NCBI GenBank assembly: GCA_026415295.1
Contig: JAOAHJ010000008.1
Span: forward strand, 1-64,000
Length of the DNA: 64,000 bases
Source of the DNA: Spirochaetota bacterium
GTDB lineage: Bacteria > Spirochaetota > JAAYUW01 > JAOAHJ01
Direction of reading: 5' to 3'
In this document: piece after piece, positions 1 through 64,000 of the stretch
How positions within the stretch are numbered: position 1 is the stretch's first letter
How the letters are laid out: the number at the start of each line of letters is the position of its first letter
Position numbers and translations under genes: made by a program
Notes under the pieces: generated by a model
Told to the model about the DNA's origin: nothing
What the model saw: only the letters and a program-made list of their open reading frames with translations
Databases searched by the model: none

Positions 1-1
1 T

Positions 2-469
2 TATATAATTTCAAAAGCAAATATGTTAATAATGTATTCATATTATAAAGATAATATTTTGTATCTTGAAAATGATATACATTTAATTCCAGAAAAACTG
101 TATAATGAACTAGATATCCCAGAAAAAGCAAAACTTCTTATTTTCAACGATTATTTTAATTATAATAAAAAAAATGTTTCTATAACTTTTTTTGAGGATC
201 TAATTAATTTAGACTCATATAAAATTAAAGAAGATTTAATCCCACTAAAAAGTGAAGATAAAAAAAATATTTTAAATAAATTTATTTTAGAAAATAAAGA
301 TAAATTAGAAAATTTTTACTTACTTACTGAAGAAGAAAAAATATTTTTTATAAATTATTTTTATCATCAAATACTTGAAAAAATAATCAAAAAATACCCT
401 GAAAATTGGATGCTCATTCATGAAAGATGGAAAAAACAGCCTGAAAATTTTAGTAATCTTTATAAATAA
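2..469 (+). CDS. Lysophospholipid/lipid A acyltransferase, LpxL/HtrB-like (C-terminal fragment)
   Basis: The reading frame is open to the left edge from base 2, so this is the 3' part of a longer gene and the internal ATG at 23 is not a convincing start. The last 30 residues contain KYPENWMLIHERWKKQPE, which resembles the conserved C-terminal end of LpxL/HtrB lipid A acyltransferases (PE-x-W-x-W-x-H-x-RWK-x-RP). The catalytic HX4D region would lie upstream of the window. Family members transfer a secondary acyl chain to Kdo2-lipid A or lipid A precursors at the inner membrane, which would fit a lipid A-bearing diderm. The middle of the fragment is diverged and Lys/Asn/Ile-rich. The call rests mainly on the C-terminal motif. 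Confidence 0.6.
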   Translation, partial: YIISKANMLIMYSYYKDNILYLENDIHLIPEKLYNELDIPEKAKLLIFNDYFNYNKKNVSITFFEDLINLDSYKIKEDLIPLKSEDKKNILNKFILENKDKLENFYLLTEEEKIFFINYFYHQILEKIIKKYPENWMLIHERWKKQPENFSNLYK

Positions 470-551
470 TATTACAATTGAAATAATAAACTAAATAAAT
501 TTATTAAAAATAATAAATAAAATAAAGACAGACTCATTTTAATAAAATATA

Positions 552-569
552 AACTTTGTTTACAAAGTT
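552..569. repeat. Short inverted repeat downstream of the LpxL-like gene
   Basis: AACTTTG (552-558) and CAAAGTT (563-569) form a perfect 7-base stem with a TTTA loop, 83 bases after the stop codon. No T-run follows at once; nine or more T occur about 18 bases later. It may be a weak terminator of the upstream gene or an operator for dapA. Confidence 0.35.
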
Positions 570-677
570 ATTAATTATATTGCTTAAATTTTTTTTTGAT
601 ATATAAAATTGATTGATTTATCTTAAATATAAATTTTTTTAAAATAAAAAAGGTTTTATTATAAAAAAGGAGAGTTT

Positions 678-1562
678 ATGTTTAAAGGTGTTTATACGGC
701 AATTATTACTCCATTTAAGAATGGAAAGATTGATTTAGATAATTTTGAAAAATTGATTGAAAGGCAAAAAAATGCTAAAGTTTCTGGAATAGTAATAGGT
801 GGTTGCACAGGGGAATCTTTTACATTAACTTTAGAAGAAAAAATTGAATTAACTAAATCCGCCTTAAAATTCAGAGATAAAGATTTTAAAATTATTGTAG
901 GAACAGGAACAGCTTCAACTTCAGAAACCATTGAGACCTCAAAAAAGATTGAATCTTTAGGAGTTGATTGTCTTCTTATTATTACTCCATATGGTAACAA
1001 ACCATCTCAAGAAGGTTTATATAATCACTATAAGAAAATCGCAGAAAATGTTTCAACACCTATTATGTTATATAATGTGCCTGGTAGAACTTCTGTAAAT
1101 ATGCTACCTGAAACTATTGCAAAACTTTCAAATATAAAAAACATTGTTGCTCTTAAACAAGCACTAAATGATATGGATACAATGAGTAAAATATTACAAA
1201 TTGCACCAAATATAGATTTATTGTCGGGTGAAGACTCTATAACATATCCTTTACTTGCAATAGGTGGTAAAGGAGTAGTTTGTACATGTTCAAATATTAT
1301 TCCAGAGACTATGGTGGAGTTATGTAATTCATTCTTTAATTCAAACTTAGATAAAGCAAGAGAAATCCATCTAAATATACAAAATTTTATTAAAGCTTGC
1401 TTCATAGAAAGTAATCCTACTCCATTAAAATATGCTTATAAATATCTTAACCTTTCTAATGGAGAACTGCGAGAACCTTTAATTGAAGTATCTGAGTCAT
1501 CAAAAAAAGTTATAGAAAATGAAATAAATAAGCTTAAAGAGATAGGATATTTAAAAATTTAA
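678..1562 (+). CDS. dapA: 4-hydroxy-tetrahydrodipicolinate synthase (DapA)
   Basis: A full-length 294-residue TIM-barrel enzyme of the DapA/N-acetylneuraminate lyase family. It condenses pyruvate with aspartate semialdehyde, the first committed step to diaminopimelate and lysine. Visible motifs are GCTGES near residue 43, the catalytic Tyr in YNVPGRT (Tyr132, Arg137) and the Schiff-base Lys in ALKQA (Lys160). AAAAAGGAGAG sits just upstream of the ATG. The next gene is a class II aldolase 56 bases downstream and not another lysine gene, so a different pyruvate-dependent aldolase of the same superfamily is possible. The Tyr/Arg arrangement favours DapA. Confidence 0.88.
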   Translation: MFKGVYTAIITPFKNGKIDLDNFEKLIERQKNAKVSGIVIGGCTGESFTLTLEEKIELTKSALKFRDKDFKIIVGTGTASTSETIETSKKIESLGVDCLLIITPYGNKPSQEGLYNHYKKIAENVSTPIMLYNVPGRTSVNMLPETIAKLSNIKNIVALKQALNDMDTMSKILQIAPNIDLLSGEDSITYPLLAIGGKGVVCTCSNIIPETMVELCNSFFNSNLDKAREIHLNIQNFIKACFIESNPTPLKYAYKYLNLSNGELREPLIEVSESSKKVIENEINKLKEIGYLKI

Positions 1563-1618
1563 AAAATATAAATTAAAACTATAAATATTAATTAATAATT
1601 ATTTAATTAAGGTAAAGA

Positions 1619-2266
1619 ATGAAATATTTATATGAAAGAATAATTTTATTAAAAACATTAAAAAAAGTTCAAAAAGAAAATTTAGTAATAGGAACTTGGG
1701 GCAACTTTTCTATAAGAGTTAACGAAAATATTTTTATAATCACACCTTCAGGAATGAATTACAATAAAATAAAATTAAATGATCTAGTTGTCCTTGATAT
1801 GAATGAAAATATTATCGAAGGTAAAAGAAAACCATCTGTTGAATATTTCCTTCATTTATCAATATATAAAAACAGAAAGGATATATATGGAATTTGCCAT
1901 ACTCATTCTGACTATGTAAAAGTTTTTTCTATTTTAAGAAAACCTATTCCTCCAGTATGTGAAGATCTTGTACAACTTACAGGAGGCGAAGTTCCTGTTG
2001 CAAATTATTTTTTACCTGGAACAAAAGAGCTTGGTAAAAACGCTGTTTTAACTTTGAAAGATAAAAATGCATTAATTTTACCCAACCATGGTCTGGTTAC
2101 TTGTGGAAGAAATATTGATGAAGCCTTAAAAATAGCAGAAGTAATTGAAAGAAATTCAAAAACAATAATCTTATCCTATATTATTGGAAATCCCATTCCA
2201 TTAGATCAAAATGATATTGAAACCATGAGAAATTTTTATATAAACAAATATGGACAAAAAAAGTAA
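1619..2266 (+). CDS. Class II aldolase/adducin family protein
   Basis: A 215-residue protein with the class II aldolase fold typified by L-fuculose-phosphate aldolase. Key segments are the N-terminal phosphate-loop-like GTWGNFSIRV (about 24-33), the metal-binding histidines in CHTHSDY (about 97-103) and the later PNHGLVTCG, which supplies the third zinc ligand. Family members cleave or dehydrate small phosphorylated sugars in the cytoplasm (FucA, AraD, MtnB). The substrate cannot be read from the sequence. It lies between dapA and an Ldh2-type dehydrogenase with short spacers, suggesting cotranscription. A weak AAGG precedes the ATG. Confidence 0.8.
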   Translation: MKYLYERIILLKTLKKVQKENLVIGTWGNFSIRVNENIFIITPSGMNYNKIKLNDLVVLDMNENIIEGKRKPSVEYFLHLSIYKNRKDIYGICHTHSDYVKVFSILRKPIPPVCEDLVQLTGGEVPVANYFLPGTKELGKNAVLTLKDKNALILPNHGLVTCGRNIDEALKIAEVIERNSKTIILSYIIGNPIPLDQNDIETMRNFYINKYGQKK

Positions 2267-2302
2267 AAACCAAAAATTTTATATAAAATGAGGAATAAAT
2301 AT

Positions 2303-3427
2303 ATGGAAATTCTCAATGAAGAAAAAGTCTGGTGGGTTCAATTCGATCTGCTTGAAAAATTTATGGTAGATGTATTTAAATGTGTTGGTGTACCTGAAGA
2401 GGATGCAAAAATATGTGCAAAAGTATTGATAAATTCAGATAAAAGAGGAATAGATTCTCATGGAATTGGTAGATTTAAACCTATTTATATTGATAGAATT
2501 GATGCAGGACAAATTAATCCTGTAACAAAAATAGATATAATAAAAGAAACTGAAACAACTGCAGTTATTGATGGTAATAATGGAATGGGGCAAGTTATTG
2601 CTCATAGATGCATGGAAATTGCAATTGAAAAAGCAAAAAAATATGGACTTGGAATGACAGTTGCTAGAAACTCAAATCATTATGGAATAGCTGGTTATTA
2701 TGTCTTAATGGCCATTGAAAATGATATGATTGGTATAACTGGAACAAATGCAAGACCATCAATAGCTCCAACTTTTGGAGTTGAAAATATGTTAGGAACA
2801 AATCCATTAACTTTTGGTATTCCTACAGATGAAGAATTCCCATTTGTACTTGATTGTGCAACTTCCGTCACACAAAGAGGTAAGATTGAAGTTTATGCAA
2901 GATTAAATAAAGAGATTCCAGATGGATGGGTAATTGATCAAAATGGAAAATCAAGAAGAGATTCCAAAAAGATACTGGAAGATCTTATTAAAGGAACATG
3001 TGCTCTTGTACCCTTAGGAGGTATAGGTGAAGAAACTGGGGGTTATAAAGGATATGGTTATGCAACAGTTGTAGAAATTTTATCCGCAGCTCTATCAAAT
3101 GGTTCATATTTAAAAGATTTGCTTGGTTATGATAAAAATGGCAATAAAATTCCATATAGATTAGGTCATTTTTTTATAGCAATCAATATCGAAAGTTTTA
3201 TAGAACCATCCATATTTAAAAAAATAGCTGGAAATATTTGTAGAGAACTTAGAAATTCTAAAAAAATGCCTGGAGAAAATAGAATATACACAGCTGGAGA
3301 AAAAGAATATCTTGCTTGGTTAGAAAGGAAAGAAAAAGGAGCTTTAGTTGATGAAATATTAAAAGATCATATAATTGAATTAAAAAAAAGATTTAATTTA
3401 AATAAATATAGTTTTCCATTTGAATAA
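2303..3427 (+). CDS. Malate/L-lactate dehydrogenase, Ldh2 (YlbC/YiaK) family
   Basis: An NAD(P)-dependent 2-hydroxyacid dehydrogenase of the Ldh2 family, which is unrelated to Rossmann-fold lactate dehydrogenases. Family signatures are RGIDSHGIGRF, the ARNSNHYGIAGYY segment carrying the catalytic His, and GTNPLTFGIP followed by FVLDCATS. I place the start at 2303: GAGGAA lies 7 bases upstream, whereas the in-frame ATG at 2288 has no ribosome-binding site. This gives 374 residues. With malic enzyme and PPDK downstream, malate dehydrogenase activity (malate to oxaloacetate) is a sensible guess. Family members also act on lactate, ureidoglycolate or 2,3-diketogulonate. Confidence 0.82.
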   Translation: MEILNEEKVWWVQFDLLEKFMVDVFKCVGVPEEDAKICAKVLINSDKRGIDSHGIGRFKPIYIDRIDAGQINPVTKIDIIKETETTAVIDGNNGMGQVIAHRCMEIAIEKAKKYGLGMTVARNSNHYGIAGYYVLMAIENDMIGITGTNARPSIAPTFGVENMLGTNPLTFGIPTDEEFPFVLDCATSVTQRGKIEVYARLNKEIPDGWVIDQNGKSRRDSKKILEDLIKGTCALVPLGGIGEETGGYKGYGYATVVEILSAALSNGSYLKDLLGYDKNGNKIPYRLGHFFIAINIESFIEPSIFKKIAGNICRELRNSKKMPGENRIYTAGEKEYLAWLERKEKGALVDEILKDHIIELKKRFNLNKYSFPFE

Positions 3428-3648
3428 TAATCTATTAGATATTAAAAATATTCTATAAAAATTTTATTTTAATAAAAAAAATAAATCTTATTATAAAAGA
3501 ATCTTAAAATAAATAATTTTAATAAAAAATTTAATTTAATAATAAAATAAAAAAAATCATTTTTTTTAAGAAAAACAATATAAATAAAAAATAATAATAA
3601 AAATAAATTAGATTATAAATTTATAGCATTAAATTTTAAGGTATAAAA

Positions 3649-4944
3649 ATGAAAATTAACAATTTAAAAGAAAAATCTCTTATATACCATTCAGAACCAA
3701 TTCCTGGTAAAATAGGAATAGAATTGTTAAAAAGTTGCAAAGATGCTTATGATCTTTCATTAGCTTATACCCCTGGAGTAGCATATGCTTCAATAGAAAT
3801 TGCAAATAATTTAGAAAATGCTTACAAATATACAAATAAAGGGAATTTAGTAGCTGTTATATCAAATGGAACTGCAATTTTAGGTCTAGGAAATTTAGGA
3901 GCACTTGCTTCTAAACCTGTAATGGAAGGAAAAGCTGTTTTATTTAAAAGATTTGCTGATATAGATGTATTTGACTTAGAAATAGATACAAAAGATCCAG
4001 ATAAATTTATTGAAATAGTTAAATCCTTAGAACCTTCATTTGGAGGAATAAATCTAGAAGATATAAAAGCTCCTGAATGTTTTTATATTGAAGAAAAATT
4101 AATAGAATTAATGAATATCCCAGTATTTCATGATGATCAACATGGAACAGCTATTATTGCAGGAGCTGGACTTATAAATGCACTTGAAATAGTTAATAAA
4201 AAAATAGATGAAATTAAAGTTGTTTTTAATGGAGCAGGAGCCGCTGGTATATCCTGTGCAAAACATTTTATTTCTTTAGGTGTTAAAAAAGAAAATATTA
4301 TTATGTGCGATACAAATGGCGTCATTTATGAGGGAAGAAAAGAAAATATGAATAAATATAAAGAATACTTTTCTATAAAAACAAATTTAAGAACCCTTGA
4401 AGAGGCAATAAGAGGGGCTGATGTTTTTGTAGGAGTTTCTGTAAAAGATTGTTTAACACCAGAGATGTTAAAATCAATGAATAATAAACCTATTGTTTTT
4501 GCTATGGCAAACCCGGATCCAGAAATAAAATATGAACTTGCTAAAGAAATAAGAAAAGATATAATAATAGCGACAGGGAGATCTGATTATCCAAACCAAA
4601 TCAACAATGTATTAGGATTCCCATTCATTTTTAGAGGGGCCTTAGATGTTAAAAGTAGAAAAATATCTGAAAAAATGAAAATTGCTGCAACATATGCTTT
4701 AGCAAATTTAGCAAAAGAACCTGTAATAGAACCTGTTAAATTAGCATACAATGGTGAAAATTTTAGTTTTGGACCTAATTATATTGTCCCAAAACCTTTC
4801 GATCCAAGAGTTATTGAATGGGAAGCTTTTGCTGTAGCTAAAGCTGCTTGTGAAGAAGGAATTGCAAAAGATCCAATAATAAATTGGGATAAATATAAAA
4901 ATGATTTAAAAAAAAGAATTGAAAAATATTGGAAAACCTATTAA
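3649..4944 (+). CDS. NAD(P)-dependent malic enzyme
   Basis: A 431-residue short-form bacterial malic enzyme that oxidatively decarboxylates malate to pyruvate and CO2. Motifs include SLAYTPGVA with the conserved Tyr/Pro of the active-site entrance, the metal- and malate-binding FHDDQHGTAI (about 161-170), and the NAD-binding FNGAGAAGISCAKHF (about 194-208). It lacks the C-terminal phosphotransacetylase-like domain of the MaeB type. The next gene is pyruvate phosphate dikinase, so the pair can carry malate to pyruvate to phosphoenolpyruvate. The 220-base spacer upstream is AT-only and featureless. NAD versus NADP preference is not visible. Confidence 0.92.
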   Translation: MKINNLKEKSLIYHSEPIPGKIGIELLKSCKDAYDLSLAYTPGVAYASIEIANNLENAYKYTNKGNLVAVISNGTAILGLGNLGALASKPVMEGKAVLFKRFADIDVFDLEIDTKDPDKFIEIVKSLEPSFGGINLEDIKAPECFYIEEKLIELMNIPVFHDDQHGTAIIAGAGLINALEIVNKKIDEIKVVFNGAGAAGISCAKHFISLGVKKENIIMCDTNGVIYEGRKENMNKYKEYFSIKTNLRTLEEAIRGADVFVGVSVKDCLTPEMLKSMNNKPIVFAMANPDPEIKYELAKEIRKDIIIATGRSDYPNQINNVLGFPFIFRGALDVKSRKISEKMKIAATYALANLAKEPVIEPVKLAYNGENFSFGPNYIVPKPFDPRVIEWEAFAVAKAACEEGIAKDPIINWDKYKNDLKKRIEKYWKTY

Positions 4945-5080
4945 ATTTTTTTAGGTTAAATTTTTATTTTATAAATTAAAAAATAGATTTCTTTAATTAT
5001 ATTTAAAATTATTAACTTTTAAATAATTTATTGATTTATTAAGCATAAAATTTATTAAACATAAAAAAGGAGGATAAAAA

Positions 5081-7771
5081 ATGGCTAAAAAGAAATATGT
5101 TTATTTTTTTGGTAATGGGAAAGCTGAAGGTAACAAAGATATGAAAGATTTATTAGGTGGGAAAGGTGCTGGATTAGCTGAAATGACAAGCATTGGATTG
5201 CCTGTGCCAGCTGGATTTACTATTACAACTGAAGTTTGTGACCTTTACTATAAAAACAATAAAAAATATCCTGAAGGATTAGAAGAGGAAGTATTAGAAA
5301 ATATTAAAAAACTTGAAAAAGTTACTGGTAAAAAATTTGGTGATCCAGAAAATCCTCTTTTAGTATCTGTTAGATCTGGAGCTCCTATATCGATGCCAGG
5401 AATGATGGAAACAATTTTAAATCTAGGGTTAAATTCAAAAACAGTTGAAGGTTTAGCAAAAAAAACTGGTAACAGAAGATTTGCCCTTGATGCTTATAGA
5501 AGATTTATTATGATGTATGGTTCTACTGCAAGAGGAATCGAAAGAGAAAAATTTGATCATATTTTTAATGAAATTAAAGAAAACTACACAAGGAAAAGAT
5601 TATCTATTCCTTCAGATAAAAAAGTAAATGATGTTGATGTTAATGCCGATGAACTACAAATTGTTGTTGATAAATTCAAAGAGTTATATAAAAAAGAGTT
5701 AAATGAAGATTTTCCAGAAGATCCTATGGTACAATTATGGGGAGCTATAGATGCTGTTTTTGGTTCATGGATGGCTGAAAAAGCAGTTACATATAGAAGA
5801 GTTGAAAATATAAAGGGAGTTATCGGTACAGCAGTTAATGTTGTACAGATGGTTTTTGGAAATATGGGTGATAATTCCGGTACTGGAGTTGCATTTACAA
5901 GAGATCCTAACACAGGGGAAAATGTTTTTTATGGGGATTACCTTATAAATGCTCAAGGTGAAGATGTTGTTGCTGGAATTAGAACACCAATGAAACTCTC
6001 AGAACTTGAAAAAAAGGACCCATCTGTTTATAAACAATTACTTGACATTAGAGATAAACTTGAAAGACACTACAAAGAAATGCAAGATATAGAATTTACT
6101 GTAGAAGAAGGAAAACTTTACATGCTCCAATGTAGAAGTGGTAAAAGAAATGCAAGAGCTGCATTTAAAATAGCATATGATATGGTAAATGAAGGGTTAA
6201 TAACAAAAGAAGAAGCTATATTAAGGATAAAAGATAAAGATATAGAAGGTTTGTTTTATCCTATTATCTCCCCCGAAGAAAATGAAAATAAAAAGAAATA
6301 TCTTCTTGTTACTGGTATAGATGCAGTTCCTGGAGCTGCTTCTGGCAAAGTTGTTTTTGATGCTAAAACAGCTGAACAGTGGGCTTCAAAAGGCGAAAAA
6401 GTTATTCTTGTGAGAAAAGAGACAAGTCCAGAAGATGTTGGAGGTATGCATGCTGCAGTTGGTATTTTAACTGCTACCGGTGGGAAAACTTCACACGCTG
6501 CAGTTGTAGCTAGAGGGTGGGGAAAATGTTGTATTGTAGGATGTGAAAAACTAAATATTGATTACAATAAAAAATTAATGAGTGTTGGAGATAAAATAAT
6601 AAAAGAAGGCGATGAAATTACTTTAGATGGTTCTACAGGTGAAGTTTTCTTAGGTTCCTTAAAGCTTGTTAAACCAGAATTCCCTAAAGAATATTACGAA
6701 ATTATGAAATGGGCTGATGAAATCAGAAAAATAAAAGTTAGAACAAATGCTGATACCCCCTATGATTCTGAAAATGCTAGAAAACTAGGCGCTGAAGGAA
6801 TAGGTTTATGTAGAACAGAGCATATGTTCTTTGACACTGAAGAAAGAAGATTAGCAATCCAAGAAATGATTTTAGCAGATAATTTAGAAGGAAGAAAAAA
6901 AGCACTAGATAAATTGCTTCCTTTCCAAAAAGAAGATTTCATAGGTATTTTTAAAGCAATGGATGGTTATCCTGTAACCATTAGACTTATCGACCCACCT
7001 CTTCATGAGTTCGTGCCTCATGATGAAAAAGGACAAAAAAAATTAGCAGAAGTTACAGGAATACCATTTGAAAAAATAAAGTCAAGAGTTGAACAATTAC
7101 ATGAAGCAAACCCTATGCTTGGTCATAGAGGTTGTAGATTATGTATTACATATCCAGAAATTCTTGATATGCAAGTAAATGCTATTATTCAGGCTGCAAT
7201 AGAATGTAGTAAAAATAATGTTAAAGTCTACCCAGAAATAATGATTCCACTTACAATAGATGCAAAAGAATTTCATATTTTAGAAGAAAGAGTTAGAAAA
7301 ATAGCAGATGACTTAATAAGTAAATCTGGGTTAAAAATTAATTATTTAGTTGGTACTATGATTGAAGTTCCGAGAGCTGCACTACTTGCAGATAAAATTG
7401 CAGAATATGCTGAATTTTTCTCTTTTGGAACTAATGACCTAACTCAAATGACTATGGGGTTATCAAGAGATGATGCTGGAAGATTTCTTCCAGACTATGT
7501 AGATGAAAAAAAGACTGGTATCTTTAAATATGACCCTTTCCAGGTTCTTGATCAAGAAGGAGTTGGACAATTGGTAAAACTTGCAATTGAAAGAGGTAGA
7601 TCAACAAGACCAGAACTTAAAGTTGGAATTTGTGGTGAGCACGGTGGTGAACCAAAATCTGTAGAATTCTGTGTCAATGTTGGAATGAATTATGTTTCAT
7701 GTTCACCATTTAGAGTACCTATAGCAAGACTTGCTGCAGCTCAAGCAGAGATAAGAAAGAAAAAAAATTAA
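5081..7771 (+). CDS. ppdK: Pyruvate, phosphate dikinase
   Basis: A full-length 896-residue dikinase that interconverts pyruvate + ATP + Pi and PEP + AMP + PPi. The N-terminal ATP-grasp domain shows GGKGAGLAEM and SVRSGAPISMPGMM. The central phosphohistidine domain has TGGKTSHAAVVARG with His472. The C-terminal PEP/pyruvate barrel has GICGEHGGEP with catalytic Cys851. A strong AAAAAGGAGG lies upstream of the ATG, and a strong hairpin terminator closes the gene at 7799. The PPi product or substrate connects it with the membrane pyrophosphatase at 40196. Together with malic enzyme it supports reversible flux between malate, pyruvate and PEP. Confidence 0.96.
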   Translation: MAKKKYVYFFGNGKAEGNKDMKDLLGGKGAGLAEMTSIGLPVPAGFTITTEVCDLYYKNNKKYPEGLEEEVLENIKKLEKVTGKKFGDPENPLLVSVRSGAPISMPGMMETILNLGLNSKTVEGLAKKTGNRRFALDAYRRFIMMYGSTARGIEREKFDHIFNEIKENYTRKRLSIPSDKKVNDVDVNADELQIVVDKFKELYKKELNEDFPEDPMVQLWGAIDAVFGSWMAEKAVTYRRVENIKGVIGTAVNVVQMVFGNMGDNSGTGVAFTRDPNTGENVFYGDYLINAQGEDVVAGIRTPMKLSELEKKDPSVYKQLLDIRDKLERHYKEMQDIEFTVEEGKLYMLQCRSGKRNARAAFKIAYDMVNEGLITKEEAILRIKDKDIEGLFYPIISPEENENKKKYLLVTGIDAVPGAASGKVVFDAKTAEQWASKGEKVILVRKETSPEDVGGMHAAVGILTATGGKTSHAAVVARGWGKCCIVGCEKLNIDYNKKLMSVGDKIIKEGDEITLDGSTGEVFLGSLKLVKPEFPKEYYEIMKWADEIRKIKVRTNADTPYDSENARKLGAEGIGLCRTEHMFFDTEERRLAIQEMILADNLEGRKKALDKLLPFQKEDFIGIFKAMDGYPVTIRLIDPPLHEFVPHDEKGQKKLAEVTGIPFEKIKSRVEQLHEANPMLGHRGCRLCITYPEILDMQVNAIIQAAIECSKNNVKVYPEIMIPLTIDAKEFHILEERVRKIADDLISKSGLKINYLVGTMIEVPRAALLADKIAEYAEFFSFGTNDLTQMTMGLSRDDAGRFLPDYVDEKKTGIFKYDPFQVLDQEGVGQLVKLAIERGRSTRPELKVGICGEHGGEPKSVEFCVNVGMNYVSCSPFRVPIARLAAAQAEIRKKKN

Positions 7772-7798
7772 TAAAATAAGTATTAAATTAAAAAAATG

Positions 7799-7829
7799 GG
7801 AGAAAGTGTTAAAACTTTCTCCTTTTTTA
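7799..7829 (+). terminator. Rho-independent terminator after ppdK
   Basis: A perfect 9-base-pair stem, GGAGAAAGT at 7799-7807 against ACTTTCTCC at 7814-7822, with a 6-base loop GTTAAA, is followed by six T at 7823-7828. It begins 27 bases after the ppdK stop codon. It is one of very few textbook terminators visible in the window. Confidence 0.93.
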
Positions 7830-8016
7830 TTGTTTTTATTTAAAATAATAAAATTTATTTAATAAATGCTCTTCAAATTAATGTTTTATTCATTAATTTT
7901 TATTAATTTTTTTATTTAATATATTGAAATAGTTAATTTTTAGTAATAAAATTATTTATATAAAAATATTTTGTTTTCTTTTTAATATATATTTAAAATA
8001 GATTAATATAAATATT

Positions 8017-8556
8017 ATGATTGAATTATTCAAAAAAAAACTAATTATTAAAATAGGCGATATTACTGAACAAAATACTGATGTAATTGTTAATGCAGCA
8101 AATCCTTCTCTAATGGGTGGAGGGGGTGTCGATGGAATGATACATAAAAAAGGAGGACCTAAAATCTTAGAAGAATGCATTAAAATTAGGAAAACAATAT
8201 ATCCAGAAGGACTACCTACTAGCAAAACTGTTGTTACATCAGGTGGATTGTTAAAATCAAAATATATAATTCATACTGTAGGACCTATTTGGAAAGGAGG
8301 AAATGAAAATGAAGAAAATTTATTATATGATACTTTTTTAAACTGTATGAAGGAAGCTGAAAAAATTAAAATTAATTCTATATCTTTTCCATTCATTTCC
8401 ACTGGAGCTTATGGTTTCCCTAAAAATATTGCTGCAAAAGTTATATTAAATTTTTTCGAGAATTATTATAAAGAAGAAAAATATATTATTACCAATCTTA
8501 TTTTATTTTCCAATGATGATTATCAAATATTTTATAACTTAGTTAATAAAAAATAA
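8017..8556 (+). CDS. Macrodomain (ADP-ribose-binding) protein
   Basis: A 179-residue single-domain macro protein of the MacroD/YmdB type. Diagnostic features are GDIT at 14-17, VNAAN at 25-29, the glycine-rich GGGGVDG loop at 34-40 and PFISTGAYGFP at 125-135. Such enzymes bind ADP-ribose and hydrolyse O-acetyl-ADP-ribose or remove mono-ADP-ribose from proteins or nucleic acids in the cytoplasm. There is no ribosome-binding site before the ATG and AT-rich -10-like sequence lies within 15 bases, so a very short leader is likely. No ADP-ribosyltransferase partner is adjacent. The next gene, 33 bases downstream, is a histidine kinase. Confidence 0.9.
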   Translation: MIELFKKKLIIKIGDITEQNTDVIVNAANPSLMGGGGVDGMIHKKGGPKILEECIKIRKTIYPEGLPTSKTVVTSGGLLKSKYIIHTVGPIWKGGNENEENLLYDTFLNCMKEAEKIKINSISFPFISTGAYGFPKNIAAKVILNFFENYYKEEKYIITNLILFSNDDYQIFYNLVNKK

Positions 8557-8589
8557 TCAATATTAAATTAAATATTAATAAATTATTAG

Positions 8590-10476
8590 ATGAAAATTTC
8601 CAAAAATAGCAAAATTACCTTAATATATGCAACTTCAATAAACCTTATAAAAATAATTACTTTATTAAATATTATTGGATTAATAATTTTATTTTCTTAC
8701 CAATTTATAAATACCAAAAATAACTTAAATGAAGAATTTAAAGTTCTTTTTGAACAAATTAAAGAAACTTTAACTCCTCATATTTGGGTTTATGATGAAA
8801 AGGAAATAACAAAAATTCTTAATTTTTATATTAAATATGATATAATTTATCAAATTCAATTATTCTATAACCCATATTTTCACATAAAAACAAAAGAATA
8901 TAAACCCAACTATTTTAAATTATTTGAATCCCCAATAATTTTTAATAATAATGAAATAGGATATTTAAAAATAATATTTTATTATGATTATCATTTTAAT
9001 TTATTAATCAAAAGATATATTATATACTTTTTGATATTTTTTATATATTCACTTTTAATAACATTTATAATGAATCTTATAATAAATAAAAAATTAAAAA
9101 AAACATTTGATGAACTTGAATATAATCTTGAATCGATTTCTAAAGGATTCTATAAAATTAAAATAAAAAAGTCTAAGTATTATGATATAAATAAAATTCT
9201 TGAAAGTTTTAATAGAACTATAAACGAAGTAGAAAAAAGAGAACTTAAACTTAAAGATTTATATAACTATTTTAGGAATACCCTCAATTCTTTTTCATCA
9301 ATGATTTTAATTTGTGATTCTTCATTTTTAATTGAGTTTATAAATAAAAATATGTATAATTTTCTTTACATGCTCATAGATTATAGATTCATTAATCTAT
9401 CATATGAATCATTAAATGACATTTTAGAAAAACAGGATCCATCAATTTACAATAATAATTATAATATGTTTGAATTACTTCCTTTTTTAAATAATAAAGA
9501 GATTCTAGATAGCCTTAATTTAAAAGATCACTTTTCCAAAGTTAATTTCCACCTTATAATAGATCAAAAAAATAGCAATAAAAATATAGAGTATTATTTA
9601 AATATATTTATGGATAAACTATTAATGGGAGAAGAAATAAAATATATATTAAGGATAGATGATAATACTTCAACATATTTTACTTACAAAAAGTTAGCAT
9701 TTCTCGATAAAATTAATACTTTAAGTTTATTTATAAATTCTTTAACCCATGATTTAAATAATATAATTTCAGCAATTTCACTTTTAAATAATGATTCAAA
9801 ACATATTTTAGAAAACAATCAATTTATTAAACAAAATGAAAAAAATGAATTGTTAGAAAATATTAACTATATTGAAAATACCTTAGACAAAGCTAGAGAG
9901 CTAACAAAAAAATTTATAAATTTATCAAAATCCAAAGAATTTAATGAATCTAAATTTGAAAAAATAAATCTAATAAACCTTTTAAATAATTTATTAGATA
10001 TTACAAAAAAATCATATAAAAATATCAAAACCGGTTTAGTTAATGAAATTGAATATGAACCTTATTTATTAGGAGACTATCCATTGCTTGACAATGCATT
10101 TTTAAATATAATAATAAACGCATTTCACGCTATGACAATAATGAAACAAGAAAAAGGAGAAAAGGAAGAAGGTGAATTAAAAATTATAATAAAAAAATTT
10201 GATAATAAATATTATAATTTTAATTTAAATTTAAATCCTAATACAGATTATCTAATTATTGAAATTAAAGATAATGGAGTTGGAATAAAAAAAGAGCATA
10301 TAAGCAAAATATTTGAACCTTATTTTACCACAAAAAAAGAAACCATCGGGTCTGGTTTAGGACTTTTTATGGTATACAATACAATTCATTTGCATAATGG
10401 GGCAATTGAAGTAATATCAGAAGAAGGCAAAGGAACAACATTTTATATTATTTTGCCTGAATTTAAAGGAAACTAA
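8590..10476 (+). CDS. Membrane sensor histidine kinase
   Basis: A 628-residue two-component kinase. It has an N-terminal membrane helix (about 15-40), an extracytoplasmic region of roughly 100 residues and a second helix (about 143-166). A linker and a poorly conserved PAS-like region reach to about 360. The phosphoacceptor box is SLTHDLNNI with His387. The ATPase part has the N-box NIIINAFHAM near 505, G1 DNGVGI and G2 GSGLGLFMV near 587. The His-Asp-Leu-Asn-Asn form of the H-box is typical of NtrB/PAS-linked HisKA kinases. No response regulator gene adjoins it. It is convergent with a periplasmic binding protein gene 14 bases away, whose product could conceivably feed the sensor. Confidence 0.88.
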   Translation: MKISKNSKITLIYATSINLIKIITLLNIIGLIILFSYQFINTKNNLNEEFKVLFEQIKETLTPHIWVYDEKEITKILNFYIKYDIIYQIQLFYNPYFHIKTKEYKPNYFKLFESPIIFNNNEIGYLKIIFYYDYHFNLLIKRYIIYFLIFFIYSLLITFIMNLIINKKLKKTFDELEYNLESISKGFYKIKIKKSKYYDINKILESFNRTINEVEKRELKLKDLYNYFRNTLNSFSSMILICDSSFLIEFINKNMYNFLYMLIDYRFINLSYESLNDILEKQDPSIYNNNYNMFELLPFLNNKEILDSLNLKDHFSKVNFHLIIDQKNSNKNIEYYLNIFMDKLLMGEEIKYILRIDDNTSTYFTYKKLAFLDKINTLSLFINSLTHDLNNIISAISLLNNDSKHILENNQFIKQNEKNELLENINYIENTLDKARELTKKFINLSKSKEFNESKFEKINLINLLNNLLDITKKSYKNIKTGLVNEIEYEPYLLGDYPLLDNAFLNIIINAFHAMTIMKQEKGEKEEGELKIIIKKFDNKYYNFNLNLNPNTDYLIIEIKDNGVGIKKEHISKIFEPYFTTKKETIGSGLGLFMVYNTIHLHNGAIEVISEEGKGTTFYIILPEFKGN

Positions 10477-10490
10477 ATATAGTTTTCAAT

Positions 10491-11249
10491 TTATTTAAAA
10501 TTATATTTGATAAAAATATCATTATAAGTTTTAGTTTTTTTAAATTCCGCAAATACTTTATCAAATTTTTCAACAAAATGTTTATCTAAATTAATTCTTG
10601 AAAAAGCTATATATAAAGGTTTTCTAGAAATAAAAGGAGTCAAAAATTCAATTTTACTTCCATCTATATTTAATTCCTTAATAATAAATTTTATAACATG
10701 AATATTTCCAATCCCTAAATCTATCCTCTTATTTATAAGCATTTTGACTATGGTTTCATCATCTTTTAGATATATTTTTTTTAAGTCTTTTTTATTATCA
10801 AATTTTTCCTCATATGAATAACCTAGCACACATCCTATCAAATAATTCTTTAAAGAATCATAATTATTATTCCATTTAATTTTATTCTCTTTAAGTGTAA
10901 AAAAAACATTTTCTTCAAAAGAAAGATATTCTTTTGGATAAAGCAAGAATTCAGCTCTTTCTTTTGAATATAAGAGAGAAAAAATAGCATCAGCTTCACC
11001 ATACTTTAACATATTTAAACATCTTTCCCAAGGGAGTTGATTAAATAAAATTTTAATATTTAATATTTCGAAAGTATTTTTAACAAGTTCATAATCAATT
11101 CCTTTCATTTGGTTATCTTTTTGATCTAAATATTCATAGGGTGGATAGTAACTAAAAACAACTTTTAATTCCATAGATGCTTTTACTTCTTTTATATATA
11201 TCAAAATTATAAACAATAATAATATAAAAATAAAATTTAATTTTTTCAT
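10491..11249 (-). CDS. Family 3 (amino-acid type) extracellular solute-binding protein
   Basis: A 252-residue protein with a hydrophobic signal peptide (about 1-25, ending KEVKAS) and the bacterial SBP family 3 fold. Recognisable segments are YPPYEYLD, GIDYELVKNTFE, the LPWERCLNMLKYGEADAIFS block and the YSKERAEFLLYP stretch. The start at 11249 is chosen because GAGGTAA precedes it; an upstream in-frame start would put extra residues before a normal signal peptide. No ABC permease or ATPase gene is nearby. Proteins of this type without transporter genes are often parts of unlinked uptake systems or sensory partners. Ligand unknown. Confidence 0.8.
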   Translation of the reverse strand: MKKLNFIFILLLFIILIYIKEVKASMELKVVFSYYPPYEYLDQKDNQMKGIDYELVKNTFEILNIKILFNQLPWERCLNMLKYGEADAIFSLLYSKERAEFLLYPKEYLSFEENVFFTLKENKIKWNNNYDSLKNYLIGCVLGYSYEEKFDNKKDLKKIYLKDDETIVKMLINKRIDLGIGNIHVIKFIIKELNIDGSKIEFLTPFISRKPLYIAFSRINLDKHFVEKFDKVFAEFKKTKTYNDIFIKYNFK

Positions 11250-11383
11250 AAAATTACCTCTAATTTTTAATTTCAAATAAAAATAATATATTATTAAGAA
11301 ATATATAATCAATTTAAACTATAATATAAATTTTTAATTTTTATATTTTTATTTTTAATTTAAATAATAAATTTTAATATATA

Positions 11384-11411
11384 TTGACATTTACAAAGCT
11401 TATTATATAAT
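11384..11411 (+). promoter_or_regulatory. Consensus sigma-70 promoter
   Basis: Perfect hexamers TTGACA (11384-11389) and TATAAT (11406-11411) are separated by 16 bases. The downstream ATG at 11419 is only 7 bases past the -10 box, so transcription should start at or just before the A of the ATG, giving a leaderless or nearly leaderless mRNA. Confidence 0.85.
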
Positions 11412-11418
11412 ATTTTAT

Positions 11419-11730
11419 ATGATTAAAGAAGAATTTTCTATTTTTATAAACTACAATTTAAACCCAAATACTATTCAAATAGAAGCAAATATTGCATTAA
11501 AATTTAATTTAATCAACAGTGAATATAAAATAAATTTATTAATTTCAAAATCATTGGATAATCTTAAAAATAAAATTATTGAAAAACAAACCGTTAATTT
11601 TCAAATTATTAATAATTTTAATCAAAAAACATTATCAATAAGTTCAAATTTATGGAAAATACTTGATAAACCAAAAATTGTTCTACTAATACTTAAAAAT
11701 GAATGTTTTTTTTTAATAAAAAAAGAATAA
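11419..11730 (+). CDS. Hypothetical protein, 103 residues
   Basis: A small protein I do not recognise. It is rich in Asn, Ile, Leu and Lys, has no signal peptide or clear membrane helix, and ends in a short hydrophobic strand and a Lys-Lys-Glu tail. The alternating hydrophobic pattern suggests a beta-rich fold. It is the first gene after a consensus promoter and has no Shine-Dalgarno, so it is probably translated leaderlessly. A GNAT-like gene and fapA follow closely. A run of seven A (11718-11724) sits just before the stop codon, and the GNAT frame is the -1 frame relative to this one, raising a possible frameshift fusion. Confidence 0.6.
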   Translation: MIKEEFSIFINYNLNPNTIQIEANIALKFNLINSEYKINLLISKSLDNLKNKIIEKQTVNFQIINNFNQKTLSISSNLWKILDKPKIVLLILKNECFFLIKKE

Positions 11731-11738
11731 AAAAGAAA

Positions 11739-12656
11739 ATGTATTATCAAAGAAACTCAAAAACAATCAATTATTTAACTAAAATTATTGATAGAGATAA
11801 AAATAATATTATTAGAAATTTATATGAAAACAATTGTACTAATGTTTACTTATTATATAATATATATAAACACCTTAATAAAATAAATTGTCTTTATAAA
11901 ATAGATTTATCTTTTTTTTTAGCATATAATTTTCAAACAAAAGAGTTTTTTGTATTTTTTAAAGATAATGATTTTATTAATATAATAACAAAAGAAATTA
12001 TTGAAGAATATCTAACTAAATTTAGCAATATAAGATATATTTCTGGAGATTCTTTATCGTTGAATTTATTTCTTACAAAATTTAATTTTTTAAAAAAGGA
12101 TATAATATTTGATGAAGATTATTTTACATATAAATTTGAATTAAATGAAAAAAGTATTATTAATTTATCAAAGAACTTATCAAATATTTTAGTAAAAAAT
12201 TCTATTAATTATGAAGATATAAAATTTATTGTACCATTCGATTACAAATCTATAATAAATTTAGTCAAATTACAAGAGGGATATTTGATTGAGGAAATGA
12301 GATTTTCATCTGAAAAAATAAATAAAATTGCAAAAGAAAAAATTTCTAATATTTTTAAAAATTTTAAAATATTTTATATAACTTATAATAATTACCCTGT
12401 TGCTAAATGTGAATGGAATGCATATACAGAAGATATTTTTCAAATAGGAGGGGTATATACAGATAAGTTCTTTAGAAATAAAGGTTTTGCTTCAGTTTTA
12501 TTAATAGAGATGTTAAAATACTGTTATTATAATTTAAATTATAAATTTGCAAATCTTTTTGTTCGAAAAGATAATGTAAAAGCAATAAATTTATACGAAA
12601 AAGTAGGCTTTGAAAGAAATTTATCTCTATTAAGATGGATAATATTAAAAAATTAG
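11739..12656 (+). CDS. GNAT-family N-acetyltransferase
   Basis: The C-terminal third shows a GNAT core: GGVYTDKFFRNKGFAS, where the R-N-K-G-x-A stretch is the acetyl-CoA pyrophosphate loop, then VRKDNVKAINLYEKVGFERN, the classic motif B end. The N-terminal about 180 residues form a less conserved domain, giving about 305 residues in all; two-domain GNATs of this kind are common. The ATG at 11739 is preferred because the in-frame ATG at 11703 would add a homopolymer-encoded Phe/Lys segment and overlap the preceding gene. Neither has a good ribosome-binding site. Substrate unknown. fapA begins 8 bases downstream, so the genes are cotranscribed. Confidence 0.78.
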   Translation: MYYQRNSKTINYLTKIIDRDKNNIIRNLYENNCTNVYLLYNIYKHLNKINCLYKIDLSFFLAYNFQTKEFFVFFKDNDFINIITKEIIEEYLTKFSNIRYISGDSLSLNLFLTKFNFLKKDIIFDEDYFTYKFELNEKSIINLSKNLSNILVKNSINYEDIKFIVPFDYKSIINLVKLQEGYLIEEMRFSSEKINKIAKEKISNIFKNFKIFYITYNNYPVAKCEWNAYTEDIFQIGGVYTDKFFRNKGFASVLLIEMLKYCYYNLNYKFANLFVRKDNVKAINLYEKVGFERNLSLLRWIILKN

Positions 12657-12664
12657 GGAAATAA

Positions 12665-14308
12665 ATGGGATTAAAAGATGCAATATTTTTAATTGAAAAA
12701 TCTGTAAATGTAAAAAATACAATAAATGAAATATTAAAAAATCCTAGGGATAACTCTTTATTTGATAAATTAAAAAATAATTTTGTCCTTCCAAATCAAT
12801 TGATCATTCAAGGGACAGGAATTGAAAATTATTTTAAGTGTGAAGATTTATATTACAATTTTTCATTAGGTGGTTTTTGCTCAAATAAATTTGGTTTTGC
12901 TCAATTTCTTGGAGTTTCTGTTCAAATAATTTCACCTCTTGTAGCAACTAATAAAAATATGTTTCTATATCTCATATTGCCTCCATTAAATGAAAAAACA
13001 TCATCTTTAACAACTGAATTAATAATGGAAGAGATAGATAAGCTTAAAATAAAAACAGAAGTAAAAAAAGAAAATATAGAAAAAGCAATTAATATAGCTA
13101 AAAGTGGCAAAGGATTTGTAACTTTGTTAACAAAAGGGAAGGAACCTATTAATGGATCAGTTTATAAGGTAAAACTTTATTTTAATCCAACTGCTGAAAT
13201 AGGTCAAAAAAAAGAAGATGGTTCAATAGATTTTAAAGAAAGACACATAGTTAAAAACATTAAAAAGGGGGAAATATTAGGAGAATATACTCCAGAAATC
13301 AAAACAGAAGATGGTTACGATATATTTGGAAATAGAATAGAAGCTAAAAAAGATACTAATTATACTTATATTGTTGGTAATAACATTCAAATGACTGAAA
13401 ATAATAAACTTGTATCACTTATTGATGGAATATTTCAATTAAATGATAAAACTATCTCTATTTCAGATACTCTTGTTATACCTCAAGACATTGATTTGAC
13501 AATTGGAAATATTAACTGTTTAGTATCAGTCCACATTAATGGGAAAATAAATCAAGGTTTCAAAATTGAAGTAGGCAAAGACCTTATAGTGGATGAATTT
13601 GTTAATAGATCAGACCTAAAAGTTTTAGGAAATTTAAAAGTCAAAAATGGACTAATAGGAGAAGGAGATAAATATAAAATTATTGTGAGAAATAATATAG
13701 ATGTTGAATATATTGAAAATTGTTATGTTTGGTGTGGAGGAGATATTAATTTTGATAAAAATATTACTCACTCAACTATAAATTGCGGTGGTAAAATTAT
13801 AGCAAAGGGGAAAGGAGTTATAATTGGTGGTAAAATATTAGCATCTAAAGGAATAGAAATTAATGAATTGGGATCTAAAATGTCTGTAGCTACAGCGGTA
13901 ATAGTAGGAATTGATATTAAAAAAGATATAAGAAAACAGGAAATAGAAAAAAAATTAAAATTATTAGAAATTCAAATATCTAAATTAAAAAACGATATTG
14001 GAGATGCCTATTTTAATAACCCCGAAGATTTTATAACTAAATTACCTGATGATAAATTAGAAAAATACGAAATTCTTATTAATAACTTCACTAATTTAAT
14101 GGAAGAAAGAAAAAACCTATTAAATGAGCTAGAAGAATTAAATAAGAATTTAAATTTTAAAGATGCAAAGGTTATTGTTAGAAACATAGCTTATGAAAAT
14201 GTATCAATATATTTTGGAAATACTAAATACGAAATAAAAAATCCTATTAGAACTACTGTATTTTTTTGGGATGATAAAGAAAAGAAAATTGCTACAAAAC
14301 TTCTATAA
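12665..14308 (+). CDS. FapA family protein (DUF342, flagellar assembly protein A-like)
   Basis: A 547-residue cytoplasmic protein of the FapA/DUF342 family. An N-terminal helical region is followed from about residue 165 by the conserved start of the beta domain, KVKLYFNPTAEIGQKKEDGS, and then a GEILGEYTPEIKTEDGYDIFG block. A long beta-helix-like array of short repeats (IGNINCLVSVHINGKI, then CGGDINFDKN, CGGKIIAKGKGVIIGGKI) follows, and a C-terminal coiled coil lies at about 425-505. FapA-like proteins have been linked to flagellar placement in Vibrio and are widespread in spirochaetes and clostridia. GGGA precedes the ATG. No flagellar gene is in the window. Confidence 0.85.
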   Translation: MGLKDAIFLIEKSVNVKNTINEILKNPRDNSLFDKLKNNFVLPNQLIIQGTGIENYFKCEDLYYNFSLGGFCSNKFGFAQFLGVSVQIISPLVATNKNMFLYLILPPLNEKTSSLTTELIMEEIDKLKIKTEVKKENIEKAINIAKSGKGFVTLLTKGKEPINGSVYKVKLYFNPTAEIGQKKEDGSIDFKERHIVKNIKKGEILGEYTPEIKTEDGYDIFGNRIEAKKDTNYTYIVGNNIQMTENNKLVSLIDGIFQLNDKTISISDTLVIPQDIDLTIGNINCLVSVHINGKINQGFKIEVGKDLIVDEFVNRSDLKVLGNLKVKNGLIGEGDKYKIIVRNNIDVEYIENCYVWCGGDINFDKNITHSTINCGGKIIAKGKGVIIGGKILASKGIEINELGSKMSVATAVIVGIDIKKDIRKQEIEKKLKLLEIQISKLKNDIGDAYFNNPEDFITKLPDDKLEKYEILINNFTNLMEERKNLLNELEELNKNLNFKDAKVIVRNIAYENVSIYFGNTKYEIKNPIRTTVFFWDDKEKKIATKLL

Positions 14309-14329
14309 AAATATTATTGAAATTTAATT

Positions 14330-17167
14330 TTAATTTTTTTTCTTTATTTTATTAACCTCAATTTTAAGTTTTTCATAAAGTTTTTTTAATTCTATAAAAT
14401 CCTCATTTTTACAAGCCTCTGATATTTTTTTACCAATTATTCCAATTGAATTAAAACCAAAAATAGGTGCTGTGCCTTTTAAATTATGACCTATAAACCT
14501 AATATCTGTTATATTTTTATCATCTATGCATTTTCTAAATGAAATAAGCTTTTTTTCAGTTTCTTCTATAAAAAGTTTTTTTAATTTATCATAATCTGAA
14601 ACACCAATATAGTCATTAATTTTTTTATTTTTTATTTTATCATTTTTTAAAGATATTTTTTTATTTAATTTTTTTATATTTAAAATTTTTTCCTTCTCTT
14701 TATTGGTTATTAATTCATTTTTATTGTCTTTCTCATACTTTAATACTCCAATATGCTTTATTAATATTTTAAGAATTTTTTCCTCATTATATGGTTTTTG
14801 ATATATTTCATCAAAATAGATTTTATTTTCATTTTCAATGAAATCTTCATCAAAAGCAGTAAAACCCACAATAGTAATTGGTAAGGCCATTTTTTTAAGA
14901 TTTTTAGAAAGTTCTATCCCATCCATTTTAGGCATTTGTACATCTGTTATTAATAACTTATAAATATTATTATTTTTTAATTCTTCTAAAGCTTCTTCTC
15001 CATTTTTAACAATTTTGTATTTTATCTGTTTAATATTTTTGAGGATATTATCGATTATATTAATATTTATATCATTATCCTCTGCTATTAATATATTTGC
15101 ATCAATAAAATTGACATTTTTAATATTTTCCAAACACTCATTTTTACTATAAGGAATTAATTTCTCTATTTCTTCTTTATCTGGTATTTCAAGGTTTATG
15201 TCAAAAAAAAACTTAGTACCTTTTCCTACTTCAGATTCACATTTTATATCTCCATTCATTAATTCAATCAATTTTTTAACTATAGAAAGACCTAGACCTG
15301 TTCCTCCATATTTATATTTTATTTCTTCATTCTCTTGTTCAAATGGTTCGAATATCTTATTTATCTTGTCACTTTTTATCCCAATCCCTGTATCTTCTAC
15401 CTTAAAAAATAGTTTTATATAATTCCTCTCTATAAAATTACAAGATACACTTAATTTTATATAACCTTTTTCTGTAAATTTTGATGAATTACCTAATAAG
15501 TTATACAAAATTTGTTTAATTCTTAAGCTATCTCCAATTAAATATTCAGGCACATTATTTTCTTTTTCAAAAATTAATCTAATATCTTTATCTGCAATTT
15601 TAGCTGAAATATTATCATAAAGTTCTTTTAATAATTCATCAAAATTAAATAATTTTTTAGATAAAGTTAACTTACTTTCTTCAACCTTAGAGATTAACAG
15701 TAAATCTTCGATTAATGAAATTAGAGTTTCTATTGATCTCTTCATCTTAAATAAAATATCTATTTTATTTTTATCTTTCTCTATTTTGATTAGATTATCT
15801 AGCATAGAATCAATACCATAAATAGGTGTTTTTAAGTCATGAGTAATCGAAGCAAAAAACTTACTTTTAATTTTTATTGCTTCATCAGCTCTAATTTTCT
15901 GAATCATTAAATTCTCAGAAGTTCTATTTAAATCATTAAACAAATTAAATAAATTGCTTTTTGTTTCCTCTAGAGAATTTTGTAATAATTTTATTTTATT
16001 ATTAAAGTCTCTATTTTTTATAGAGAGTATTTCATTTTCATATATCAAATTATTATAAAGTTCAAAAAAAACTGTCGGATAAATTGGATTATTATTATCA
16101 ATTGAGATTTTACTTTTGGTTAGCATAGATCTTATTAGGGATTCAATATAATTCTCCAAATATTTTTTATCAACATTAACACTTCTATTCGATTCTATTT
16201 CATAGTTTACTTTTACATTATTATTTTCTTTTCCTTCCAATTCTTTATTCTTAATTTTTTCATCAATTAAATTTTTTAAACTTTCATTAGATAAATTTTT
16301 TAAATAAATAAATGGCAAAATATAGTCTTTTTTATCAGCAACTTCTCTTATTAAATCTTCATTATAAACAAAATTATTTTTTAAATCCTCAGAAATTAAA
16401 AATATCTCATCAATTGAAATTCTATTATATATTTTATTAAAATCTGCCCAAAAATCTTGATTATTAATAAATATATTTAGCCCTAAAAAAAGATTTTGAA
16501 AAAAATTCACTATATATTCTTCTTGCTTTTCTAAAATGTAATCGCTTAGATAAAAATTAATACAATTGCAAGATATATCTTGTTCTACTAAATTAGAAAC
16601 TATTCCTAAATTTTTTTTAATAATTTCAAAACTATATGGTGCTATCGATAAACCAATATTTATATCCTTTTTTTCAAAAAAATATTCTACATCTTTTTCG
16701 TTAGTTGTTTTAAAAATAATTCTTTGATATGAAAAGTTATTATTTTTTAAATAATTTAAAATAAAACTTTTAAAATATTCACTATCCTCTGGAATTCCTG
16801 CAACAATTTCACATTCTTCAAATGTACTTGACCTTTGATCTCTATGTAAAAGTAAGCTCTTATTAAAAAATATTTTATAAAAATTTTTAAAAGCAAAAGG
16901 ATATATTAATATTTTATTAATTTCTTTAAAAAGACTTAACTTTTTATAATTTGGTTTTAATTCATTATTAAATTTTAAAACATTCTCAGAATATCCTGAA
17001 TCACACAATATGATATCAAAATATCCTATTTCAAAAAGTGACTTAAGGACTCCATAATTATCAACTGGAATGAAAGTAGGATTAATCTCTCCAAAAAATC
17101 CTTTATCTTTTATAAAAGAAAATAAATAAAAGAAAATATTATTTAAAACTCCAATTTTAATATTCAT
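14330..17167 (-). CDS. Soluble hybrid histidine kinase with N-terminal binding-protein-like domain, REC and Hpt
   Basis: A 945-residue phosphorelay protein with no signal peptide or membrane helix. Residues 1-240 resemble a periplasmic-binding-protein fold of the NMT1/nitrate-binding kind (starts IGVLNNIFFYL, then G-x-F-D-I-I-L) but stay in the cytoplasm. A coiled linker leads to HisKA with ASITHDLKTPIYG (His443) and HATPase with DTGIGI and GTGLGLSIV. The receiver domain has AEDNDIN and phosphoacceptor Asp742 in TDVQMPKMDG. The C-terminal Hpt domain carries GHNLKGTAPIFG (His894). The full His-Asp-His relay in one chain implies that a separate response regulator is encoded elsewhere. The order resembles BvgS/EvgS kinases, except that those have periplasmic sensor domains. 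Confidence 0.88.
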   Translation of the reverse strand: MNIKIGVLNNIFFYLFSFIKDKGFFGEINPTFIPVDNYGVLKSLFEIGYFDIILCDSGYSENVLKFNNELKPNYKKLSLFKEINKILIYPFAFKNFYKIFFNKSLLLHRDQRSSTFEECEIVAGIPEDSEYFKSFILNYLKNNNFSYQRIIFKTTNEKDVEYFFEKKDINIGLSIAPYSFEIIKKNLGIVSNLVEQDISCNCINFYLSDYILEKQEEYIVNFFQNLFLGLNIFINNQDFWADFNKIYNRISIDEIFLISEDLKNNFVYNEDLIREVADKKDYILPFIYLKNLSNESLKNLIDEKIKNKELEGKENNNVKVNYEIESNRSVNVDKKYLENYIESLIRSMLTKSKISIDNNNPIYPTVFFELYNNLIYENEILSIKNRDFNNKIKLLQNSLEETKSNLFNLFNDLNRTSENLMIQKIRADEAIKIKSKFFASITHDLKTPIYGIDSMLDNLIKIEKDKNKIDILFKMKRSIETLISLIEDLLLISKVEESKLTLSKKLFNFDELLKELYDNISAKIADKDIRLIFEKENNVPEYLIGDSLRIKQILYNLLGNSSKFTEKGYIKLSVSCNFIERNYIKLFFKVEDTGIGIKSDKINKIFEPFEQENEEIKYKYGGTGLGLSIVKKLIELMNGDIKCESEVGKGTKFFFDINLEIPDKEEIEKLIPYSKNECLENIKNVNFIDANILIAEDNDININIIDNILKNIKQIKYKIVKNGEEALEELKNNNIYKLLITDVQMPKMDGIELSKNLKKMALPITIVGFTAFDEDFIENENKIYFDEIYQKPYNEEKILKILIKHIGVLKYEKDNKNELITNKEKEKILNIKKLNKKISLKNDKIKNKKINDYIGVSDYDKLKKLFIEETEKKLISFRKCIDDKNITDIRFIGHNLKGTAPIFGFNSIGIIGKKISEACKNEDFIELKKLYEKLKIEVNKIKKKN

Positions 17168-17234
17168 AATTTTATTAAAACTATTAATCCTAATAATTTA
17201 TAAATAAATTATGATTTAATAATAAATTATATAA

Positions 17235-18011
17235 TTAAATATTAAAAAAGCTACATATATTATCAAAAATAATATCGACCTCATAATCAAGAGAAAGTAC
17301 ATGATTTGATTTTTTAAGATAAATTAATTGTTTTCTCTTTGATCCAATTTTATTATAAATCATTTGAGGAGATCTATAAGAAACAATTTTATCTTTTTCA
17401 GAATGAAAAATAATAGAGTCCGCTTTTACTTTTTTCAAAATTTTTCTAAAAAAATTAATAGTTTTTTTAAGTTCAATTAAAGATTTTATAGAATAATAGT
17501 CTTTATAATATATCAAATAATTTTTATTATTTAAGTTATTTAAGGCTGGAGCACTATTTGGTTGTTTAATTCTATTGAAAAAAGGTTTAATTAACCATAA
17601 ATATTTAAATTTTTTATCAGGGTAATCATAAGGTGTTGCAAGAAGTGCAATCTTTTCTATATTAAAAAGGTAAGCTAAATAACTTGAAAGTATTCCTCCC
17701 ATAGATAATCCTACTAAATAAACATTCTTAACTCTTTTTGAAAATTCAAGATAAGCATCAGTTGCACACCTAAACCAATCTTGCATTTTAGTATCTTCAA
17801 AATCCTGAAAATTTGTACCATGTCCTGTAAGTCTTGGGCAGTAAACAGAAATCCCCCTATCTTCAAATTTCTTAGCTAAAATAAGCATTTCAGATGGAGA
17901 TCCACTATATCCATGAAATAAAATTATACCTCTTTCCTTATTTTTTATATTTTTATATGACTCGGCTCCATCTATAATCTTATAATCACTCCCTATTTTT
18001 TTTGTTATCAT
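17235..18011 (-). CDS. Alpha/beta hydrolase (carboxylesterase/monoacylglycerol lipase type)
   Basis: A 258-residue alpha/beta hydrolase. The oxyanion-hole motif is HGYSG (33-37), the nucleophile elbow is GLSMGG with Ser103, and the probable acid and base are Asp207 (SEKDKIVS) and His237 (KSNHVLS). The short size and helical cap after the elbow match Est30-like carboxylesterases and monoacylglycerol lipases, which hydrolyse medium-chain esters. There is no signal peptide, so it is cytoplasmic. AAAGG lies before the ATG. It follows the ABC permease gene by about 120 bases on the same strand. The substrate cannot be inferred. Confidence 0.85.
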   Translation of the reverse strand: MITKKIGSDYKIIDGAESYKNIKNKERGIILFHGYSGSPSEMLILAKKFEDRGISVYCPRLTGHGTNFQDFEDTKMQDWFRCATDAYLEFSKRVKNVYLVGLSMGGILSSYLAYLFNIEKIALLATPYDYPDKKFKYLWLIKPFFNRIKQPNSAPALNNLNNKNYLIYYKDYYSIKSLIELKKTINFFRKILKKVKADSIIFHSEKDKIVSYRSPQMIYNKIGSKRKQLIYLKKSNHVLSLDYEVDIIFDNICSFFNI

Positions 18012-18133
18012 AAAAAACCTTTAAATACATTTTATTTTTTTAATAACTTTTATTTAATTTGGTTCTTTAAATTATTTAACAAAAAATTCATAATAATTTT
18101 TTATATAAAAATTATAATTATATATCAAAAATT

Positions 18134-18910
18134 TCAAAATTCTCTTTTATTAATATTTTTAATAATAATAATTAAAATTAAACTATTTGCAATTACTAAA
18201 AACAATATATATCTTATTATTTCTTTTTCAATTATTTGAAAATTATTATAAAAATTGTTATGAATAATTATTTTAGAAAAAGGATAAAATATTGACATAA
18301 TATTTTTAAATGGAGATAATAAAAGATAAAGTACAATAAAAACATAAAAAATTAGAGAAAGGGATGATAATTTGAAAAAAAAACCTGAAAAAAATGTAAT
18401 ATTTGCAATAAAAAAAAATAGTGGTAAAAGTAAAAGATAATTTGTTATAGCATTTTGCAAAAAAAGATTTTTATCCATATAGTTACCATTTAATAATATG
18501 GGTAACCTACCAAATGGGTAAGAAGCTATTAGATAAGAGTATAAATAAAATAAAAGCATAAAAAAACTAAAAAATATGAAATAAAAAAAAACTTTACCAA
18601 TATAGAATTCAATTCTTGTAATATTTCCTGTTAATAAAAAATATATTTTATTTGTATTTATTTCGTCTTTAATATCAAAATCAAATAAAAGTGAAAAAAT
18701 AAAAAAGAGAAAAATAAAACAATAATAAAACAAAAAACCACCATAAGAAATATTTAGTGGTACATTTTGATTTCCACTTGAACCAATTCTTGTAAGATGG
18801 AAAATAAAACCAAAAACAGTATAAAATATTAGAAAAATTATAGAATATATAAACAAATTAACATTTTTTTTCATTTTAATAATTTCCGATAAAAAAATAC
18901 TTTTAATCAT
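18134..18910 (-). CDS. ABC transporter permease (ABC-2 type)
   Basis: A hydrophobic protein of about 258 residues with roughly six membrane helices and little polar sequence. The start at 18910 has GAGG about 9 bases upstream and yields MIKSIFLSEIIKMKKN, a normal cytoplasmic N-terminus for an ABC-2 permease. The longer in-frame start at 18964 would overlap the ATPase gene. It lies directly after the ABC ATPase gene on the same strand, so the two probably form an exporter. The cargo is unknown. Possibilities include lipid, polysaccharide or an antimicrobial compound, but nothing here decides. Confidence 0.75.
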   Translation of the reverse strand: MIKSIFLSEIIKMKKNVNLFIYSIIFLIFYTVFGFIFHLTRIGSSGNQNVPLNISYGGFLFYYCFIFLFFIFSLLFDFDIKDEINTNKIYFLLTGNITRIEFYIGKVFFYFIFFSFFMLLFYLYSYLIASYPFGRLPILLNGNYMDKNLFLQNAITNYLLLLPLFFFIANITFFSGFFFKLSSLSLIFYVFIVLYLLLSPFKNIMSIFYPFSKIIIHNNFYNNFQIIEKEIIRYILFLVIANSLILIIIIKNINKREF

Positions 18911-18951
18911 AAAAAATAACCTCAAAAATTTTTTAATTAATTTATTATTTT

Positions 18952-19998
18952 TCAACTTTGGCAATGTTCAACTTCATCTATAAAAAAGCACTCAAGAGAT
19001 TTAACTATAGGTTCTATATACAATATTTCATTCGGAAGTAATTCATTTATTTTACTATTTAATAACCCCAAAATATTTTCTTCAAAATCTTTATAATTAT
19101 TAGAAAATAAGATATTAATTTTATTTTCATATTTAAATTCCAAATTAATACTTTCATTCAAAATATTGTATAAATTACCATAATAAAATTTATCTTTAAT
19201 TAAATCCTTATTATTATTTACGAATGAAAATATTAGATTTATTATATTTTCTTTTTTAAATATATCTTTTATTTTTTCATTTATCTCTAAGTTTTCAAAT
19301 AGATTTCTTTTAAATATATAACTTACGCCAATTCTTGCATTTTTTCTAAATTGATAAATATTGTCATCAAATAATTTCTTACCTTTATTAATAATTATAA
19401 TATGATCAGATAATCTTTCTATCTGCTCAAGATAGTGGGAGGATAATATTATTGTTGTTCCATAATTTTTATTTAAATCTTTAAAATATTTTTCAAGCTC
19501 CATTATTCCTTCAATATCAAGACCATTTGTTGGTTCATCAAGAATTAATAGTTCTGGTATACTCATTTCAGCCATAGCTATCGCCAACCTTTGTCTCATC
19601 CCTCTTGAAAATTTTTTAACAGTAGAATTCACCCACTTTGATAAACCAACCTTCTCAAGACTATCTATTATCTTCTTTTTATTATAAATTCCATTATATC
19701 TAGATATTATTTCTAAGTTTTCATATGCAGTTAAATTTTCATAAAAATTTTGATTATCAAAAATAAATCTAACTTCAGGTAAGCAACCAATATTTTTTTT
19801 TCTTTCTCCCTTATATATTATTTCCCCTTTATATTTAGTTAATAAACCAGCAAGTATCTTTATAGTAGTAGTTTTACCTGATCCATTTGGCCCAAGATAA
19901 CCGACAATATCTCCTTTTTTTATATTAATACTTATTTTATCCAAAGCTTTAAATTTACCATAATATTTTTCAAGTTCTATAATTTGTACTAAATACAT
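18952..19998 (-). CDS. ABC transporter ATP-binding protein
   Basis: A 348-residue nucleotide-binding subunit. Walker A is GPNGSGKTT (36-44), the signature is FSRGMRQR near 130-137, and Walker B is LLILDEPTNGLD (150-161). The H-loop His lies in SSHYLEQIERL. Residues from about 215 form an extra C-terminal domain of about 130 residues, as in ABC-2 type exporters of the CcmA/NatA class. AAGGA precedes the ATG. It pairs with the permease immediately downstream and follows the Omp85-like gene by 26 bases, so transport may be coupled to an envelope process. Confidence 0.92.
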   Translation of the reverse strand: MYLVQIIELEKYYGKFKALDKISINIKKGDIVGYLGPNGSGKTTTIKILAGLLTKYKGEIIYKGERKKNIGCLPEVRFIFDNQNFYENLTAYENLEIISRYNGIYNKKKIIDSLEKVGLSKWVNSTVKKFSRGMRQRLAIAMAEMSIPELLILDEPTNGLDIEGIMELEKYFKDLNKNYGTTIILSSHYLEQIERLSDHIIIINKGKKLFDDNIYQFRKNARIGVSYIFKRNLFENLEINEKIKDIFKKENIINLIFSFVNNNKDLIKDKFYYGNLYNILNESINLEFKYENKINILFSNNYKDFEENILGLLNSKINELLPNEILYIEPIVKSLECFFIDEVEHCQS

Positions 19999-20024
19999 AA
20001 TTTTCCTTTAATAATTTTATTTTA

Positions 20025-21437
20025 TTAGAAAAAAATATTTACAGGAAAAAAATTTATTGTAAAAAATTTATCTTCAAAAAATTTATCTTGCCATCCATAT
20101 TTTAGAATAATATCAGAACTAAAATTAAAAATAGATATATTCAATAAAATATTAATTCCAAATAAATTTATCAGATTATTTTTATAATAAAAAAAATCAT
20201 AAAACATTCCTCCATAAAGATTAAAAAAATAAATTTTTAATAAATTATAAAAAAAAGAATTCTTAAATAAAATAGCAAATTTCTCAGTATAAATATCACT
20301 AAAATACTTAATATTAAATTTACTTAAATCAGATACAAAAAATGGAATTGTTAAATAATTAGAATTTGTAAAATATATAAATTGATTATTTAGAGTTAAA
20401 TTAAATATTCTTTCATTTTCACTATTGCTTTTAATTATATATAAAAATTCAAAACTGAAATAAAATAGAAACTTTTTAATTTTTAATTTTTCAAGAAGAT
20501 CCATTCCTAAATAATTTTTATATTTATTACTTTTATTATAAAATGAAAAAATGAAATTATTATCTAAATTTTTTATTTTTTTATTATTAAAATAAAAAAT
20601 TCCATACAAAAACTCATAATTCAATGTAGGATTAAGATTTATTAAATTTTTATCAAGAAAACTTTCATAACTCAAAAAAATATAAAAGTCTCTAAATATT
20701 TCTAAACCTACAAAAAATCCAAAACTATAGGGCATATTAAAATAATTATTAAAAAACTCCATATTATAAAATAATCTTTTAATATAAACTTTTGAATATA
20801 TACCTATAAAATACGAGGAAATTATAAAAGGTTGCTCAAAAAGTAGGGAAAGTCCTATACTATCATACATTATTAGCCCAAAAGAAAATTTTCCTTTCCT
20901 TGTAAGATTTATATAAATTTTTAACGAATCTCTTTCCTCTTTTATATCAATATTTAAATTTGAAAAATATTTTATATTTGAAATATTTTTTAAGTCTTCT
21001 TCAAGATATATTGGATTAAAAGGTTTATTAACTTTAGTTTTAAAAAAAATAAGCAAAGAATCTACTTTAAACTTATTTATAAATAAATACAAGCCTTCTA
21101 TTACCTTATTTTCAAAAACAATGATATTAATGATAACATTATTTTCTTCCTCAAGATCAAAAGATACAGTAACAGATGAAAAATAACCCCAACTTTTTAA
21201 TTTCTCTTCAATATTAAGAAAAAAATCAATTTGATAAAACTTTTGTTCTTCTATTTTCAAATATTCAATAATTTCTCTTTTTTCAAGATATTTTAATCCA
21301 TATATTTTTATTTCTTTAACTTTGTAATAAACATCATTTGCATATAATCTATTTATAAAAAAAGAAAAAAATATAAAAATTACTTTAAAGAAAATAAAAA
21401 TTATCTCAGCTTTTAAAATCTTATTTATTCTTCTCAT
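20025..21437 (-). CDS. Omp85-like outer-membrane protein with POTRA domain
   Basis: A 470-residue protein with an N-terminal signal peptide (about 1-34). A POTRA domain (about 38-112) begins VKEIKIYGLKYLEKREI and includes LKSWGYFSSVTV, both characteristic. A second diverged POTRA-like segment runs to about 185. The rest is an aromatic-rich, beta-alternating barrel ending in Phe (FFPVNIFF), as outer-membrane barrels usually do. It is shorter than BamA (about 800 residues) and has two POTRA units at most, so it is a BamA paralogue and not the main BAM subunit. I could not find a clear VRGF/I lid-lock motif. It starts 3 bases after the preceding FG-GAP-like gene, implying translational coupling. 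Confidence 0.75.
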   Translation of the reverse strand: MRRINKILKAEIIFIFFKVIFIFFSFFINRLYANDVYYKVKEIKIYGLKYLEKREIIEYLKIEEQKFYQIDFFLNIEEKLKSWGYFSSVTVSFDLEEENNVIINIIVFENKVIEGLYLFINKFKVDSLLIFFKTKVNKPFNPIYLEEDLKNISNIKYFSNLNIDIKEERDSLKIYINLTRKGKFSFGLIMYDSIGLSLLFEQPFIISSYFIGIYSKVYIKRLFYNMEFFNNYFNMPYSFGFFVGLEIFRDFYIFLSYESFLDKNLINLNPTLNYEFLYGIFYFNNKKIKNLDNNFIFSFYNKSNKYKNYLGMDLLEKLKIKKFLFYFSFEFLYIIKSNSENERIFNLTLNNQFIYFTNSNYLTIPFFVSDLSKFNIKYFSDIYTEKFAILFKNSFFYNLLKIYFFNLYGGMFYDFFYYKNNLINLFGINILLNISIFNFSSDIILKYGWQDKFFEDKFFTINFFPVNIFF

Positions 21438-21439
21438 AA

Positions 21440-23002
21440 CTAAATTTCAATTAAATAAATTTTACCCAAAGCTTTATTAATAATAAGTAACACATTTTTG
21501 TTTTTTGCAAACAAAAATTCTGAATATGGTCCAGCCAAATAATATATCTTTTTTAAATCATTTGATACAAAAATAATATTATCCTCTTTTTTATTAAAAA
21601 TATTTGGGTTTTTTAAACTTGAATAAAATATAGAATAACTCCCATCAAAATTATAAACAAGTAAATCTATTATACCATCATTATTAATATCTGTATTAAA
21701 TTTTCCAAATATAGAATTAAAAAAATCTGTTAAATTTATTATAGCATAACTGGAAAAATCTATTTGACTTGAATCCTGAGTAGTTTCAGAATCAAGAGAT
21801 ATATTCCTGCTCAAACTATATAATGGAGATAAATTAATGTCTCCCTCTTTACTTACAGAATAAATATTAATACTAATAAGGAATGATCTCTTAACAGTTA
21901 AACTTAGGATAAAATTTGAAGAAAACAGTTTCGTACCAATATTTATCAAATCCTTAACCCCATCTTTATTTACATCATAAAAAAGAAAAAAACTTTCAAT
22001 TCCAGACATTTCATTTAAATAAATCTTCTTATCTGGTTGCTCTTTCCAATTTCCATCATTATTACCATAAAAAATATATACAATAGTTCCAAGTTTATCT
22101 GTGTTAAAAACAGCAGCCATAGAAAAATTCATCACAATAACATCTATTGTTTTATCTCCATTAAAATCATCAAGTATTATGTATTTATTTATTGGAGAAT
22201 AACCAGATCTAATTGTTACATAATTTTTTAAATTTAAATCCTGGTTTTTTAAAAATCTTTTGCCCTTATCATAATAAATATAAGATATTAATTTATCCTG
22301 AAAAATTAAAACGAAGTCTCCAAAACCATCATTATTAAAATCATTAAAAAATATATCTGGAATTAAAATTGTTATAGAATGAATAACATTAAAACCGCCA
22401 AAACTTAAGCTATAATCATAAAATGCTCTTAAATCAATATTAATTTTTTGTATTAAGTTTTTATCTTTATATATATTTATTCCACTTTCATCAAAGATAA
22501 AAAATTCATCCTTTTCATCATTATCAATATCATATGAAATATTTAAATATGGAAATCTATCATCAAAATTAAACTTATATATATGATTAATATCAAATAA
22601 TTTTATAATCTTTTTATCTTTTGATAAATAAAATAAAGAATTCTTTGATAAAAATACTATATTAAAGAATTGCGATGATTCTATTTTTGAAAATGAGAAA
22701 CAATAGTAAATATCTTCAACTTCTTCATCAAAAATTTTAAATAAGTTATTACCCTGATATTTATATATTGAAAAATAAATTTTCTTTTTAAACAAATTTT
22801 TATAAATTATTATAAATTCTTCATCTTTATCCTCATCAATATTTTTTTTAAAATATTCTATAATTTTTCCTCCAATTGATATAGATTTTGCTTCATTTTG
22901 CCCAAAACAAAGAATTAATTCACCAAAACTTAATGAAAAAATAACTAAAATAATCAATACTATTCTAATAAATAAAATTCTTGAGACAATATTATTTTTC
23001 AT
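21440..23002 (-). CDS. Secreted FG-GAP/VCBS-like repeat protein
   Basis: A 520-residue exported protein with a hydrophobic N-terminal signal (about 7-35). It contains at least six calcium-loop-like repeats of the D-x-[DN]-x-D type: NIDEDKDEE, DIDNDEKDE, DFNNDGFGD, DFNGDKTID, DVNKDGVKD and DINNDGIID. Each is followed by a hydrophobic strand, the pattern of FG-GAP/VCBS beta-propeller blades. Such propellers bind Ca2+ and mediate adhesion or envelope assembly. It is the first gene of a minus-strand unit with an Omp85-like protein and an ABC exporter. AAGG precedes the ATG. It could be periplasmic or surface-exposed; there is no lipobox. Confidence 0.75.
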   Translation of the reverse strand: MKNNIVSRILFIRIVLIILVIFSLSFGELILCFGQNEAKSISIGGKIIEYFKKNIDEDKDEEFIIIYKNLFKKKIYFSIYKYQGNNLFKIFDEEVEDIYYCFSFSKIESSQFFNIVFLSKNSLFYLSKDKKIIKLFDINHIYKFNFDDRFPYLNISYDIDNDEKDEFFIFDESGINIYKDKNLIQKINIDLRAFYDYSLSFGGFNVIHSITILIPDIFFNDFNNDGFGDFVLIFQDKLISYIYYDKGKRFLKNQDLNLKNYVTIRSGYSPINKYIILDDFNGDKTIDVIVMNFSMAAVFNTDKLGTIVYIFYGNNDGNWKEQPDKKIYLNEMSGIESFFLFYDVNKDGVKDLINIGTKLFSSNFILSLTVKRSFLISINIYSVSKEGDINLSPLYSLSRNISLDSETTQDSSQIDFSSYAIINLTDFFNSIFGKFNTDINNDGIIDLLVYNFDGSYSIFYSSLKNPNIFNKKEDNIIFVSNDLKKIYYLAGPYSEFLFAKNKNVLLIINKALGKIYLIEI

Positions 23003-23144
23003 AAAAATAACCTTTTATATTTTATCATTATTTTATTTAAAAATTTAATCTATTTTTTATTTTTTCAAACATATATTTTTGATTATTTACAAAATTAAAT
23101 AAAAAATTATATTTACATTAATAAAAAATAAATAAAGTTTTATT

Positions 23145-23171
23145 TTGATTAATAAATGGTTTATCTATAAT
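23145..23171 (+). promoter_or_regulatory. Probable promoter of rarA
   Basis: TATAAT at 23166-23171 is preceded by TTGATT at 23145-23150 with a 15-base spacer. The ATG of rarA at 23180 is 8 bases after the -10, and there is no Shine-Dalgarno, so the transcript is likely leaderless. The -35 is a weak match and AT richness lowers confidence. Confidence 0.5.
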
Positions 23172-23179
23172 TAAATTTT

Positions 23180-24610
23180 ATGAATACAAAAAAATTACCT
23201 TTAGCTGAAAGAGTCAGGCCAAAAAATATTAACCAATTAATAGGTCAAAAACATTTACTTGGCCAAAATAAACCTTTATATAATATATACAATGAAGGAA
23301 TCTTACAATCATTTATTTTATATGGACCCCCTGCAACAGGAAAATCAACATTTGCAAAATTATATTCTGAAAAATTATCTATTAAAACTTATTATTTAAA
23401 TGCAAATATTTTGAATAAAAAAGAACTATCTGATATTATAAAAAATACTGAAAAAGATAAAAGTGTATTAAAAAAAAAAGAAGAGGATTTATTTCAATTA
23501 AATAACACTTTTAATAATTCACATAATAAAGATAAAATTATACTTATTATAGATGAAATTCATAGAATTTCTAGACCAAAACAAGATACTCTTTTAGAAC
23601 CCTTAGAAAAAGGAGATATTTTAATTATTGGAACAACTACAGAAAATCCTTTTTTCTTTCTTCAACCTGCTTTAAGATCAAGAATTTTTATCTATGAATT
23701 TTACGATCTTTCTTATGAAGAAATTAAGGAAGCAATTTTATCTTCATTAGAAAGAGACATTTTTTTTAAAAATTATGCAATAAATTTTGAAGAAGAAGCT
23801 TTATTTTCTCTTATAAATAAAGTAAAGGATATAAGAAAAATCCTTAATATAATTGAAATAATTGTTAATTCAAAAATTAAAAATAAAATATTAGATAAAA
23901 GCACAGAAAATATTAATATATCAATAAATGATCTTTACAATTTTCTCGAATTAAAAAATACAAAGTTAATAAATAACTATTCTCTTAATGATGCTATTTC
24001 TGCATATATAAAATCTATGAGAGGAACAGACCCTGATGCTTCTATTTATTATTTATCTTTAATGTTAGAAAACGGAGAAGATCCAGAATTTATTGCAAGA
24101 AGGCTTATCATCTTCGCTTCAGAAGACATTGGACTTGCATATCCTTATGCTTTACCTATTGCTACATCATGTCTTGAAGCAGTTAAAAATATAGGTATGC
24201 CTGAAGCAGCAATCATTTTATCTCACATAACCATATTATTCTCTTTATTAAAAAAAAATAATTCTACTTATAAAGCATATTTAAATGCAAAAAATTTTAT
24301 TCAGAATGGAAATTTTTTAAATATTCCTTATTACTTAAGAGGTGGAGCAAGAAAACTTTTTGATAAATATTTAATGAAAGATATTAATTCTGAAAATAAT
24401 AAATTAAATAATACTACTTTAAATGAAAATTTACAAAATGATGAAAATATTGAAGAATATTTATACCCTCACGATTTTCCAGATCATTATATAAAACAAA
24501 GATATATAGAAAAAGAAGTTAAATTTTATTTCCCAGAATTAATTGGATTTGAAGTTGACTTGATTAAATGGTATGAATATTTACAAAATAAATATAATAA
24601 AAAAAATTAA
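23180..24610 (+). CDS. rarA: Replication-associated recombination protein A (RarA/MgsA), AAA+ ATPase
   Basis: A 476-residue AAA+ protein of the RarA/WRNIP1 family, which acts at stalled replication forks. It opens with PLAERVRPKNINQLIGQKHL, a family hallmark. Walker A is GPPATGKST (49-57, with Ala where most have Gly), and Walker B is IILIIDEIH (Asp125). GTTTENPFF (sensor 1) and RSRIF (arginine finger region) follow. The C-terminal MgsA domain shows AISAYIKSMRGTDPDAS, EDIGLAYP and GGARKLFDKY. An Asn/Lys-rich insertion lies at about 95-120. The downstream DNA methyltransferase starts 26 bases later and is probably cotranscribed. Confidence 0.93.
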   Translation: MNTKKLPLAERVRPKNINQLIGQKHLLGQNKPLYNIYNEGILQSFILYGPPATGKSTFAKLYSEKLSIKTYYLNANILNKKELSDIIKNTEKDKSVLKKKEEDLFQLNNTFNNSHNKDKIILIIDEIHRISRPKQDTLLEPLEKGDILIIGTTTENPFFFLQPALRSRIFIYEFYDLSYEEIKEAILSSLERDIFFKNYAINFEEEALFSLINKVKDIRKILNIIEIIVNSKIKNKILDKSTENINISINDLYNFLELKNTKLINNYSLNDAISAYIKSMRGTDPDASIYYLSLMLENGEDPEFIARRLIIFASEDIGLAYPYALPIATSCLEAVKNIGMPEAAIILSHITILFSLLKKNNSTYKAYLNAKNFIQNGNFLNIPYYLRGGARKLFDKYLMKDINSENNKLNNTTLNENLQNDENIEEYLYPHDFPDHYIKQRYIEKEVKFYFPELIGFEVDLIKWYEYLQNKYNKKN

Positions 24611-24636
24611 TAATTTTCATTACTAAGGGAAATCAA

Positions 24637-25638
24637 ATGAATAAAAATAAATACAGAGCTCCAAGAAATAGAACTCTTTTTTTATCAAAAGAAGAAGAAA
24701 ATTTTTACTCTTCTAAAATCTTATATATCAATGATTATGACTTGAACTCAAATGGAAGAAAAAATAATAGATTTTATTTAGAGGATATTTTAAATAAAAC
24801 CATATGTGCTGATTTTTTCAAAGTTATAGAATATTTTCCATATGAAGTATTTGATTTAATTATACTCGATCCACCATATAATATCTCGAAAAAATTTGAT
24901 AAATTTGAATTTAAAGAGATAGATGAACTTGAGTATAAAAATTATTTTGAAAATATTATAAATAAAATATTTCCTCTCTTAAAAAAAACTGGTTCAATCT
25001 ATGTATGTTGTGAATGGAAAACTTCTTATGCAGTTTATGAAGTCCTGAAGAAATATTTTAAAATCAGAAATAGGATTACATGGGAAAGAGAAAAAGGTAG
25101 AGGAGCAAAAAAAAATTGGAAAAACTGTTCTGAAGATATATGGTTTGCTACAAAATCTAACAAATATTTTTTTGATGTTGAAAAAGTTAAATTAAAAAGA
25201 AAAGTAATAGCTCCATATAGAGAAAATGGATTACCAAAAGATTGGATAGAGGTTGAAAATCACAAATATCGATTAACTTATCCTTCTAACTTATGGTCTG
25301 ATATTACGGTACCATTCTGGAGTATGCCTGAAAATACTGATCATCCAACTCAAAAACCAGAAAAACTTATTGCAAAACTTATCTTAGCATCTACAAAAGA
25401 AGAGGATTTTGTATTTGACCCATTTGCTGGTTCTGGAACTACTCCTGTTGTTTGTAAAAAACTTGGAAGAAATTATTGTGGCATTGAAATTAATGATTAT
25501 TATGCTAAAATTACTGAAAAAAGACTGCTAATGGCTGAAAATGATAAAACGATACAAGGTTATTATGATGGATATTTTTTAGAAAGAAATATGTATAATG
25601 CTTTTTTAAGAAAATTAAAAATAAAAGATAAAAATTAG
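24637..25638 (+). CDS. Site-specific DNA methyltransferase (beta-class, N6-adenine or N4-cytosine)
   Basis: A 333-residue amino-methyltransferase. Catalytic motif IV DPPYN is at 78-82 and the SAM-binding motif I DPFAGSGTT is at 261-269; this IV-before-I order defines the beta class. Between them lie a WEREKGRGAKKNWKN block and DHPTQKPEKL, typical of restriction-modification methylases. No restriction endonuclease gene adjoins: upstream is rarA, and the convergent downstream gene is a permease whose stop is one base away. It therefore looks like an orphan methylase, or its partner is elsewhere. The recognition sequence cannot be read from the protein. AAGGGAAA precedes the ATG. Confidence 0.88.
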   Translation: MNKNKYRAPRNRTLFLSKEEENFYSSKILYINDYDLNSNGRKNNRFYLEDILNKTICADFFKVIEYFPYEVFDLIILDPPYNISKKFDKFEFKEIDELEYKNYFENIINKIFPLLKKTGSIYVCCEWKTSYAVYEVLKKYFKIRNRITWEREKGRGAKKNWKNCSEDIWFATKSNKYFFDVEKVKLKRKVIAPYRENGLPKDWIEVENHKYRLTYPSNLWSDITVPFWSMPENTDHPTQKPEKLIAKLILASTKEEDFVFDPFAGSGTTPVVCKKLGRNYCGIEINDYYAKITEKRLLMAENDKTIQGYYDGYFLERNMYNAFLRKLKIKDKN

Positions 25639-25639
25639 A

Positions 25640-26821
25640 TTAAAAAATGATCATTCCCACTATCCAACCAACAATAGTAGACATCAAAATAACTAAAAAG
25701 ATATAAGCTAAAGTTTTTTTTGCACCAAGCTCTCCCCATATTACAATTATAGAAGGTAATGATAATGATGGTCCAGCAAGCAATAAAGCTAATGCAGGCC
25801 CGTAACCCATACCTGCACCGATCAATCCCTGCAAAATTGGAATTTCTGTTAAAGTTGCAAAATACATTAATGCACCTGATAAACTTGCAAAAAAATTTGA
25901 AAATAAACTATTGCCACCTACAAGCTTTATTATCCATTCATTTGGAATCAAAGCCATATGTCCTGGCCTACCAAGCAAAAAACCTGCTATTAATATTCCA
26001 AAAAATAAAAGAGGGACAATTTGTAAAGCAAAATCTCTCGTTACGAAAACCCAATTATTTAGTTCATCTTTTTTAAACCAAAGGCCTAATATTAAAAATA
26101 ATATTAATAATAAAATACCAGAAATTATCCATTTATTTTTATAAATAATATCCCAAACAGGAAGGGTGCCTTTACTTGGTGCCCAATTTAAAAAAATTAA
26201 AATTAGGATCATCACAACCATAAAAATAATTTGTTGCCACAATTTTCTAGATTCTGAGATTTCAAATTTAAACATTTTTTCATCTTTAAATCTAACTTCA
26301 TCTTCTTTTTTAAATAAAAGATGCATTACTATTCCTATAACAAAGGCAAAAATTATAGCTCCAATAATCCTTGCAACTCCAAGCTTAAATCCTAATACTT
26401 TTAATGATAATATCATAGCAAGGATATTTATTGCTGGACCTGAATATAAAAAAGATATAGCAGGACCTAAACCCGCACCTTTTTTATAGATACCTTTAAA
26501 AAGGGGTAGAACTGTACATGAACAAACTGCTAAAATACTTCCTGATATTGAAGCAATTGTATAGGATATAAACTTATTTGCATTTGGGCCAAGATATTTT
26601 AATATAGCATTTTGATTTATAAAAACACTTATAGCTCCAGCAATAAAAAAAGCGGGTATTAAACAAAATAAAACATGCGACTTTGCATAATCAAGTAACA
26701 TTTCAAATGACTCTAATATTGCACTATGAATAATTTTATTTCCAGGAGGTAGAAAATATAGTATAAAAAATATAAATAGATAAAAAAAAGTTCTTTTATT
26801 TTCATTTTCTTTTAAAAACAT
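25640..26821 (-). CDS. UPF0718/DUF318 family permease (ArsP-like)
   Basis: A membrane protein of about 393 residues with roughly ten helices in two homologous halves. The half-repeats carry the family motif: CSCTVLPLFKGIYKKGAG with SFLYSGPAINILA in one, and GALMYFATLTEIPILQGLIG with GPALALLLAGPSLSLP in the other. Members export trivalent organoarsenicals (ArsP) or have unknown substrates. The ATG at 26821 is preferred to the TTG just upstream because GAGG sits 8 bases before it. A small CxxC protein gene lies immediately upstream on the same strand, a recurring pairing for this family that suggests thiol-linked substrate handling. Confidence 0.85.
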   Translation of the reverse strand: MFLKENENKRTFFYLFIFFILYFLPPGNKIIHSAILESFEMLLDYAKSHVLFCLIPAFFIAGAISVFINQNAILKYLGPNANKFISYTIASISGSILAVCSCTVLPLFKGIYKKGAGLGPAISFLYSGPAINILAMILSLKVLGFKLGVARIIGAIIFAFVIGIVMHLLFKKEDEVRFKDEKMFKFEISESRKLWQQIIFMVVMILILIFLNWAPSKGTLPVWDIIYKNKWIISGILLLILFLILGLWFKKDELNNWVFVTRDFALQIVPLLFFGILIAGFLLGRPGHMALIPNEWIIKLVGGNSLFSNFFASLSGALMYFATLTEIPILQGLIGAGMGYGPALALLLAGPSLSLPSIIVIWGELGAKKTLAYIFLVILMSTIVGWIVGMIIF

Positions 26822-26889
26822 CAATAATACCTCTTATTAATTAATAATTTAAACAATATTTTAAAGAGCAAAATATCAAAATAAAATAA

Positions 26890-27135
26890 CTATTTCCTTA
26901 TCTCTTTCTTTATTAATTCTATAATCTCATTTTTACTTAACACTTTGCCTGAACTTTTTACTTCTCCATCTATAGCAAATCCTGGTGTTCTTAAAACCCC
27001 CATTTCAATTATTCTATCAATATTTGATATTTTTTCAAATTCTGCATCAATGCCTAATTCCTCAACTGCTTTTTTTGCATTTTCTTCCAATTTCTGACAA
27101 TTTATGCAACCCTTGCCAAGTATTTGAATTTTCAT
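26890..27135 (-). CDS. Small thioredoxin-fold CxxC protein (redox-active disulfide protein 2-like)
   Basis: An 81-residue thioredoxin-like protein starting MKIQILGKGCINCQKLE, with the redox pair Cys10-x-x-Cys13. The conserved RTPGFAIDGEVKSSGKV segment contains the cis-Pro and the thioredoxin-fold strand. The start at 27135 has AAAGGAGA upstream; an in-frame TTG at 27153 is rejected. Genes of this type commonly sit beside UPF0718 permeases, as here with a 68-base spacer, and probably shuttle thiols or metalloids to the permease. The small size leaves no room for other domains. Confidence 0.88.
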   Translation of the reverse strand: MKIQILGKGCINCQKLEENAKKAVEELGIDAEFEKISNIDRIIEMGVLRTPGFAIDGEVKSSGKVLSKNEIIELIKKEIRK

Positions 27136-27307
27136 AAATATCTCCTTTAACAAATAATTAATTTAAATTAATTTATTTTAAAAAAACTTCAATCCCAACT
27201 ATATTTTTTATTTATTGAGTTTAATAAATAAACTATCTTTTCATTTAAAAAAATATCTATAAATTATTTTTTTGTTATATTATAGAAAATGAAATTTTAA
27301 CACTATT

Positions 27308-28912
27308 ATGAAAATAAAAATTAAAAAATATATAAAAAAAAATTCAATAAAAAAATTAAAAACTATTAGAAAGGATATTCTGGAAAGTTTAAATTTTGGA
27401 TTAAAAAGTATTGATCCTATTAATTTATTAAATAATTTTATAGACGAAAAAAGGAATATATTAAAAATTGATTCAAAATATATAAAATTAGAAAATTTCA
27501 AAAATATCTACTTAATTTCAACCGGAAAAGCAGCTATTAAAATGGGTATTTCTATAATTAACAAACTTAAAATAAAAGAAGGATTAATTGTATCAAATGA
27601 AAAAATCAATAATTTAGAAAAAAAGATAATTCATATAATTAAAGAAAATCATAATAATGGAATTTTTAACATTAAACTTATTAAGGAAAATATTAAAAAA
27701 ATAAATTATATAAATGGAGGACACCCTTTACCTGATGAAAATTCTGTTATAGCAGGCAATAACATTTTAAAAATTATTAATAAATTAGAAGAAGATGATT
27801 TACTTATATTTCTTTTATCAGGAGGAAGTTCTTCTATAACAGAAGTTCCTTTAATACCTCTTGATATCTTAAAAAAATTAACTATCGATTTATTAAAAAG
27901 TGGAGCTGATATTTACGAATTAAATACTATTAGAAAGCATCTATCAAAATTAAAAGGAGGAAAATTACTTAAAATAGCAAAGTCTACAATTATTTCTTTT
28001 ATTCTTTCTGATGTACCAGGGGACAACCTTCAGATTATAGGGTCGGGCCCAACTTATTTTGATAATTCAAACTTAATCAATGCTTATTCTATACTCAAAA
28101 AATATAATTTGGATAAAAAATATAAAGAAGTATATCTATTTTTTAATAATAAAATTAATAATGAAAATTTTGAAACTTTAAAAGAAGAAGAATACAATAT
28201 TTTAGTTTCACAAAATAAACTCTACAATATTTTAATAGCCTCTAATTCTTATTGTTGTTATAATATATCAGAATACTTATTAAATAAAAATTATAATATA
28301 ATCCAAATTAATGAACCTTTATCAGGGAATGTTAAAAAAATTTCTAATTTAATCTTAAATATTCTTTATTATTTAATAAATAATAAAATTGAAAATAACA
28401 ATAATATTTTTTTAAATTTTTATGGTAAGATTTTAGAAAAAAATATAAAAACTGATTTTCCTATTGCAATAATTTGGGGAGGTGAATTAACAGTAAAAAT
28501 TAAAGGTAAAAGTGGAATTGGGGGAAGAAATCAGCATTTTGTTCTATCTTTTTTAAATAACATTATAAAATCAAGAAATATTAAATATTTAGATTTACTA
28601 TATATTCCAAGTTTTAAATTTAATAAAAAAAATAATAAAAATAATGAATCAAATTTATATGAAAAATATTTATTTTGTATTGTAAGTTTTGGAACTGATG
28701 GTATTGATGGAGTTTCAAAAGCTGCTGGAGCAATCGCTGATAATTGGACTTTAAGCTATATTTATAAAAATAAGATCAAAATAGAAAAATATATTAATTC
28801 TTTTGATTCATTTAATTTTTTTAATAAGATAAATGATTCTATAATAACAGGTCCCACAGGAACAAATGTTGCAGATGTTGGAATTTTAATAATAGATAAA
28901 TTCTTATTATAA
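27308..28912 (+). CDS. Glycerate 2-kinase (MOFRL/DUF4147 family)
   Basis: A 534-residue class II glycerate kinase producing 2-phosphoglycerate from glycerate and ATP. Visible motifs are STGKAAIKM near 72-80, GGHPLPDE, the phosphate-binding FLLSGGSSSI, IRKHLSKLKGGKL and LSDVPGD. The C-terminal MOFRL domain follows with WGGELTV, GIGGRNQHFVLSF, FGTDGIDG and GPTGTNVAD. Usual family length is about 420-450 residues. The excess is Asn/Lys/Ile-rich inserts (about 100-125, 350-375 and 425-440) that look like low-complexity loops. There is no ribosome-binding site before the ATG. It stands alone between divergent and convergent neighbours. Confidence 0.9.
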   Translation: MKIKIKKYIKKNSIKKLKTIRKDILESLNFGLKSIDPINLLNNFIDEKRNILKIDSKYIKLENFKNIYLISTGKAAIKMGISIINKLKIKEGLIVSNEKINNLEKKIIHIIKENHNNGIFNIKLIKENIKKINYINGGHPLPDENSVIAGNNILKIINKLEEDDLLIFLLSGGSSSITEVPLIPLDILKKLTIDLLKSGADIYELNTIRKHLSKLKGGKLLKIAKSTIISFILSDVPGDNLQIIGSGPTYFDNSNLINAYSILKKYNLDKKYKEVYLFFNNKINNENFETLKEEEYNILVSQNKLYNILIASNSYCCYNISEYLLNKNYNIIQINEPLSGNVKKISNLILNILYYLINNKIENNNNIFLNFYGKILEKNIKTDFPIAIIWGGELTVKIKGKSGIGGRNQHFVLSFLNNIIKSRNIKYLDLLYIPSFKFNKKNNKNNESNLYEKYLFCIVSFGTDGIDGVSKAAGAIADNWTLSYIYKNKIKIEKYINSFDSFNFFNKINDSIITGPTGTNVADVGILIIDKFLL

Positions 28913-28990
28913 AAAAATTTATTAAACTTTTTTAATAACCAATATAATTAATTAATTTAAATAATACTTAATTTCAAAAAATATTTGTCT

Positions 28991-30427
28991 TTAGTTTTCT
29001 ATGTAGAGAAAAGCTTCAAGGTTAAAATAATTCAAATAGTAATCCATTAATTCTAAATAAAAAGATATATTATCTAAACAAAGAGCCATTTTATATTTTA
29101 AAAAATCAATTTCATTTAGTTCTCCTTGTTGAAATGCAAACTCTTTTGATTTTATCAATTCTATATCTGCAATAATTTTAGAAAAATAATAATAAATTTT
29201 CATTTTATTTATTTCTAACTTATAAATTAAAGACTCAAGAAAATTTATTATATATTGATTAGAATATTCAAGCTGCCCAATTACCTTTTCAATTTCATTT
29301 CTAGCCTGTTTAATTTTATAATCTAAAGTTCCTGCATCATAAATTAACATAGATATTCCAAGAGAAATTGTTATATTGAAATCATTTGAAGTATACCATC
29401 CTATCTCAACCAATGGTATTCTTGGACCATTATAAGAAATCTCAACTCTTAAACCCAAATCAGGTTTAAAATAGCTACTAGATTTTATAATTTCATATTG
29501 TAATTGAACAATTTTTTTAAATATTTCAAGCTGTTTTAACTGTAAACTATTTTGGATAGATAATATCTTATAGTTTTCAGGTAATTTATAAAAAAAACTT
29601 TCTATATCATTTATATTAAATTTTCTATCAAGTTCTGTAAAATCAATAATTATATTTAAATCTTTATCATAATTTAATACACTTTTTAATTCTAATAAAA
29701 TCTTTTCTCTTTCATTTCTTATTTTAACATAGTTATATTCAAATTCTTTTTGATTAATTAAAATTTGAAGAAATTCAGAGTATGTTATAAAACCATTTTC
29801 ATAATTTTTTTTTGATAAATTTATTATTCTTTCAATTAATTTTCCTTGTTCATCAAAATAAAAAAGTACTTTATCCATTAAATAAATTAAATGATAATAT
29901 GATTTAATTTTTGTTTTAACCTCATTTATTTTTTCTAACTTCTTCAATTTAGCTGATTCGACTAAAAGTTCATAAATCTTTATAGAATTATCAATCTTTC
30001 CCCAAGTAAAAATAGCTTGGTCAATAATTAATTTAAATTGATAAAGTGTCTTCTCCATACCTTTATAAATAATTGTATCTTGAGGAGGAATTAATATTTC
30101 ACCCCCTGAATATAAAAATGATCCAAATTGCCCTGCATTTATTGAAATAGGACCTATTGGATTAGATAAATAACTCATACTAACTGTTAAAGAAATAGAT
30201 GGATATTTTTTTGCTTTTGCTATTAAAAGATCATATTCTGCTTTTTTAATATCTAAATCTATATTTTTTATTTCTATATTATTATTTAATGCATAATTAA
30301 TAAGTTTTTGCAAATCAAATTTATATACTTCATCAGATAAACAAAATATAGAAAAATAAATAAATAAAATAAAAAATATAGATATTTTTATAAAATTTAA
30401 AAAAATTTTTTTTATAAAATTTATCAT
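28991..30427 (-). CDS. TolC-family outer-membrane efflux protein
   Basis: A 478-residue outer-membrane channel component. The N-terminal signal (about 8-32) is followed by FDLQKLINYALNNNIEIKNID, the standard TolC/OEP opening. Two long helical heptad regions and the internal repeat (LLIAKAKKYPSISLTVSMSY and ISLGISMLIYDAGTLDYKI) match the OEP duplication. It is the last gene of the minus-strand efflux operon (adaptor, RND pump, lipoprotein, TolC) and supplies the exit duct. The start has no strong ribosome-binding site. Substrates are unknown. Confidence 0.87.
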   Translation of the reverse strand: MINFIKKIFLNFIKISIFFILFIYFSIFCLSDEVYKFDLQKLINYALNNNIEIKNIDLDIKKAEYDLLIAKAKKYPSISLTVSMSYLSNPIGPISINAGQFGSFLYSGGEILIPPQDTIIYKGMEKTLYQFKLIIDQAIFTWGKIDNSIKIYELLVESAKLKKLEKINEVKTKIKSYYHLIYLMDKVLFYFDEQGKLIERIINLSKKNYENGFITYSEFLQILINQKEFEYNYVKIRNEREKILLELKSVLNYDKDLNIIIDFTELDRKFNINDIESFFYKLPENYKILSIQNSLQLKQLEIFKKIVQLQYEIIKSSSYFKPDLGLRVEISYNGPRIPLVEIGWYTSNDFNITISLGISMLIYDAGTLDYKIKQARNEIEKVIGQLEYSNQYIINFLESLIYKLEINKMKIYYYFSKIIADIELIKSKEFAFQQGELNEIDFLKYKMALCLDNISFYLELMDYYLNYFNLEAFLYIEN

Positions 30428-30552
30428 AATAAAATCAATGAAAATAAAAAATTTTTAATTCTATAATAAATAAAAAATAAAACAAAATTAAAAATATTTT
30501 TTATATAAAAATATTCTAAATATCTTTAATTATTTTAATTTTTATTTTATTT

Positions 30553-31836
30553 TTATATATTTATTTCTATATAATTATCAGCATTTTCATATATTCTGAA
30601 ATTATTTATTGTTGTTTTTAAATTGTTCATAGAATCATAAACCTCTATTTTAATATCTTGATAATTTTGATTTCCCTCGACTCCATCAGGATAAAGCTCA
30701 ATATTTTGAATTTCAAAGTAACCTGGAATAGATGTTTGATTATTAGGATAAAAAGTATATGTTCTTGTTGTTTTCGATGTTTGTTCATTATTTCTTGTTT
30801 TATAAGTTATTTTAACTTTATAACCATTTACACCACTTCCTGATAATTTTACAACTCCATTAATTGACTCTGTAAAAATTAATTTCCTCATTTTAAGAGG
30901 AGGTAATTGAACTGTAGCATCTTTATTAATAACAAAACTTTGATAATAATCTTCATAAATTCCATTTCCATCAGGATCCCAACTGGTATTATCAGTTAGA
31001 TTTGAATCTATATTTGACGAGGTTTCATAATCAGTTAAAGAAATCAAAACTCTTACTTTAGTCTTCTTTTTATCATCCTTCAAATTAGGAACTTTTGGAA
31101 ATGATATTTTTATAGAATAATTTCCATTTGAATCTGTTAAAACAGTATAGGTTGGTTTGTTGTTAAAATTAGAATCATTAACAATTGGATCACCATTTAC
31201 ATCAAAGGACCAACTTTCAGGAACATATATATTAACACTTACATTTGGTATTCCTTCTCCACTGGATATATCTATTATTTTACCTCTAATTATTGCGCTA
31301 TTTTTTATTCTTTCAACTTTAATTGGAGGAATTCTAGTAGTTGAATCCGAAATAATCCTGTGTCTCGTATAAGAAACTCCATAGTCTTCGTGATAAAAAA
31401 CTAATATTATATCCATTATATCAGCATCTTTTCCAAAATTAGGAAATAAAGTCTTCCAAACTATTGCATTAAAATTAAATACTCCACTTTCATTACCTTG
31501 ATTTGAAGTTGTAATTGATGTAAAACAATTATTGAAAAAAATTAAATAATTTGAATTTTTTTGATAATTATTCCAATCTTCCTTAAAATTATTTTCTTCA
31601 GTATATAGAAATACATAACCATCATTTATTCCATTCCCTGTTTCAGAATCAATATATTTTCCTGTTAAAGATGCCCTAAAAACACTTGAACATGAAAATA
31701 ATATAAAAAAATTAAGTAAAAGATAAAAAACTATTATTTTCTTAATATTATAAAATAAATAACTTAATATTTTTTTTATTAAATTAATTTTATCTTTAAA
31801 GTACTTTTTAATAATATTTTTTATATAATTTAACAT
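30553..31836 (-). CDS. Lipoprotein with carboxypeptidase-regulatory-like beta-sandwich repeats
   Basis: A 427-residue lipoprotein. An unusually long basic and hydrophobic leader ends in the lipobox LFSC, with Cys49 as the likely lipidated residue. The mature part has repeated Ig/transthyretin-like units: ASLTGKYIDSETGNGINDGY, IRGKIIDISSGEGIPNVSV and VNGYKVKITYK. The pattern G-x-V-x-D-x-x-[TS]-G-x-[GP]-[IL]-x-[ND]-[AV]-x-V is that of CarboxypepD_reg folds, and an Asp-rich WDPDGNGIYED loop may bind Ca2+. GAGGA lies before the ATG. It sits inside the efflux operon between pump and TolC genes, which is not a standard component, so it may modify or scaffold the envelope complex. Confidence 0.72.
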   Translation of the reverse strand: MLNYIKNIIKKYFKDKINLIKKILSYLFYNIKKIIVFYLLLNFFILFSCSSVFRASLTGKYIDSETGNGINDGYVFLYTEENNFKEDWNNYQKNSNYLIFFNNCFTSITTSNQGNESGVFNFNAIVWKTLFPNFGKDADIMDIILVFYHEDYGVSYTRHRIISDSTTRIPPIKVERIKNSAIIRGKIIDISSGEGIPNVSVNIYVPESWSFDVNGDPIVNDSNFNNKPTYTVLTDSNGNYSIKISFPKVPNLKDDKKKTKVRVLISLTDYETSSNIDSNLTDNTSWDPDGNGIYEDYYQSFVINKDATVQLPPLKMRKLIFTESINGVVKLSGSGVNGYKVKITYKTRNNEQTSKTTRTYTFYPNNQTSIPGYFEIQNIELYPDGVEGNQNYQDIKIEVYDSMNNLKTTINNFRIYENADNYIEINI

Positions 31837-31852
31837 AAATCAATCCTCTAAT

Positions 31853-34800
31853 CTACTTTTTATACTCTTTTTTACTTTCAAAAATATAATATATTAGAGG
31901 AACAATAACCAAAGTTATTAATGTTGAAGTTAGCAATCCTGCAGCAATCACAAGACCCAGTGGCCTATATACATTTGCTCCTTCTCCAATACCTAAAGCC
32001 ATAGGTAAAACTCCTAGAATAGTAGTTAAGGAAGTCATCAAAATAGGTCTCAATCTGCTACTTCCTGCATTTATAACTGCATCTTTTAATGATTTTTTAT
32101 AATATTTTCTATTCAATTCTATAAAGTCTATTAAAACTATAGCATTATTAACTACTGTCCCTGCAAGAGTTATCAAACCTAAAAAAGAAACTATTGATAA
32201 AGTTGTTTTCCCAATTAATATACCAAGTGTAGCACCAATAAGCATAAATGGAATTGATACTAAAATAATAAATGGATGAGAAAATCTTTCAAATTGTATT
32301 ACCATTACCATATAAACTAAAAAAATACCTATTAATAAAACAACAAATAATGATTGGAAAGATGTTTTAATCTCTTTTGCACTTCCAATAATTTCCCAAT
32401 TAACCCCTAATGGAAAAACAATATTTTTTAATATAGGTTTTATCCTTTTTTCTATGCCTCTCAAATCTGGATTAGATAAATAAGCTGTAACAACTATTGA
32501 TTTTAACCTATTTCTATGATTAATCAAAGAAACAGATGGTTTTAAATTTAATTTTGCAAAACTTGAAAAAGGAACAAAATTTCCACTTTTTGATTTAAGA
32601 AAAATTTCATTTAAAATATTTGAAGTTATTTTTTGATCAGAAATATCAGATTTTAAAAATATAGGAAATACTTTATCATTCAACCTAAATTTACCAGCAT
32701 TCATTCCATAAAAATATATTCTTGATGCTATTGCTGCTTCATATGGAGACACCCCTAAATTACCCATAAAATCTAATTTCATCTCTGAAAGAAGTTCTAT
32801 TGAATCAAAAGATACAGAAAGATTAGTTTGCAAAACAGATTTATCATTTGCAAGTATCTGCTCTACCATTTTAGCTGATTTATAAATAGAATCAAAATTT
32901 GTACCATAAACTTCAATCATAAAACCTTTTCCACCTAGAGCAATTGAAGCAAGAGAACCTAAGCCCCCATTAGAAATAGAAATATTAAAATCAGGAATTG
33001 TTGCTTCTGCCTTTTTTTGTAAAAATTTAATAATTTCAAAAACAGACCTTTTTCTCTTTTCCACAGGAACCAATCTTATCTTACCATAAGCAATATTAGA
33101 CTTTGAACTTATTCCAAAAAAATCACCCCTACCTATTAAAAAATAAGTAGACTCTATTTCATTAATATATTCCTTTATTATTTTTTCAAATATTAAGACT
33201 TTTTTCCTTGTTTTTTCAAGAGAGTATCCTACAGGAGTTGATATTTTTACTTCAATTTCACTCATATCTGATTCACTTAAAAATTCAAATCCAATAATAT
33301 CAAGAGTTATTAAAGATATTATAAGTAAAACAACAGCTATTGTTATTACAAATTTTCTCTCAGATAAAGCAAAAGACAATATATTTTTATAAAAGTTAAT
33401 TAATTTACTTAATAGTTTTTCAATAGTATTTGAAAATTTAATAAAAATGTCTTTAGTTTTAGTAAGAAACTGACTCAAAGCATATTTTTTTCTATCATTA
33501 AAATTTTTGTTGTAAAAATTTTTTATTTTTTTTTCAGGAAAAAAATAAGAAACTGCATATGGCACAAAAATTATTGCTACAATCAAAGAACCAGCTAAAG
33601 CTAAAGATATTGTTAAAGCAATATCTTTTAATACAAGACCTGCTATACCTTTTATAAAAATCATAGGAATAAATACAGCAAGAGATGTTGTAGTAGAAGC
33701 TAAAACTGCTCCTGCAACCTCCTTAGTTCCTAAAAATGCAGCTTCTTTATAATTTAAATTTTCTTTAATTTTTGTATCTATATTTTCTAAAACAACTATT
33801 GAAGCATCTACAACCATTCCAATTCCAACAGTTAAACCACTTAATGTCATTAAATTTATAGATCTTCCAGTTAATTTCATTCCAATAAAAGCAAATAATA
33901 AAGAAAGAGGAATTGAAAAAGATACAACTAATGTTGCCCTTAAATTTCTCAAAAACAAAAATAATATTAAAATTGCTAAAAAGCCTCCCATAACAGCAGA
34001 ATCTCGAACAGTATTAATAGACTTTTTTATGTCCCATCCTTGATTTGAAATAACTTGAAATCTTATAATACCTCCATAAATATTTTCAATGTCTTTAAAT
34101 TGTTTTATTATATTCTGAGTTGTTTTTAAAGTATCTTTACCTTGTTGTTTCATTATATCTATAACAATAACCTGTTCGCCTAGAGAAGATGTATACTCAT
34201 CAGGCTTTGGAATAGAAAGTTCTATTTTAGCTACATCTTTAAGTCTTATAAATGTTTTATCAAAATATCCAACAACAAGATTTTCTATATCTGATATAGA
34301 CTTAAATTCCCCAAAACTCCTTATATTAATATCTTTACCTTGAAAGGTAACAATTCCACCTGGAAATGAAATATTATAATATTTTAATATTTGGAAAATA
34401 TCTAAGATTGAAATATTTTTTGAATTTATTAGATCTTTTTTAACTGTAATTATTAATTTTTTTTTCTCTCCACCATGAAGTATTATCTCTGAAACCCCTT
34501 CTATTCTAGCAATTCTACTTCTTATCTGCTTTTCAAAAAATTCAGTTAATTCCTCTTTATTTAAAGAACTTTTAAGAATAGCAGTTACTATAGGTAATTT
34601 ACTAGGATCCATTTTAAGAATTTCTGGAATACCAGAAATACCTTCTGGCAAGTCATTAGCAACGCTATTAAGTTTTTCTCTTACCTCAGGAAATTTCTTA
34701 TCAATATCTACTCCCCAATTAAAACTAATTTCAATTAAGGACAGGGAATCAAAAGAACTTGATTGTATAGAATCAATCCCAGATAATGTAGATAAAGCAT

Positions 34801-35008
34801 CTTCAATCGGGCTTGTTACATCTTTTTCAACATCAATAGAACTTGCTCCTGGATAAGTAGTTATAATTAAAAGAGAAGGTAAAAAAATATCAGGAAACAT
34901 TTCTTGTCTTAAAGAATATAAAGATAATATACCAAAAAAAATTAAAGCTATTACTAAAATAGTTATTATAACAAAATGTTCTATCGAAAACTTAATTAAT
35001 TTTTCCAT
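31853..35008 (-). CDS. RND-family efflux transporter, inner-membrane pump
   Basis: A 1051-residue RND pump with the expected twelve membrane helices and two large periplasmic loops (about 35-330 and 560-860). Helix 4 carries GIGMVVDASIVVLENID, where a single Asp replaces the Asp-Asp pair of AcrB. This is seen in many RND branches and still provides the proton-relay acid. Other matches are PGASSIDVEKDVTSPIED near the N-terminus, RPILMTSLTTILGVLPMALG and GEGANVYRPLG in the C-half. It starts 5 bases after the adaptor stop codon with no ribosome-binding site, suggesting translational coupling. It uses proton motive force to export drugs, lipids or other hydrophobic compounds; the substrate is unknown. 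Confidence 0.94.
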   Translation of the reverse strand: MEKLIKFSIEHFVIITILVIALIFFGILSLYSLRQEMFPDIFLPSLLIITTYPGASSIDVEKDVTSPIEDALSTLSGIDSIQSSSFDSLSLIEISFNWGVDIDKKFPEVREKLNSVANDLPEGISGIPEILKMDPSKLPIVTAILKSSLNKEELTEFFEKQIRSRIARIEGVSEIILHGGEKKKLIITVKKDLINSKNISILDIFQILKYYNISFPGGIVTFQGKDINIRSFGEFKSISDIENLVVGYFDKTFIRLKDVAKIELSIPKPDEYTSSLGEQVIVIDIMKQQGKDTLKTTQNIIKQFKDIENIYGGIIRFQVISNQGWDIKKSINTVRDSAVMGGFLAILILFLFLRNLRATLVVSFSIPLSLLFAFIGMKLTGRSINLMTLSGLTVGIGMVVDASIVVLENIDTKIKENLNYKEAAFLGTKEVAGAVLASTTTSLAVFIPMIFIKGIAGLVLKDIALTISLALAGSLIVAIIFVPYAVSYFFPEKKIKNFYNKNFNDRKKYALSQFLTKTKDIFIKFSNTIEKLLSKLINFYKNILSFALSERKFVITIAVVLLIISLITLDIIGFEFLSESDMSEIEVKISTPVGYSLEKTRKKVLIFEKIIKEYINEIESTYFLIGRGDFFGISSKSNIAYGKIRLVPVEKRKRSVFEIIKFLQKKAEATIPDFNISISNGGLGSLASIALGGKGFMIEVYGTNFDSIYKSAKMVEQILANDKSVLQTNLSVSFDSIELLSEMKLDFMGNLGVSPYEAAIASRIYFYGMNAGKFRLNDKVFPIFLKSDISDQKITSNILNEIFLKSKSGNFVPFSSFAKLNLKPSVSLINHRNRLKSIVVTAYLSNPDLRGIEKRIKPILKNIVFPLGVNWEIIGSAKEIKTSFQSLFVVLLIGIFLVYMVMVIQFERFSHPFIILVSIPFMLIGATLGILIGKTTLSIVSFLGLITLAGTVVNNAIVLIDFIELNRKYYKKSLKDAVINAGSSRLRPILMTSLTTILGVLPMALGIGEGANVYRPLGLVIAAGLLTSTLITLVIVPLIYYIFESKKEYKK

Positions 35009-35013
35009 ATTGT

Positions 35014-36072
35014 TTAATATACAGTATGTTCTTCAATAATATTAACTTTCTGTCCTTCTTTAAGGAAATGTTGGCCATCTATAATAAACTTATAATCTTT
35101 ATATTCTTTTGGTATTTGAAAGTATTGATCATTTGAAAAAGTTACATCTAGTTTTATTTTATAAGCTTTAGAGGATTTTTCATCAACATAAAAAGCAAAA
35201 TTATTTAACAATAATACTTCTATTGGTAAATAATAAACCTTTTCTCTTTTATCAATTACAAAATTAACATTTAAAGACATCCCAGGTAAAATCTCTTTAA
35301 TATCTTGAATAGAACAAATTACAGTGAAAGTTTTTGTCTCAGGAGATATAAATGGAGTAATGTATTTTATTTTTCCTTTAATTTTTTTATCAATAAAATC
35401 TTGGAAGGTTATATAAATTTCCATCTGATTCTGCAATTTTGAAAATAAAAAATAATATTTTTCCGGAACTTTAACTTCCACTACTAAATTAGATAAATCA
35501 CCTATTGTAACAATTGGTACTTGAGGGGCAACAAGAGATCCTGGAACACTATGTGTCATCAAAACTACACCATTCACAGGTGATACTATCTTAGTATATC
35601 CTAGCTGTAATTTTGATAATTCATATTGGGATCTATAAGCCTCATATTGAGCTTTTGCCTGTTCATAATTTTGTTTTGAAGTAGCTCCATTTTTATAAAG
35701 AGTTTCTACTCTTTCAAAAGTAGATTTAGCTGATTCAAAGGCAGCTTTAATCTGCTCATATTGAAGAAGGTATGGCCCCTGATCAATTTCTCCTATTATT
35801 TGCCCCTCTTTAACTTTATCTCCAACCGAAACTAACAAAGAAATTAATGAACCAGAAATTTTAGGTAAAATAGTTACAACTGATTCAGATTTAACAAATC
35901 CAGAAACTACTAATGTCTTTTCAATATTTCCATACATCGGTTTAATTGTTTCAACTGGAATCACTATTTCTTCATTATTTGGTATTTGTTTAGCTCTTGA
36001 TAAAAACCATATAATAATAATTATTAATAATACACTAAATAAAATAAAATATCTTATATTTCTGTTTGTCAT
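35014..36072 (-). CDS. RND efflux periplasmic adaptor (membrane fusion protein)
   Basis: A 352-residue HlyD/AcrA-type adaptor with one N-terminal membrane helix (about 7-25). It shows the barrel-sandwich halves GSLISLLVSVGDKVKEGQII and SPVNGVVLMTHSVPGSLV around a short alpha-hairpin (about 110-155, with YEQAKAQYEAYRSQYE). A beta-barrel domain and a membrane-proximal C-terminal part follow. It bridges the RND pump and TolC. It is the first gene of the minus-strand operon 36072-28991. The start lacks a clear Shine-Dalgarno. Confidence 0.92.
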   Translation of the reverse strand: MTNRNIRYFILFSVLLIIIIIWFLSRAKQIPNNEEIVIPVETIKPMYGNIEKTLVVSGFVKSESVVTILPKISGSLISLLVSVGDKVKEGQIIGEIDQGPYLLQYEQIKAAFESAKSTFERVETLYKNGATSKQNYEQAKAQYEAYRSQYELSKLQLGYTKIVSPVNGVVLMTHSVPGSLVAPQVPIVTIGDLSNLVVEVKVPEKYYFLFSKLQNQMEIYITFQDFIDKKIKGKIKYITPFISPETKTFTVICSIQDIKEILPGMSLNVNFVIDKREKVYYLPIEVLLLNNFAFYVDEKSSKAYKIKLDVTFSNDQYFQIPKEYKDYKFIIDGQHFLKEGQKVNIIEEHTVY

Positions 36073-36307
36073 AGATTTTAATAAAAAATTGAATATTATA
36101 AAATCAAATTCTTCCTATAAAAATTATAATTTAAATATTATTTAATTCAAAATATTTAATATAAAATCAATATTATTTATTGAAAAAAATACAATTAAAA
36201 TTAAAATATATTTATGAAAATTTAGCACTTCTATCAGATTTCTAAACTAATCTTTTATATAAAAAATTTATTCATTTCATTTAATATTTTTTTAAGGAGT
36301 TTTTAAT

Positions 36308-36952
36308 ATGGAAACTTCTGAAAGAAAAAAAAGACTTGAAATTAAAGTTTTAAGAACAATTGAAAATCTTAGAAAAAGAAATTTTGGAGCTGAATTTTTT
36401 GAAACAAAAGAAGAAGCTATAAAATATTTTTTAACAAAAATTGATAAAGATAAAAGCATAGGATATGGCGGTTCAAGAACTCTTGAACAGATTGAAATAA
36501 TTCAATACCTAAGAGAAAACAATTATAATCTTTTAGATAGAAATAAAGATGGTTTAACTAAAGATCAAAGAGAAGAAATTCAAAAAAAAATACTAACATG
36601 TGAAATATTTATTTCTTCATCAAATGGCATTTCTGAAACTGGGGAAATTGTTAATATTGATTTATGGGGAAATAGAATATGTCCCATAATTTATGGTCCA
36701 AAAAAGGTTTTTATTTTTGCAGGATGGAATAAAATAGAAGATGACCTTGAAAAAACAATTTATAGAGTTAAAAATATTGCTTCAGTTCAAAATGCAATAA
36801 GATTTAATAGAAATACTCCATGTACTAAAAGTGGTAGATGTTTTGATTGCATTTCACCAGAAAGAATTTGTGGAACATTAACTATCATTAGCTATTGTGG
36901 TGAAAAAGAAAGAATAGAAGTATTATTTATTAAAGAAGATTTAGGATTCTAG
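36308..36952 (+). CDS. LUD-domain (LutC/DUF162) protein with Cys-rich C-terminus
   Basis: A 214-residue LUD-domain protein, the family of LutB/LutC lactate-utilisation components. The core shows SIGYGGSRTLEQI and SSNGISETGEIVNIDLWGNR, the latter a near-invariant family stretch. The C-terminus has Cys172, Cys178, Cys181 and Cys188 in NTPCTKSGRCFDC and SPERICG, an arrangement that could hold an Fe-S cluster or metal and occurs in stand-alone anaerobe members. Partner lutA/lutB genes are absent. AAGGAG precedes the ATG. The PHP gene follows by 26 bases and is probably cotranscribed. Confidence 0.86.
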   Translation: METSERKKRLEIKVLRTIENLRKRNFGAEFFETKEEAIKYFLTKIDKDKSIGYGGSRTLEQIEIIQYLRENNYNLLDRNKDGLTKDQREEIQKKILTCEIFISSSNGISETGEIVNIDLWGNRICPIIYGPKKVFIFAGWNKIEDDLEKTIYRVKNIASVQNAIRFNRNTPCTKSGRCFDCISPERICGTLTIISYCGEKERIEVLFIKEDLGF

Positions 36953-36978
36953 TTAAACAAATCTTTTAGGAATATAAT

Positions 36979-37875
36979 TTGGACTTCATAAATATTGATT
37001 TTCATATTCACTCTTGTCTTTCACCATGCGGAAGTCTTGAAATGGGACCTTTTAATTTAATTAATAAACTTAACCAATTTAATATTAAATTAGCCTCTAT
37101 TACAGATCATAATACAATAATTAACTTTCCTTCATATTTTATAAATGGGTTAAAGAATCAGATTCTTTTTTTACCAGGTATTGAAGTTCAAACAATGGAA
37201 GAAGTGCATCTTGTTATTATATTTCCTACCTATATTGAAGCAAAAATTTTTTATGATTCATATTTAAAAGATAAAATTAATATTATTAAAGCAAATTATG
37301 AAATATTTGGAGATCAACCAATAATTGATGAAAATGAAAACATTATATCAGAAGAAGAAAATCTTTTAATACAATCACTCAATATTTCTTTTAACAATAT
37401 TTGTAAGATTTTAGAAAATGAAGGCTATATCTATTTTCCTTCACATTTTTTTTCTGATTCATTTTCTGTTATTTCTCAACTTGGTTTTTTACCTTCAGAT
37501 TTAAATATTAAACTTATAGAAATATCGAATACAAAAGATATAGAAAAATTAAGAGAGGATTATATTCTCAATAATAAAAATATTAATATCATCACAAATT
37601 CTGATGCACATTATTTAAATGATATTGGAAGGAAATATTTTAAAATCAAAAATAAAGAATTATCTGAATTATTTTTAAATTTTAATATAGAGTATAACAA
37701 ATATTTAATAAATGAGAAGATAGATTATTTTAGTATTATAAATAGTAATATCTACTTTAAATTTCCTCAATTAAGAGATAATATTATTGTAATTTATAAT
37801 AAAATTAAAGAAATACTATATTCTGATAATAATTTTTTTATTCAAAATGTAGAAAATATTTTTTCTGCAATTTGA
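36979..37875 (+). CDS. PHP-domain metal-dependent phosphoesterase (TTG start)
   Basis: A 298-residue polymerase-and-histidinol-phosphatase-type protein. The metal ligands begin at once with DFHIHSCLSPCG (Asp7, His9, His11), then ITDHNTI, then LPGIEVQT with a conserved Glu, and the C-terminal NSDAH. The only start that keeps the first His-x-His motif is the TTG at 36979, with TTAGGAA upstream; no ATG precedes it in frame. This supports a genuine TTG initiation. Family members hydrolyse nucleotide phosphates or related esters. Its 3' end overlaps the convergent radical SAM gene by 34 bases. Confidence 0.85.
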   Translation: MDFINIDFHIHSCLSPCGSLEMGPFNLINKLNQFNIKLASITDHNTIINFPSYFINGLKNQILFLPGIEVQTMEEVHLVIIFPTYIEAKIFYDSYLKDKINIIKANYEIFGDQPIIDENENIISEEENLLIQSLNISFNNICKILENEGYIYFPSHFFSDSFSVISQLGFLPSDLNIKLIEISNTKDIEKLREDYILNNKNINIITNSDAHYLNDIGRKYFKIKNKELSELFLNFNIEYNKYLINEKIDYFSIINSNIYFKFPQLRDNIIVIYNKIKEILYSDNNFFIQNVENIFSAI

Positions 37876-39182
37876 AGTTGTTTTTTCCATTCTCCATACA
37901 TCTTTTGAGTCCCTTCTAATTTATATATTTTGCAAACAATTTCATTTTCTAAATTTAGGGGTTTACTTTTTGCAAGGATAGTACCAGGTAGTGGCATAAA
38001 AAAATGGGAGTGAATTTTTGCTCCCATATTAACAAGTTTTTCTATAAATCTAAGAGATTCAATTTGAAACTCTTTATTTTCAAAGGGAAGACCAAAAATA
38101 AAATCTACATGTGGTTCAAATCCATTTCTTAATATTATTGAGGTCGCCTTAAATATAATTTCTTTATTATGTTCTCTTTTAATTTTCGAAAGAACAAAAT
38201 CGCTTCCACTTTGAGCTCCAATAATAATTCTTTTATTGTTAGCATATTTCTTAATAATTTTTAGTAGGTCATCTGAAATATTATCTGGTCTAATTTCAGA
38301 AGGAAATGATCCAAAATAAATTTTAATTTTATTCCCTGAAATTTTTCTAATACTTAGAAGTAAATTTTCAATTTTTTCTAAATTTACCTCATTTTTTTTT
38401 AATGACATATATGATGAAGCATCAGGTGAAATAAATCTTAAATCCCTAATGTTATTCTTAATAGAAAGTTTAACCATTTCTACTATATTTTCAATATTTC
38501 TATGTCTTACCAATTTGGCTGTAATTTGTGGTGTCTGACAATAAGCACAATTAAAAAAGCACCCTCTTGTTATTTCTATTGGACCATAAAGCTGATATTT
38601 ATCAGAAAAATATCTAACATTATTCAAATCATCAATATTTTTAATTCTTTTATTTATAAATACTTTATTATCATAATATAATGATAAATTATTGAATTTT
38701 TTATCTTTCAAATGCCCAATAAATTCTTCTTTATTTTTTTTATTGAATTTTTTTTTAAAAAAACATTCGATTAATTCTTTAATAGTAATTTCACTTTCAT
38801 CAATAAAACCTATATCACTGTTTAAAAATTTTATTGAATCAGGCTTTCCAATTATATGAGGACCTCCATTAATAATAAAAAAATTTTTATCTATTTCTTT
38901 TTCAAGACATTTAATTTCTGATATTAAAAATTTATATTTTAACAATTCTGAAGTTAATATTGAAAAAAGAAAAAAAAAGTTTTCATATTCGTTTTTATTT
39001 TCTAAGATAAATTTTTTAATAAGATTAAAATCATAAAAAATCTTAATATCAAAATCAAAACTTTTTTCTAATTGTTCAATTGAAGGAATAAGAGCATTAA
39101 AACTATATTTGTTATTATTCTCAAGAAAAGCAACTATAACTAATTTTTTCATATTTGAAAAAAATTTTATATATTTTAACAT
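37842..39182 (-). CDS. Radical SAM protein with B12-binding-like N-terminal domain
   Basis: A 446-residue protein. Residues 1-160 form a Rossmann-like domain resembling cobalamin-binding domains (FIINGGPHIIGKP, DIGFIDESEITIKEL) but without the DxHxxG cobalamin-ligating motif. The radical SAM core starts at EITRGCFFNCAYC with Cys208, Cys212 and Cys215 binding the 4Fe-4S cluster; IIGAQSGSDFVLSKIKRE and VDFIFGLPFE are further core motifs. The closest architecture I know is the archaeal MJ_1487-type B12-binding/radical SAM family of unknown function. The ATG at 39152 is a possible alternative start. A flavin reductase-like gene lies 10 bases upstream on the same strand. Confidence 0.85.
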   Translation of the reverse strand: MLKYIKFFSNMKKLVIVAFLENNNKYSFNALIPSIEQLEKSFDFDIKIFYDFNLIKKFILENKNEYENFFFLFSILTSELLKYKFLISEIKCLEKEIDKNFFIINGGPHIIGKPDSIKFLNSDIGFIDESEITIKELIECFFKKKFNKKNKEEFIGHLKDKKFNNLSLYYDNKVFINKRIKNIDDLNNVRYFSDKYQLYGPIEITRGCFFNCAYCQTPQITAKLVRHRNIENIVEMVKLSIKNNIRDLRFISPDASSYMSLKKNEVNLEKIENLLLSIRKISGNKIKIYFGSFPSEIRPDNISDDLLKIIKKYANNKRIIIGAQSGSDFVLSKIKREHNKEIIFKATSIILRNGFEPHVDFIFGLPFENKEFQIESLRFIEKLVNMGAKIHSHFFMPLPGTILAKSKPLNLENEIVCKIYKLEGTQKMYGEWKKQLQIAEKIFSTF

Positions 39183-39192
39183 TTAAAGGCTT

Positions 39193-39732
39193 TTATTCTC
39201 TTATAAAAATTTTTAATATTCTACCAACATACATTCTATGATAATCATTATTATTGTAATGTTTTTCAATTTCTGAATCCAAGAAGTTTTTATTATCTAA
39301 ATCTTGAAAATATATTTTCTCACATAAGAATAAAATTTTAGATTCTTCTACAAATGGAATTCTAATATTTTTAACAAAATTTAACTTATCTTCTACTGAA
39401 TAAAAATTTAAATTAAATTTACATTTATCAAACTTATTTTCTAATCTACCACTTTTCATTCCGCAATACTCAAGTTTGTCTTTAAAATTATCATCAAAAA
39501 AAGAAACAGAAAAAAAATTTGATTTCTCAAAAATGGTATATGTATATCTTGTAGGCCTTATAAATACATTCACAATAGGGTAATTCCATAATATTCCTAA
39601 ACTTAACCAACTTGCGGTCATACAATTATTATTTTTTTCATTTCCAACTACAATAAGTGCCCATTTATTATCTATATAATCAAAAACTTTAAAAGAAAAA
39701 TCGTAAAAATTAATTTCTTTAAACTTATCCAT
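39193..39732 (-). CDS. Flavin reductase-like FMN-binding protein
   Basis: A protein of about 179 residues with the split-barrel flavin reductase fold. ALIVVGNEKNNNCMTASW is the typical first FMN-binding segment, followed by RPTRYTYTIFEKSNFFSVSF and the EYCGMKSGR segment. Anaerobe members often act as flavoredoxin-like electron carriers. The start at 39732 has AAGGAG upstream; an in-frame TTG at 39750 is rejected. It leads a two-gene minus-strand unit with the radical SAM gene, for which it could supply electrons. Its upstream side is the long AT-rich gap with DnaA-box-like sequences. Confidence 0.85.
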   Translation of the reverse strand: MDKFKEINFYDFSFKVFDYIDNKWALIVVGNEKNNNCMTASWLSLGILWNYPIVNVFIRPTRYTYTIFEKSNFFSVSFFDDNFKDKLEYCGMKSGRLENKFDKCKFNLNFYSVEDKLNFVKNIRIPFVEESKILFLCEKIYFQDLDNKNFLDSEIEKHYNNNDYHRMYVGRILKIFIRE

Positions 39733-40195
39733 TTTTAACTCCTTTATCAAAAATTACATTATTTTTAAAAATTTACTAACAAATTAACAAAAAAAAAATA
39801 ATTTTATTCACAAACTTAACATTCATATTTTAATAATAAATATTATTTTTAAAAAAATTAAATTTTTGAAAAAATAAAATATTTAATGTGAATAAAAAAC
39901 AAAAATTTTCTATAAATAAATAACAATTTAAGTTATTTACAGTAAAAAAAATAATAAGAATTACAATAAATTGTTCATATTAATACTAATACAATCAATA
40001 AAAATAATTTGAAAAAAACATATACTTAAATATTCAATATAAAAAACTAAATTTAAAAAATTAATAATTATATGTATTTAAATATAAAAAATAAACTTAA
40101 TAAGATTAAAATTATTAAAAAATTAAGCTAAAAAATATAGTTGATTAATTTTATTTTAAGTATATAAATTTTTACAAAAAAATTAGGAGGTTAGA
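39733..40195. other. Candidate replication origin: gene-free AT-rich gap with DnaA-box-like sequences
   Basis: This 463-base divergent gap holds two perfect TTATTCACA sequences in inverted orientation, at 39804-39812 (+) and 39887-39895 (-, read as TGTGAATAA). Their flanks extend the inverted repeat to 11 bases (39802-39812 and 39887-39897). A near match, TTATTTACA, is at 39933-39941. TTATNCACA is the classical DnaA box. The remaining 250 bases are almost pure A/T, as an unwinding element would be. Leftward genes dominate to the left and rightward genes to the right, and mnmG-rsmG-parA-parB lies 2.6-6.8 kb downstream. It could instead be a DnaA-regulated promoter region; dnaA itself is not in the window. 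Confidence 0.45.
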
Positions 40196-42358
40196 ATGAT
40201 AATTTATGGATGGATAGGATCTATTCTTGCATTAATTTTTTCATTTTCACTTGTTATTTACCTTGATAAACAAGAATCTGGAAATGAAAAGATGGTCAAA
40301 ATTTCAAAAATAATACAAAATGGAGCTAAAACATACTTAACACAACAATATAAAGTAATTTTAATAGTTTTTATTTTTCTATCAGCTATACTATCTTATA
40401 TTTCTTTTTTCTTAAAATTATTATCACCTTTTGTACCATTTGCATTTATAACTGGTGGATTCTTTTCAGGTTTATCAGGATATATAGGTATGATGATTGC
40501 TACTAAATCTAATCAAAAAACAACTCAAGCTGCAAGAAAAAGTTTGAATAAAGGCTTAAGGATCGCTTTTTCAGCAGGCACTGTTATGGGAATGACTGTA
40601 GTTGGATTTGGACTACTTGATATTTCAATATGGTTTACTTTATTAAAATATGTTTTTAAAGTAGAAACTTTTGAAATACCATCTATTATGATTACTTTCG
40701 GTATGGGTGCATCTACAATGGCTCTATTTGCAAGATTAGGTGGAGGTATTTTTACAAAAGCAGCTGATGTAGGAGCTGATATTGTTGGTAAAGTTGAACA
40801 AGAAATTCCAGAAGATGATCCAAGAAATCCAGCTACTATTGCAGACAATGTGGGCGATAATGTAGGTGATGTTGCTGGTATGGGTGCAGATCTTTATGAA
40901 AGTTATGTGGGTTCAATTGTAGCTACAATGGCACTATCAGTTTTTGCTTTTAAAGATGTTGTTTTTATGATATTACCTATAATAATAGCTGGTATTGGAA
41001 TAATTCTTTCTATAATAGGAACATTTTTTGTACAAACAAAAGAAGATGCTAATCAATTAAATCTTTTAAGAGCTCTTAGGAGAGGTATTTATTTTTCTTC
41101 ATTCGGAATTGTTATACTTTCATTCTTATTCATATTTTATGTTATAGGAAAGCAATATTTAAACATATGGCTTTCAATGTGTTCAGGTTTATTAGCTGGA
41201 GTAATAATAGGTTATTTTACTGAATATTTCACTTCTGATAATTACAAACCGACAAAAGAATTATCTGAAAAGTCACAAACAGGAGCAGCAACTGTTATTA
41301 TAGATGGTATAGCTTTAGGTATGAGATCAACTGCAATACCTGTATTAACAGTTTCAATAACTATTATTTTAGCCTTTTTTATTGCAGGAGGGTCTAAAAG
41401 TGTAGCAAATGGATTATATGGAATTGGTATTGCAGCTGTAGGAATGTTATCTACACTCGGCATAACTCTTTCAACAGATGCTTATGGACCTATTGCTGAT
41501 AATGCTGGTGGAATTGCTGAAATGGCTGAACTTGGTGAAGAGGTGAGACATAGAACAGATAATCTTGATGCTTTAGGAAATACAACAGCTGCTACAGGGA
41601 AAGGTTTTGCTATAGGTTCAGCAGCATTAACTGCTCTTGTGCTTGTTGCTGAATATAAAAATAAGATAATAGAAAATTTGTCAATTGTAGCTTCAAAAGG
41701 ACCACTATTTTCGGACTATATAAAAAAATTTTTAGATAAAGCAGGTTATCAATGGAATAATAGTTTAAACGTTAACTTTCTTGATCCATTTATCGTTGTG
41801 GGTTTATTTATTGGAGCCTTAATGCCTTTCTTCTTTTCATCATTAACTTTAAGGGCAGTAGGTAGAACTGCACATCAAATGGTAAAGGAAATAAGAAGAC
41901 AATTTAAGGAAAAACCAGGTATATTAAAAGGAACTGAAGATCCAGATTATATTTCCTGTATTAAAATATCAACTATTGGAGCTCAAAAAGAAATGGTAAT
42001 TCCATCTTTAATTGCAATAATTGTTCCAGTATTAACTGGTATTATTTTAGGTCCATTAGCTGTAATTTCTTTATTAATTGGTTCATTAATTTCTGGTTTT
42101 ATTTTAGCCATAATGATGGCTAATTCTGGTGGAGCTTGGGACAATGCTAAAAAATTTATAGAAAAAGGCAATTTTGGAGGAAAGAATTCTGAACCACATA
42201 AAGCATCAATTGTTGGAGATACTGTAGGTGATCCATTTAAAGATACAGCTGGGCCTTCACTAAATATTTTGATAAAGTTAATGAATATGGTATCTATTGT
42301 TTTTGTTTCTGTTTCAATCTATTTAAATGCTATGATATCAAAAATTATATTTAAATAG
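40196..42358 (+). CDS. hppA: K+-dependent membrane-bound pyrophosphatase (cation-pumping)
   Basis: A 720-residue integral pyrophosphatase with about 16 helices that couples PPi hydrolysis to H+ or Na+ export. Active-site signatures are [34 protein letters not shown] and the C-terminal [14 protein letters not shown]. The [11 protein letters not shown] motif has Ala where K+-independent pumps have Lys, so it belongs to the K+-requiring class. The Glu in ADLYESYVG is at the position found in that class, many of which pump Na+. TAGGAGG precedes the ATG. PPi made or used by PPDK and biosynthesis ties it to central metabolism. Confidence 0.95.
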
Positions 42359-42447
42359 TAAAAAATTTTTTATATTAAAAATATTTAAAATAGAAGTAAA
42401 AATATTAAATATAAAAAAACAAAATAATAAAAATAAGAAATAAAAAA

Positions 42448-42475
42448 TTGACAAATAAAATATGATTATTATATT
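42448..42475 (+). promoter_or_regulatory. Promoter of the tRNA-Ser/SRP RNA unit
   Basis: TTGACA at 42448-42453 and TATATT at 42470-42475 are separated by 16 bases. The predicted transcription start near 42482 is two bases before the tRNA 5' end at 42484, so the primary transcript would have almost no 5' leader. Confidence 0.7.
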
Positions 42476-42483
42476 TAAGGAAA

Positions 42484-42571
42484 GGAAAGGTGTCCGAGAG
42501 GCCGAAGGAGCACGCTTGGAAAGCGTGTGTAGGTGATAAACCTACCAAGGGTTCGAATCCCTTCCTTTCCG
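42484..42571 (+). tRNA. tRNA-Ser (anticodon GGA)
   Basis: An 88-base class II tRNA. The acceptor stem GGAAAGG (42484-42490) pairs with CCTTTCC (42564-42570) and a G discriminator follows at 42571. The anticodon arm is CACGC-TTGGAAA-GCGTG with anticodon GGA at 42518-42520. There is a long variable arm GTAGGTGATAAACCTACC, and the T arm AAGGG-TTCGAAT-CCCTT. CCA is not encoded; the next bases are ATAC. The GGA anticodon reads UCU/UCC serine codons, and the long variable arm is a serine identity feature. It is followed after two bases by SRP RNA. Confidence 0.96.
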
Positions 42572-42573
42572 AT

Positions 42574-42682
42574 ACTGCACTTAAGGTAACCCAATGGTAA
42601 TTCTTTCTCAAACCCCGCCAGGTCCTGACGGAAGCAACGGTAGAGAATAGAGTTGCTGATTGGAAATTATCTTAAGTGCAGT
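42574..42682 (+). ncRNA. ffs: Signal recognition particle RNA, small bacterial (4.5S) type
   Basis: About 109 bases that fold into one long hairpin. ACTGCACTTAAGGTAA at 42574 pairs with TTATCTTAAGTGCAGT ending at 42682. The conserved helix 8 apex GCCAGGTCC-TGAC-GGAAGCAAC contains the Ffh-binding symmetric and asymmetric loops (CCAGG, GGAAGCA). The apical tetraloop is UGAC where most bacteria have GGAA or another GNRA-like loop. No Alu domain is present. A run of eight T (42682-42689) directly after the closing stem makes the RNA its own terminator. It follows tRNA-Ser by two bases and is probably released by tRNA 3' processing. Confidence 0.92.
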
Positions 42683-42801
42683 TTTTTTTAAATTAAAAAT
42701 ATTTAATTTTTAAATTTAAATATAATATAATATAAATAATATTTGCTTAATTAAATAATAAAAATATATAAATATTATTTATTTTAAAAGTAGGAGAAAT
42801 A

Positions 42802-44664
42802 ATGGATTATGATGTTATAGTTGTGGGTGGAGGTCATGCTGGAATTGAAGCTTCTTGGGCAGCGACTAATTTTGGATTAAAGACACTTTTAATTACATTA
42901 AATATTGATAATATAGGACAAATGTCATGTAATCCATCAATTGGTGGAATAGCAAAAGGGAATATAGTTAGAGAAATCGATGCTTTTTGTGGACTTATGC
43001 CAGAAATTGCTGATTTAACAGCAATTCAATTTAGAATGCTAAATACAAAAAAAGGACCTGCTGTTCAATCTTTAAGAGTTCAGTCAGATAAAATACAATA
43101 TATGAATGAAATTATAAAAAAGATTTTGTCTAGAGATAATCTATTTGTATACCAAGATGAGGTCATTGATTTAATTTTAGATGAAAATAAAAAAAAAGTT
43201 ATTGGTATAAAAACAAGAAGAGGTCTTCAAATTACTGCTAATGCAATTATATTAACTACTGGAACTTTTTTGAAAGGGAGAATATTTATAGGCGATTATA
43301 ATGGAGAAGGAGGAAGAATTGGAGAATATTCTGCAAATTATTTATCCGATTTTTTATTAAAAAATCAGTTTAGATTAATTAGATTAAAAACAGGAACTCC
43401 ACCGAGAGTTAATGGTAGATCTATAAATTTTAATAAAATGGAAGTACAAAAAGGAGATGAAAACCATGAATATTTTTCAATAGCCTCATATGTTAACAAA
43501 ATTAATAAATTACCTCAAATAGATTGTTATATAACTAGAACAAATGAAAATACTTCAAAAATTATTCTTGAAAATATAGATAAATTACCATTATACTCTG
43601 GGAAAATAAAAGGAATTGGGCCAAGATATTGTCCATCTTTTGAAGATAAAGTTATTAAATTTAAAGATAAAAGTTCTCATTTGATATTTGTTGAGAAAGA
43701 AAGTTTATTATCAAATATTTATTATTTAAATGGTATTTCAACATCTCTTGCAGAAGATCTGCAAATAAAATTACTCAGAACAATAGATGGTTTTGAAAAT
43801 ATTGAAATAATTAAGCCAGCTTATGCTGTTGAATATGATGCTATAGATCCAACATATCTTAAACCTACACTTGAAAGTAGAATAATTGAAAATTTATATT
43901 TTGCTGGCCAAATTAATGGTACTTCAGGTTATGAAGAAGCAGCTGGTCAGGGATTGGTTGCAGGTTTAAATGCTTCTTTAAAAATATTAAAAAAAGAACC
44001 ATACATATTTTCAAGATATAAATCGTATATTGGAGTAATGATAGATGATTTAACTACTAAAGGAATAGATGAGCCATATAGAATGTTTACCTCTAGAGCA
44101 GAATTTAGATTAAATTTAAGGTTTGATAATACTTTTGAAAGATTATATCCTGATGCTAGAACTTTAGGATTAAAAAAAGAAACACATGAACAATATTTTA
44201 ATAATTTTGTTAATCAAAAAAAGTTTTTTATTGAAAACTTTTTAGAAAGGAAATATAATAAAACTGATATTAGTGACTTTAATTTAGAAAAAAGTTTAAA
44301 TGAAATAAATCCTCCATATACCATAAAAAATTTAATTATTCAAGATGCTATTGATCTTGTTAAAAATAAAAAAAAGTTTATCAATATAGATGAGTATGTG
44401 TTAAAAAATATTCAAATTGAAAATAAATATAAAGGTTATATTGACCATGAAAATAAACTTATAGATGATTTAATGAAAAATGAAAATTTAAAAATTCCTT
44501 CAAATATTGATTATGATAAAATAGAAACTCTTTCAAAAGAAACAAAAGATAGATTAAAAAAAATAAAACCTGAAAATATTGGTCAAATGTCAAGAATAAA
44601 AGGAATAAAACAGACTGATCTATTAAATGTTTTAATTTATATTAAAAAGAAAAATAAAAATTGA
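42802..44664 (+). CDS. mnmG: tRNA uridine-5-carboxymethylaminomethyl(34) modification enzyme MnmG
   Basis: A 620-residue FAD protein that with MnmE installs cmnm5 or nm5 groups on wobble uridine 34. The N-terminal dinucleotide fold VVGGGHAGIEAS is followed by MSCNPSIGGIAKGNIVREID. Other hallmarks are LRTGTPPR-like RLKTGTPPRVNG, GIGPRYCPSFEDK, FAGQINGTSGYEEAAGQG and TSRAEFRLNLR. The C-terminal helical domain ends with QMSRIKGIKQTDLLNVL. AGGAGA precedes the ATG. It is the first gene of a mnmG-rsmG-parA-parB series, an arrangement often found near replication origins. Confidence 0.97.
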   Translation: MDYDVIVVGGGHAGIEASWAATNFGLKTLLITLNIDNIGQMSCNPSIGGIAKGNIVREIDAFCGLMPEIADLTAIQFRMLNTKKGPAVQSLRVQSDKIQYMNEIIKKILSRDNLFVYQDEVIDLILDENKKKVIGIKTRRGLQITANAIILTTGTFLKGRIFIGDYNGEGGRIGEYSANYLSDFLLKNQFRLIRLKTGTPPRVNGRSINFNKMEVQKGDENHEYFSIASYVNKINKLPQIDCYITRTNENTSKIILENIDKLPLYSGKIKGIGPRYCPSFEDKVIKFKDKSSHLIFVEKESLLSNIYYLNGISTSLAEDLQIKLLRTIDGFENIEIIKPAYAVEYDAIDPTYLKPTLESRIIENLYFAGQINGTSGYEEAAGQGLVAGLNASLKILKKEPYIFSRYKSYIGVMIDDLTTKGIDEPYRMFTSRAEFRLNLRFDNTFERLYPDARTLGLKKETHEQYFNNFVNQKKFFIENFLERKYNKTDISDFNLEKSLNEINPPYTIKNLIIQDAIDLVKNKKKFINIDEYVLKNIQIENKYKGYIDHENKLIDDLMKNENLKIPSNIDYDKIETLSKETKDRLKKIKPENIGQMSRIKGIKQTDLLNVLIYIKKKNKN

Positions 44665-44679
44665 AAAATTAAATAAAAA

Positions 44680-44695
44680 TGTTACACATGTAACA
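44680..44695. promoter_or_regulatory. parS-like centromere site
   Basis: TGTTACACATGTAACA matches the chromosomal parS consensus TGTTNCACGTGNAACA at all fixed positions except one central G, which is A here. The outer six bases are a perfect inverted repeat. It lies in the 32-base gap between mnmG and rsmG, one base before the rsmG ATG and about 0.65 kb before parA. ParB proteins load onto such sites as CTP-dependent clamps. The nearness to parA/parB strengthens the call; the single mismatch and only one copy seen weaken it. Confidence 0.6.
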
Positions 44696-44696
44696 T

Positions 44697-45344
44697 ATGG
44701 AATTGTTTTTAAAATTTGAAGATATTATTGATGGATTGTATAAAAAAAACATTGATAAATTTTTAGATTATTTAATTATAGAAAATAAAAAATATAATTT
44801 AACTTCTATTTTAAATAGAGAAGAAATGTATTATAAGCATATTCTAGACTCATTGGCAGGATATTTTTTAATGATTAAAATTTTTGGTGATACCATTTAT
44901 GGAAAAAAAATTGCTGATCTGGGGGCAGGGGCAGGTTTTCCATCAATACCTATTATTTTATATGACTCAAAATTACATTTCTATTTAATAGAATCAAATA
45001 ATAAAAAGTGTAACTTTTTAGAAAAAGTAAAAGATAATTTAAACCTAAATTATGTTGTAATAAATAAAAATTTTAAAGAGATTAAAGAACAAAAATTTGA
45101 TATTATACTTTTTAGAGCTCTTGATTCTATTCCAAATGTTATAAAAAACTCAAAAAATATTTATTCTAATGTAACTTTTATTTTTTCTTATAAGGGGAAA
45201 AAGTCTTCAATAAAAGAAGAGTTATATTGTTTGGACAAAAATAAAAAATTAAAAGATTTTATAAAAAAAATAGAAATTCATAATATTTATGGTATAAAAG
45301 AAGAGGAAAGAAATATTGTGGAGATATTATGGGAGAAATTATAA
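44697..45344 (+). CDS. rsmG: 16S rRNA (guanine-527-N7)-methyltransferase RsmG
   Basis: A 215-residue class I methyltransferase that makes m7G527 in 16S rRNA (GidB). The family opening NLTSILNREEMYYKHILDSL and the SAM-binding IADLGAGAGFPSIPI are clear. FKEIKEQKFDIILFRAL is the equivalent of the conserved VxARAL region, with Phe-Arg-Ala-Leu here. There is no Shine-Dalgarno; the preceding bases form the parS-like palindrome, so ParB binding there could in principle affect expression. The last 16 bases overlap parA. Confidence 0.95.
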   Translation: MELFLKFEDIIDGLYKKNIDKFLDYLIIENKKYNLTSILNREEMYYKHILDSLAGYFLMIKIFGDTIYGKKIADLGAGAGFPSIPIILYDSKLHFYLIESNNKKCNFLEKVKDNLNLNYVVINKNFKEIKEQKFDIILFRALDSIPNVIKNSKNIYSNVTFIFSYKGKKSSIKEELYCLDKNKKLKDFIKKIEIHNIYGIKEEERNIVEILWEKL

Positions 45345-46090
45345 CAATAGCTAACCAAAAGGGCGGTGTTGGTAAAACGACTACAGTTGTTAATTTGAGC
45401 TACTCTTTATCATTATTAAAAAAGAAAATTCTCGTTGTTGATCTTGATCCACAGGGTAATGCAACTTCTGGTTTTGGTATTAAATTGAAGGATGATAATT
45501 TAACAAGTTACAATGTAATAGTAGGAGATTGTTTAGTAAATGAAGCTATAATGAATATTGGTGTTCTTGACCTTTTACCAGCAAATATAAATCTTGCTGG
45601 TGCTTCAATTGAACTTTTGAATATTAATAATAGAGAGTATAAATTGAAAGAAGCATTAATTAAGATAAAAAATTCATATGATTATATTCTTATAGATACT
45701 CCTCCATCATTGGGTTTATTAACAATTAATGCACTCGTTGCTTCAGATTCATTTTTAATACCTGTGCAGTGTGAATATTATGCTTTAGAGGGGTTAACAC
45801 AACTTCTAAAAACAATTAAAATTGTTCAAGAAAGATACAATGGGGATTTAAAATTAAAAGGGGTTTTATTGACAATGTACGATCCAAGAACAAATCTTTC
45901 TAAACAAGTTAAAGATGAAGTATTAAATTATTTCGACAAGTTTGTATATCAAACTATTATTCCTAGAAATATAGCTCTTTCTGAGTCACCATCATTTGGT
46001 AAACCATGCTATGAATATGATCCTAAATCTAACGGAGCATTATCGTATTTAACTTTTGCTAAAGAGTTTCTTAATCCAGCAGTAAGTTAA
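45329..46090 (+). CDS. parA: Chromosome partitioning ATPase ParA (Soj)
   Basis: A 253-residue deviant-Walker ATPase. KGGVGKTTTVVNLS at about 11-24 has the signature first Lys. VVDLDPQGNATSGFG and YILIDTPPSLGLL give switch I and II. The short length without an N-terminal DNA-binding domain is that of chromosomal Soj/ParA. It binds DNA nonspecifically as an ATP dimer and is released by ParB, driving origin segregation. GGAG precedes the ATG, which overlaps rsmG by 16 bases. parB follows after 48 bases. Confidence 0.96.
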   Translation: MGEIITIANQKGGVGKTTTVVNLSYSLSLLKKKILVVDLDPQGNATSGFGIKLKDDNLTSYNVIVGDCLVNEAIMNIGVLDLLPANINLAGASIELLNINNREYKLKEALIKIKNSYDYILIDTPPSLGLLTINALVASDSFLIPVQCEYYALEGLTQLLKTIKIVQERYNGDLKLKGVLLTMYDPRTNLSKQVKDEVLNYFDKFVYQTIIPRNIALSESPSFGKPCYEYDPKSNGALSYLTFAKEFLNPAVS

Positions 46091-46138
46091 AAAAAAATTT
46101 AAATTCTAAATTTTATATTAAAAATTAATGGAGATTAT

Positions 46139-46996
46139 ATGGCTAAACAGGCATTGGGTAGGGGTTTGGATGCTTTATTTAATAATAATCCTTTAAATGT
46201 AGAAGAAGTAAAATCAAAAGAAAATATTAAGCTTATTCAAATTGATAAAATAGAAAGAAATCCAGATCAACCAAGGAAGTTTATTAATGATGAAGAAATA
46301 GAAAACTTAGCTAATTCGATAAAAGAAAAAGGAATATTGCAACCAATAATATTGGTACAAAAAAATGATAAATATATGATTGTAGCAGGTGAAAGAAGGT
46401 ATCTTGCTGCTAGAAAAGCTGGCCTTTCTGAAATACCTGCTATTATTAAAAATTTAACTGATAATGAAATTCTTGAAATTGCCCTAATAGAAAATTTGCA
46501 GAGGGAAGATTTAAATCCAATAGAAGAAGCTTATGCATTTAAGAATATTATTGAAAAAACTAATATGACACAAGAAGAGCTTTCTCAAAGAATTGGAAAG
46601 AGCAGAGTTTACATTACTAATTCTATGAGATTATTGCAATTGTCTTTTAAAGAAAGAGATAAAATTGTTTCAGGTAAAATCTCAAAGGGACATGCTATTG
46701 CTTTGCTATCAATTGAAAATGAATTAGATAGAGAAATTTTGATTAATGAAATTGAACAAAAAGGATTATCTGTTAGAGAAACTGAAAAATTAGTTAGAGA
46801 TTTTTTAAAAAGGGCTAATAAGGTGGAAAATAATAAAAATAATAAATTAAAAGAAAAGGATCCATTTATAAAGGAGATAGAAGAGAAGCTGTCTTATAAA
46901 TTTAATACAAAAGTATATATTAATGGGGACCTTACTAAAGGAAAAGTTATAATAGAATATTTTGATAGAAATGTATTAGATAAATTGATTAGTTAA
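46139..46996 (+). CDS. parB: Chromosome partitioning protein ParB (Spo0J)
   Basis: A 285-residue ParB. The N-terminal ALGRGLDALF tag is the ParA-stimulating segment. The CTP-binding and clamp motifs are present as NPDQPRK, GERRYLAARKAG and ENLQREDLNPIEEA. The helix-turn-helix is TQEELSQRIGKSRVYITNSMRLL, and SKGHAIALLSI follows. A charged linker leads to the C-terminal dimerisation domain, where GKVIIEYF is a clear strand. GGAG precedes the ATG. The parS-like site at 44680 is its probable nearby target. Confidence 0.96.
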   Translation: MAKQALGRGLDALFNNNPLNVEEVKSKENIKLIQIDKIERNPDQPRKFINDEEIENLANSIKEKGILQPIILVQKNDKYMIVAGERRYLAARKAGLSEIPAIIKNLTDNEILEIALIENLQREDLNPIEEAYAFKNIIEKTNMTQEELSQRIGKSRVYITNSMRLLQLSFKERDKIVSGKISKGHAIALLSIENELDREILINEIEQKGLSVRETEKLVRDFLKRANKVENNKNNKLKEKDPFIKEIEEKLSYKFNTKVYINGDLTKGKVIIEYFDRNVLDKLIS

Positions 46997-47006
46997 GATT
47001 TTAATT

Positions 47007-47864
47007 TTAATTATAAAAATATTTTAAATTGTTTTCCTTATTAAGGTTCCATTCAGTAGTTTTATATTTTTTTTCTATTAAAAAATAAGTTTCTTTTTTT
47101 TCTTCATCTGTTAATTTATCATCAATTAACTCTATTGGTAGTGCTTCTTTAAAACCATTATAAAAAGCTTCTTTTACTTTTTTAATTTCAGGGATGTAAC
47201 AAAGTTGCTCTGAAATAGATGTTGCTTTATTTTTAAATATATTTTTTAATTGTTCCCTTTTTTCTATTGGTTCAATATTTAATAAATCAAATAATTTATC
47301 TATATTTAAAATTATAGGAATAGAACCATGTTGTAAAAGTAAACCATTAAATCTTTTTTGAGCAGATCCTATAATTTTTTTATTATTAGCAAGTAACTCA
47401 TAAGAGGATGGTGCATCAAAACAGGCTGATGTAGTATGAGGTATTTTTCCATTAATTGGCTTTGAGATATTAGCATTAATACCTAAATTTTTTAAACCTT
47501 GTAAAAGTGCATTTGATAAAATTTTATATGATTCATTAATAGATGATGGTATCCAATCATATTCAAGAGGGATTATTATTGTGTAAGTTAGTTCTATATC
47601 ATGTAAAACAGCTCTTCCACCAGTAATTCTTCTTACAAGATCAATTTTATTTTTTTGTAAACTGTCAAAATTAACTTCTTTGTTTGCATCTTGAAAATAT
47701 CCTATTGATAAACATGGGGGGTTCCATCTATAAAATCTTAATATAGGAATAGATAATTTTTTAAAAACTTTATAAGAAAGAACTTCATCTAAAGCCATAT
47801 TAAAATAGCCATCATTTATATCAGTATCGATAAATCTTAGTTTATAAATGTTTTTTTTATGCAT
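47007..47864 (-). CDS. LipM-like octanoyltransferase / lipoate-protein ligase family protein
   Basis: A 285-residue protein of the BPL/LplA/LipB fold. Motifs are RFYRWNPPCLSIGYFQ, VRRITGGRAVLHDIELTYT and the lysine-bearing KKIIGSAQKR followed by GLLLQHGSI. Cys148 in ACFDAPSSYEL matches the catalytic Cys of LipM octanoyltransferases, which move octanoate from acyl carrier protein to GcvH or E2 domains. That favours LipM over an ATP-dependent lipoate ligase, though LplA-like activity cannot be excluded. GAGG precedes the ATG. It is convergent with parB, whose stop codon is 10 bases away. Confidence 0.85.
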   Translation of the reverse strand: MHKKNIYKLRFIDTDINDGYFNMALDEVLSYKVFKKLSIPILRFYRWNPPCLSIGYFQDANKEVNFDSLQKNKIDLVRRITGGRAVLHDIELTYTIIIPLEYDWIPSSINESYKILSNALLQGLKNLGINANISKPINGKIPHTTSACFDAPSSYELLANNKKIIGSAQKRFNGLLLQHGSIPIILNIDKLFDLLNIEPIEKREQLKNIFKNKATSISEQLCYIPEIKKVKEAFYNGFKEALPIELIDDKLTDEEKKETYFLIEKKYKTTEWNLNKENNLKYFYN

Positions 47865-47987
47865 TTTTTTGTCCTCTATATAAAAAATTAAAATTGTTCA
47901 AATCGATAAAATATTTATTTAGAATAGCATTTTTTACAATTATCAAATAATTAAAACATAAATTAATATTTATTAGCAATAATTAAC

Positions 47988-48014
47988 TTTACTTTTTAGT
48001 TCTATGTTTATAAT
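47988..48014 (+). promoter_or_regulatory. Probable promoter of the SelB C-terminal-like gene
   Basis: TATAAT at 48009-48014 has a TTTACT at 47988-47993 with a 15-base spacer. The ATG at 48024 is 9 bases downstream and has no ribosome-binding site, so the leader would be one or two bases at most. The -35 match is modest. Confidence 0.45.
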
Positions 48015-48023
48015 CATTATTTA

Positions 48024-48605
48024 ATGAAAGGTAAAAAAATAGATAAAATTTTCAATAATTTTTATGAAAATAATCCTTTAAGATTTGGAATGAGAAAAAG
48101 GGAAATAGAGAAACATTTTTCAGTAGATTTCTATAATTTTTTTAATATTATGAAGGAATATAATGATAAATATGATTATAATGGAGTAGTATTTTATAAA
48201 AAAAATAGAGAAATATATCTAAATGAAAGTTTGGAAAAATTAAAAAATGAAATTTTAAAGTATTTCGTAGAAATAAATAAGCTTGATTTAGATTATTTTG
48301 AAACTAGCTTTAAAATAAATAAAAAAGCTATATTAAATATAATCGATTTTTTAATTGATACAAAACAGTTAATAGAATTGATAAGTGGTAGGTATTATCT
48401 TAAATCTCAAATTTATAAAAAATATTTAAACATTGTCATAAATGAATTAATGTCAGGTCCTAAAGAAACTTCCTACTTAAAAGATAAACTTAATATTTCT
48501 AGAGAAAAAGCTGTTATTTTTCTTGAATATTTAGATAATCAAAGTATAACAAAATTTCAAAATAACAAAAGAGTTTTAATCAAAGCTATAAATGAGATTG
48601 TATAG
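48024..48605 (+). CDS. Stand-alone SelB C-terminal winged-helix domain protein
   Basis: A 193-residue protein that matches only the C-terminal winged-helix half of the selenocysteine elongation factor SelB. FYENNPLRFGMRKREIEKHF is like the SelB NPLRPGxxKEEL segment. The last winged helix, LKDKLNISREKAVIFLEYLDNQSITKF then NNKRVL, mirrors the SelB SRKYAxxLLEYLDxxGxTxRxGDxRxL end. In SelB this part binds the SECIS hairpin of mRNA. No GTPase or EF-Tu-like domain is encoded upstream; the 159 bases before it are AT-rich with a promoter-like element. It may be a relic, a split SelB, or a protein with a separate nucleic-acid role. Its end overlaps the convergent next gene by 30 bases. Confidence 0.72.
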   Translation: MKGKKIDKIFNNFYENNPLRFGMRKREIEKHFSVDFYNFFNIMKEYNDKYDYNGVVFYKKNREIYLNESLEKLKNEILKYFVEINKLDLDYFETSFKINKKAILNIIDFLIDTKQLIELISGRYYLKSQIYKKYLNIVINELMSGPKETSYLKDKLNISREKAVIFLEYLDNQSITKFQNNKRVLIKAINEIV

Positions 48606-49760
48606 TTCTGGGAAGGTATTTTTAAGTTGTTTTAGAGGGTTTGGCAGTTTATGGATTGAATGAGGGAAAATTATTTCTCCTTTTGTTTCTTTTAAATAAA
48701 AGTGGGGTTCAGTGAAATTAGGTTTTACGGTCCATGTATAATTGGAATCTTTATCAAAATATAGTGAAGCAATTCTTATATTTTTATGATTTAAATTTCT
48801 TTTTAGTCCACTTTTTAATTTATCAACTACAGGATTTACATCTTTGCCGGACTTAAATAATGTATCTATAATAAGAATTTTGTCATCATAATTAATGTTA
48901 TCTATTAGATATTGTAAACCAATAATATTAGATTTATAAGATAAATGTGATGAGGTTGTATTTATTGCAACATGATCTGGGAGCTTTCTAAATTGACCTG
49001 TTAATTTATTTAAATATTTATAAGCTTCATGAATATAAATTCCAGTCAAAACTCCACCTGGCCACAATGCAATTAAATAATCAGGTTTAAAATCAGAATA
49101 GAAAATATTTACTCCAAGTTTAATAGAATCATAAAAAACTTCTTCCGGTGTTAACCAATGATAAGGAGAATAATCAACTGATTCTGTTTTATAGTTTTTT
49201 TTATTAAGGATTTCAAAAGCTTCTTTATCTCTTTCTATTAAATAATTTTCTTCATTTGAAAAGAATAAATCTGAAATTTCATGAGGATAATTGACCCATA
49301 TATCTTTATCATAAGAGTTTAAAAATGTTACATCTATTTTATGCAAATTTTTTTCTGGTTTAGAATCGAGAGTAGCTATTTTAATATTTTCTGGCATATT
49401 TTTACGTGTTTTTATTTTTAATAGATCAATTAAAGTTTTTATTGTTTCTCCTGTATCAAAAATATCATCTATAATAAGAAGATTATCTTCAGGTACAACA
49501 ACTTTAATAACATGTTCAAGTCCTTTAATAATAATATCTTTTTGCTCAAAATTTTCATTATATGATGATGTTGTTATAGAAGTATGATTTATAAAAATTC
49601 CTTTTAATCTAAAGTATTCGTTTACTCCAAGACCAATTATAGTCCCACCTCTCCATAAAGATATAGCATGATTTGGTCGAAATCCGTTCTCATATAATTT
49701 TTTACCGAGTTTAAAAGATTCAATTAATATTTCTTTAGGGTTTTTATATAAAAATTTCAT
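48576..49760 (-). CDS. Tandem phosphoribosyltransferase-like protein, second domain degenerate
   Basis: A 394-residue protein made of two homologous type I phosphoribosyltransferase domains (about 1-170 and 203-385). Each starts with a similar stretch: HAISLWRGGTIIGLGVNEYF at 31-50 and YLIALWPGGVLTGIYIHEAY at 228-247. Domain 1 has an intact PRPP loop, LLIIDDIFDTGET (94-106). Domain 2 has ILIIDTLFKSGKD (295-307), where the second acid and the Thr-Gly are lost, so PRPP binding is doubtful. The fold suggests a purine-type transferase (xanthine/hypoxanthine-like). Domain 2 may be regulatory or structural. AAAGG precedes the ATG. Confidence 0.78.
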   Translation of the reverse strand: MKFLYKNPKEILIESFKLGKKLYENGFRPNHAISLWRGGTIIGLGVNEYFRLKGIFINHTSITTSSYNENFEQKDIIIKGLEHVIKVVVPEDNLLIIDDIFDTGETIKTLIDLLKIKTRKNMPENIKIATLDSKPEKNLHKIDVTFLNSYDKDIWVNYPHEISDLFFSNEENYLIERDKEAFEILNKKNYKTESVDYSPYHWLTPEEVFYDSIKLGVNIFYSDFKPDYLIALWPGGVLTGIYIHEAYKYLNKLTGQFRKLPDHVAINTTSSHLSYKSNIIGLQYLIDNINYDDKILIIDTLFKSGKDVNPVVDKLKSGLKRNLNHKNIRIASLYFDKDSNYTWTVKPNFTEPHFYLKETKGEIIFPHSIHKLPNPLKQLKNTFPELYNLIYSFD

Positions 49761-50329
49761 TTTATTGACCTTTTTATTATTATTTTTTTTGTTATTAATT
49801 TTTCTTTTATTATTTATTAAAATATATCAAAAAAAATTTTTTTTAAAATTAAATTTAAAATTAATATTTTTATAGTGGGAGTATGATGGTTGTTTTTGGA
49901 ATTAAAAAACCAAAAGAGAATCATGCAACAAAAAATTTACTGGCTTAAATTGAAATGCGAAATGTAGTATTAAAATTAAATCTTAAAATATAAGAAGAAT
50001 GGAAATTCTATTTTTAGATTAATAAATTTATATTATATTTATATAAAAACATTAAATAAGAGGGAAATCTAAAAAATTAAATATTTATTTTTATTTAGAA
50101 AATTTTTGAATTTAATATTGTTTTATAATAAAATAATTTTATTTAACTTATTAAAAAAATAATATTTATTGTTTTAATTTAAATGATTTGACATTGTAAA
50201 AAGTTTTATTAATATTTTTATCACAGATATTGACTTAAAAAATATTTATTTGTAACTAAATATCATAGTAGAATTGATTACCTAATTAATATATAGTTTA
50301 TTTAATTAATTTTTTATGGAGGTAATAAA
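49761..50329. other. 569-base AT-rich gap upstream of metK
   Basis: No gene of recognisable family is present. A 21-codon reading frame (49883-49948) with GGGAG upstream encodes a Lys/Asn-containing peptide of no known family and may be chance. TTGACA at 50188-50193 with an AT-rich -10 near 50210 and TTGACT at 50230-50235 are possible metK promoter elements; neither has a convincing partner. GGAGGT at 50320 is the metK ribosome-binding site. I looked for S-adenosylmethionine riboswitch signatures and saw none. Confidence 0.6.
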
Positions 50330-51481
50330 ATGAGATATTTATTTACTTCTGAATCTGTTGGCGAAGGACATCCAGATAAACTTTGTGATCAAATATCAGA
50401 TGCAGTACTTGATGAAGCTTTAAGGCAAGATCCAAAGGCAAGAGTTGCTTGTGAAGTTATGGCAACAAATGGTGTTATCATTATTGGTGGTGAAATGACT
50501 GTTGATGGTTACATTGATATACAATCTGTAGCAAGAGGGGTTATTAAATCAATAGGTTATACTGATCCTGACTATGGTCTTGATTATAAATCATGTGGAA
50601 TTTTATTAAATATAAATTCGCAATCTCAAGATATAGCTATTGGTGTAGATGAAGATCCAACAAAAAATAAAGATATAGGTGCTGGTGACCAAGGAATGAT
50701 GTTTGGTTATGCATGTGATGAGACACCTGAATTAATGCCAGCGCCTATAATGTTTGCACATAAGATTATGTTAAAGGCAGCTGAAGTAAGGAAATGTGGT
50801 GTTCTCCCTTTCTTAAGACCTGATGGTAAATGTCAAGTTACTGTAGAATATGATGGAGAAAAGATTAAAAGGATACATACAGTAGTTCTGTCTCATCAAC
50901 ATGATGAAGATGTTCCTTATGCTACTTTAAAAAATGAATTAATAGAAAAAGTTATTAAAGAAGCTCTTCCTAAAGAATTGTTTGATGATAAGACTATTTA
51001 TTATATTAATCCTACAGGAAGATTTGTTATTGGAGGCCCTCAAGGAGATACTGGTTTAACAGGAAGAAAGATAGTTGTAGACACTTACGGGGGTATGGGT
51101 AGAGTTGGTGGGGGAGCTTTTTCAGGAAAAGATCCTACAAAAGTTGATAGATCTGCTGCATATATGGCAAGATATATAGCTAAAAATATAGTTGCAGCAA
51201 AAATTGCTAGGAAATGTGAAATTGAACTTGCTTATGCAATAGGAATATCACATCCTGTTTCAATTAATATTAATTTTTTTGGTACAGGAAATATTTCTGA
51301 AGAAAAAGTTGAGAAAATTATTCCAGATATATTTCCATTAACTCCACATGGTATTATAGATTATTTAGATTTAAGAAAACCGATTTATAAAGAAACAGCA
51401 ACTTATGGTCATTTTGGAAGGTCTAAATTTAACTGGGAAAAAACCGATAAAGTAGATGAATTATTAAAAAAATTAAAGTAA
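50330..51481 (+). CDS. metK: S-adenosylmethionine synthetase
   Basis: A 383-residue enzyme making S-adenosylmethionine from methionine and ATP. The opening [20 protein letters not shown] carries the ATP-site His. [16 protein letters not shown] is the first hallmark hexapeptide region, and [19 protein letters not shown] is the second, with the phosphate-binding loop. The 383-residue length is normal. GGAGGT precedes the ATG with good spacing. SAM made here serves the RsmG, DNA methylase and radical SAM proteins of the window. It stands as a single-gene unit. Confidence 0.97.
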
Positions 51482-51641
51482 ATTTTTAAAAAGAAGATAA
51501 GTTTTATTTATTAGTAAAATTTATATTAAAAATTTACAATAATTAAATTTGTAATTATTATAAATTTTTCTAATTATTTTTATTTTATATGTTATAGTGA
51601 TTATAAGGTTGAGAAGATAATAAATATTTAAGGTAGAGATA

Positions 51642-53510
51642 ATGAAAAAGAAAAATGGTAAAGGAAATTTAAAAGAGAGTTTAGAGCTTGAACAAAAGGC
51701 GTTACTAAATATTAATGAAAAAGATGATAAAAAAACTGAAAATGATGTTTCTAAAATGAAAGTAAAAAGTAAGAAAAAAGAGAAAAAAATAGAAACGATA
51801 AATAAAAATGATTATTTTTCGAGACTAAAATATTATTGTGAAAAGAAGAGTTTAAAAAATCATTTCTGGAAACAGATTTACAATATTGTATCAACAAAAA
51901 ATGATTATAATTCTTTGGAATTATGGGAACAAAAATTATTTGACTCAGCAATAAAAAAAAGAAATAGAGCTATAAACAGAAGAATATTTTATTATATTTT
52001 TCAAGGTTTAATTTTATCATATTTTTTTGTTAAAATAACATTGATTGATCAAAAATTTTTGGATTTATCTTTCGGTCTTGTTACTCCAGGGATTCAATAT
52101 TTTTTAATTGTAGCTTTAGGTGTTATTTTTAGTTTTTTTGAATTTAGATTAGGTGAATATGAAACATTTTCTCTTTCTTTTATGGTCCCATATATATTAA
52201 TTATTCTTTATAATCCTTTTTTTGCAATGCTAGGTATAGCATTTATTTTTTTAATAAAAACTATTAGAACATATATAAAAGATTATAAAGAAGATAGAAG
52301 CTTAATTAATTTAAGATATTATTTTAATACTTTTGGTGGTTTTTTACTTGATATTTCTCCATATTTCATAATTACCATATTTGTCAACTATTATATTCAT
52401 AAATTTATTCATAATATCTATGAATTTACTTTTATTAATCTTTTCTTTTTTATAGTTATGTTTTTTATATCTGCTTTAATTCAAACATTTTGGGTGCTTT
52501 TTTTTATTTCAACTGTAGGCTATAACATTAGAAAACTAATAAATTCTTCAATATTTGCTGGTATTTTTATAGATGTAATTAACTGTTTATTAGGAATGGT
52601 TTTTATTCTTTTTATTAGAACCTATCATTATTCTGGATTTCTTTTAATATTTATTATTCTCTTTGGAGTTAATCTTGCTTTGTTAAAGCTAACTGATTTA
52701 ACAAATCAAAATATAAAGGCAAAAAAGGAAATAGAAGAGGAAAGATTAAAATTTAGAAAAGCATTACAGGAAGTATCTATTATTTCAGATAAAATATTAA
52801 ATTTGATGGATAAAAGTAAGAAAAACTCATCTAAAATTGATGAAGTTATTTATAACTATGAATCTGAATTTAAAAATACTAAAAATTTAATTGATAGTAT
52901 AAATGAAAGACTTTCTTTTTTATCTAAGAATTTAAATTCATTAAAAGATAAACTTGGATCAGTTTTTGATAAAATAGAAAACTCTTCTGATATTTTGATG
53001 AGCTTTAATGAAATATTCAATAGTTTAAATAAAACATTTGAAGAAATGCAGGAATCTCTTTTATTGATAGATGATATTTCAGAACAAACAACTTTGCTTG
53101 CTTTAAATGCTTCAATAGAAGCAGCAAGAACTGGAGAAGCAGGTAAAGGTTTTTCAGTTATAGCTGGTGAAATTAGAAAATTAGCTGAAAAATCAAGTTC
53201 TACAACTTCTAATATTTATGAAAATATTAAGTTAACTCTTGATGAATTAAAGAAATCTATTCAAATACAAGTAAAACTAAATGATACTTTTTTTACTCTT
53301 CAAAATGAGGTAAGTGGTTTTGATATTTATTTTGATCAGATTTATGTTAATACTGAAAATATACAAGAGAATACAAAAAATTTAGTTGGTAAACTTGATA
53401 GTTTTCTCAAAATAGCTTATGATTTTAATTCTTTAGCTGGGCAATTTAGAACTTTATTTAATGAAATAAAAGTTGAACTTGATTCAATTAAGAATATTAT
53501 GAGAGCTTAA
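51642..53510 (+). CDS. Chemoreceptor-like protein with multiple membrane helices
   Basis: A 622-residue protein. Residues 1-100 are charged and cytoplasmic. Residues about 105-365 contain seven or eight hydrophobic helices with short loops, and there is no large periplasmic sensor domain. A coiled coil follows, with a methyl-accepting signalling tip at about 470-520: [20 protein letters not shown] and [18 protein letters not shown]. The signalling helices are short compared with standard receptors, and candidate methylation sites are not obvious. The membrane part might sense the membrane or an ion gradient, or bind a small ligand in the bilayer. No che genes are nearby. AGGTAGAG precedes the ATG. 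Confidence 0.85.
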
Positions 53511-53677
53511 TTTATAAAATATTAACAAATAAAAAAATATTTCTATTAATGTTATAATATTTAGAAATTGAATATTAATGTTTCAATATTATTAAGAATT
53601 AAATAATATTTTTGTTAAAATTATTCAATTTTAATTTCTATTTAATTCATAATTATTTCTCTTAATAAATATTTACC

Positions 53678-53703
53678 TTGACAAAATATTATTAAAGTAT
53701 AAT
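53678..53703 (+). promoter_or_regulatory. Probable promoter of the rpsF operon
   Basis: TTGACA (53678-53683) and TATAAT (53698-53703) are both perfect hexamers but only 14 bases apart, shorter than the usual 16-18. The expected start near 53710 coincides with the first bases of the structured leader. Confidence 0.6.
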
Positions 53704-53709
53704 CTTTTT

Positions 53710-53779
53710 TAACCTCTTATCCCTTAAGTGAGATATAATAACTTGGGGTTAAGGGATCAAAAGACCATGGGAGGTAATA
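53710..53779 (+). promoter_or_regulatory. Structured rpsF 5' leader, candidate ribosomal protein autoregulatory element
   Basis: A perfect 9-base stem joins ATCCCTTAA (53719-53727) and TTAAGGGAT (53749-53757). An outer helix pairs ACCTC (53712-53716) with GAGGT (53771-53775), which is the core of the rpsF Shine-Dalgarno. Between the helices is a very asymmetric internal loop, two bases on one side and 13 (CAAAAGACCATGG) on the other. rpsF leaders in many bacteria contain an S6:S18-binding motif recognised through a CCG bulge. Here an ACC in the large loop is the nearest equivalent, so membership is only a candidate. Folding would block translation of rpsF. Confidence 0.55.
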
Positions 53780-54208
53780 ATGTTTAATGCTTATGAAATG
53801 TTAGTTGTTTATTCTTTAAAGGAGGCTTCAAGACTTGATAGTTTCAAAGAAGAAACTAGGAAAATATTTAAAGAAAATGGTTTTGAGATTTCTAAAGAAG
53901 AGGAGATGGGGAAAAAGATCCTAGCATATCCCATCAATAAAGAAAAAGAAGGCTATTACTATCTTTTTTATCTTAAGAATTCAAAAGAAGCAAATTATCA
54001 AGATTTGCACAAACAGATTAAAAGAAGAGATTTTATTTTAAGGTATTTAATGCTTGGGGTTGATGAATCTAAGATTCAAAAGTTAAAAAAGAAAGAAGAA
54101 GAATTTAAAAATCTTAAAATTGAGATTAGGAAAAAGAAAATGCAAAAAGAACAGGAATCTAAAAGTAATCAATCACAAGAAAATAAGGTAGAAGAAAATT
54201 TAAATTAA
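53780..54208 (+). CDS. rpsF: 30S ribosomal protein S6
   Basis: A 142-residue S6. It begins with YEMLVVYSLKE, the usual first strand, and contains EEMGKKILAYPINKEKEGYY and KQIKRRDFILRYLMLGVDE, the S18-binding face. A Lys/Glu/Gln-rich tail of about 45 residues extends beyond the standard core of about 95. GGGAGGT precedes the ATG and lies in the leader helix. It heads the rpsF-ssb-rpsR-DUF2232-rplI-dnaB cluster. Confidence 0.95.
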   Translation: MFNAYEMLVVYSLKEASRLDSFKEETRKIFKENGFEISKEEEMGKKILAYPINKEKEGYYYLFYLKNSKEANYQDLHKQIKRRDFILRYLMLGVDESKIQKLKKKEEEFKNLKIEIRKKKMQKEQESKSNQSQENKVEENLN

Positions 54209-54220
54209 AAGGAATCATTT

Positions 54221-54757
54221 ATGAGTTTTGATTTTATAAATTTGGTTATAAGTGGAAGATTAACAAGAGACCCTGAGATAAAAAAGATAGATAATCCAAA
54301 TGGCCAGTTAAATATTATGAGATTTACGATTGCAAATAATTTTAAAAGAAGAGAAAATGAAGCTAATTATTTTGATTGTGAATTCTGGTTTAGAGATATT
54401 TCAAATTATTTTTATGACAGATTAAAAAAAGGAACATTTGTTGTATTGAATGGTTATTTAAGGCATGATAGATGGACATCTAAAATTGATCAAACTCAAA
54501 AAAATCGAATAATAATAGTTGTTACAAATATTTTAAGTCTTGTAACTAAGGATAATAATAGAGTGAATGATGGTTTCGAGAAAAAAGATGTTAAAAATGG
54601 TATTTCTGAGAAAATTTTAGATTCAACCAAGGTAAATAATTTTTCTGATAATTATGATAATATTGATCACAATATAGAAGAGTTCAGTGATTATGGAGGT
54701 GAAGATCCAGAGTTTGAAAACTATAATTCTTTCGATGAACCAAATAATTTTTCATAA
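54221..54757 (+). CDS. ssb: Single-stranded DNA-binding protein
   Basis: A 178-residue SSB with one OB fold. LVISGRLTRDPEIKKI is the first strand pair, and FDCEFWFRD and GTFVVLNGYLRHDRW follow. The flexible C-terminal part is acidic, but the protein ends DEPNNFS and not the common DDDIPF-like tip that recruits partner proteins. The position between rpsF and rpsR supports the assignment over other OB-fold proteins. GGAA precedes the ATG. Confidence 0.9.
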   Translation: MSFDFINLVISGRLTRDPEIKKIDNPNGQLNIMRFTIANNFKRRENEANYFDCEFWFRDISNYFYDRLKKGTFVVLNGYLRHDRWTSKIDQTQKNRIIIVVTNILSLVTKDNNRVNDGFEKKDVKNGISEKILDSTKVNNFSDNYDNIDHNIEEFSDYGGEDPEFENYNSFDEPNNFS

Positions 54758-54827
54758 TGTAAAAAGTTAAGTCTTATTAGTAAAAATTAATTTTTTAAAA
54801 ACATTAATAAGATAATTGGAGGAAAAT

Positions 54828-55076
54828 ATGATGGATAAAATAGACTTAGAAAATAAAAGAACAAGGTTTTTGTTAAAAAAGAAGGTTTGTAGATTTTGTA
54901 CAGATGGAATTTTTTATATTGATTATAAGGATGTTAATTTATTAAATAAATATATAATGAGTAATGGTAAAATTTTACCACGAAGAATAACTGGTACATG
55001 CGCTAAACATCAAAGACTAGTATCTCTTGCAATTAAAAAAGCAAGACATGTTGCTCTTTTACCTTATAAAAAATAA
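54828..55076 (+). CDS. rpsR: 30S ribosomal protein S18
   Basis: An 82-residue S18. The core contains [36 protein letters not shown] and [24 protein letters not shown], all highly conserved. The Cys-x-x-Cys and Cys-x-x-His pairs suggest a zinc-binding form. The start is the ATG at 54828 (or the next codon, 54831), with TTGGAGGA just upstream; an in-frame TTG inside that ribosome-binding site is not a start. It binds S6 on the platform of the 30S subunit. Confidence 0.95.
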
Positions 55077-55188
55077 AGAGTTAAATTAGTAATAATTTAG
55101 TCAAAATTAATTTTTAATTTTCAATTTAGAAAAAGAGATAGTTAATGGTGTGATTAATTAGTATGCTTTATTAAATTAAATTAAAAAT

Positions 55189-56166
55189 ATGTTTAGTAAA
55201 AAAAATGAAATAAAAAGGTTAAATTTTTTATCAATTTTATTTTACTTTTTAATTCCTATTTTTTCTATAGGTCCTTTTGTTAAGTTATTTAAAAATAGTG
55301 GTTTTAAAAAAGGATTGTTGGTAAATTTATTTTATTTTTTAACTTTTGATTTTATATTAAAAGTATTAATTTTTTTATTTTCATTAAAAGATTTAGAAAT
55401 ATTATTAATACAAGTCTTTTTTGATTTTATATTTTACTTAGTTTTTGTAGTGTTAATAGGTATTTTTGTTTTTAATATTATAGAGAATAAAAAATTTGGT
55501 AATTTATTAAAGATTTTATTAATTTCAATATTTCCACTGGTATTTTTAATATTAATATTTTTTATAAAAGATAATTTTTTAAATGAAATTATTCTATCAA
55601 ATTTTTACAAAATATTTGATTTACAAGATAGTTTAAAATTAAATAAAAATTTTATTTTAGAAATTACTGAAAATTTAAAGTTTTTAATAAATTATGTATA
55701 TCCAAAAATTATTTTACCATTTTCTTTAATTACTGGTTATTTAATTTATCAGAATGTTTTATTTTATAATTTTTATGAAAATAAAGTAACAATTTCAAAT
55801 ATTAATTTAAATAATTTTTTTTCTTGGTTATTCTTAGTATTTTTATATATATTTATTTTTATCGTTTTTATAATTAAACAAAAATATATTATTTTAGAAA
55901 ATATAGTTTACAATCTATTTTTTGGATTTACAATACTATTTTTTTTTCAAGGATTGGGTGTTATTTTTTATAGATTAGAAAATAGTAAGTATGATTTAAA
56001 ATTTATTAAAAATATTAAAGTTCTGTTTTTTTGTATTTATGTTTTGCTTATTATTTCCAGTATTTATTTATTTATTATTTTATTTTTTTTAATTTCTTGC
56101 CTTGGAATTCTTGAAAATGTTTTTAAATGGAGAAATAAATTAATTACTACAGGAGGAGATAAATGA
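55189..56166 (+). CDS. DUF2232 (YybS-like) membrane protein
   Basis: A 325-residue, strongly hydrophobic protein with about eight membrane helices and very high Phe, Leu and Ile content. Sequence similarity is hard to judge by eye. Its place between rpsR and rplI, where DUF2232/YybS proteins are commonly encoded, is the main support. Its function is unknown in other bacteria too. There is no ribosome-binding site before the ATG. It overlaps rplI by four bases (ATGA), indicating coupled translation. The first helix begins after a short basic N-terminus. Confidence 0.6.
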   Translation: MFSKKNEIKRLNFLSILFYFLIPIFSIGPFVKLFKNSGFKKGLLVNLFYFLTFDFILKVLIFLFSLKDLEILLIQVFFDFIFYLVFVVLIGIFVFNIIENKKFGNLLKILLISIFPLVFLILIFFIKDNFLNEIILSNFYKIFDLQDSLKLNKNFILEITENLKFLINYVYPKIILPFSLITGYLIYQNVLFYNFYENKVTISNINLNNFFSWLFLVFLYIFIFIVFIIKQKYIILENIVYNLFFGFTILFFFQGLGVIFYRLENSKYDLKFIKNIKVLFFCIYVLLIISSIYLFIILFFLISCLGILENVFKWRNKLITTGGDK

Positions 56167-56723
56167 AAATAATTTTATTGAAAGATGTTGAAAACTTAGG
56201 TCTAGAAGGAGAAATTAAAGAGGTAAAAAATGGTTATGCTAGAAATTATTTGCTTCCAAATGGGTATGCTATTGAAGCTACAGATAATAATATCAAGAAT
56301 TTGCAAATAAAATTAAAAAAATTGGAAGAAATTAGAAAAAAAAGGCTTGCTACTGCTTCTGAGAAAAAAGAGATGCTTGAAAATATTCATGTTATAATAA
56401 AAGCTAAGGTTGGAGAAAAAGGCAAATTATATGGCTCAGTAACTACGAGTGAAATAGCTGAATTTATTAAAAATTCTGGTTATACAGAAATAGATAAAAA
56501 GGATATAAGGATTCCCCATATTAAGGAAGTAGGAGAATATATAGCTTCTGTAAAAATAATAGAGGGTATTACTGCAAATGTAAAAATAAAAGTTGAAGGA
56601 GAAGTTGTAAAAGAAGAAACAAAGGAAGAAAAAAAAGATTTTAAGGGTAAAAGAAAGACTTACTCAAAAAATTTTAATAGAAAAAGTAATAAAGAATCAG
56701 ATAATAAAAATAAAGAAGAATAG
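56163..56723 (+). CDS. rplI: 50S ribosomal protein L9
   Basis: A 186-residue L9. The N-terminal domain MKIILLKDVENLGLEGEIKE followed by VKNGYARNYLLPNGYAIEAT is diagnostic. A long connecting helix (about 40-75) leads to the C-terminal domain with KLYGSVTTSEIAEFI and VKIIEGITANVKIKV. Residues beyond 150 form a Lys/Glu/Asn-rich tail longer than in typical L9 (about 150). AGGAGGAG precedes the ATG. It overlaps the previous gene and lies 3 bases before dnaB. Confidence 0.96.
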   Translation: MKIILLKDVENLGLEGEIKEVKNGYARNYLLPNGYAIEATDNNIKNLQIKLKKLEEIRKKRLATASEKKEMLENIHVIIKAKVGEKGKLYGSVTTSEIAEFIKNSGYTEIDKKDIRIPHIKEVGEYIASVKIIEGITANVKIKVEGEVVKEETKEEKKDFKGKRKTYSKNFNRKSNKESDNKNKEE

Positions 56724-56726
56724 AAT

Positions 56727-58079
56727 ATGTTAAAAGTACCCCCATATTCTGAAGATGCGGAGAAAGCTGTACTTGGAATTTTATTAACTGATTCAGAAAA
56801 AATATATGATTTAATTTATTACCTTGATGAGGAAGATTTTTATCTTCCTCATCATAAAGTTATAATAAGAATTATTAAAAATTTAGCAATAAAAAACAAA
56901 GCTATAGATATTCTTACAGTTTCACAGGATTTAAAAGAGAATAATTTGCTTGATAAAGCACTGGGTATTGATTACTTAACTTCATTAACTGAAATAGTTC
57001 CTACAACATCTAATTTTTCTACATATTTTGATATATTAAAAGACAAATCATTAAGAAGGAATATAATATCTTTATCAAATCAAATAATATCTGAGGCTTA
57101 TGATCTTTCTACAGAAACAAAAGTTTTAATTGATAAAATTGAATCAGAAATATTAAAACTTACTGAAATAGATTATAAAGATAAATTTATTATTTTAAAA
57201 GAACTACTATTAAGAATTATTGATGATATTGAAACAAGAATAAAAAACAATGTCAAATATACGGGTCTGCAAACTGGATTTAAATTACTCGATGAATTAA
57301 CTTCTGGTTTTGAAAAAGGTAAGCTTATAGTTATTGCAGCAAGACCTTCAATGGGTAAGACAACTTTTGCCTTAAACCTTGCTGCTAATATGGCTTTATA
57401 CTTTGATTATAATGTTGGTTTTTTTTCTTTAGAGATGCCAGCAACTGATTTAGGTTATAAAATTATATCTCAGGTAACTAAAATACCCTATGAAAATATA
57501 AAAAGAGGTATATTACAATATTCCCAGATGCACGATTTAATTGAGAAGATATCTTCTATATATATAAAAAATTTGATATTTGATGATACTTCTAATGTAA
57601 GTTCTTTTGATATTAAACAAAAAGCAAGAAGATTAAAGATTAAAAAAAATATCGATATTATTTTTATTGATTATCTCCAGATTATATCTCCACCTAGAGG
57701 TGTACAACATGATAATAGAAATGTAATTATTGGGGAGATTTCAAAAAGTTTAAAAATTCTTGCAAAAGAGCTTGATATACCAATTGTTGTTTTATCTCAA
57801 CTATCAAGACAAGTTGAAAGAAGAGAAGATAAAAGACCACTTTTGTCTGATTTAAGAGAATCTGGTGCAATCGAACAAGATGCTGATATTGTTGCTTTTT
57901 TACATAGAGAAGATTATTACAAAAAAAAAGATAAAAATAAAGAAAACGAAGAAATTAAAACTAGAAATATAACTGAATTAATAATTGAAAAACATAGAAA
58001 TGGTCGAAAAGGTAAAATTTTATTTGAATTTTTTCCGGAATATTCACTTTTTAAAGAACTTGAACATGAAATTGTTTAA
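56727..58079 (+). CDS. dnaB: Replicative DNA helicase DnaB
   Basis: A 450-residue hexameric helicase that unwinds DNA at the replication fork. The N-terminal domain opens PPYSEDAEKAVLGILL. The RecA-like domain has Walker A ARPSMGKTTFALN, GFFSLEMPATDL, Walker B IDIIFIDYLQII, VVLSQLSRQVERREDKRPLL and DLRESGAIEQDAD. EKHRNGRKGKI is the arginine-finger region. No intein is present, although helicases often carry one. It starts 3 bases after rplI. The ribosome-binding site is weak, so coupling is likely. Confidence 0.97.
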   Translation: MLKVPPYSEDAEKAVLGILLTDSEKIYDLIYYLDEEDFYLPHHKVIIRIIKNLAIKNKAIDILTVSQDLKENNLLDKALGIDYLTSLTEIVPTTSNFSTYFDILKDKSLRRNIISLSNQIISEAYDLSTETKVLIDKIESEILKLTEIDYKDKFIILKELLLRIIDDIETRIKNNVKYTGLQTGFKLLDELTSGFEKGKLIVIAARPSMGKTTFALNLAANMALYFDYNVGFFSLEMPATDLGYKIISQVTKIPYENIKRGILQYSQMHDLIEKISSIYIKNLIFDDTSNVSSFDIKQKARRLKIKKNIDIIFIDYLQIISPPRGVQHDNRNVIIGEISKSLKILAKELDIPIVVLSQLSRQVERREDKRPLLSDLRESGAIEQDADIVAFLHREDYYKKKDKNKENEEIKTRNITELIIEKHRNGRKGKILFEFFPEYSLFKELEHEIV

Positions 58080-58094
58080 TTAAATATATTTATT

Positions 58095-59900
58095 ATGGTA
58101 GAAAAGAGGAAAAATACTTTTTTCTTGTTATTTATAGTTTATTCATTGATATATTTTTTTATCCTTTTTATATTTTATAAAATAAATAACTATAAAGAAA
58201 TTATTTCTTATTTAATAGTGCTTGATGAAATATTTTTTATAATTTTTATATTGCTTGAAATCGAAAGATTTATTTATTTTAGTAGAGTATATAAAATAAT
58301 TGAGTATGATTTTATAAAGAAAATTTCAAATTTTATTAATCTTTTTTTTCTTTTTTTAAAAGAAAATTTTATAAACTATATTATAGTTATTTTTTTTACT
58401 ATTATTTTTCACAAGATAGGTGATCAATTTAATTTAAATTTTCAAAATCTTTTTTGGAAAAACTTATATATATTGTTGAAACAAATTATACTATTATTAG
58501 TTTTTTTTGTATTGAGAGCTTATTATTTAGATTTTTTTGTTAAAATTAAACTTAAAACTAATCAGATAATCGTTATTGGGTTTTTGTTTTTAATTTTTTT
58601 CGGAGCTTTTTTACTTATTCAAAATTTTTCAATTAAAAACGAAATTAGTTTTGTTGATGCTCTATTTATGTCTACCTCTGCTGTTTGTGTAACAGGATTA
58701 GCAGTGAAAAGTGTATCTAATGATTTTTCAAATATTGGAAAAGTTATCCTATTATTTTTAATGCAGATAGGTGGTTTAGGAATAATGTTCCTTTATGCTT
58801 CAATTGTTAATTTGCTACCTGAAAAAGTTTCATTGAAAACTTATATTTATACTCATGAGGCTTATGATGTTTCAACTAACAGAATCAATGTAAATTTAAT
58901 TTTTAGGTTTATTTTTATTTATACTTTTTTTATAGAATTAATAGGTTTTATTTTATTTTTCATTAAGTTTTATTTTTTATTTAATAATTTTGCTAAGTCA
59001 GTCAAATATTCTTTGTTTCATTCTATATCAGCATTTTGTAATGCAGGTTTGTCTTTGTTTGACAATTCTTTTGAAAATTTTTACAATGACACATATATTA
59101 ACTTAACATTAATTTTTTTAATAACAGCAGGAGGTATAGGTTTTTATGTTGGCTATGATATTTTAAGAGTTTTAATGAATAGGATTAAAATTAAATATGA
59201 TAAAAAAAGCAAAATTAAAAACAAAATTTACTTAACTTCTCAAAGTAAACTTGTTTTGTTTTTTTATCTTATATTAAATATTTTTGGTGCTATTTTATTT
59301 TTTATAATAGAAAAAGATAATAGCTTAGCCAAATTTAACTTAAAAGATAAAATATTAGCTTCACTTTTCCAAGTTGTAACATCAAGAACTGCGGGATTTA
59401 ACACAGTTCCTATTGGAGGATTAAGAGTTACCAGTTTAATAATATTATGTATCCTTATGTTTATAGGTACAGCATCTGGATCTACAGGAGGGGGAATAAA
59501 AGTTTCTACATTTGGAGTTATTATTTATACTTTTGTTTCTTATATTAAAAATAGTAATATTATAAGATTTCATAAGAATAGAAGAATAAGAAATATTACT
59601 GTAAGAAAGGCTTTTTCACTTTTTTTTGCTCAGATATCATTTATTGTTCTTTGGATTATTATTTTAACATATATTGAAAACTTTAGAGAAATTAATATAA
59701 TTTTTGAAACTTTTAGTGCTTTTGGGACAGTTGGACTTTCAACAGGAATAACTACTAAGTTAAAAGACATTTCAAAAATATTTATTATTATTGCCATGTT
59801 TATTGGGAGAATTGGGCCATTAACTTTAGTATCTGCTATGAGCAGGGAAGAAAGAACTGTTCAATATAATTTACCACCTGCTGATATTAATATAGGTTAA
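58095..59900 (+). CDS. TrkH/KtrB-family K+ uptake protein, membrane subunit
   Basis: A 601-residue potassium transporter. An N-terminal extension of about four helices (residues 1-165) precedes the four M1-P-M2 repeats. Selectivity loops visible include SAVCVTGLAV, AFCNAGLSLF, TSRTAGFNTV and AFGTVGLSTG, each with the central Gly. GSTGGGIKVST is the conserved gate segment in the third repeat. It pairs with the TrkA/KtrA-like gene 67 bases downstream. There is no ribosome-binding site before the ATG. The extension is longer than in KtrB, and the function could be Na+-linked. Confidence 0.92.
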   Translation: MVEKRKNTFFLLFIVYSLIYFFILFIFYKINNYKEIISYLIVLDEIFFIIFILLEIERFIYFSRVYKIIEYDFIKKISNFINLFFLFLKENFINYIIVIFFTIIFHKIGDQFNLNFQNLFWKNLYILLKQIILLLVFFVLRAYYLDFFVKIKLKTNQIIVIGFLFLIFFGAFLLIQNFSIKNEISFVDALFMSTSAVCVTGLAVKSVSNDFSNIGKVILLFLMQIGGLGIMFLYASIVNLLPEKVSLKTYIYTHEAYDVSTNRINVNLIFRFIFIYTFFIELIGFILFFIKFYFLFNNFAKSVKYSLFHSISAFCNAGLSLFDNSFENFYNDTYINLTLIFLITAGGIGFYVGYDILRVLMNRIKIKYDKKSKIKNKIYLTSQSKLVLFFYLILNIFGAILFFIIEKDNSLAKFNLKDKILASLFQVVTSRTAGFNTVPIGGLRVTSLIILCILMFIGTASGSTGGGIKVSTFGVIIYTFVSYIKNSNIIRFHKNRRIRNITVRKAFSLFFAQISFIVLWIIILTYIENFREINIIFETFSAFGTVGLSTGITTKLKDISKIFIIIAMFIGRIGPLTLVSAMSREERTVQYNLPPADINIG

Positions 59901-59967
59901 ACTTTTTTAAGTATATTAAAAAATATATTTATATTAAATAATTAATAAAAAGAAATTTGAGGTATTT

Positions 59968-60681
59968 ATGAATAGAGTTTTAATTTTAGGATTGGGTAGT
60001 TTTGGAATGTCTTTGTGTGAAAATTTAGTCAAAGAAGGAGTTGAAGTAATAGCAATTGATAATAATCCTTCAAAAACAAATTTAATTAAAAATATGGTTG
60101 TTGCTGTATATGAAATAGATATAAGAAATGAGGATTTTTTAAATATAATTTCAGATATTAAGAACATAGATTATGCTGTAATATGTGTCGGTGATAATAT
60201 GGAAGCATCTTTACTGTCGGCCCTAACATTAAAAGAAAATACAGATATTCCTGTTATTGCAAGAGCTACTTCAAAACAACATCAAAAAATTTTAAAAGCA
60301 ATTGGGGTTGATGAAATAATATTTTTAGAGGAAGAAGTTGGGGAAAGGCTAGCTCAACGTATTTCTAAAGGTCATGTTTATAATTATGTACCTTTAAGTG
60401 GAGATCATAAAATAATTGATGTAAAAGTATCACCAGGGATGGTTGGTAAAATGATTAAAGATTTAAATATTAGAGAAAAATATAAAGTTAATATTATTGC
60501 TATAAAATCAAAAATTGCTGTTCTTGACAAAGAAACTTTTGACAATGTATTTAAAGAAGAAGTGAAAGAAGTTCCAACTGGAGATTATGTTCTTAAAGAC
60601 AATGATATAATGGTAGTTGTTGGAAAGAATCTTGAAGTAGACTCTTTTGTAGAAGCAGTTGAAAGAGATGCTCTTGATTGA
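59968..60681 (+). CDS. TrkA/KtrA-family K+ uptake regulatory protein
   Basis: A 237-residue RCK protein. The Rossmann domain begins VLILGLGSFGMSLCENL with the glycine-rich nucleotide loop, and VIAIDNNPSKTNLI supplies the acidic residue for adenine-nucleotide binding. CVGDNMEASLLSALTLKE and EEEVGERLAQRIS are typical of the RCK lobe. A C-terminal RCK_C (TrkA-C) domain spans about 150-232. It gates the membrane subunit encoded just upstream in response to NAD(H) or ATP/ADP. GAGG precedes the ATG. The single RCK unit is the KtrA type. Confidence 0.93.
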   Translation: MNRVLILGLGSFGMSLCENLVKEGVEVIAIDNNPSKTNLIKNMVVAVYEIDIRNEDFLNIISDIKNIDYAVICVGDNMEASLLSALTLKENTDIPVIARATSKQHQKILKAIGVDEIIFLEEEVGERLAQRISKGHVYNYVPLSGDHKIIDVKVSPGMVGKMIKDLNIREKYKVNIIAIKSKIAVLDKETFDNVFKEEVKEVPTGDYVLKDNDIMVVVGKNLEVDSFVEAVERDALD

Positions 60682-60774
60682 AAAAAATTTATAAAAAATA
60701 ACTAAATTTAAAATAATGTTAATTGTTTTAAAATATTTTAAAATAAATATTATTTATTTTATAAGATAAAAATT

Positions 60775-61764
60775 ATGAAAAAAAGTATTGATAAGCCTAT
60801 TTGTTTCATATCAACTGGTGGTACAATTTCTATGAAATTTGATAAAGCTTCAAGTGGTTTTGTCCCAGGTATAAAAGGTGAGGATTTATTTGAGTTTTTA
60901 AAAATGCAGAATATATCTATTACTTATGAAGTATTTGAATATAGCAATAAACCATCTCCCCATATTACTATTGAAGATATGCAGAATTTAGCTGATTTTA
61001 TTATTAAAAATAGAGATAAATATTATGGCTATATAATTACTCATGGTACAGATGTTCTTGAGGAAACAGCATTTTTTCTTGATATAACTTTGCCAAGATC
61101 AATAAAATGTGTAGTAACTGCTTCTATGAGATCAAACTCAGAAATTGGTGTTGATGGTCCAAGGAATATTCTTGGATCAGTCAAAACACTTATTTCAAAG
61201 GAATCTGATAATTATGGGGTTCTTGTTGTTTTAAATGATGAAATACATGATCCTTTAACAGTTACAAAAACTTATACTTCAAATGTTTCAACATTTAACT
61301 CTCCTGCTTTTGGAATTCTTGGTATAGTGGATGAGGATAAGGTTTTTTTTGGCAGGAATAAAATTAACAATATAATGCTTGATTATAAGAAATTTGAGAA
61401 AGGTATATACTTATATAAAACATATATTGGTGATGATGGAGATTTATTAAAATATTTACTAAACAAAAAAGACTTAAAAGGAATAGTTATTGAGGGATTT
61501 GGAAGAGGTAATGTACCTCCTAATATTCAAGATATAATTGAAGAATATTTAAAAAATAATAAAGTAGTAGTAGTAACTTCTAGATGTCATATAGGGAGAA
61601 CTTTAGGTGTATATGCTTATAAGGGAGGGGGTAAATTACTTGAAGATTTAGGAGTTATTCTTTCAAAGGATATAAAATCACACAAAGCTTATCTTCTTTT
61701 AGGATTATTACTTGGGAAAAACTTCGATTTAAATAAAATAAAAAACATCTTTTCTTTATATTAA
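60775..61764 (+). CDS. L-asparaginase (type I, cytoplasmic)
   Basis: A 329-residue bacterial L-asparaginase converting asparagine to aspartate and ammonia. The N-terminal catalytic Thr lies in FISTGGTIS (Thr14, Thr17). The second triad is in IITHGTDVLEET (Thr89, Asp93), and the substrate-loop ASMRSNSEIGVDGPRN follows. There is no signal peptide, which favours the cytoplasmic form. The conserved catalytic Lys is in the VVLNDEIHDP region, where the family has a hydrophobic-N-D-x-I-H segment. The 93-base gap before it suggests its own promoter. No ribosome-binding site is visible. Confidence 0.9.
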   Translation: MKKSIDKPICFISTGGTISMKFDKASSGFVPGIKGEDLFEFLKMQNISITYEVFEYSNKPSPHITIEDMQNLADFIIKNRDKYYGYIITHGTDVLEETAFFLDITLPRSIKCVVTASMRSNSEIGVDGPRNILGSVKTLISKESDNYGVLVVLNDEIHDPLTVTKTYTSNVSTFNSPAFGILGIVDEDKVFFGRNKINNIMLDYKKFEKGIYLYKTYIGDDGDLLKYLLNKKDLKGIVIEGFGRGNVPPNIQDIIEEYLKNNKVVVVTSRCHIGRTLGVYAYKGGGKLLEDLGVILSKDIKSHKAYLLLGLLLGKNFDLNKIKNIFSLY

Positions 61765-61923
61765 AAATATTATTTCTTTAATATTTATTAACAAATTTTT
61801 CTTTATTTAAATTAAGTTTAATAACACTTGAAAAATTATATTTTTATTTTAAAATTATATTTGGTAATTTAAATAAATCTTAATAATTATTAATTTTTAT
61901 TAAATAATACAATTGAGGTGAGT

Positions 61924-64000
61924 ATGGAGCTGATGAATTTAATTGAAGGTAAAATTAAAGAATCATTTTATCATGAATGGTTAATTTCAAATATATTAGG
62001 AAGTTATGGTTTAGGTACAGGGAACTTAATTCCAAATAGGAAATATCATGGGTTACTTATTGCTAATATAAATGATAACAAGTTTCACATATTATCATCA
62101 ATAGAGGAAAGAGTAAAGATTTTATCTGAGTCTATGTATTTAGATTCAAATCAATATCCTGATATTATTTATCCAAATGGGTACAGACACCTTGTAAAAA
62201 GTTGGTTATTACCATTTCCAACATTTCTTTACTCTTCATATCCTTTTGATGAAAATGTCTTGATATTAAAAATAATTCAGATGGATGAGGAAAAAAATTT
62301 AGTTAGAATAAATTATAAGAATTATGGCACTGTAAATTTTAAATTATATTTAAGACCAAAGTTTACATTTAGAAATCATCATAGTTTAAATAAACCAGGT
62401 TCAATAAAATCTGAAGATATTGAAATAAATTTGAAAAATGAAAAACAAGTTATTATTTTTCATAAAAATAGTGGTAATAGTGTTTTTCTTTTAATTGATA
62501 ATGGTGTCATTAGAAGTGAACCTTTAATTTATAAAAACATATTTTATCCAAATGAAGAAATACGTGGCTATGATTCCTTAGAAGATTTATATGCTCCAAT
62601 AATAATAAAAATAGAATTGCAACCAGATGAGGAAATAAATTTATTTTTTATGCTTGAAGATGAATTAAAAGAATTTAAAAACAAAATAGAAAAAGAAAAT
62701 AAAAGTATAAATTTAAATGATTTAATCTTAAAAAGATTTGATAATTCTTTTAATAGAATAATAAAAGAAAAGATTATCCCAGTTGACTATCCAATTAAAA
62801 TGAAAAAGAAAAAAGTTAAATCTGAAGAGGAATTTAAAAGCATTTTTGTAAATTTAAAAGATGATGATGAGTTTATTTTTAATGAAAATGAAAGAGAAAA
62901 TATACTAAAGTTAATGTTAAGTAGATTTATGTTAAAAGATGATATAATAGCTGGTTTCCCATGGTTTGGAAATTGGGGCAGAGATACAATGATAACATTA
63001 GAAGCTTTGAATTTTGAAGAAGATGAAGATACCAAAAACTTCTATTTAAAAGTCCTATTAAAATATGGTAAAAAATTAAAAAATGGATTGATTCCTAATG
63101 TTATTGATAAAGATGGCTTTGGAGAAAATTATAATTCTATTGATGCTTCTTTACTATTTTGTAATAGAATTTATGATTATATAACTAACTTTAAAGAAGA
63201 GAATGAAAAAAATATAAATTTATTAATTAAATATTTTATAGATGTTATTTTTAATTACTTTTTTAATAAGGATTTGCCATTTGAATATGATAAAGAAGAT
63301 TCTTTAATAAAAATAAAGCCTGACTGTAAATTAGCTTTAACATGGATGGATGCTAAAATTTATGATTATATAGTAACTCCTAGATTTCATAAACCTATTG
63401 AAATACAATTTTTATTTTATAATTCTCTTAAAAATTTATTAAAATTGCTAAAAAAGTATGAAATAGAAATCCCAAAAAAATATTCAAAACTAGGAAAAGA
63501 TTTTGTAAATGAAGTTATATCAAAATTGGACAAAAATTTAATTAATTATTATTTTGATGGTGAAATATTTGGGGACACTATATATAATAAAACTTTAATT
63601 AAAGAGATAAGACCAAATTACTTAATTGGTTTATCTCTTGAAAATGTTAGTTTATCTAATGAGATATACGATAAGGCTATAATTCAAGCTGATAAATATT
63701 TAGTTACAGACTATGGTTTAAGAACATTGAACAAAGAGAATCCATCATTTAGAAAGAAGTATATTGGAAATCAAAAAATGAGAGATATGGCATATCATCA
63801 AGGAACTGTTTGGGCATGGTTAATTTTACCATTTTCAAAAATATTATACAAAAGATACAAGGATAAGAAAATTGTAAAAGAAGAAATATTAAAAAGATTT
63901 AGAAGACCTTTTGATGGATTATTAAAAGGGCATTATGGTTCTATAGCAGAAGTATGGGATGGTGATGAGCCACATTTCCCAAAGGGAGCACCAGCTCAAG
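61924..64000 (+). CDS. Glycogen-debranching enzyme, amylo-alpha-1,6-glucosidase (3' end beyond window)
   Basis: The frame stays open from ATG 61924 (GAGGTGAG upstream) to the edge, 692 codons, so the gene is incomplete at the right. The N-terminal domain shows FYHEWLISNILGSYGLGTGN and NRKYHGLLI, the start of the family. The GH133-type catalytic part has FGNWGRDTMITLE, TWMDAKIYDYIVTPR, RDMAYHQGTVWAWLI and HYGSIAEVWDGDEPHFPKGA, all family hallmarks with catalytic acids. It hydrolyses alpha-1,6 branch stubs of glycogen in the cytoplasm. Only a short C-terminal helical end is missing. Confidence 0.9.
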   Translation, partial: MELMNLIEGKIKESFYHEWLISNILGSYGLGTGNLIPNRKYHGLLIANINDNKFHILSSIEERVKILSESMYLDSNQYPDIIYPNGYRHLVKSWLLPFPTFLYSSYPFDENVLILKIIQMDEEKNLVRINYKNYGTVNFKLYLRPKFTFRNHHSLNKPGSIKSEDIEINLKNEKQVIIFHKNSGNSVFLLIDNGVIRSEPLIYKNIFYPNEEIRGYDSLEDLYAPIIIKIELQPDEEINLFFMLEDELKEFKNKIEKENKSINLNDLILKRFDNSFNRIIKEKIIPVDYPIKMKKKKVKSEEEFKSIFVNLKDDDEFIFNENERENILKLMLSRFMLKDDIIAGFPWFGNWGRDTMITLEALNFEEDEDTKNFYLKVLLKYGKKLKNGLIPNVIDKDGFGENYNSIDASLLFCNRIYDYITNFKEENEKNINLLIKYFIDVIFNYFFNKDLPFEYDKEDSLIKIKPDCKLALTWMDAKIYDYIVTPRFHKPIEIQFLFYNSLKNLLKLLKKYEIEIPKKYSKLGKDFVNEVISKLDKNLINYYFDGEIFGDTIYNKTLIKEIRPNYLIGLSLENVSLSNEIYDKAIIQADKYLVTDYGLRTLNKENPSFRKKYIGNQKMRDMAYHQGTVWAWLILPFSKILYKRYKDKKIVKEEILKRFRRPFDGLLKGHYGSIAEVWDGDEPHFPKGAPAQ

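Follow-up and report, generated by a model that had tools for sequence, protein, structure and literature searches.

We propose that a divergent intergenic gap in a Spirochaetota genome is very probably the bidirectional origin of replication (oriC) of its chromosome. An origin far from dnaA, as this one would be, is unusual, yet such origins are already known in Spirochaetota. The DNA analysed belongs to contig C8 (114 kb) of a draft MAG of 2.1 Mb in 39 unordered contigs, and the window is its first 64 kb. An earlier note had suggested oriC in a 463-base divergent gap, apparently away from dnaA, and our results support this placement. The gap is indeed divergent, and it measures 445 bp if the ORF of the flavin-reductase-like protein starts at the TTG at 39750, as assumed here. 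The features of the gap and of the genes on either side are as follows.

39193-39750, minus strand: flavin-reductase-like protein, first leading-strand gene left of the gap (PF01613, 1.1e-7)
39751-40195, no strand: candidate oriC, divergent intergenic gap (445 bp, 90% AT)
39804-39812, plus strand: DnaA box TTATTCACA, exact match, left arm of a convergent pair
39813-39886, no strand: AT-rich spacer between the boxes, putative unwinding region, holding the AT-only run 39825-39867
39887-39895, minus strand: DnaA box TTATTCACA, exact match, right arm of the convergent pair
39933-39941, plus strand: weak DnaA box TTATTTACA, one mismatch
40196-42358, plus strand: membrane H+-pyrophosphatase, first leading-strand gene right of the gap (PF03030, 4e-269)
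42802-44664, plus strand: mnmG (gidA), part of the ancestral origin cluster (PF01134, 1.1e-151)
44680-44695, no strand: parS-like near-palindrome TGTTACACATGTAACA at the mnmG-rsmG junction, the only exact copy in the genome
44697-45344, plus strand: rsmG (gidB) (TIGR00138, 1.6e-36, above cut-off)
45329-46090, plus strand: parA, chromosome partition ATPase (ParA-family matches; 62-63% identical to the gene of G001 and G003, of the same order)
46139-46996, plus strand: parB, Spo0J/Noc-like (TIGR00180, 1.3e-52, above cut-off)

The strand composition of C8 switches in the gap. For this, every G or C at a third codon position or in intergenic DNA was counted, with plus-strand genes, minus-strand genes and intergenic DNA treated separately, so that gene direction alone cannot create a switch. 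On C8, covered by the window and further stretches of the contig, the best single change-point was at 40,047 (2-log-unit interval 39,992-40,186; log-likelihood gain 131); with coding positions only, it was at 40,579 (interval 39,739-41,833). The third-position GC skew of plus-strand genes was −0.18 at 14-39.9 kb and +0.35 at 39.9-70 kb. In minus-strand genes it went from −0.38 to +0.20, and the intergenic skew went from −0.46 to +0.26. The switch was found separately in the plus-strand genes and in the intergenic DNA, and the minus-strand genes are compatible with it. Since the sign changes in the genes of both strands, gene direction alone is no explanation. A change from negative to positive is the polarity of an origin with a G-rich leading strand, as is usual, and it is independent of the orientation of the contig. 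The strand-bias switch that had been counted by hand is therefore real, and the skew minimum expected at 39.7-40.2 kb is present; given that the contigs are unordered and most were sampled in part, this minimum is that of C8 and not of a genome-wide cumulative curve. The gene directions are also as had been described, most genes left of the gap pointing left and almost all to its right pointing right. The other contigs, most of them sampled only in part, had a skew of one sign or near zero, with no comparable sign change. At the left end of C8 (1-8300), the third-position skew of plus-strand genes is near zero (−0.01), compared with −0.18 at 14-40 kb, and a minor change-point (gain 15) at about 8.35 kb perhaps marks a recent rearrangement.

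The boxes themselves are where they had been reported: two exact copies of TTATTCACA in opposite directions and a near match, TTATTTACA. The exact copies form a convergent pair, 83 bp apart start to start, and the left one is part of an 11-bp arm, TTTTATTCACA, at 39802-39812. The weak box at 39933 is not significant by itself. The gap thus carries a DnaA-box cluster, as is looked for in a bacterial oriC, with two exact boxes and one weak box, few in number. Both TTATNCACA sites of the window lie in the gap, and 3.2 are expected in the window; their concentration is therefore raised, but the raw count is not enriched. We simulated the 445-bp gap by Markov models built either from the gap or from the whole intergenic DNA of the window (3,000 trials). 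The simulated gaps held 0.013-0.036 TTATNCACA sites each, and two or more occurred in 0-0.0003 of the trials (0 to 0.03%). The boxes are rarer in ordinary intergenic DNA, and equal frequency there would have spoken against an origin. The genome as a whole contains 76 TTATNCACA sites. Seven neighbouring pairs lie within 400 bp and an eighth at 551 bp, and the pair in the gap is the only convergent one (plus, then minus) within 600 bp. About 0.06 convergent pairs within 83 bp are expected by chance genome-wide. It is improbable that two convergent exact boxes came together in one gap by chance. The box type, TTATTCACA, is that of all three boxes upstream of dnaA in the same genome. Elsewhere, two tandem TTATTCACA boxes 160 bp apart (C6:51557 and C6:51717) lie beside a KDO-transferase gene, which is followed by the primosome gene priA.

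The gap does contain a long AT-only stretch, as had been claimed, but the stretch is not special. Its 43 bases make it the longest in the gap and among the longest in the window, and longer runs exist outside the gap (for example, 66 bases at 11320). Only one 400-bp stretch of the window is less stable than that of the gap, and several other gaps are equally AT-rich. Given that longer AT-only runs occur elsewhere and that long runs of this kind are common in the genome, the stretch is supportive but does not alone single out the gap. Folded as single-stranded DNA, the inverted boxes with their spacer do somewhat better than shuffled sequences (z −2.7). This is because the arms are inverted, and we gave it no weight. 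A DnaA-trio or basal unwinding motif next to a box is common in oriC but not obligatory. Using the DnaA-trio motif of PMC8287927, we found no array above chance beside the boxes of the gap; the longest runs, of 2-3 trios, are the chance level in such AT-rich DNA.

We considered whether the true origin lies within a few kilobases in another gap, such as the one immediately before mnmG (42,572-42,801), in which case the pair at 39.8 kb would have a different function, such as regulating the pyrophosphatase or the flavin-reductase gene. This gap at 42.6 kb has AT-only runs of 63 and 43 bases and is among the least stable 100-bp stretches, and the oriC of Escherichia coli adjoins mnmG. In addition, a change-point can miss by kilobases, as in the relative G001 described below. 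However, the gap at 42.6 kb has no exact TTATNCACA and lies outside both the all-position and the coding-only interval, and the pyrophosphatase gene already has the third-position skew of a leading strand. We consider a displaced origin of this kind unlikely, and the gap at 39751-40195 remains our candidate.

The candidate gap lies 5-6 kb from parAB (45.3-47.0 kb) and the parS-like site at 44,680, and the single parB of the genome (E <= 1e-25) is the one found here. Origin-proximal parAB and parS are common in bacterial oriC, though not obligatory. We compared three genomes of the same order (G001, G002 and G003), all of which have a parS-like site at the same position, TGTTACACGTGAAACA in G001 and G002 and TGTTTCACGTGTAACA in G003, one mismatch from canonical parS. 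A search of the genome for canonical parS with up to three mismatches showed no enrichment over the control, so only the conserved mnmG-rsmG position carries weight. The genes mnmG, rsmG, parA, parB and lipoate ligase have the same order and direction in C8 and in the same-order relatives. This conserved order indicates that the block is part of the ancestral origin cluster, kept together with the switch. The flanking genes that were scanned included no recognisable replication initiator. The origin of a plasmid or secondary replicon was rejected on gene content, the flanks carrying mnmG, rsmG, metK, rpsF and dnaB.

In the relatives, the origin cluster is classical. The order in G001 is dnaA, gap, dnaN, recF, a small gene, gyrB and gyrA, then mnmG, rsmG, parA, parB and lipoate ligase (recF and gyrBA named by position and similarity), and dnaA is about 11-12 kb from mnmG in G001 and G003. 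The skew switch is at or next to dnaA-dnaN in G002 and G003; the change-point of G001 (50,922-59,906) overshoots the dnaA-dnaN gap by at least 1.7 kb, so that errors of kilobases do occur with this method. As to the conservation of the boxes, which the earlier note had named as a check, G003 has the same convergent TTATTCACA pair in its dnaA-dnaN gap, with starts 90 bp apart compared with 83 bp in C8; the dnaA-dnaN gap of G001 has one exact and one degenerate box and that of G002 has degenerate boxes only. The origin gaps of G001 and G003 align strongly with each other (0/200 shuffles), and the C8 gap aligned with neither beyond chance. Given that the paired boxes are common to them but the gap is unalignable, what is shared is a layout and not detectable sequence homology. 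The C8 candidate thus resembles the classical origin of the relatives in its TTATTCACA pair (convergent in G003, degenerate in G001), its AT-rich gap, the skew switch at or near it, and the mnmG-parS-parAB order downstream. It differs in that dnaA and dnaN, which flank the origin in the relatives, are both elsewhere. In G001 (C8:31226-31363) and G002 (C10:5610-5745), two to three tandem TTATNCACA sites lie just upstream of a SPOUT methyltransferase gene (rlmH-like), possibly as a conserved DnaA-responsive promoter or a DnaA-titrating site; none was found near a similar gene on C7 of the Spirochaetota MAG.

A false skew switch could also arise from the assembly, if C8 joins two unrelated contigs within the AT-rich gap. 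The genome is a draft MAG of 39 contigs, the gap is 90% AT, and the genes to its left are not neighbours of the origin in the relatives. However, the LUD gene (36,308) and the pyrophosphatase gene (40,196), which in G001 and G003 sit side by side on a contig separate from that of the origin, lie here on opposite sides of the gap. This indicates a rearranged but real neighbourhood and argues against a chimeric join. The right side carries mnmG-parAB and the parS-like site, which are origin-proximal in the relatives, and a misjoin would have had to hit by chance the sole convergent DnaA-box pair of the genome. An artefact of assembly is hence very improbable.

The initiator gene and its usual neighbour are on other contigs.

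C23:42,359-43,741: dnaA, the only full-length DnaA gene of the genome, with ATPase and C-terminal box-binding domains
C39:129,671-130,750: dnaN, on a third contig

Neither gene adjoins the candidate gap, as one of them does in an origin of the dnaA-dnaN type; dnaN is followed at the end of C39 by recF, a small gene, gyrB and gyrA. The skew of C23 (217 kb) is negative throughout, without a switch. Its sign places the origin beyond the right end of C23. The distance from dnaA to the switch would then be at least about 213 kb, made up of 173 kb on C23 and 40 kb on C8, a lower bound that follows from the skew signs and assumes one circular chromosome. Three exact TTATTCACA boxes in the same direction lie within 163 bp directly upstream of dnaA (C23:43823-43985) and form the densest box cluster in the genome. 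The earlier note had regarded a denser cluster at dnaA as evidence against its reading. Such a cluster formally exists, and the two strong boxes of the gap are fewer than these three, although C23 has no skew switch. A box cluster ahead of dnaA usually points to DnaA autoregulation, and with one skew sign over 217 kb the cluster on C23 is better read as a promoter than as an origin. It is likely a dnaA promoter autoregulated by DnaA. The spaces downstream of dnaA (about 14 bp to the next gene) and upstream of dnaN (about 84 bp) leave no origin-sized gap on the side where the relatives have their origin. In spite of its box cluster, an origin at dnaA is therefore the least credible of these alternatives, with no strand-bias switch anywhere on C23 and a likely promoter role for the boxes.

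Origins unlinked to dnaA were also found elsewhere. In G027, a complete chromosome of another Spirochaetota family, the skew, sampled around the circle, is negative before it becomes positive in the interval from about 760 to 875 kb, and it returns to negative between 2.01 and 2.2 Mb. Fine mapping placed the switch at 799,662 (799,623-800,169; gain 670), where parA-parB begins (799,480-801,121; parA named from its sequence and parB from a family search). Thus G027, like C8, has a skew-defined origin by parAB and far from dnaA (874 kb), but its mnmG lies far off, and its switch showed no TTATNCACA pair. A general rule that the origins of spirochaetes follow parB was not established; parB lies hundreds of kilobases from dnaA in several complete genomes with unmapped origins. 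The pyrophosphatase gene, 24 kb from the origin of G027, was rejected as an origin marker, as its loci in other genomes had no comparable opposite-sign switch (boundaries unfitted). The oriC of E. coli lies between mnmG/gidA and mioC, tens of kilobases from dnaA. The C8 gap is likewise near mnmG-rsmG and not at dnaA. However, the E. coli oriC directly adjoins mnmG and contains numerous boxes together with IHF and Fis sites, whereas in C8 the pyrophosphatase gene and a tRNA lie between the gap and mnmG, and there are only two strong boxes. The origins of Brachyspira intermedia and B. pilosicoli, determined by skew and Ori-Finder, are stated to be unlinked to dnaA (PMC3163572, PMC3532143), which corrects an earlier dnaA-based placement (PMC2897892). 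Brachyspira is, like the C8 genome, an AT-rich spirochaete, but the genes at its origin reportedly differ from species to species. DoriC further includes an origin from a cyanobacterium that is remote from both dnaA and dnaN (PMC6323995).

Taken as an origin, the C8 gap is most likely an ordinary DnaA-dependent bidirectional one, with few boxes and with DnaA made elsewhere. The DnaA protein, whose gene is at least about 213 kb distant, would attach to both convergent TTATTCACA boxes, and possibly also to the weak box. It would then assemble over the very AT-rich spacer and its flanks, open the duplex and load DnaB. Forks leaving in both directions would produce the G-rich leading strand and the outward-facing genes on both sides, and ParB bound at the parS-like site close by would separate the daughter origins. 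The lineage seems to have broken up the classical dnaA-dnaN cluster and kept an origin beside mnmG-parAB. The dnaA-oriC-dnaN-recF-gyrBA-mnmG-parAB cluster, kept in the same-order relatives, would have been split by rearrangement, leaving dnaA and dnaN-recF-gyrBA elsewhere and an origin of the same paired-box layout beside mnmG-parAB. It is also possible, though less likely than not, that the origin is not a displaced ancestral sequence but arose anew at the rearrangement junction, as a minimal site of two convergent boxes in AT-rich DNA captured beside parS-parAB, after dnaA and dnaN had left.

These results correct the habit of placing the origin at dnaA. They add two cases, the C8 genome and G027, to the published Brachyspira origins that are unlinked to dnaA in Spirochaetota. 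They also provide a before-and-after comparison within one order, in which the classical cluster of the relatives is set against a dismantled one that kept the paired-box layout and the parS-parAB neighbourhood. If the origin of C8 did arise anew, spirochaetes may have founded new origins repeatedly, as in the C8 genome, G027 and Brachyspira. The phylum would then offer a natural series showing how few elements suffice to establish a chromosome origin.
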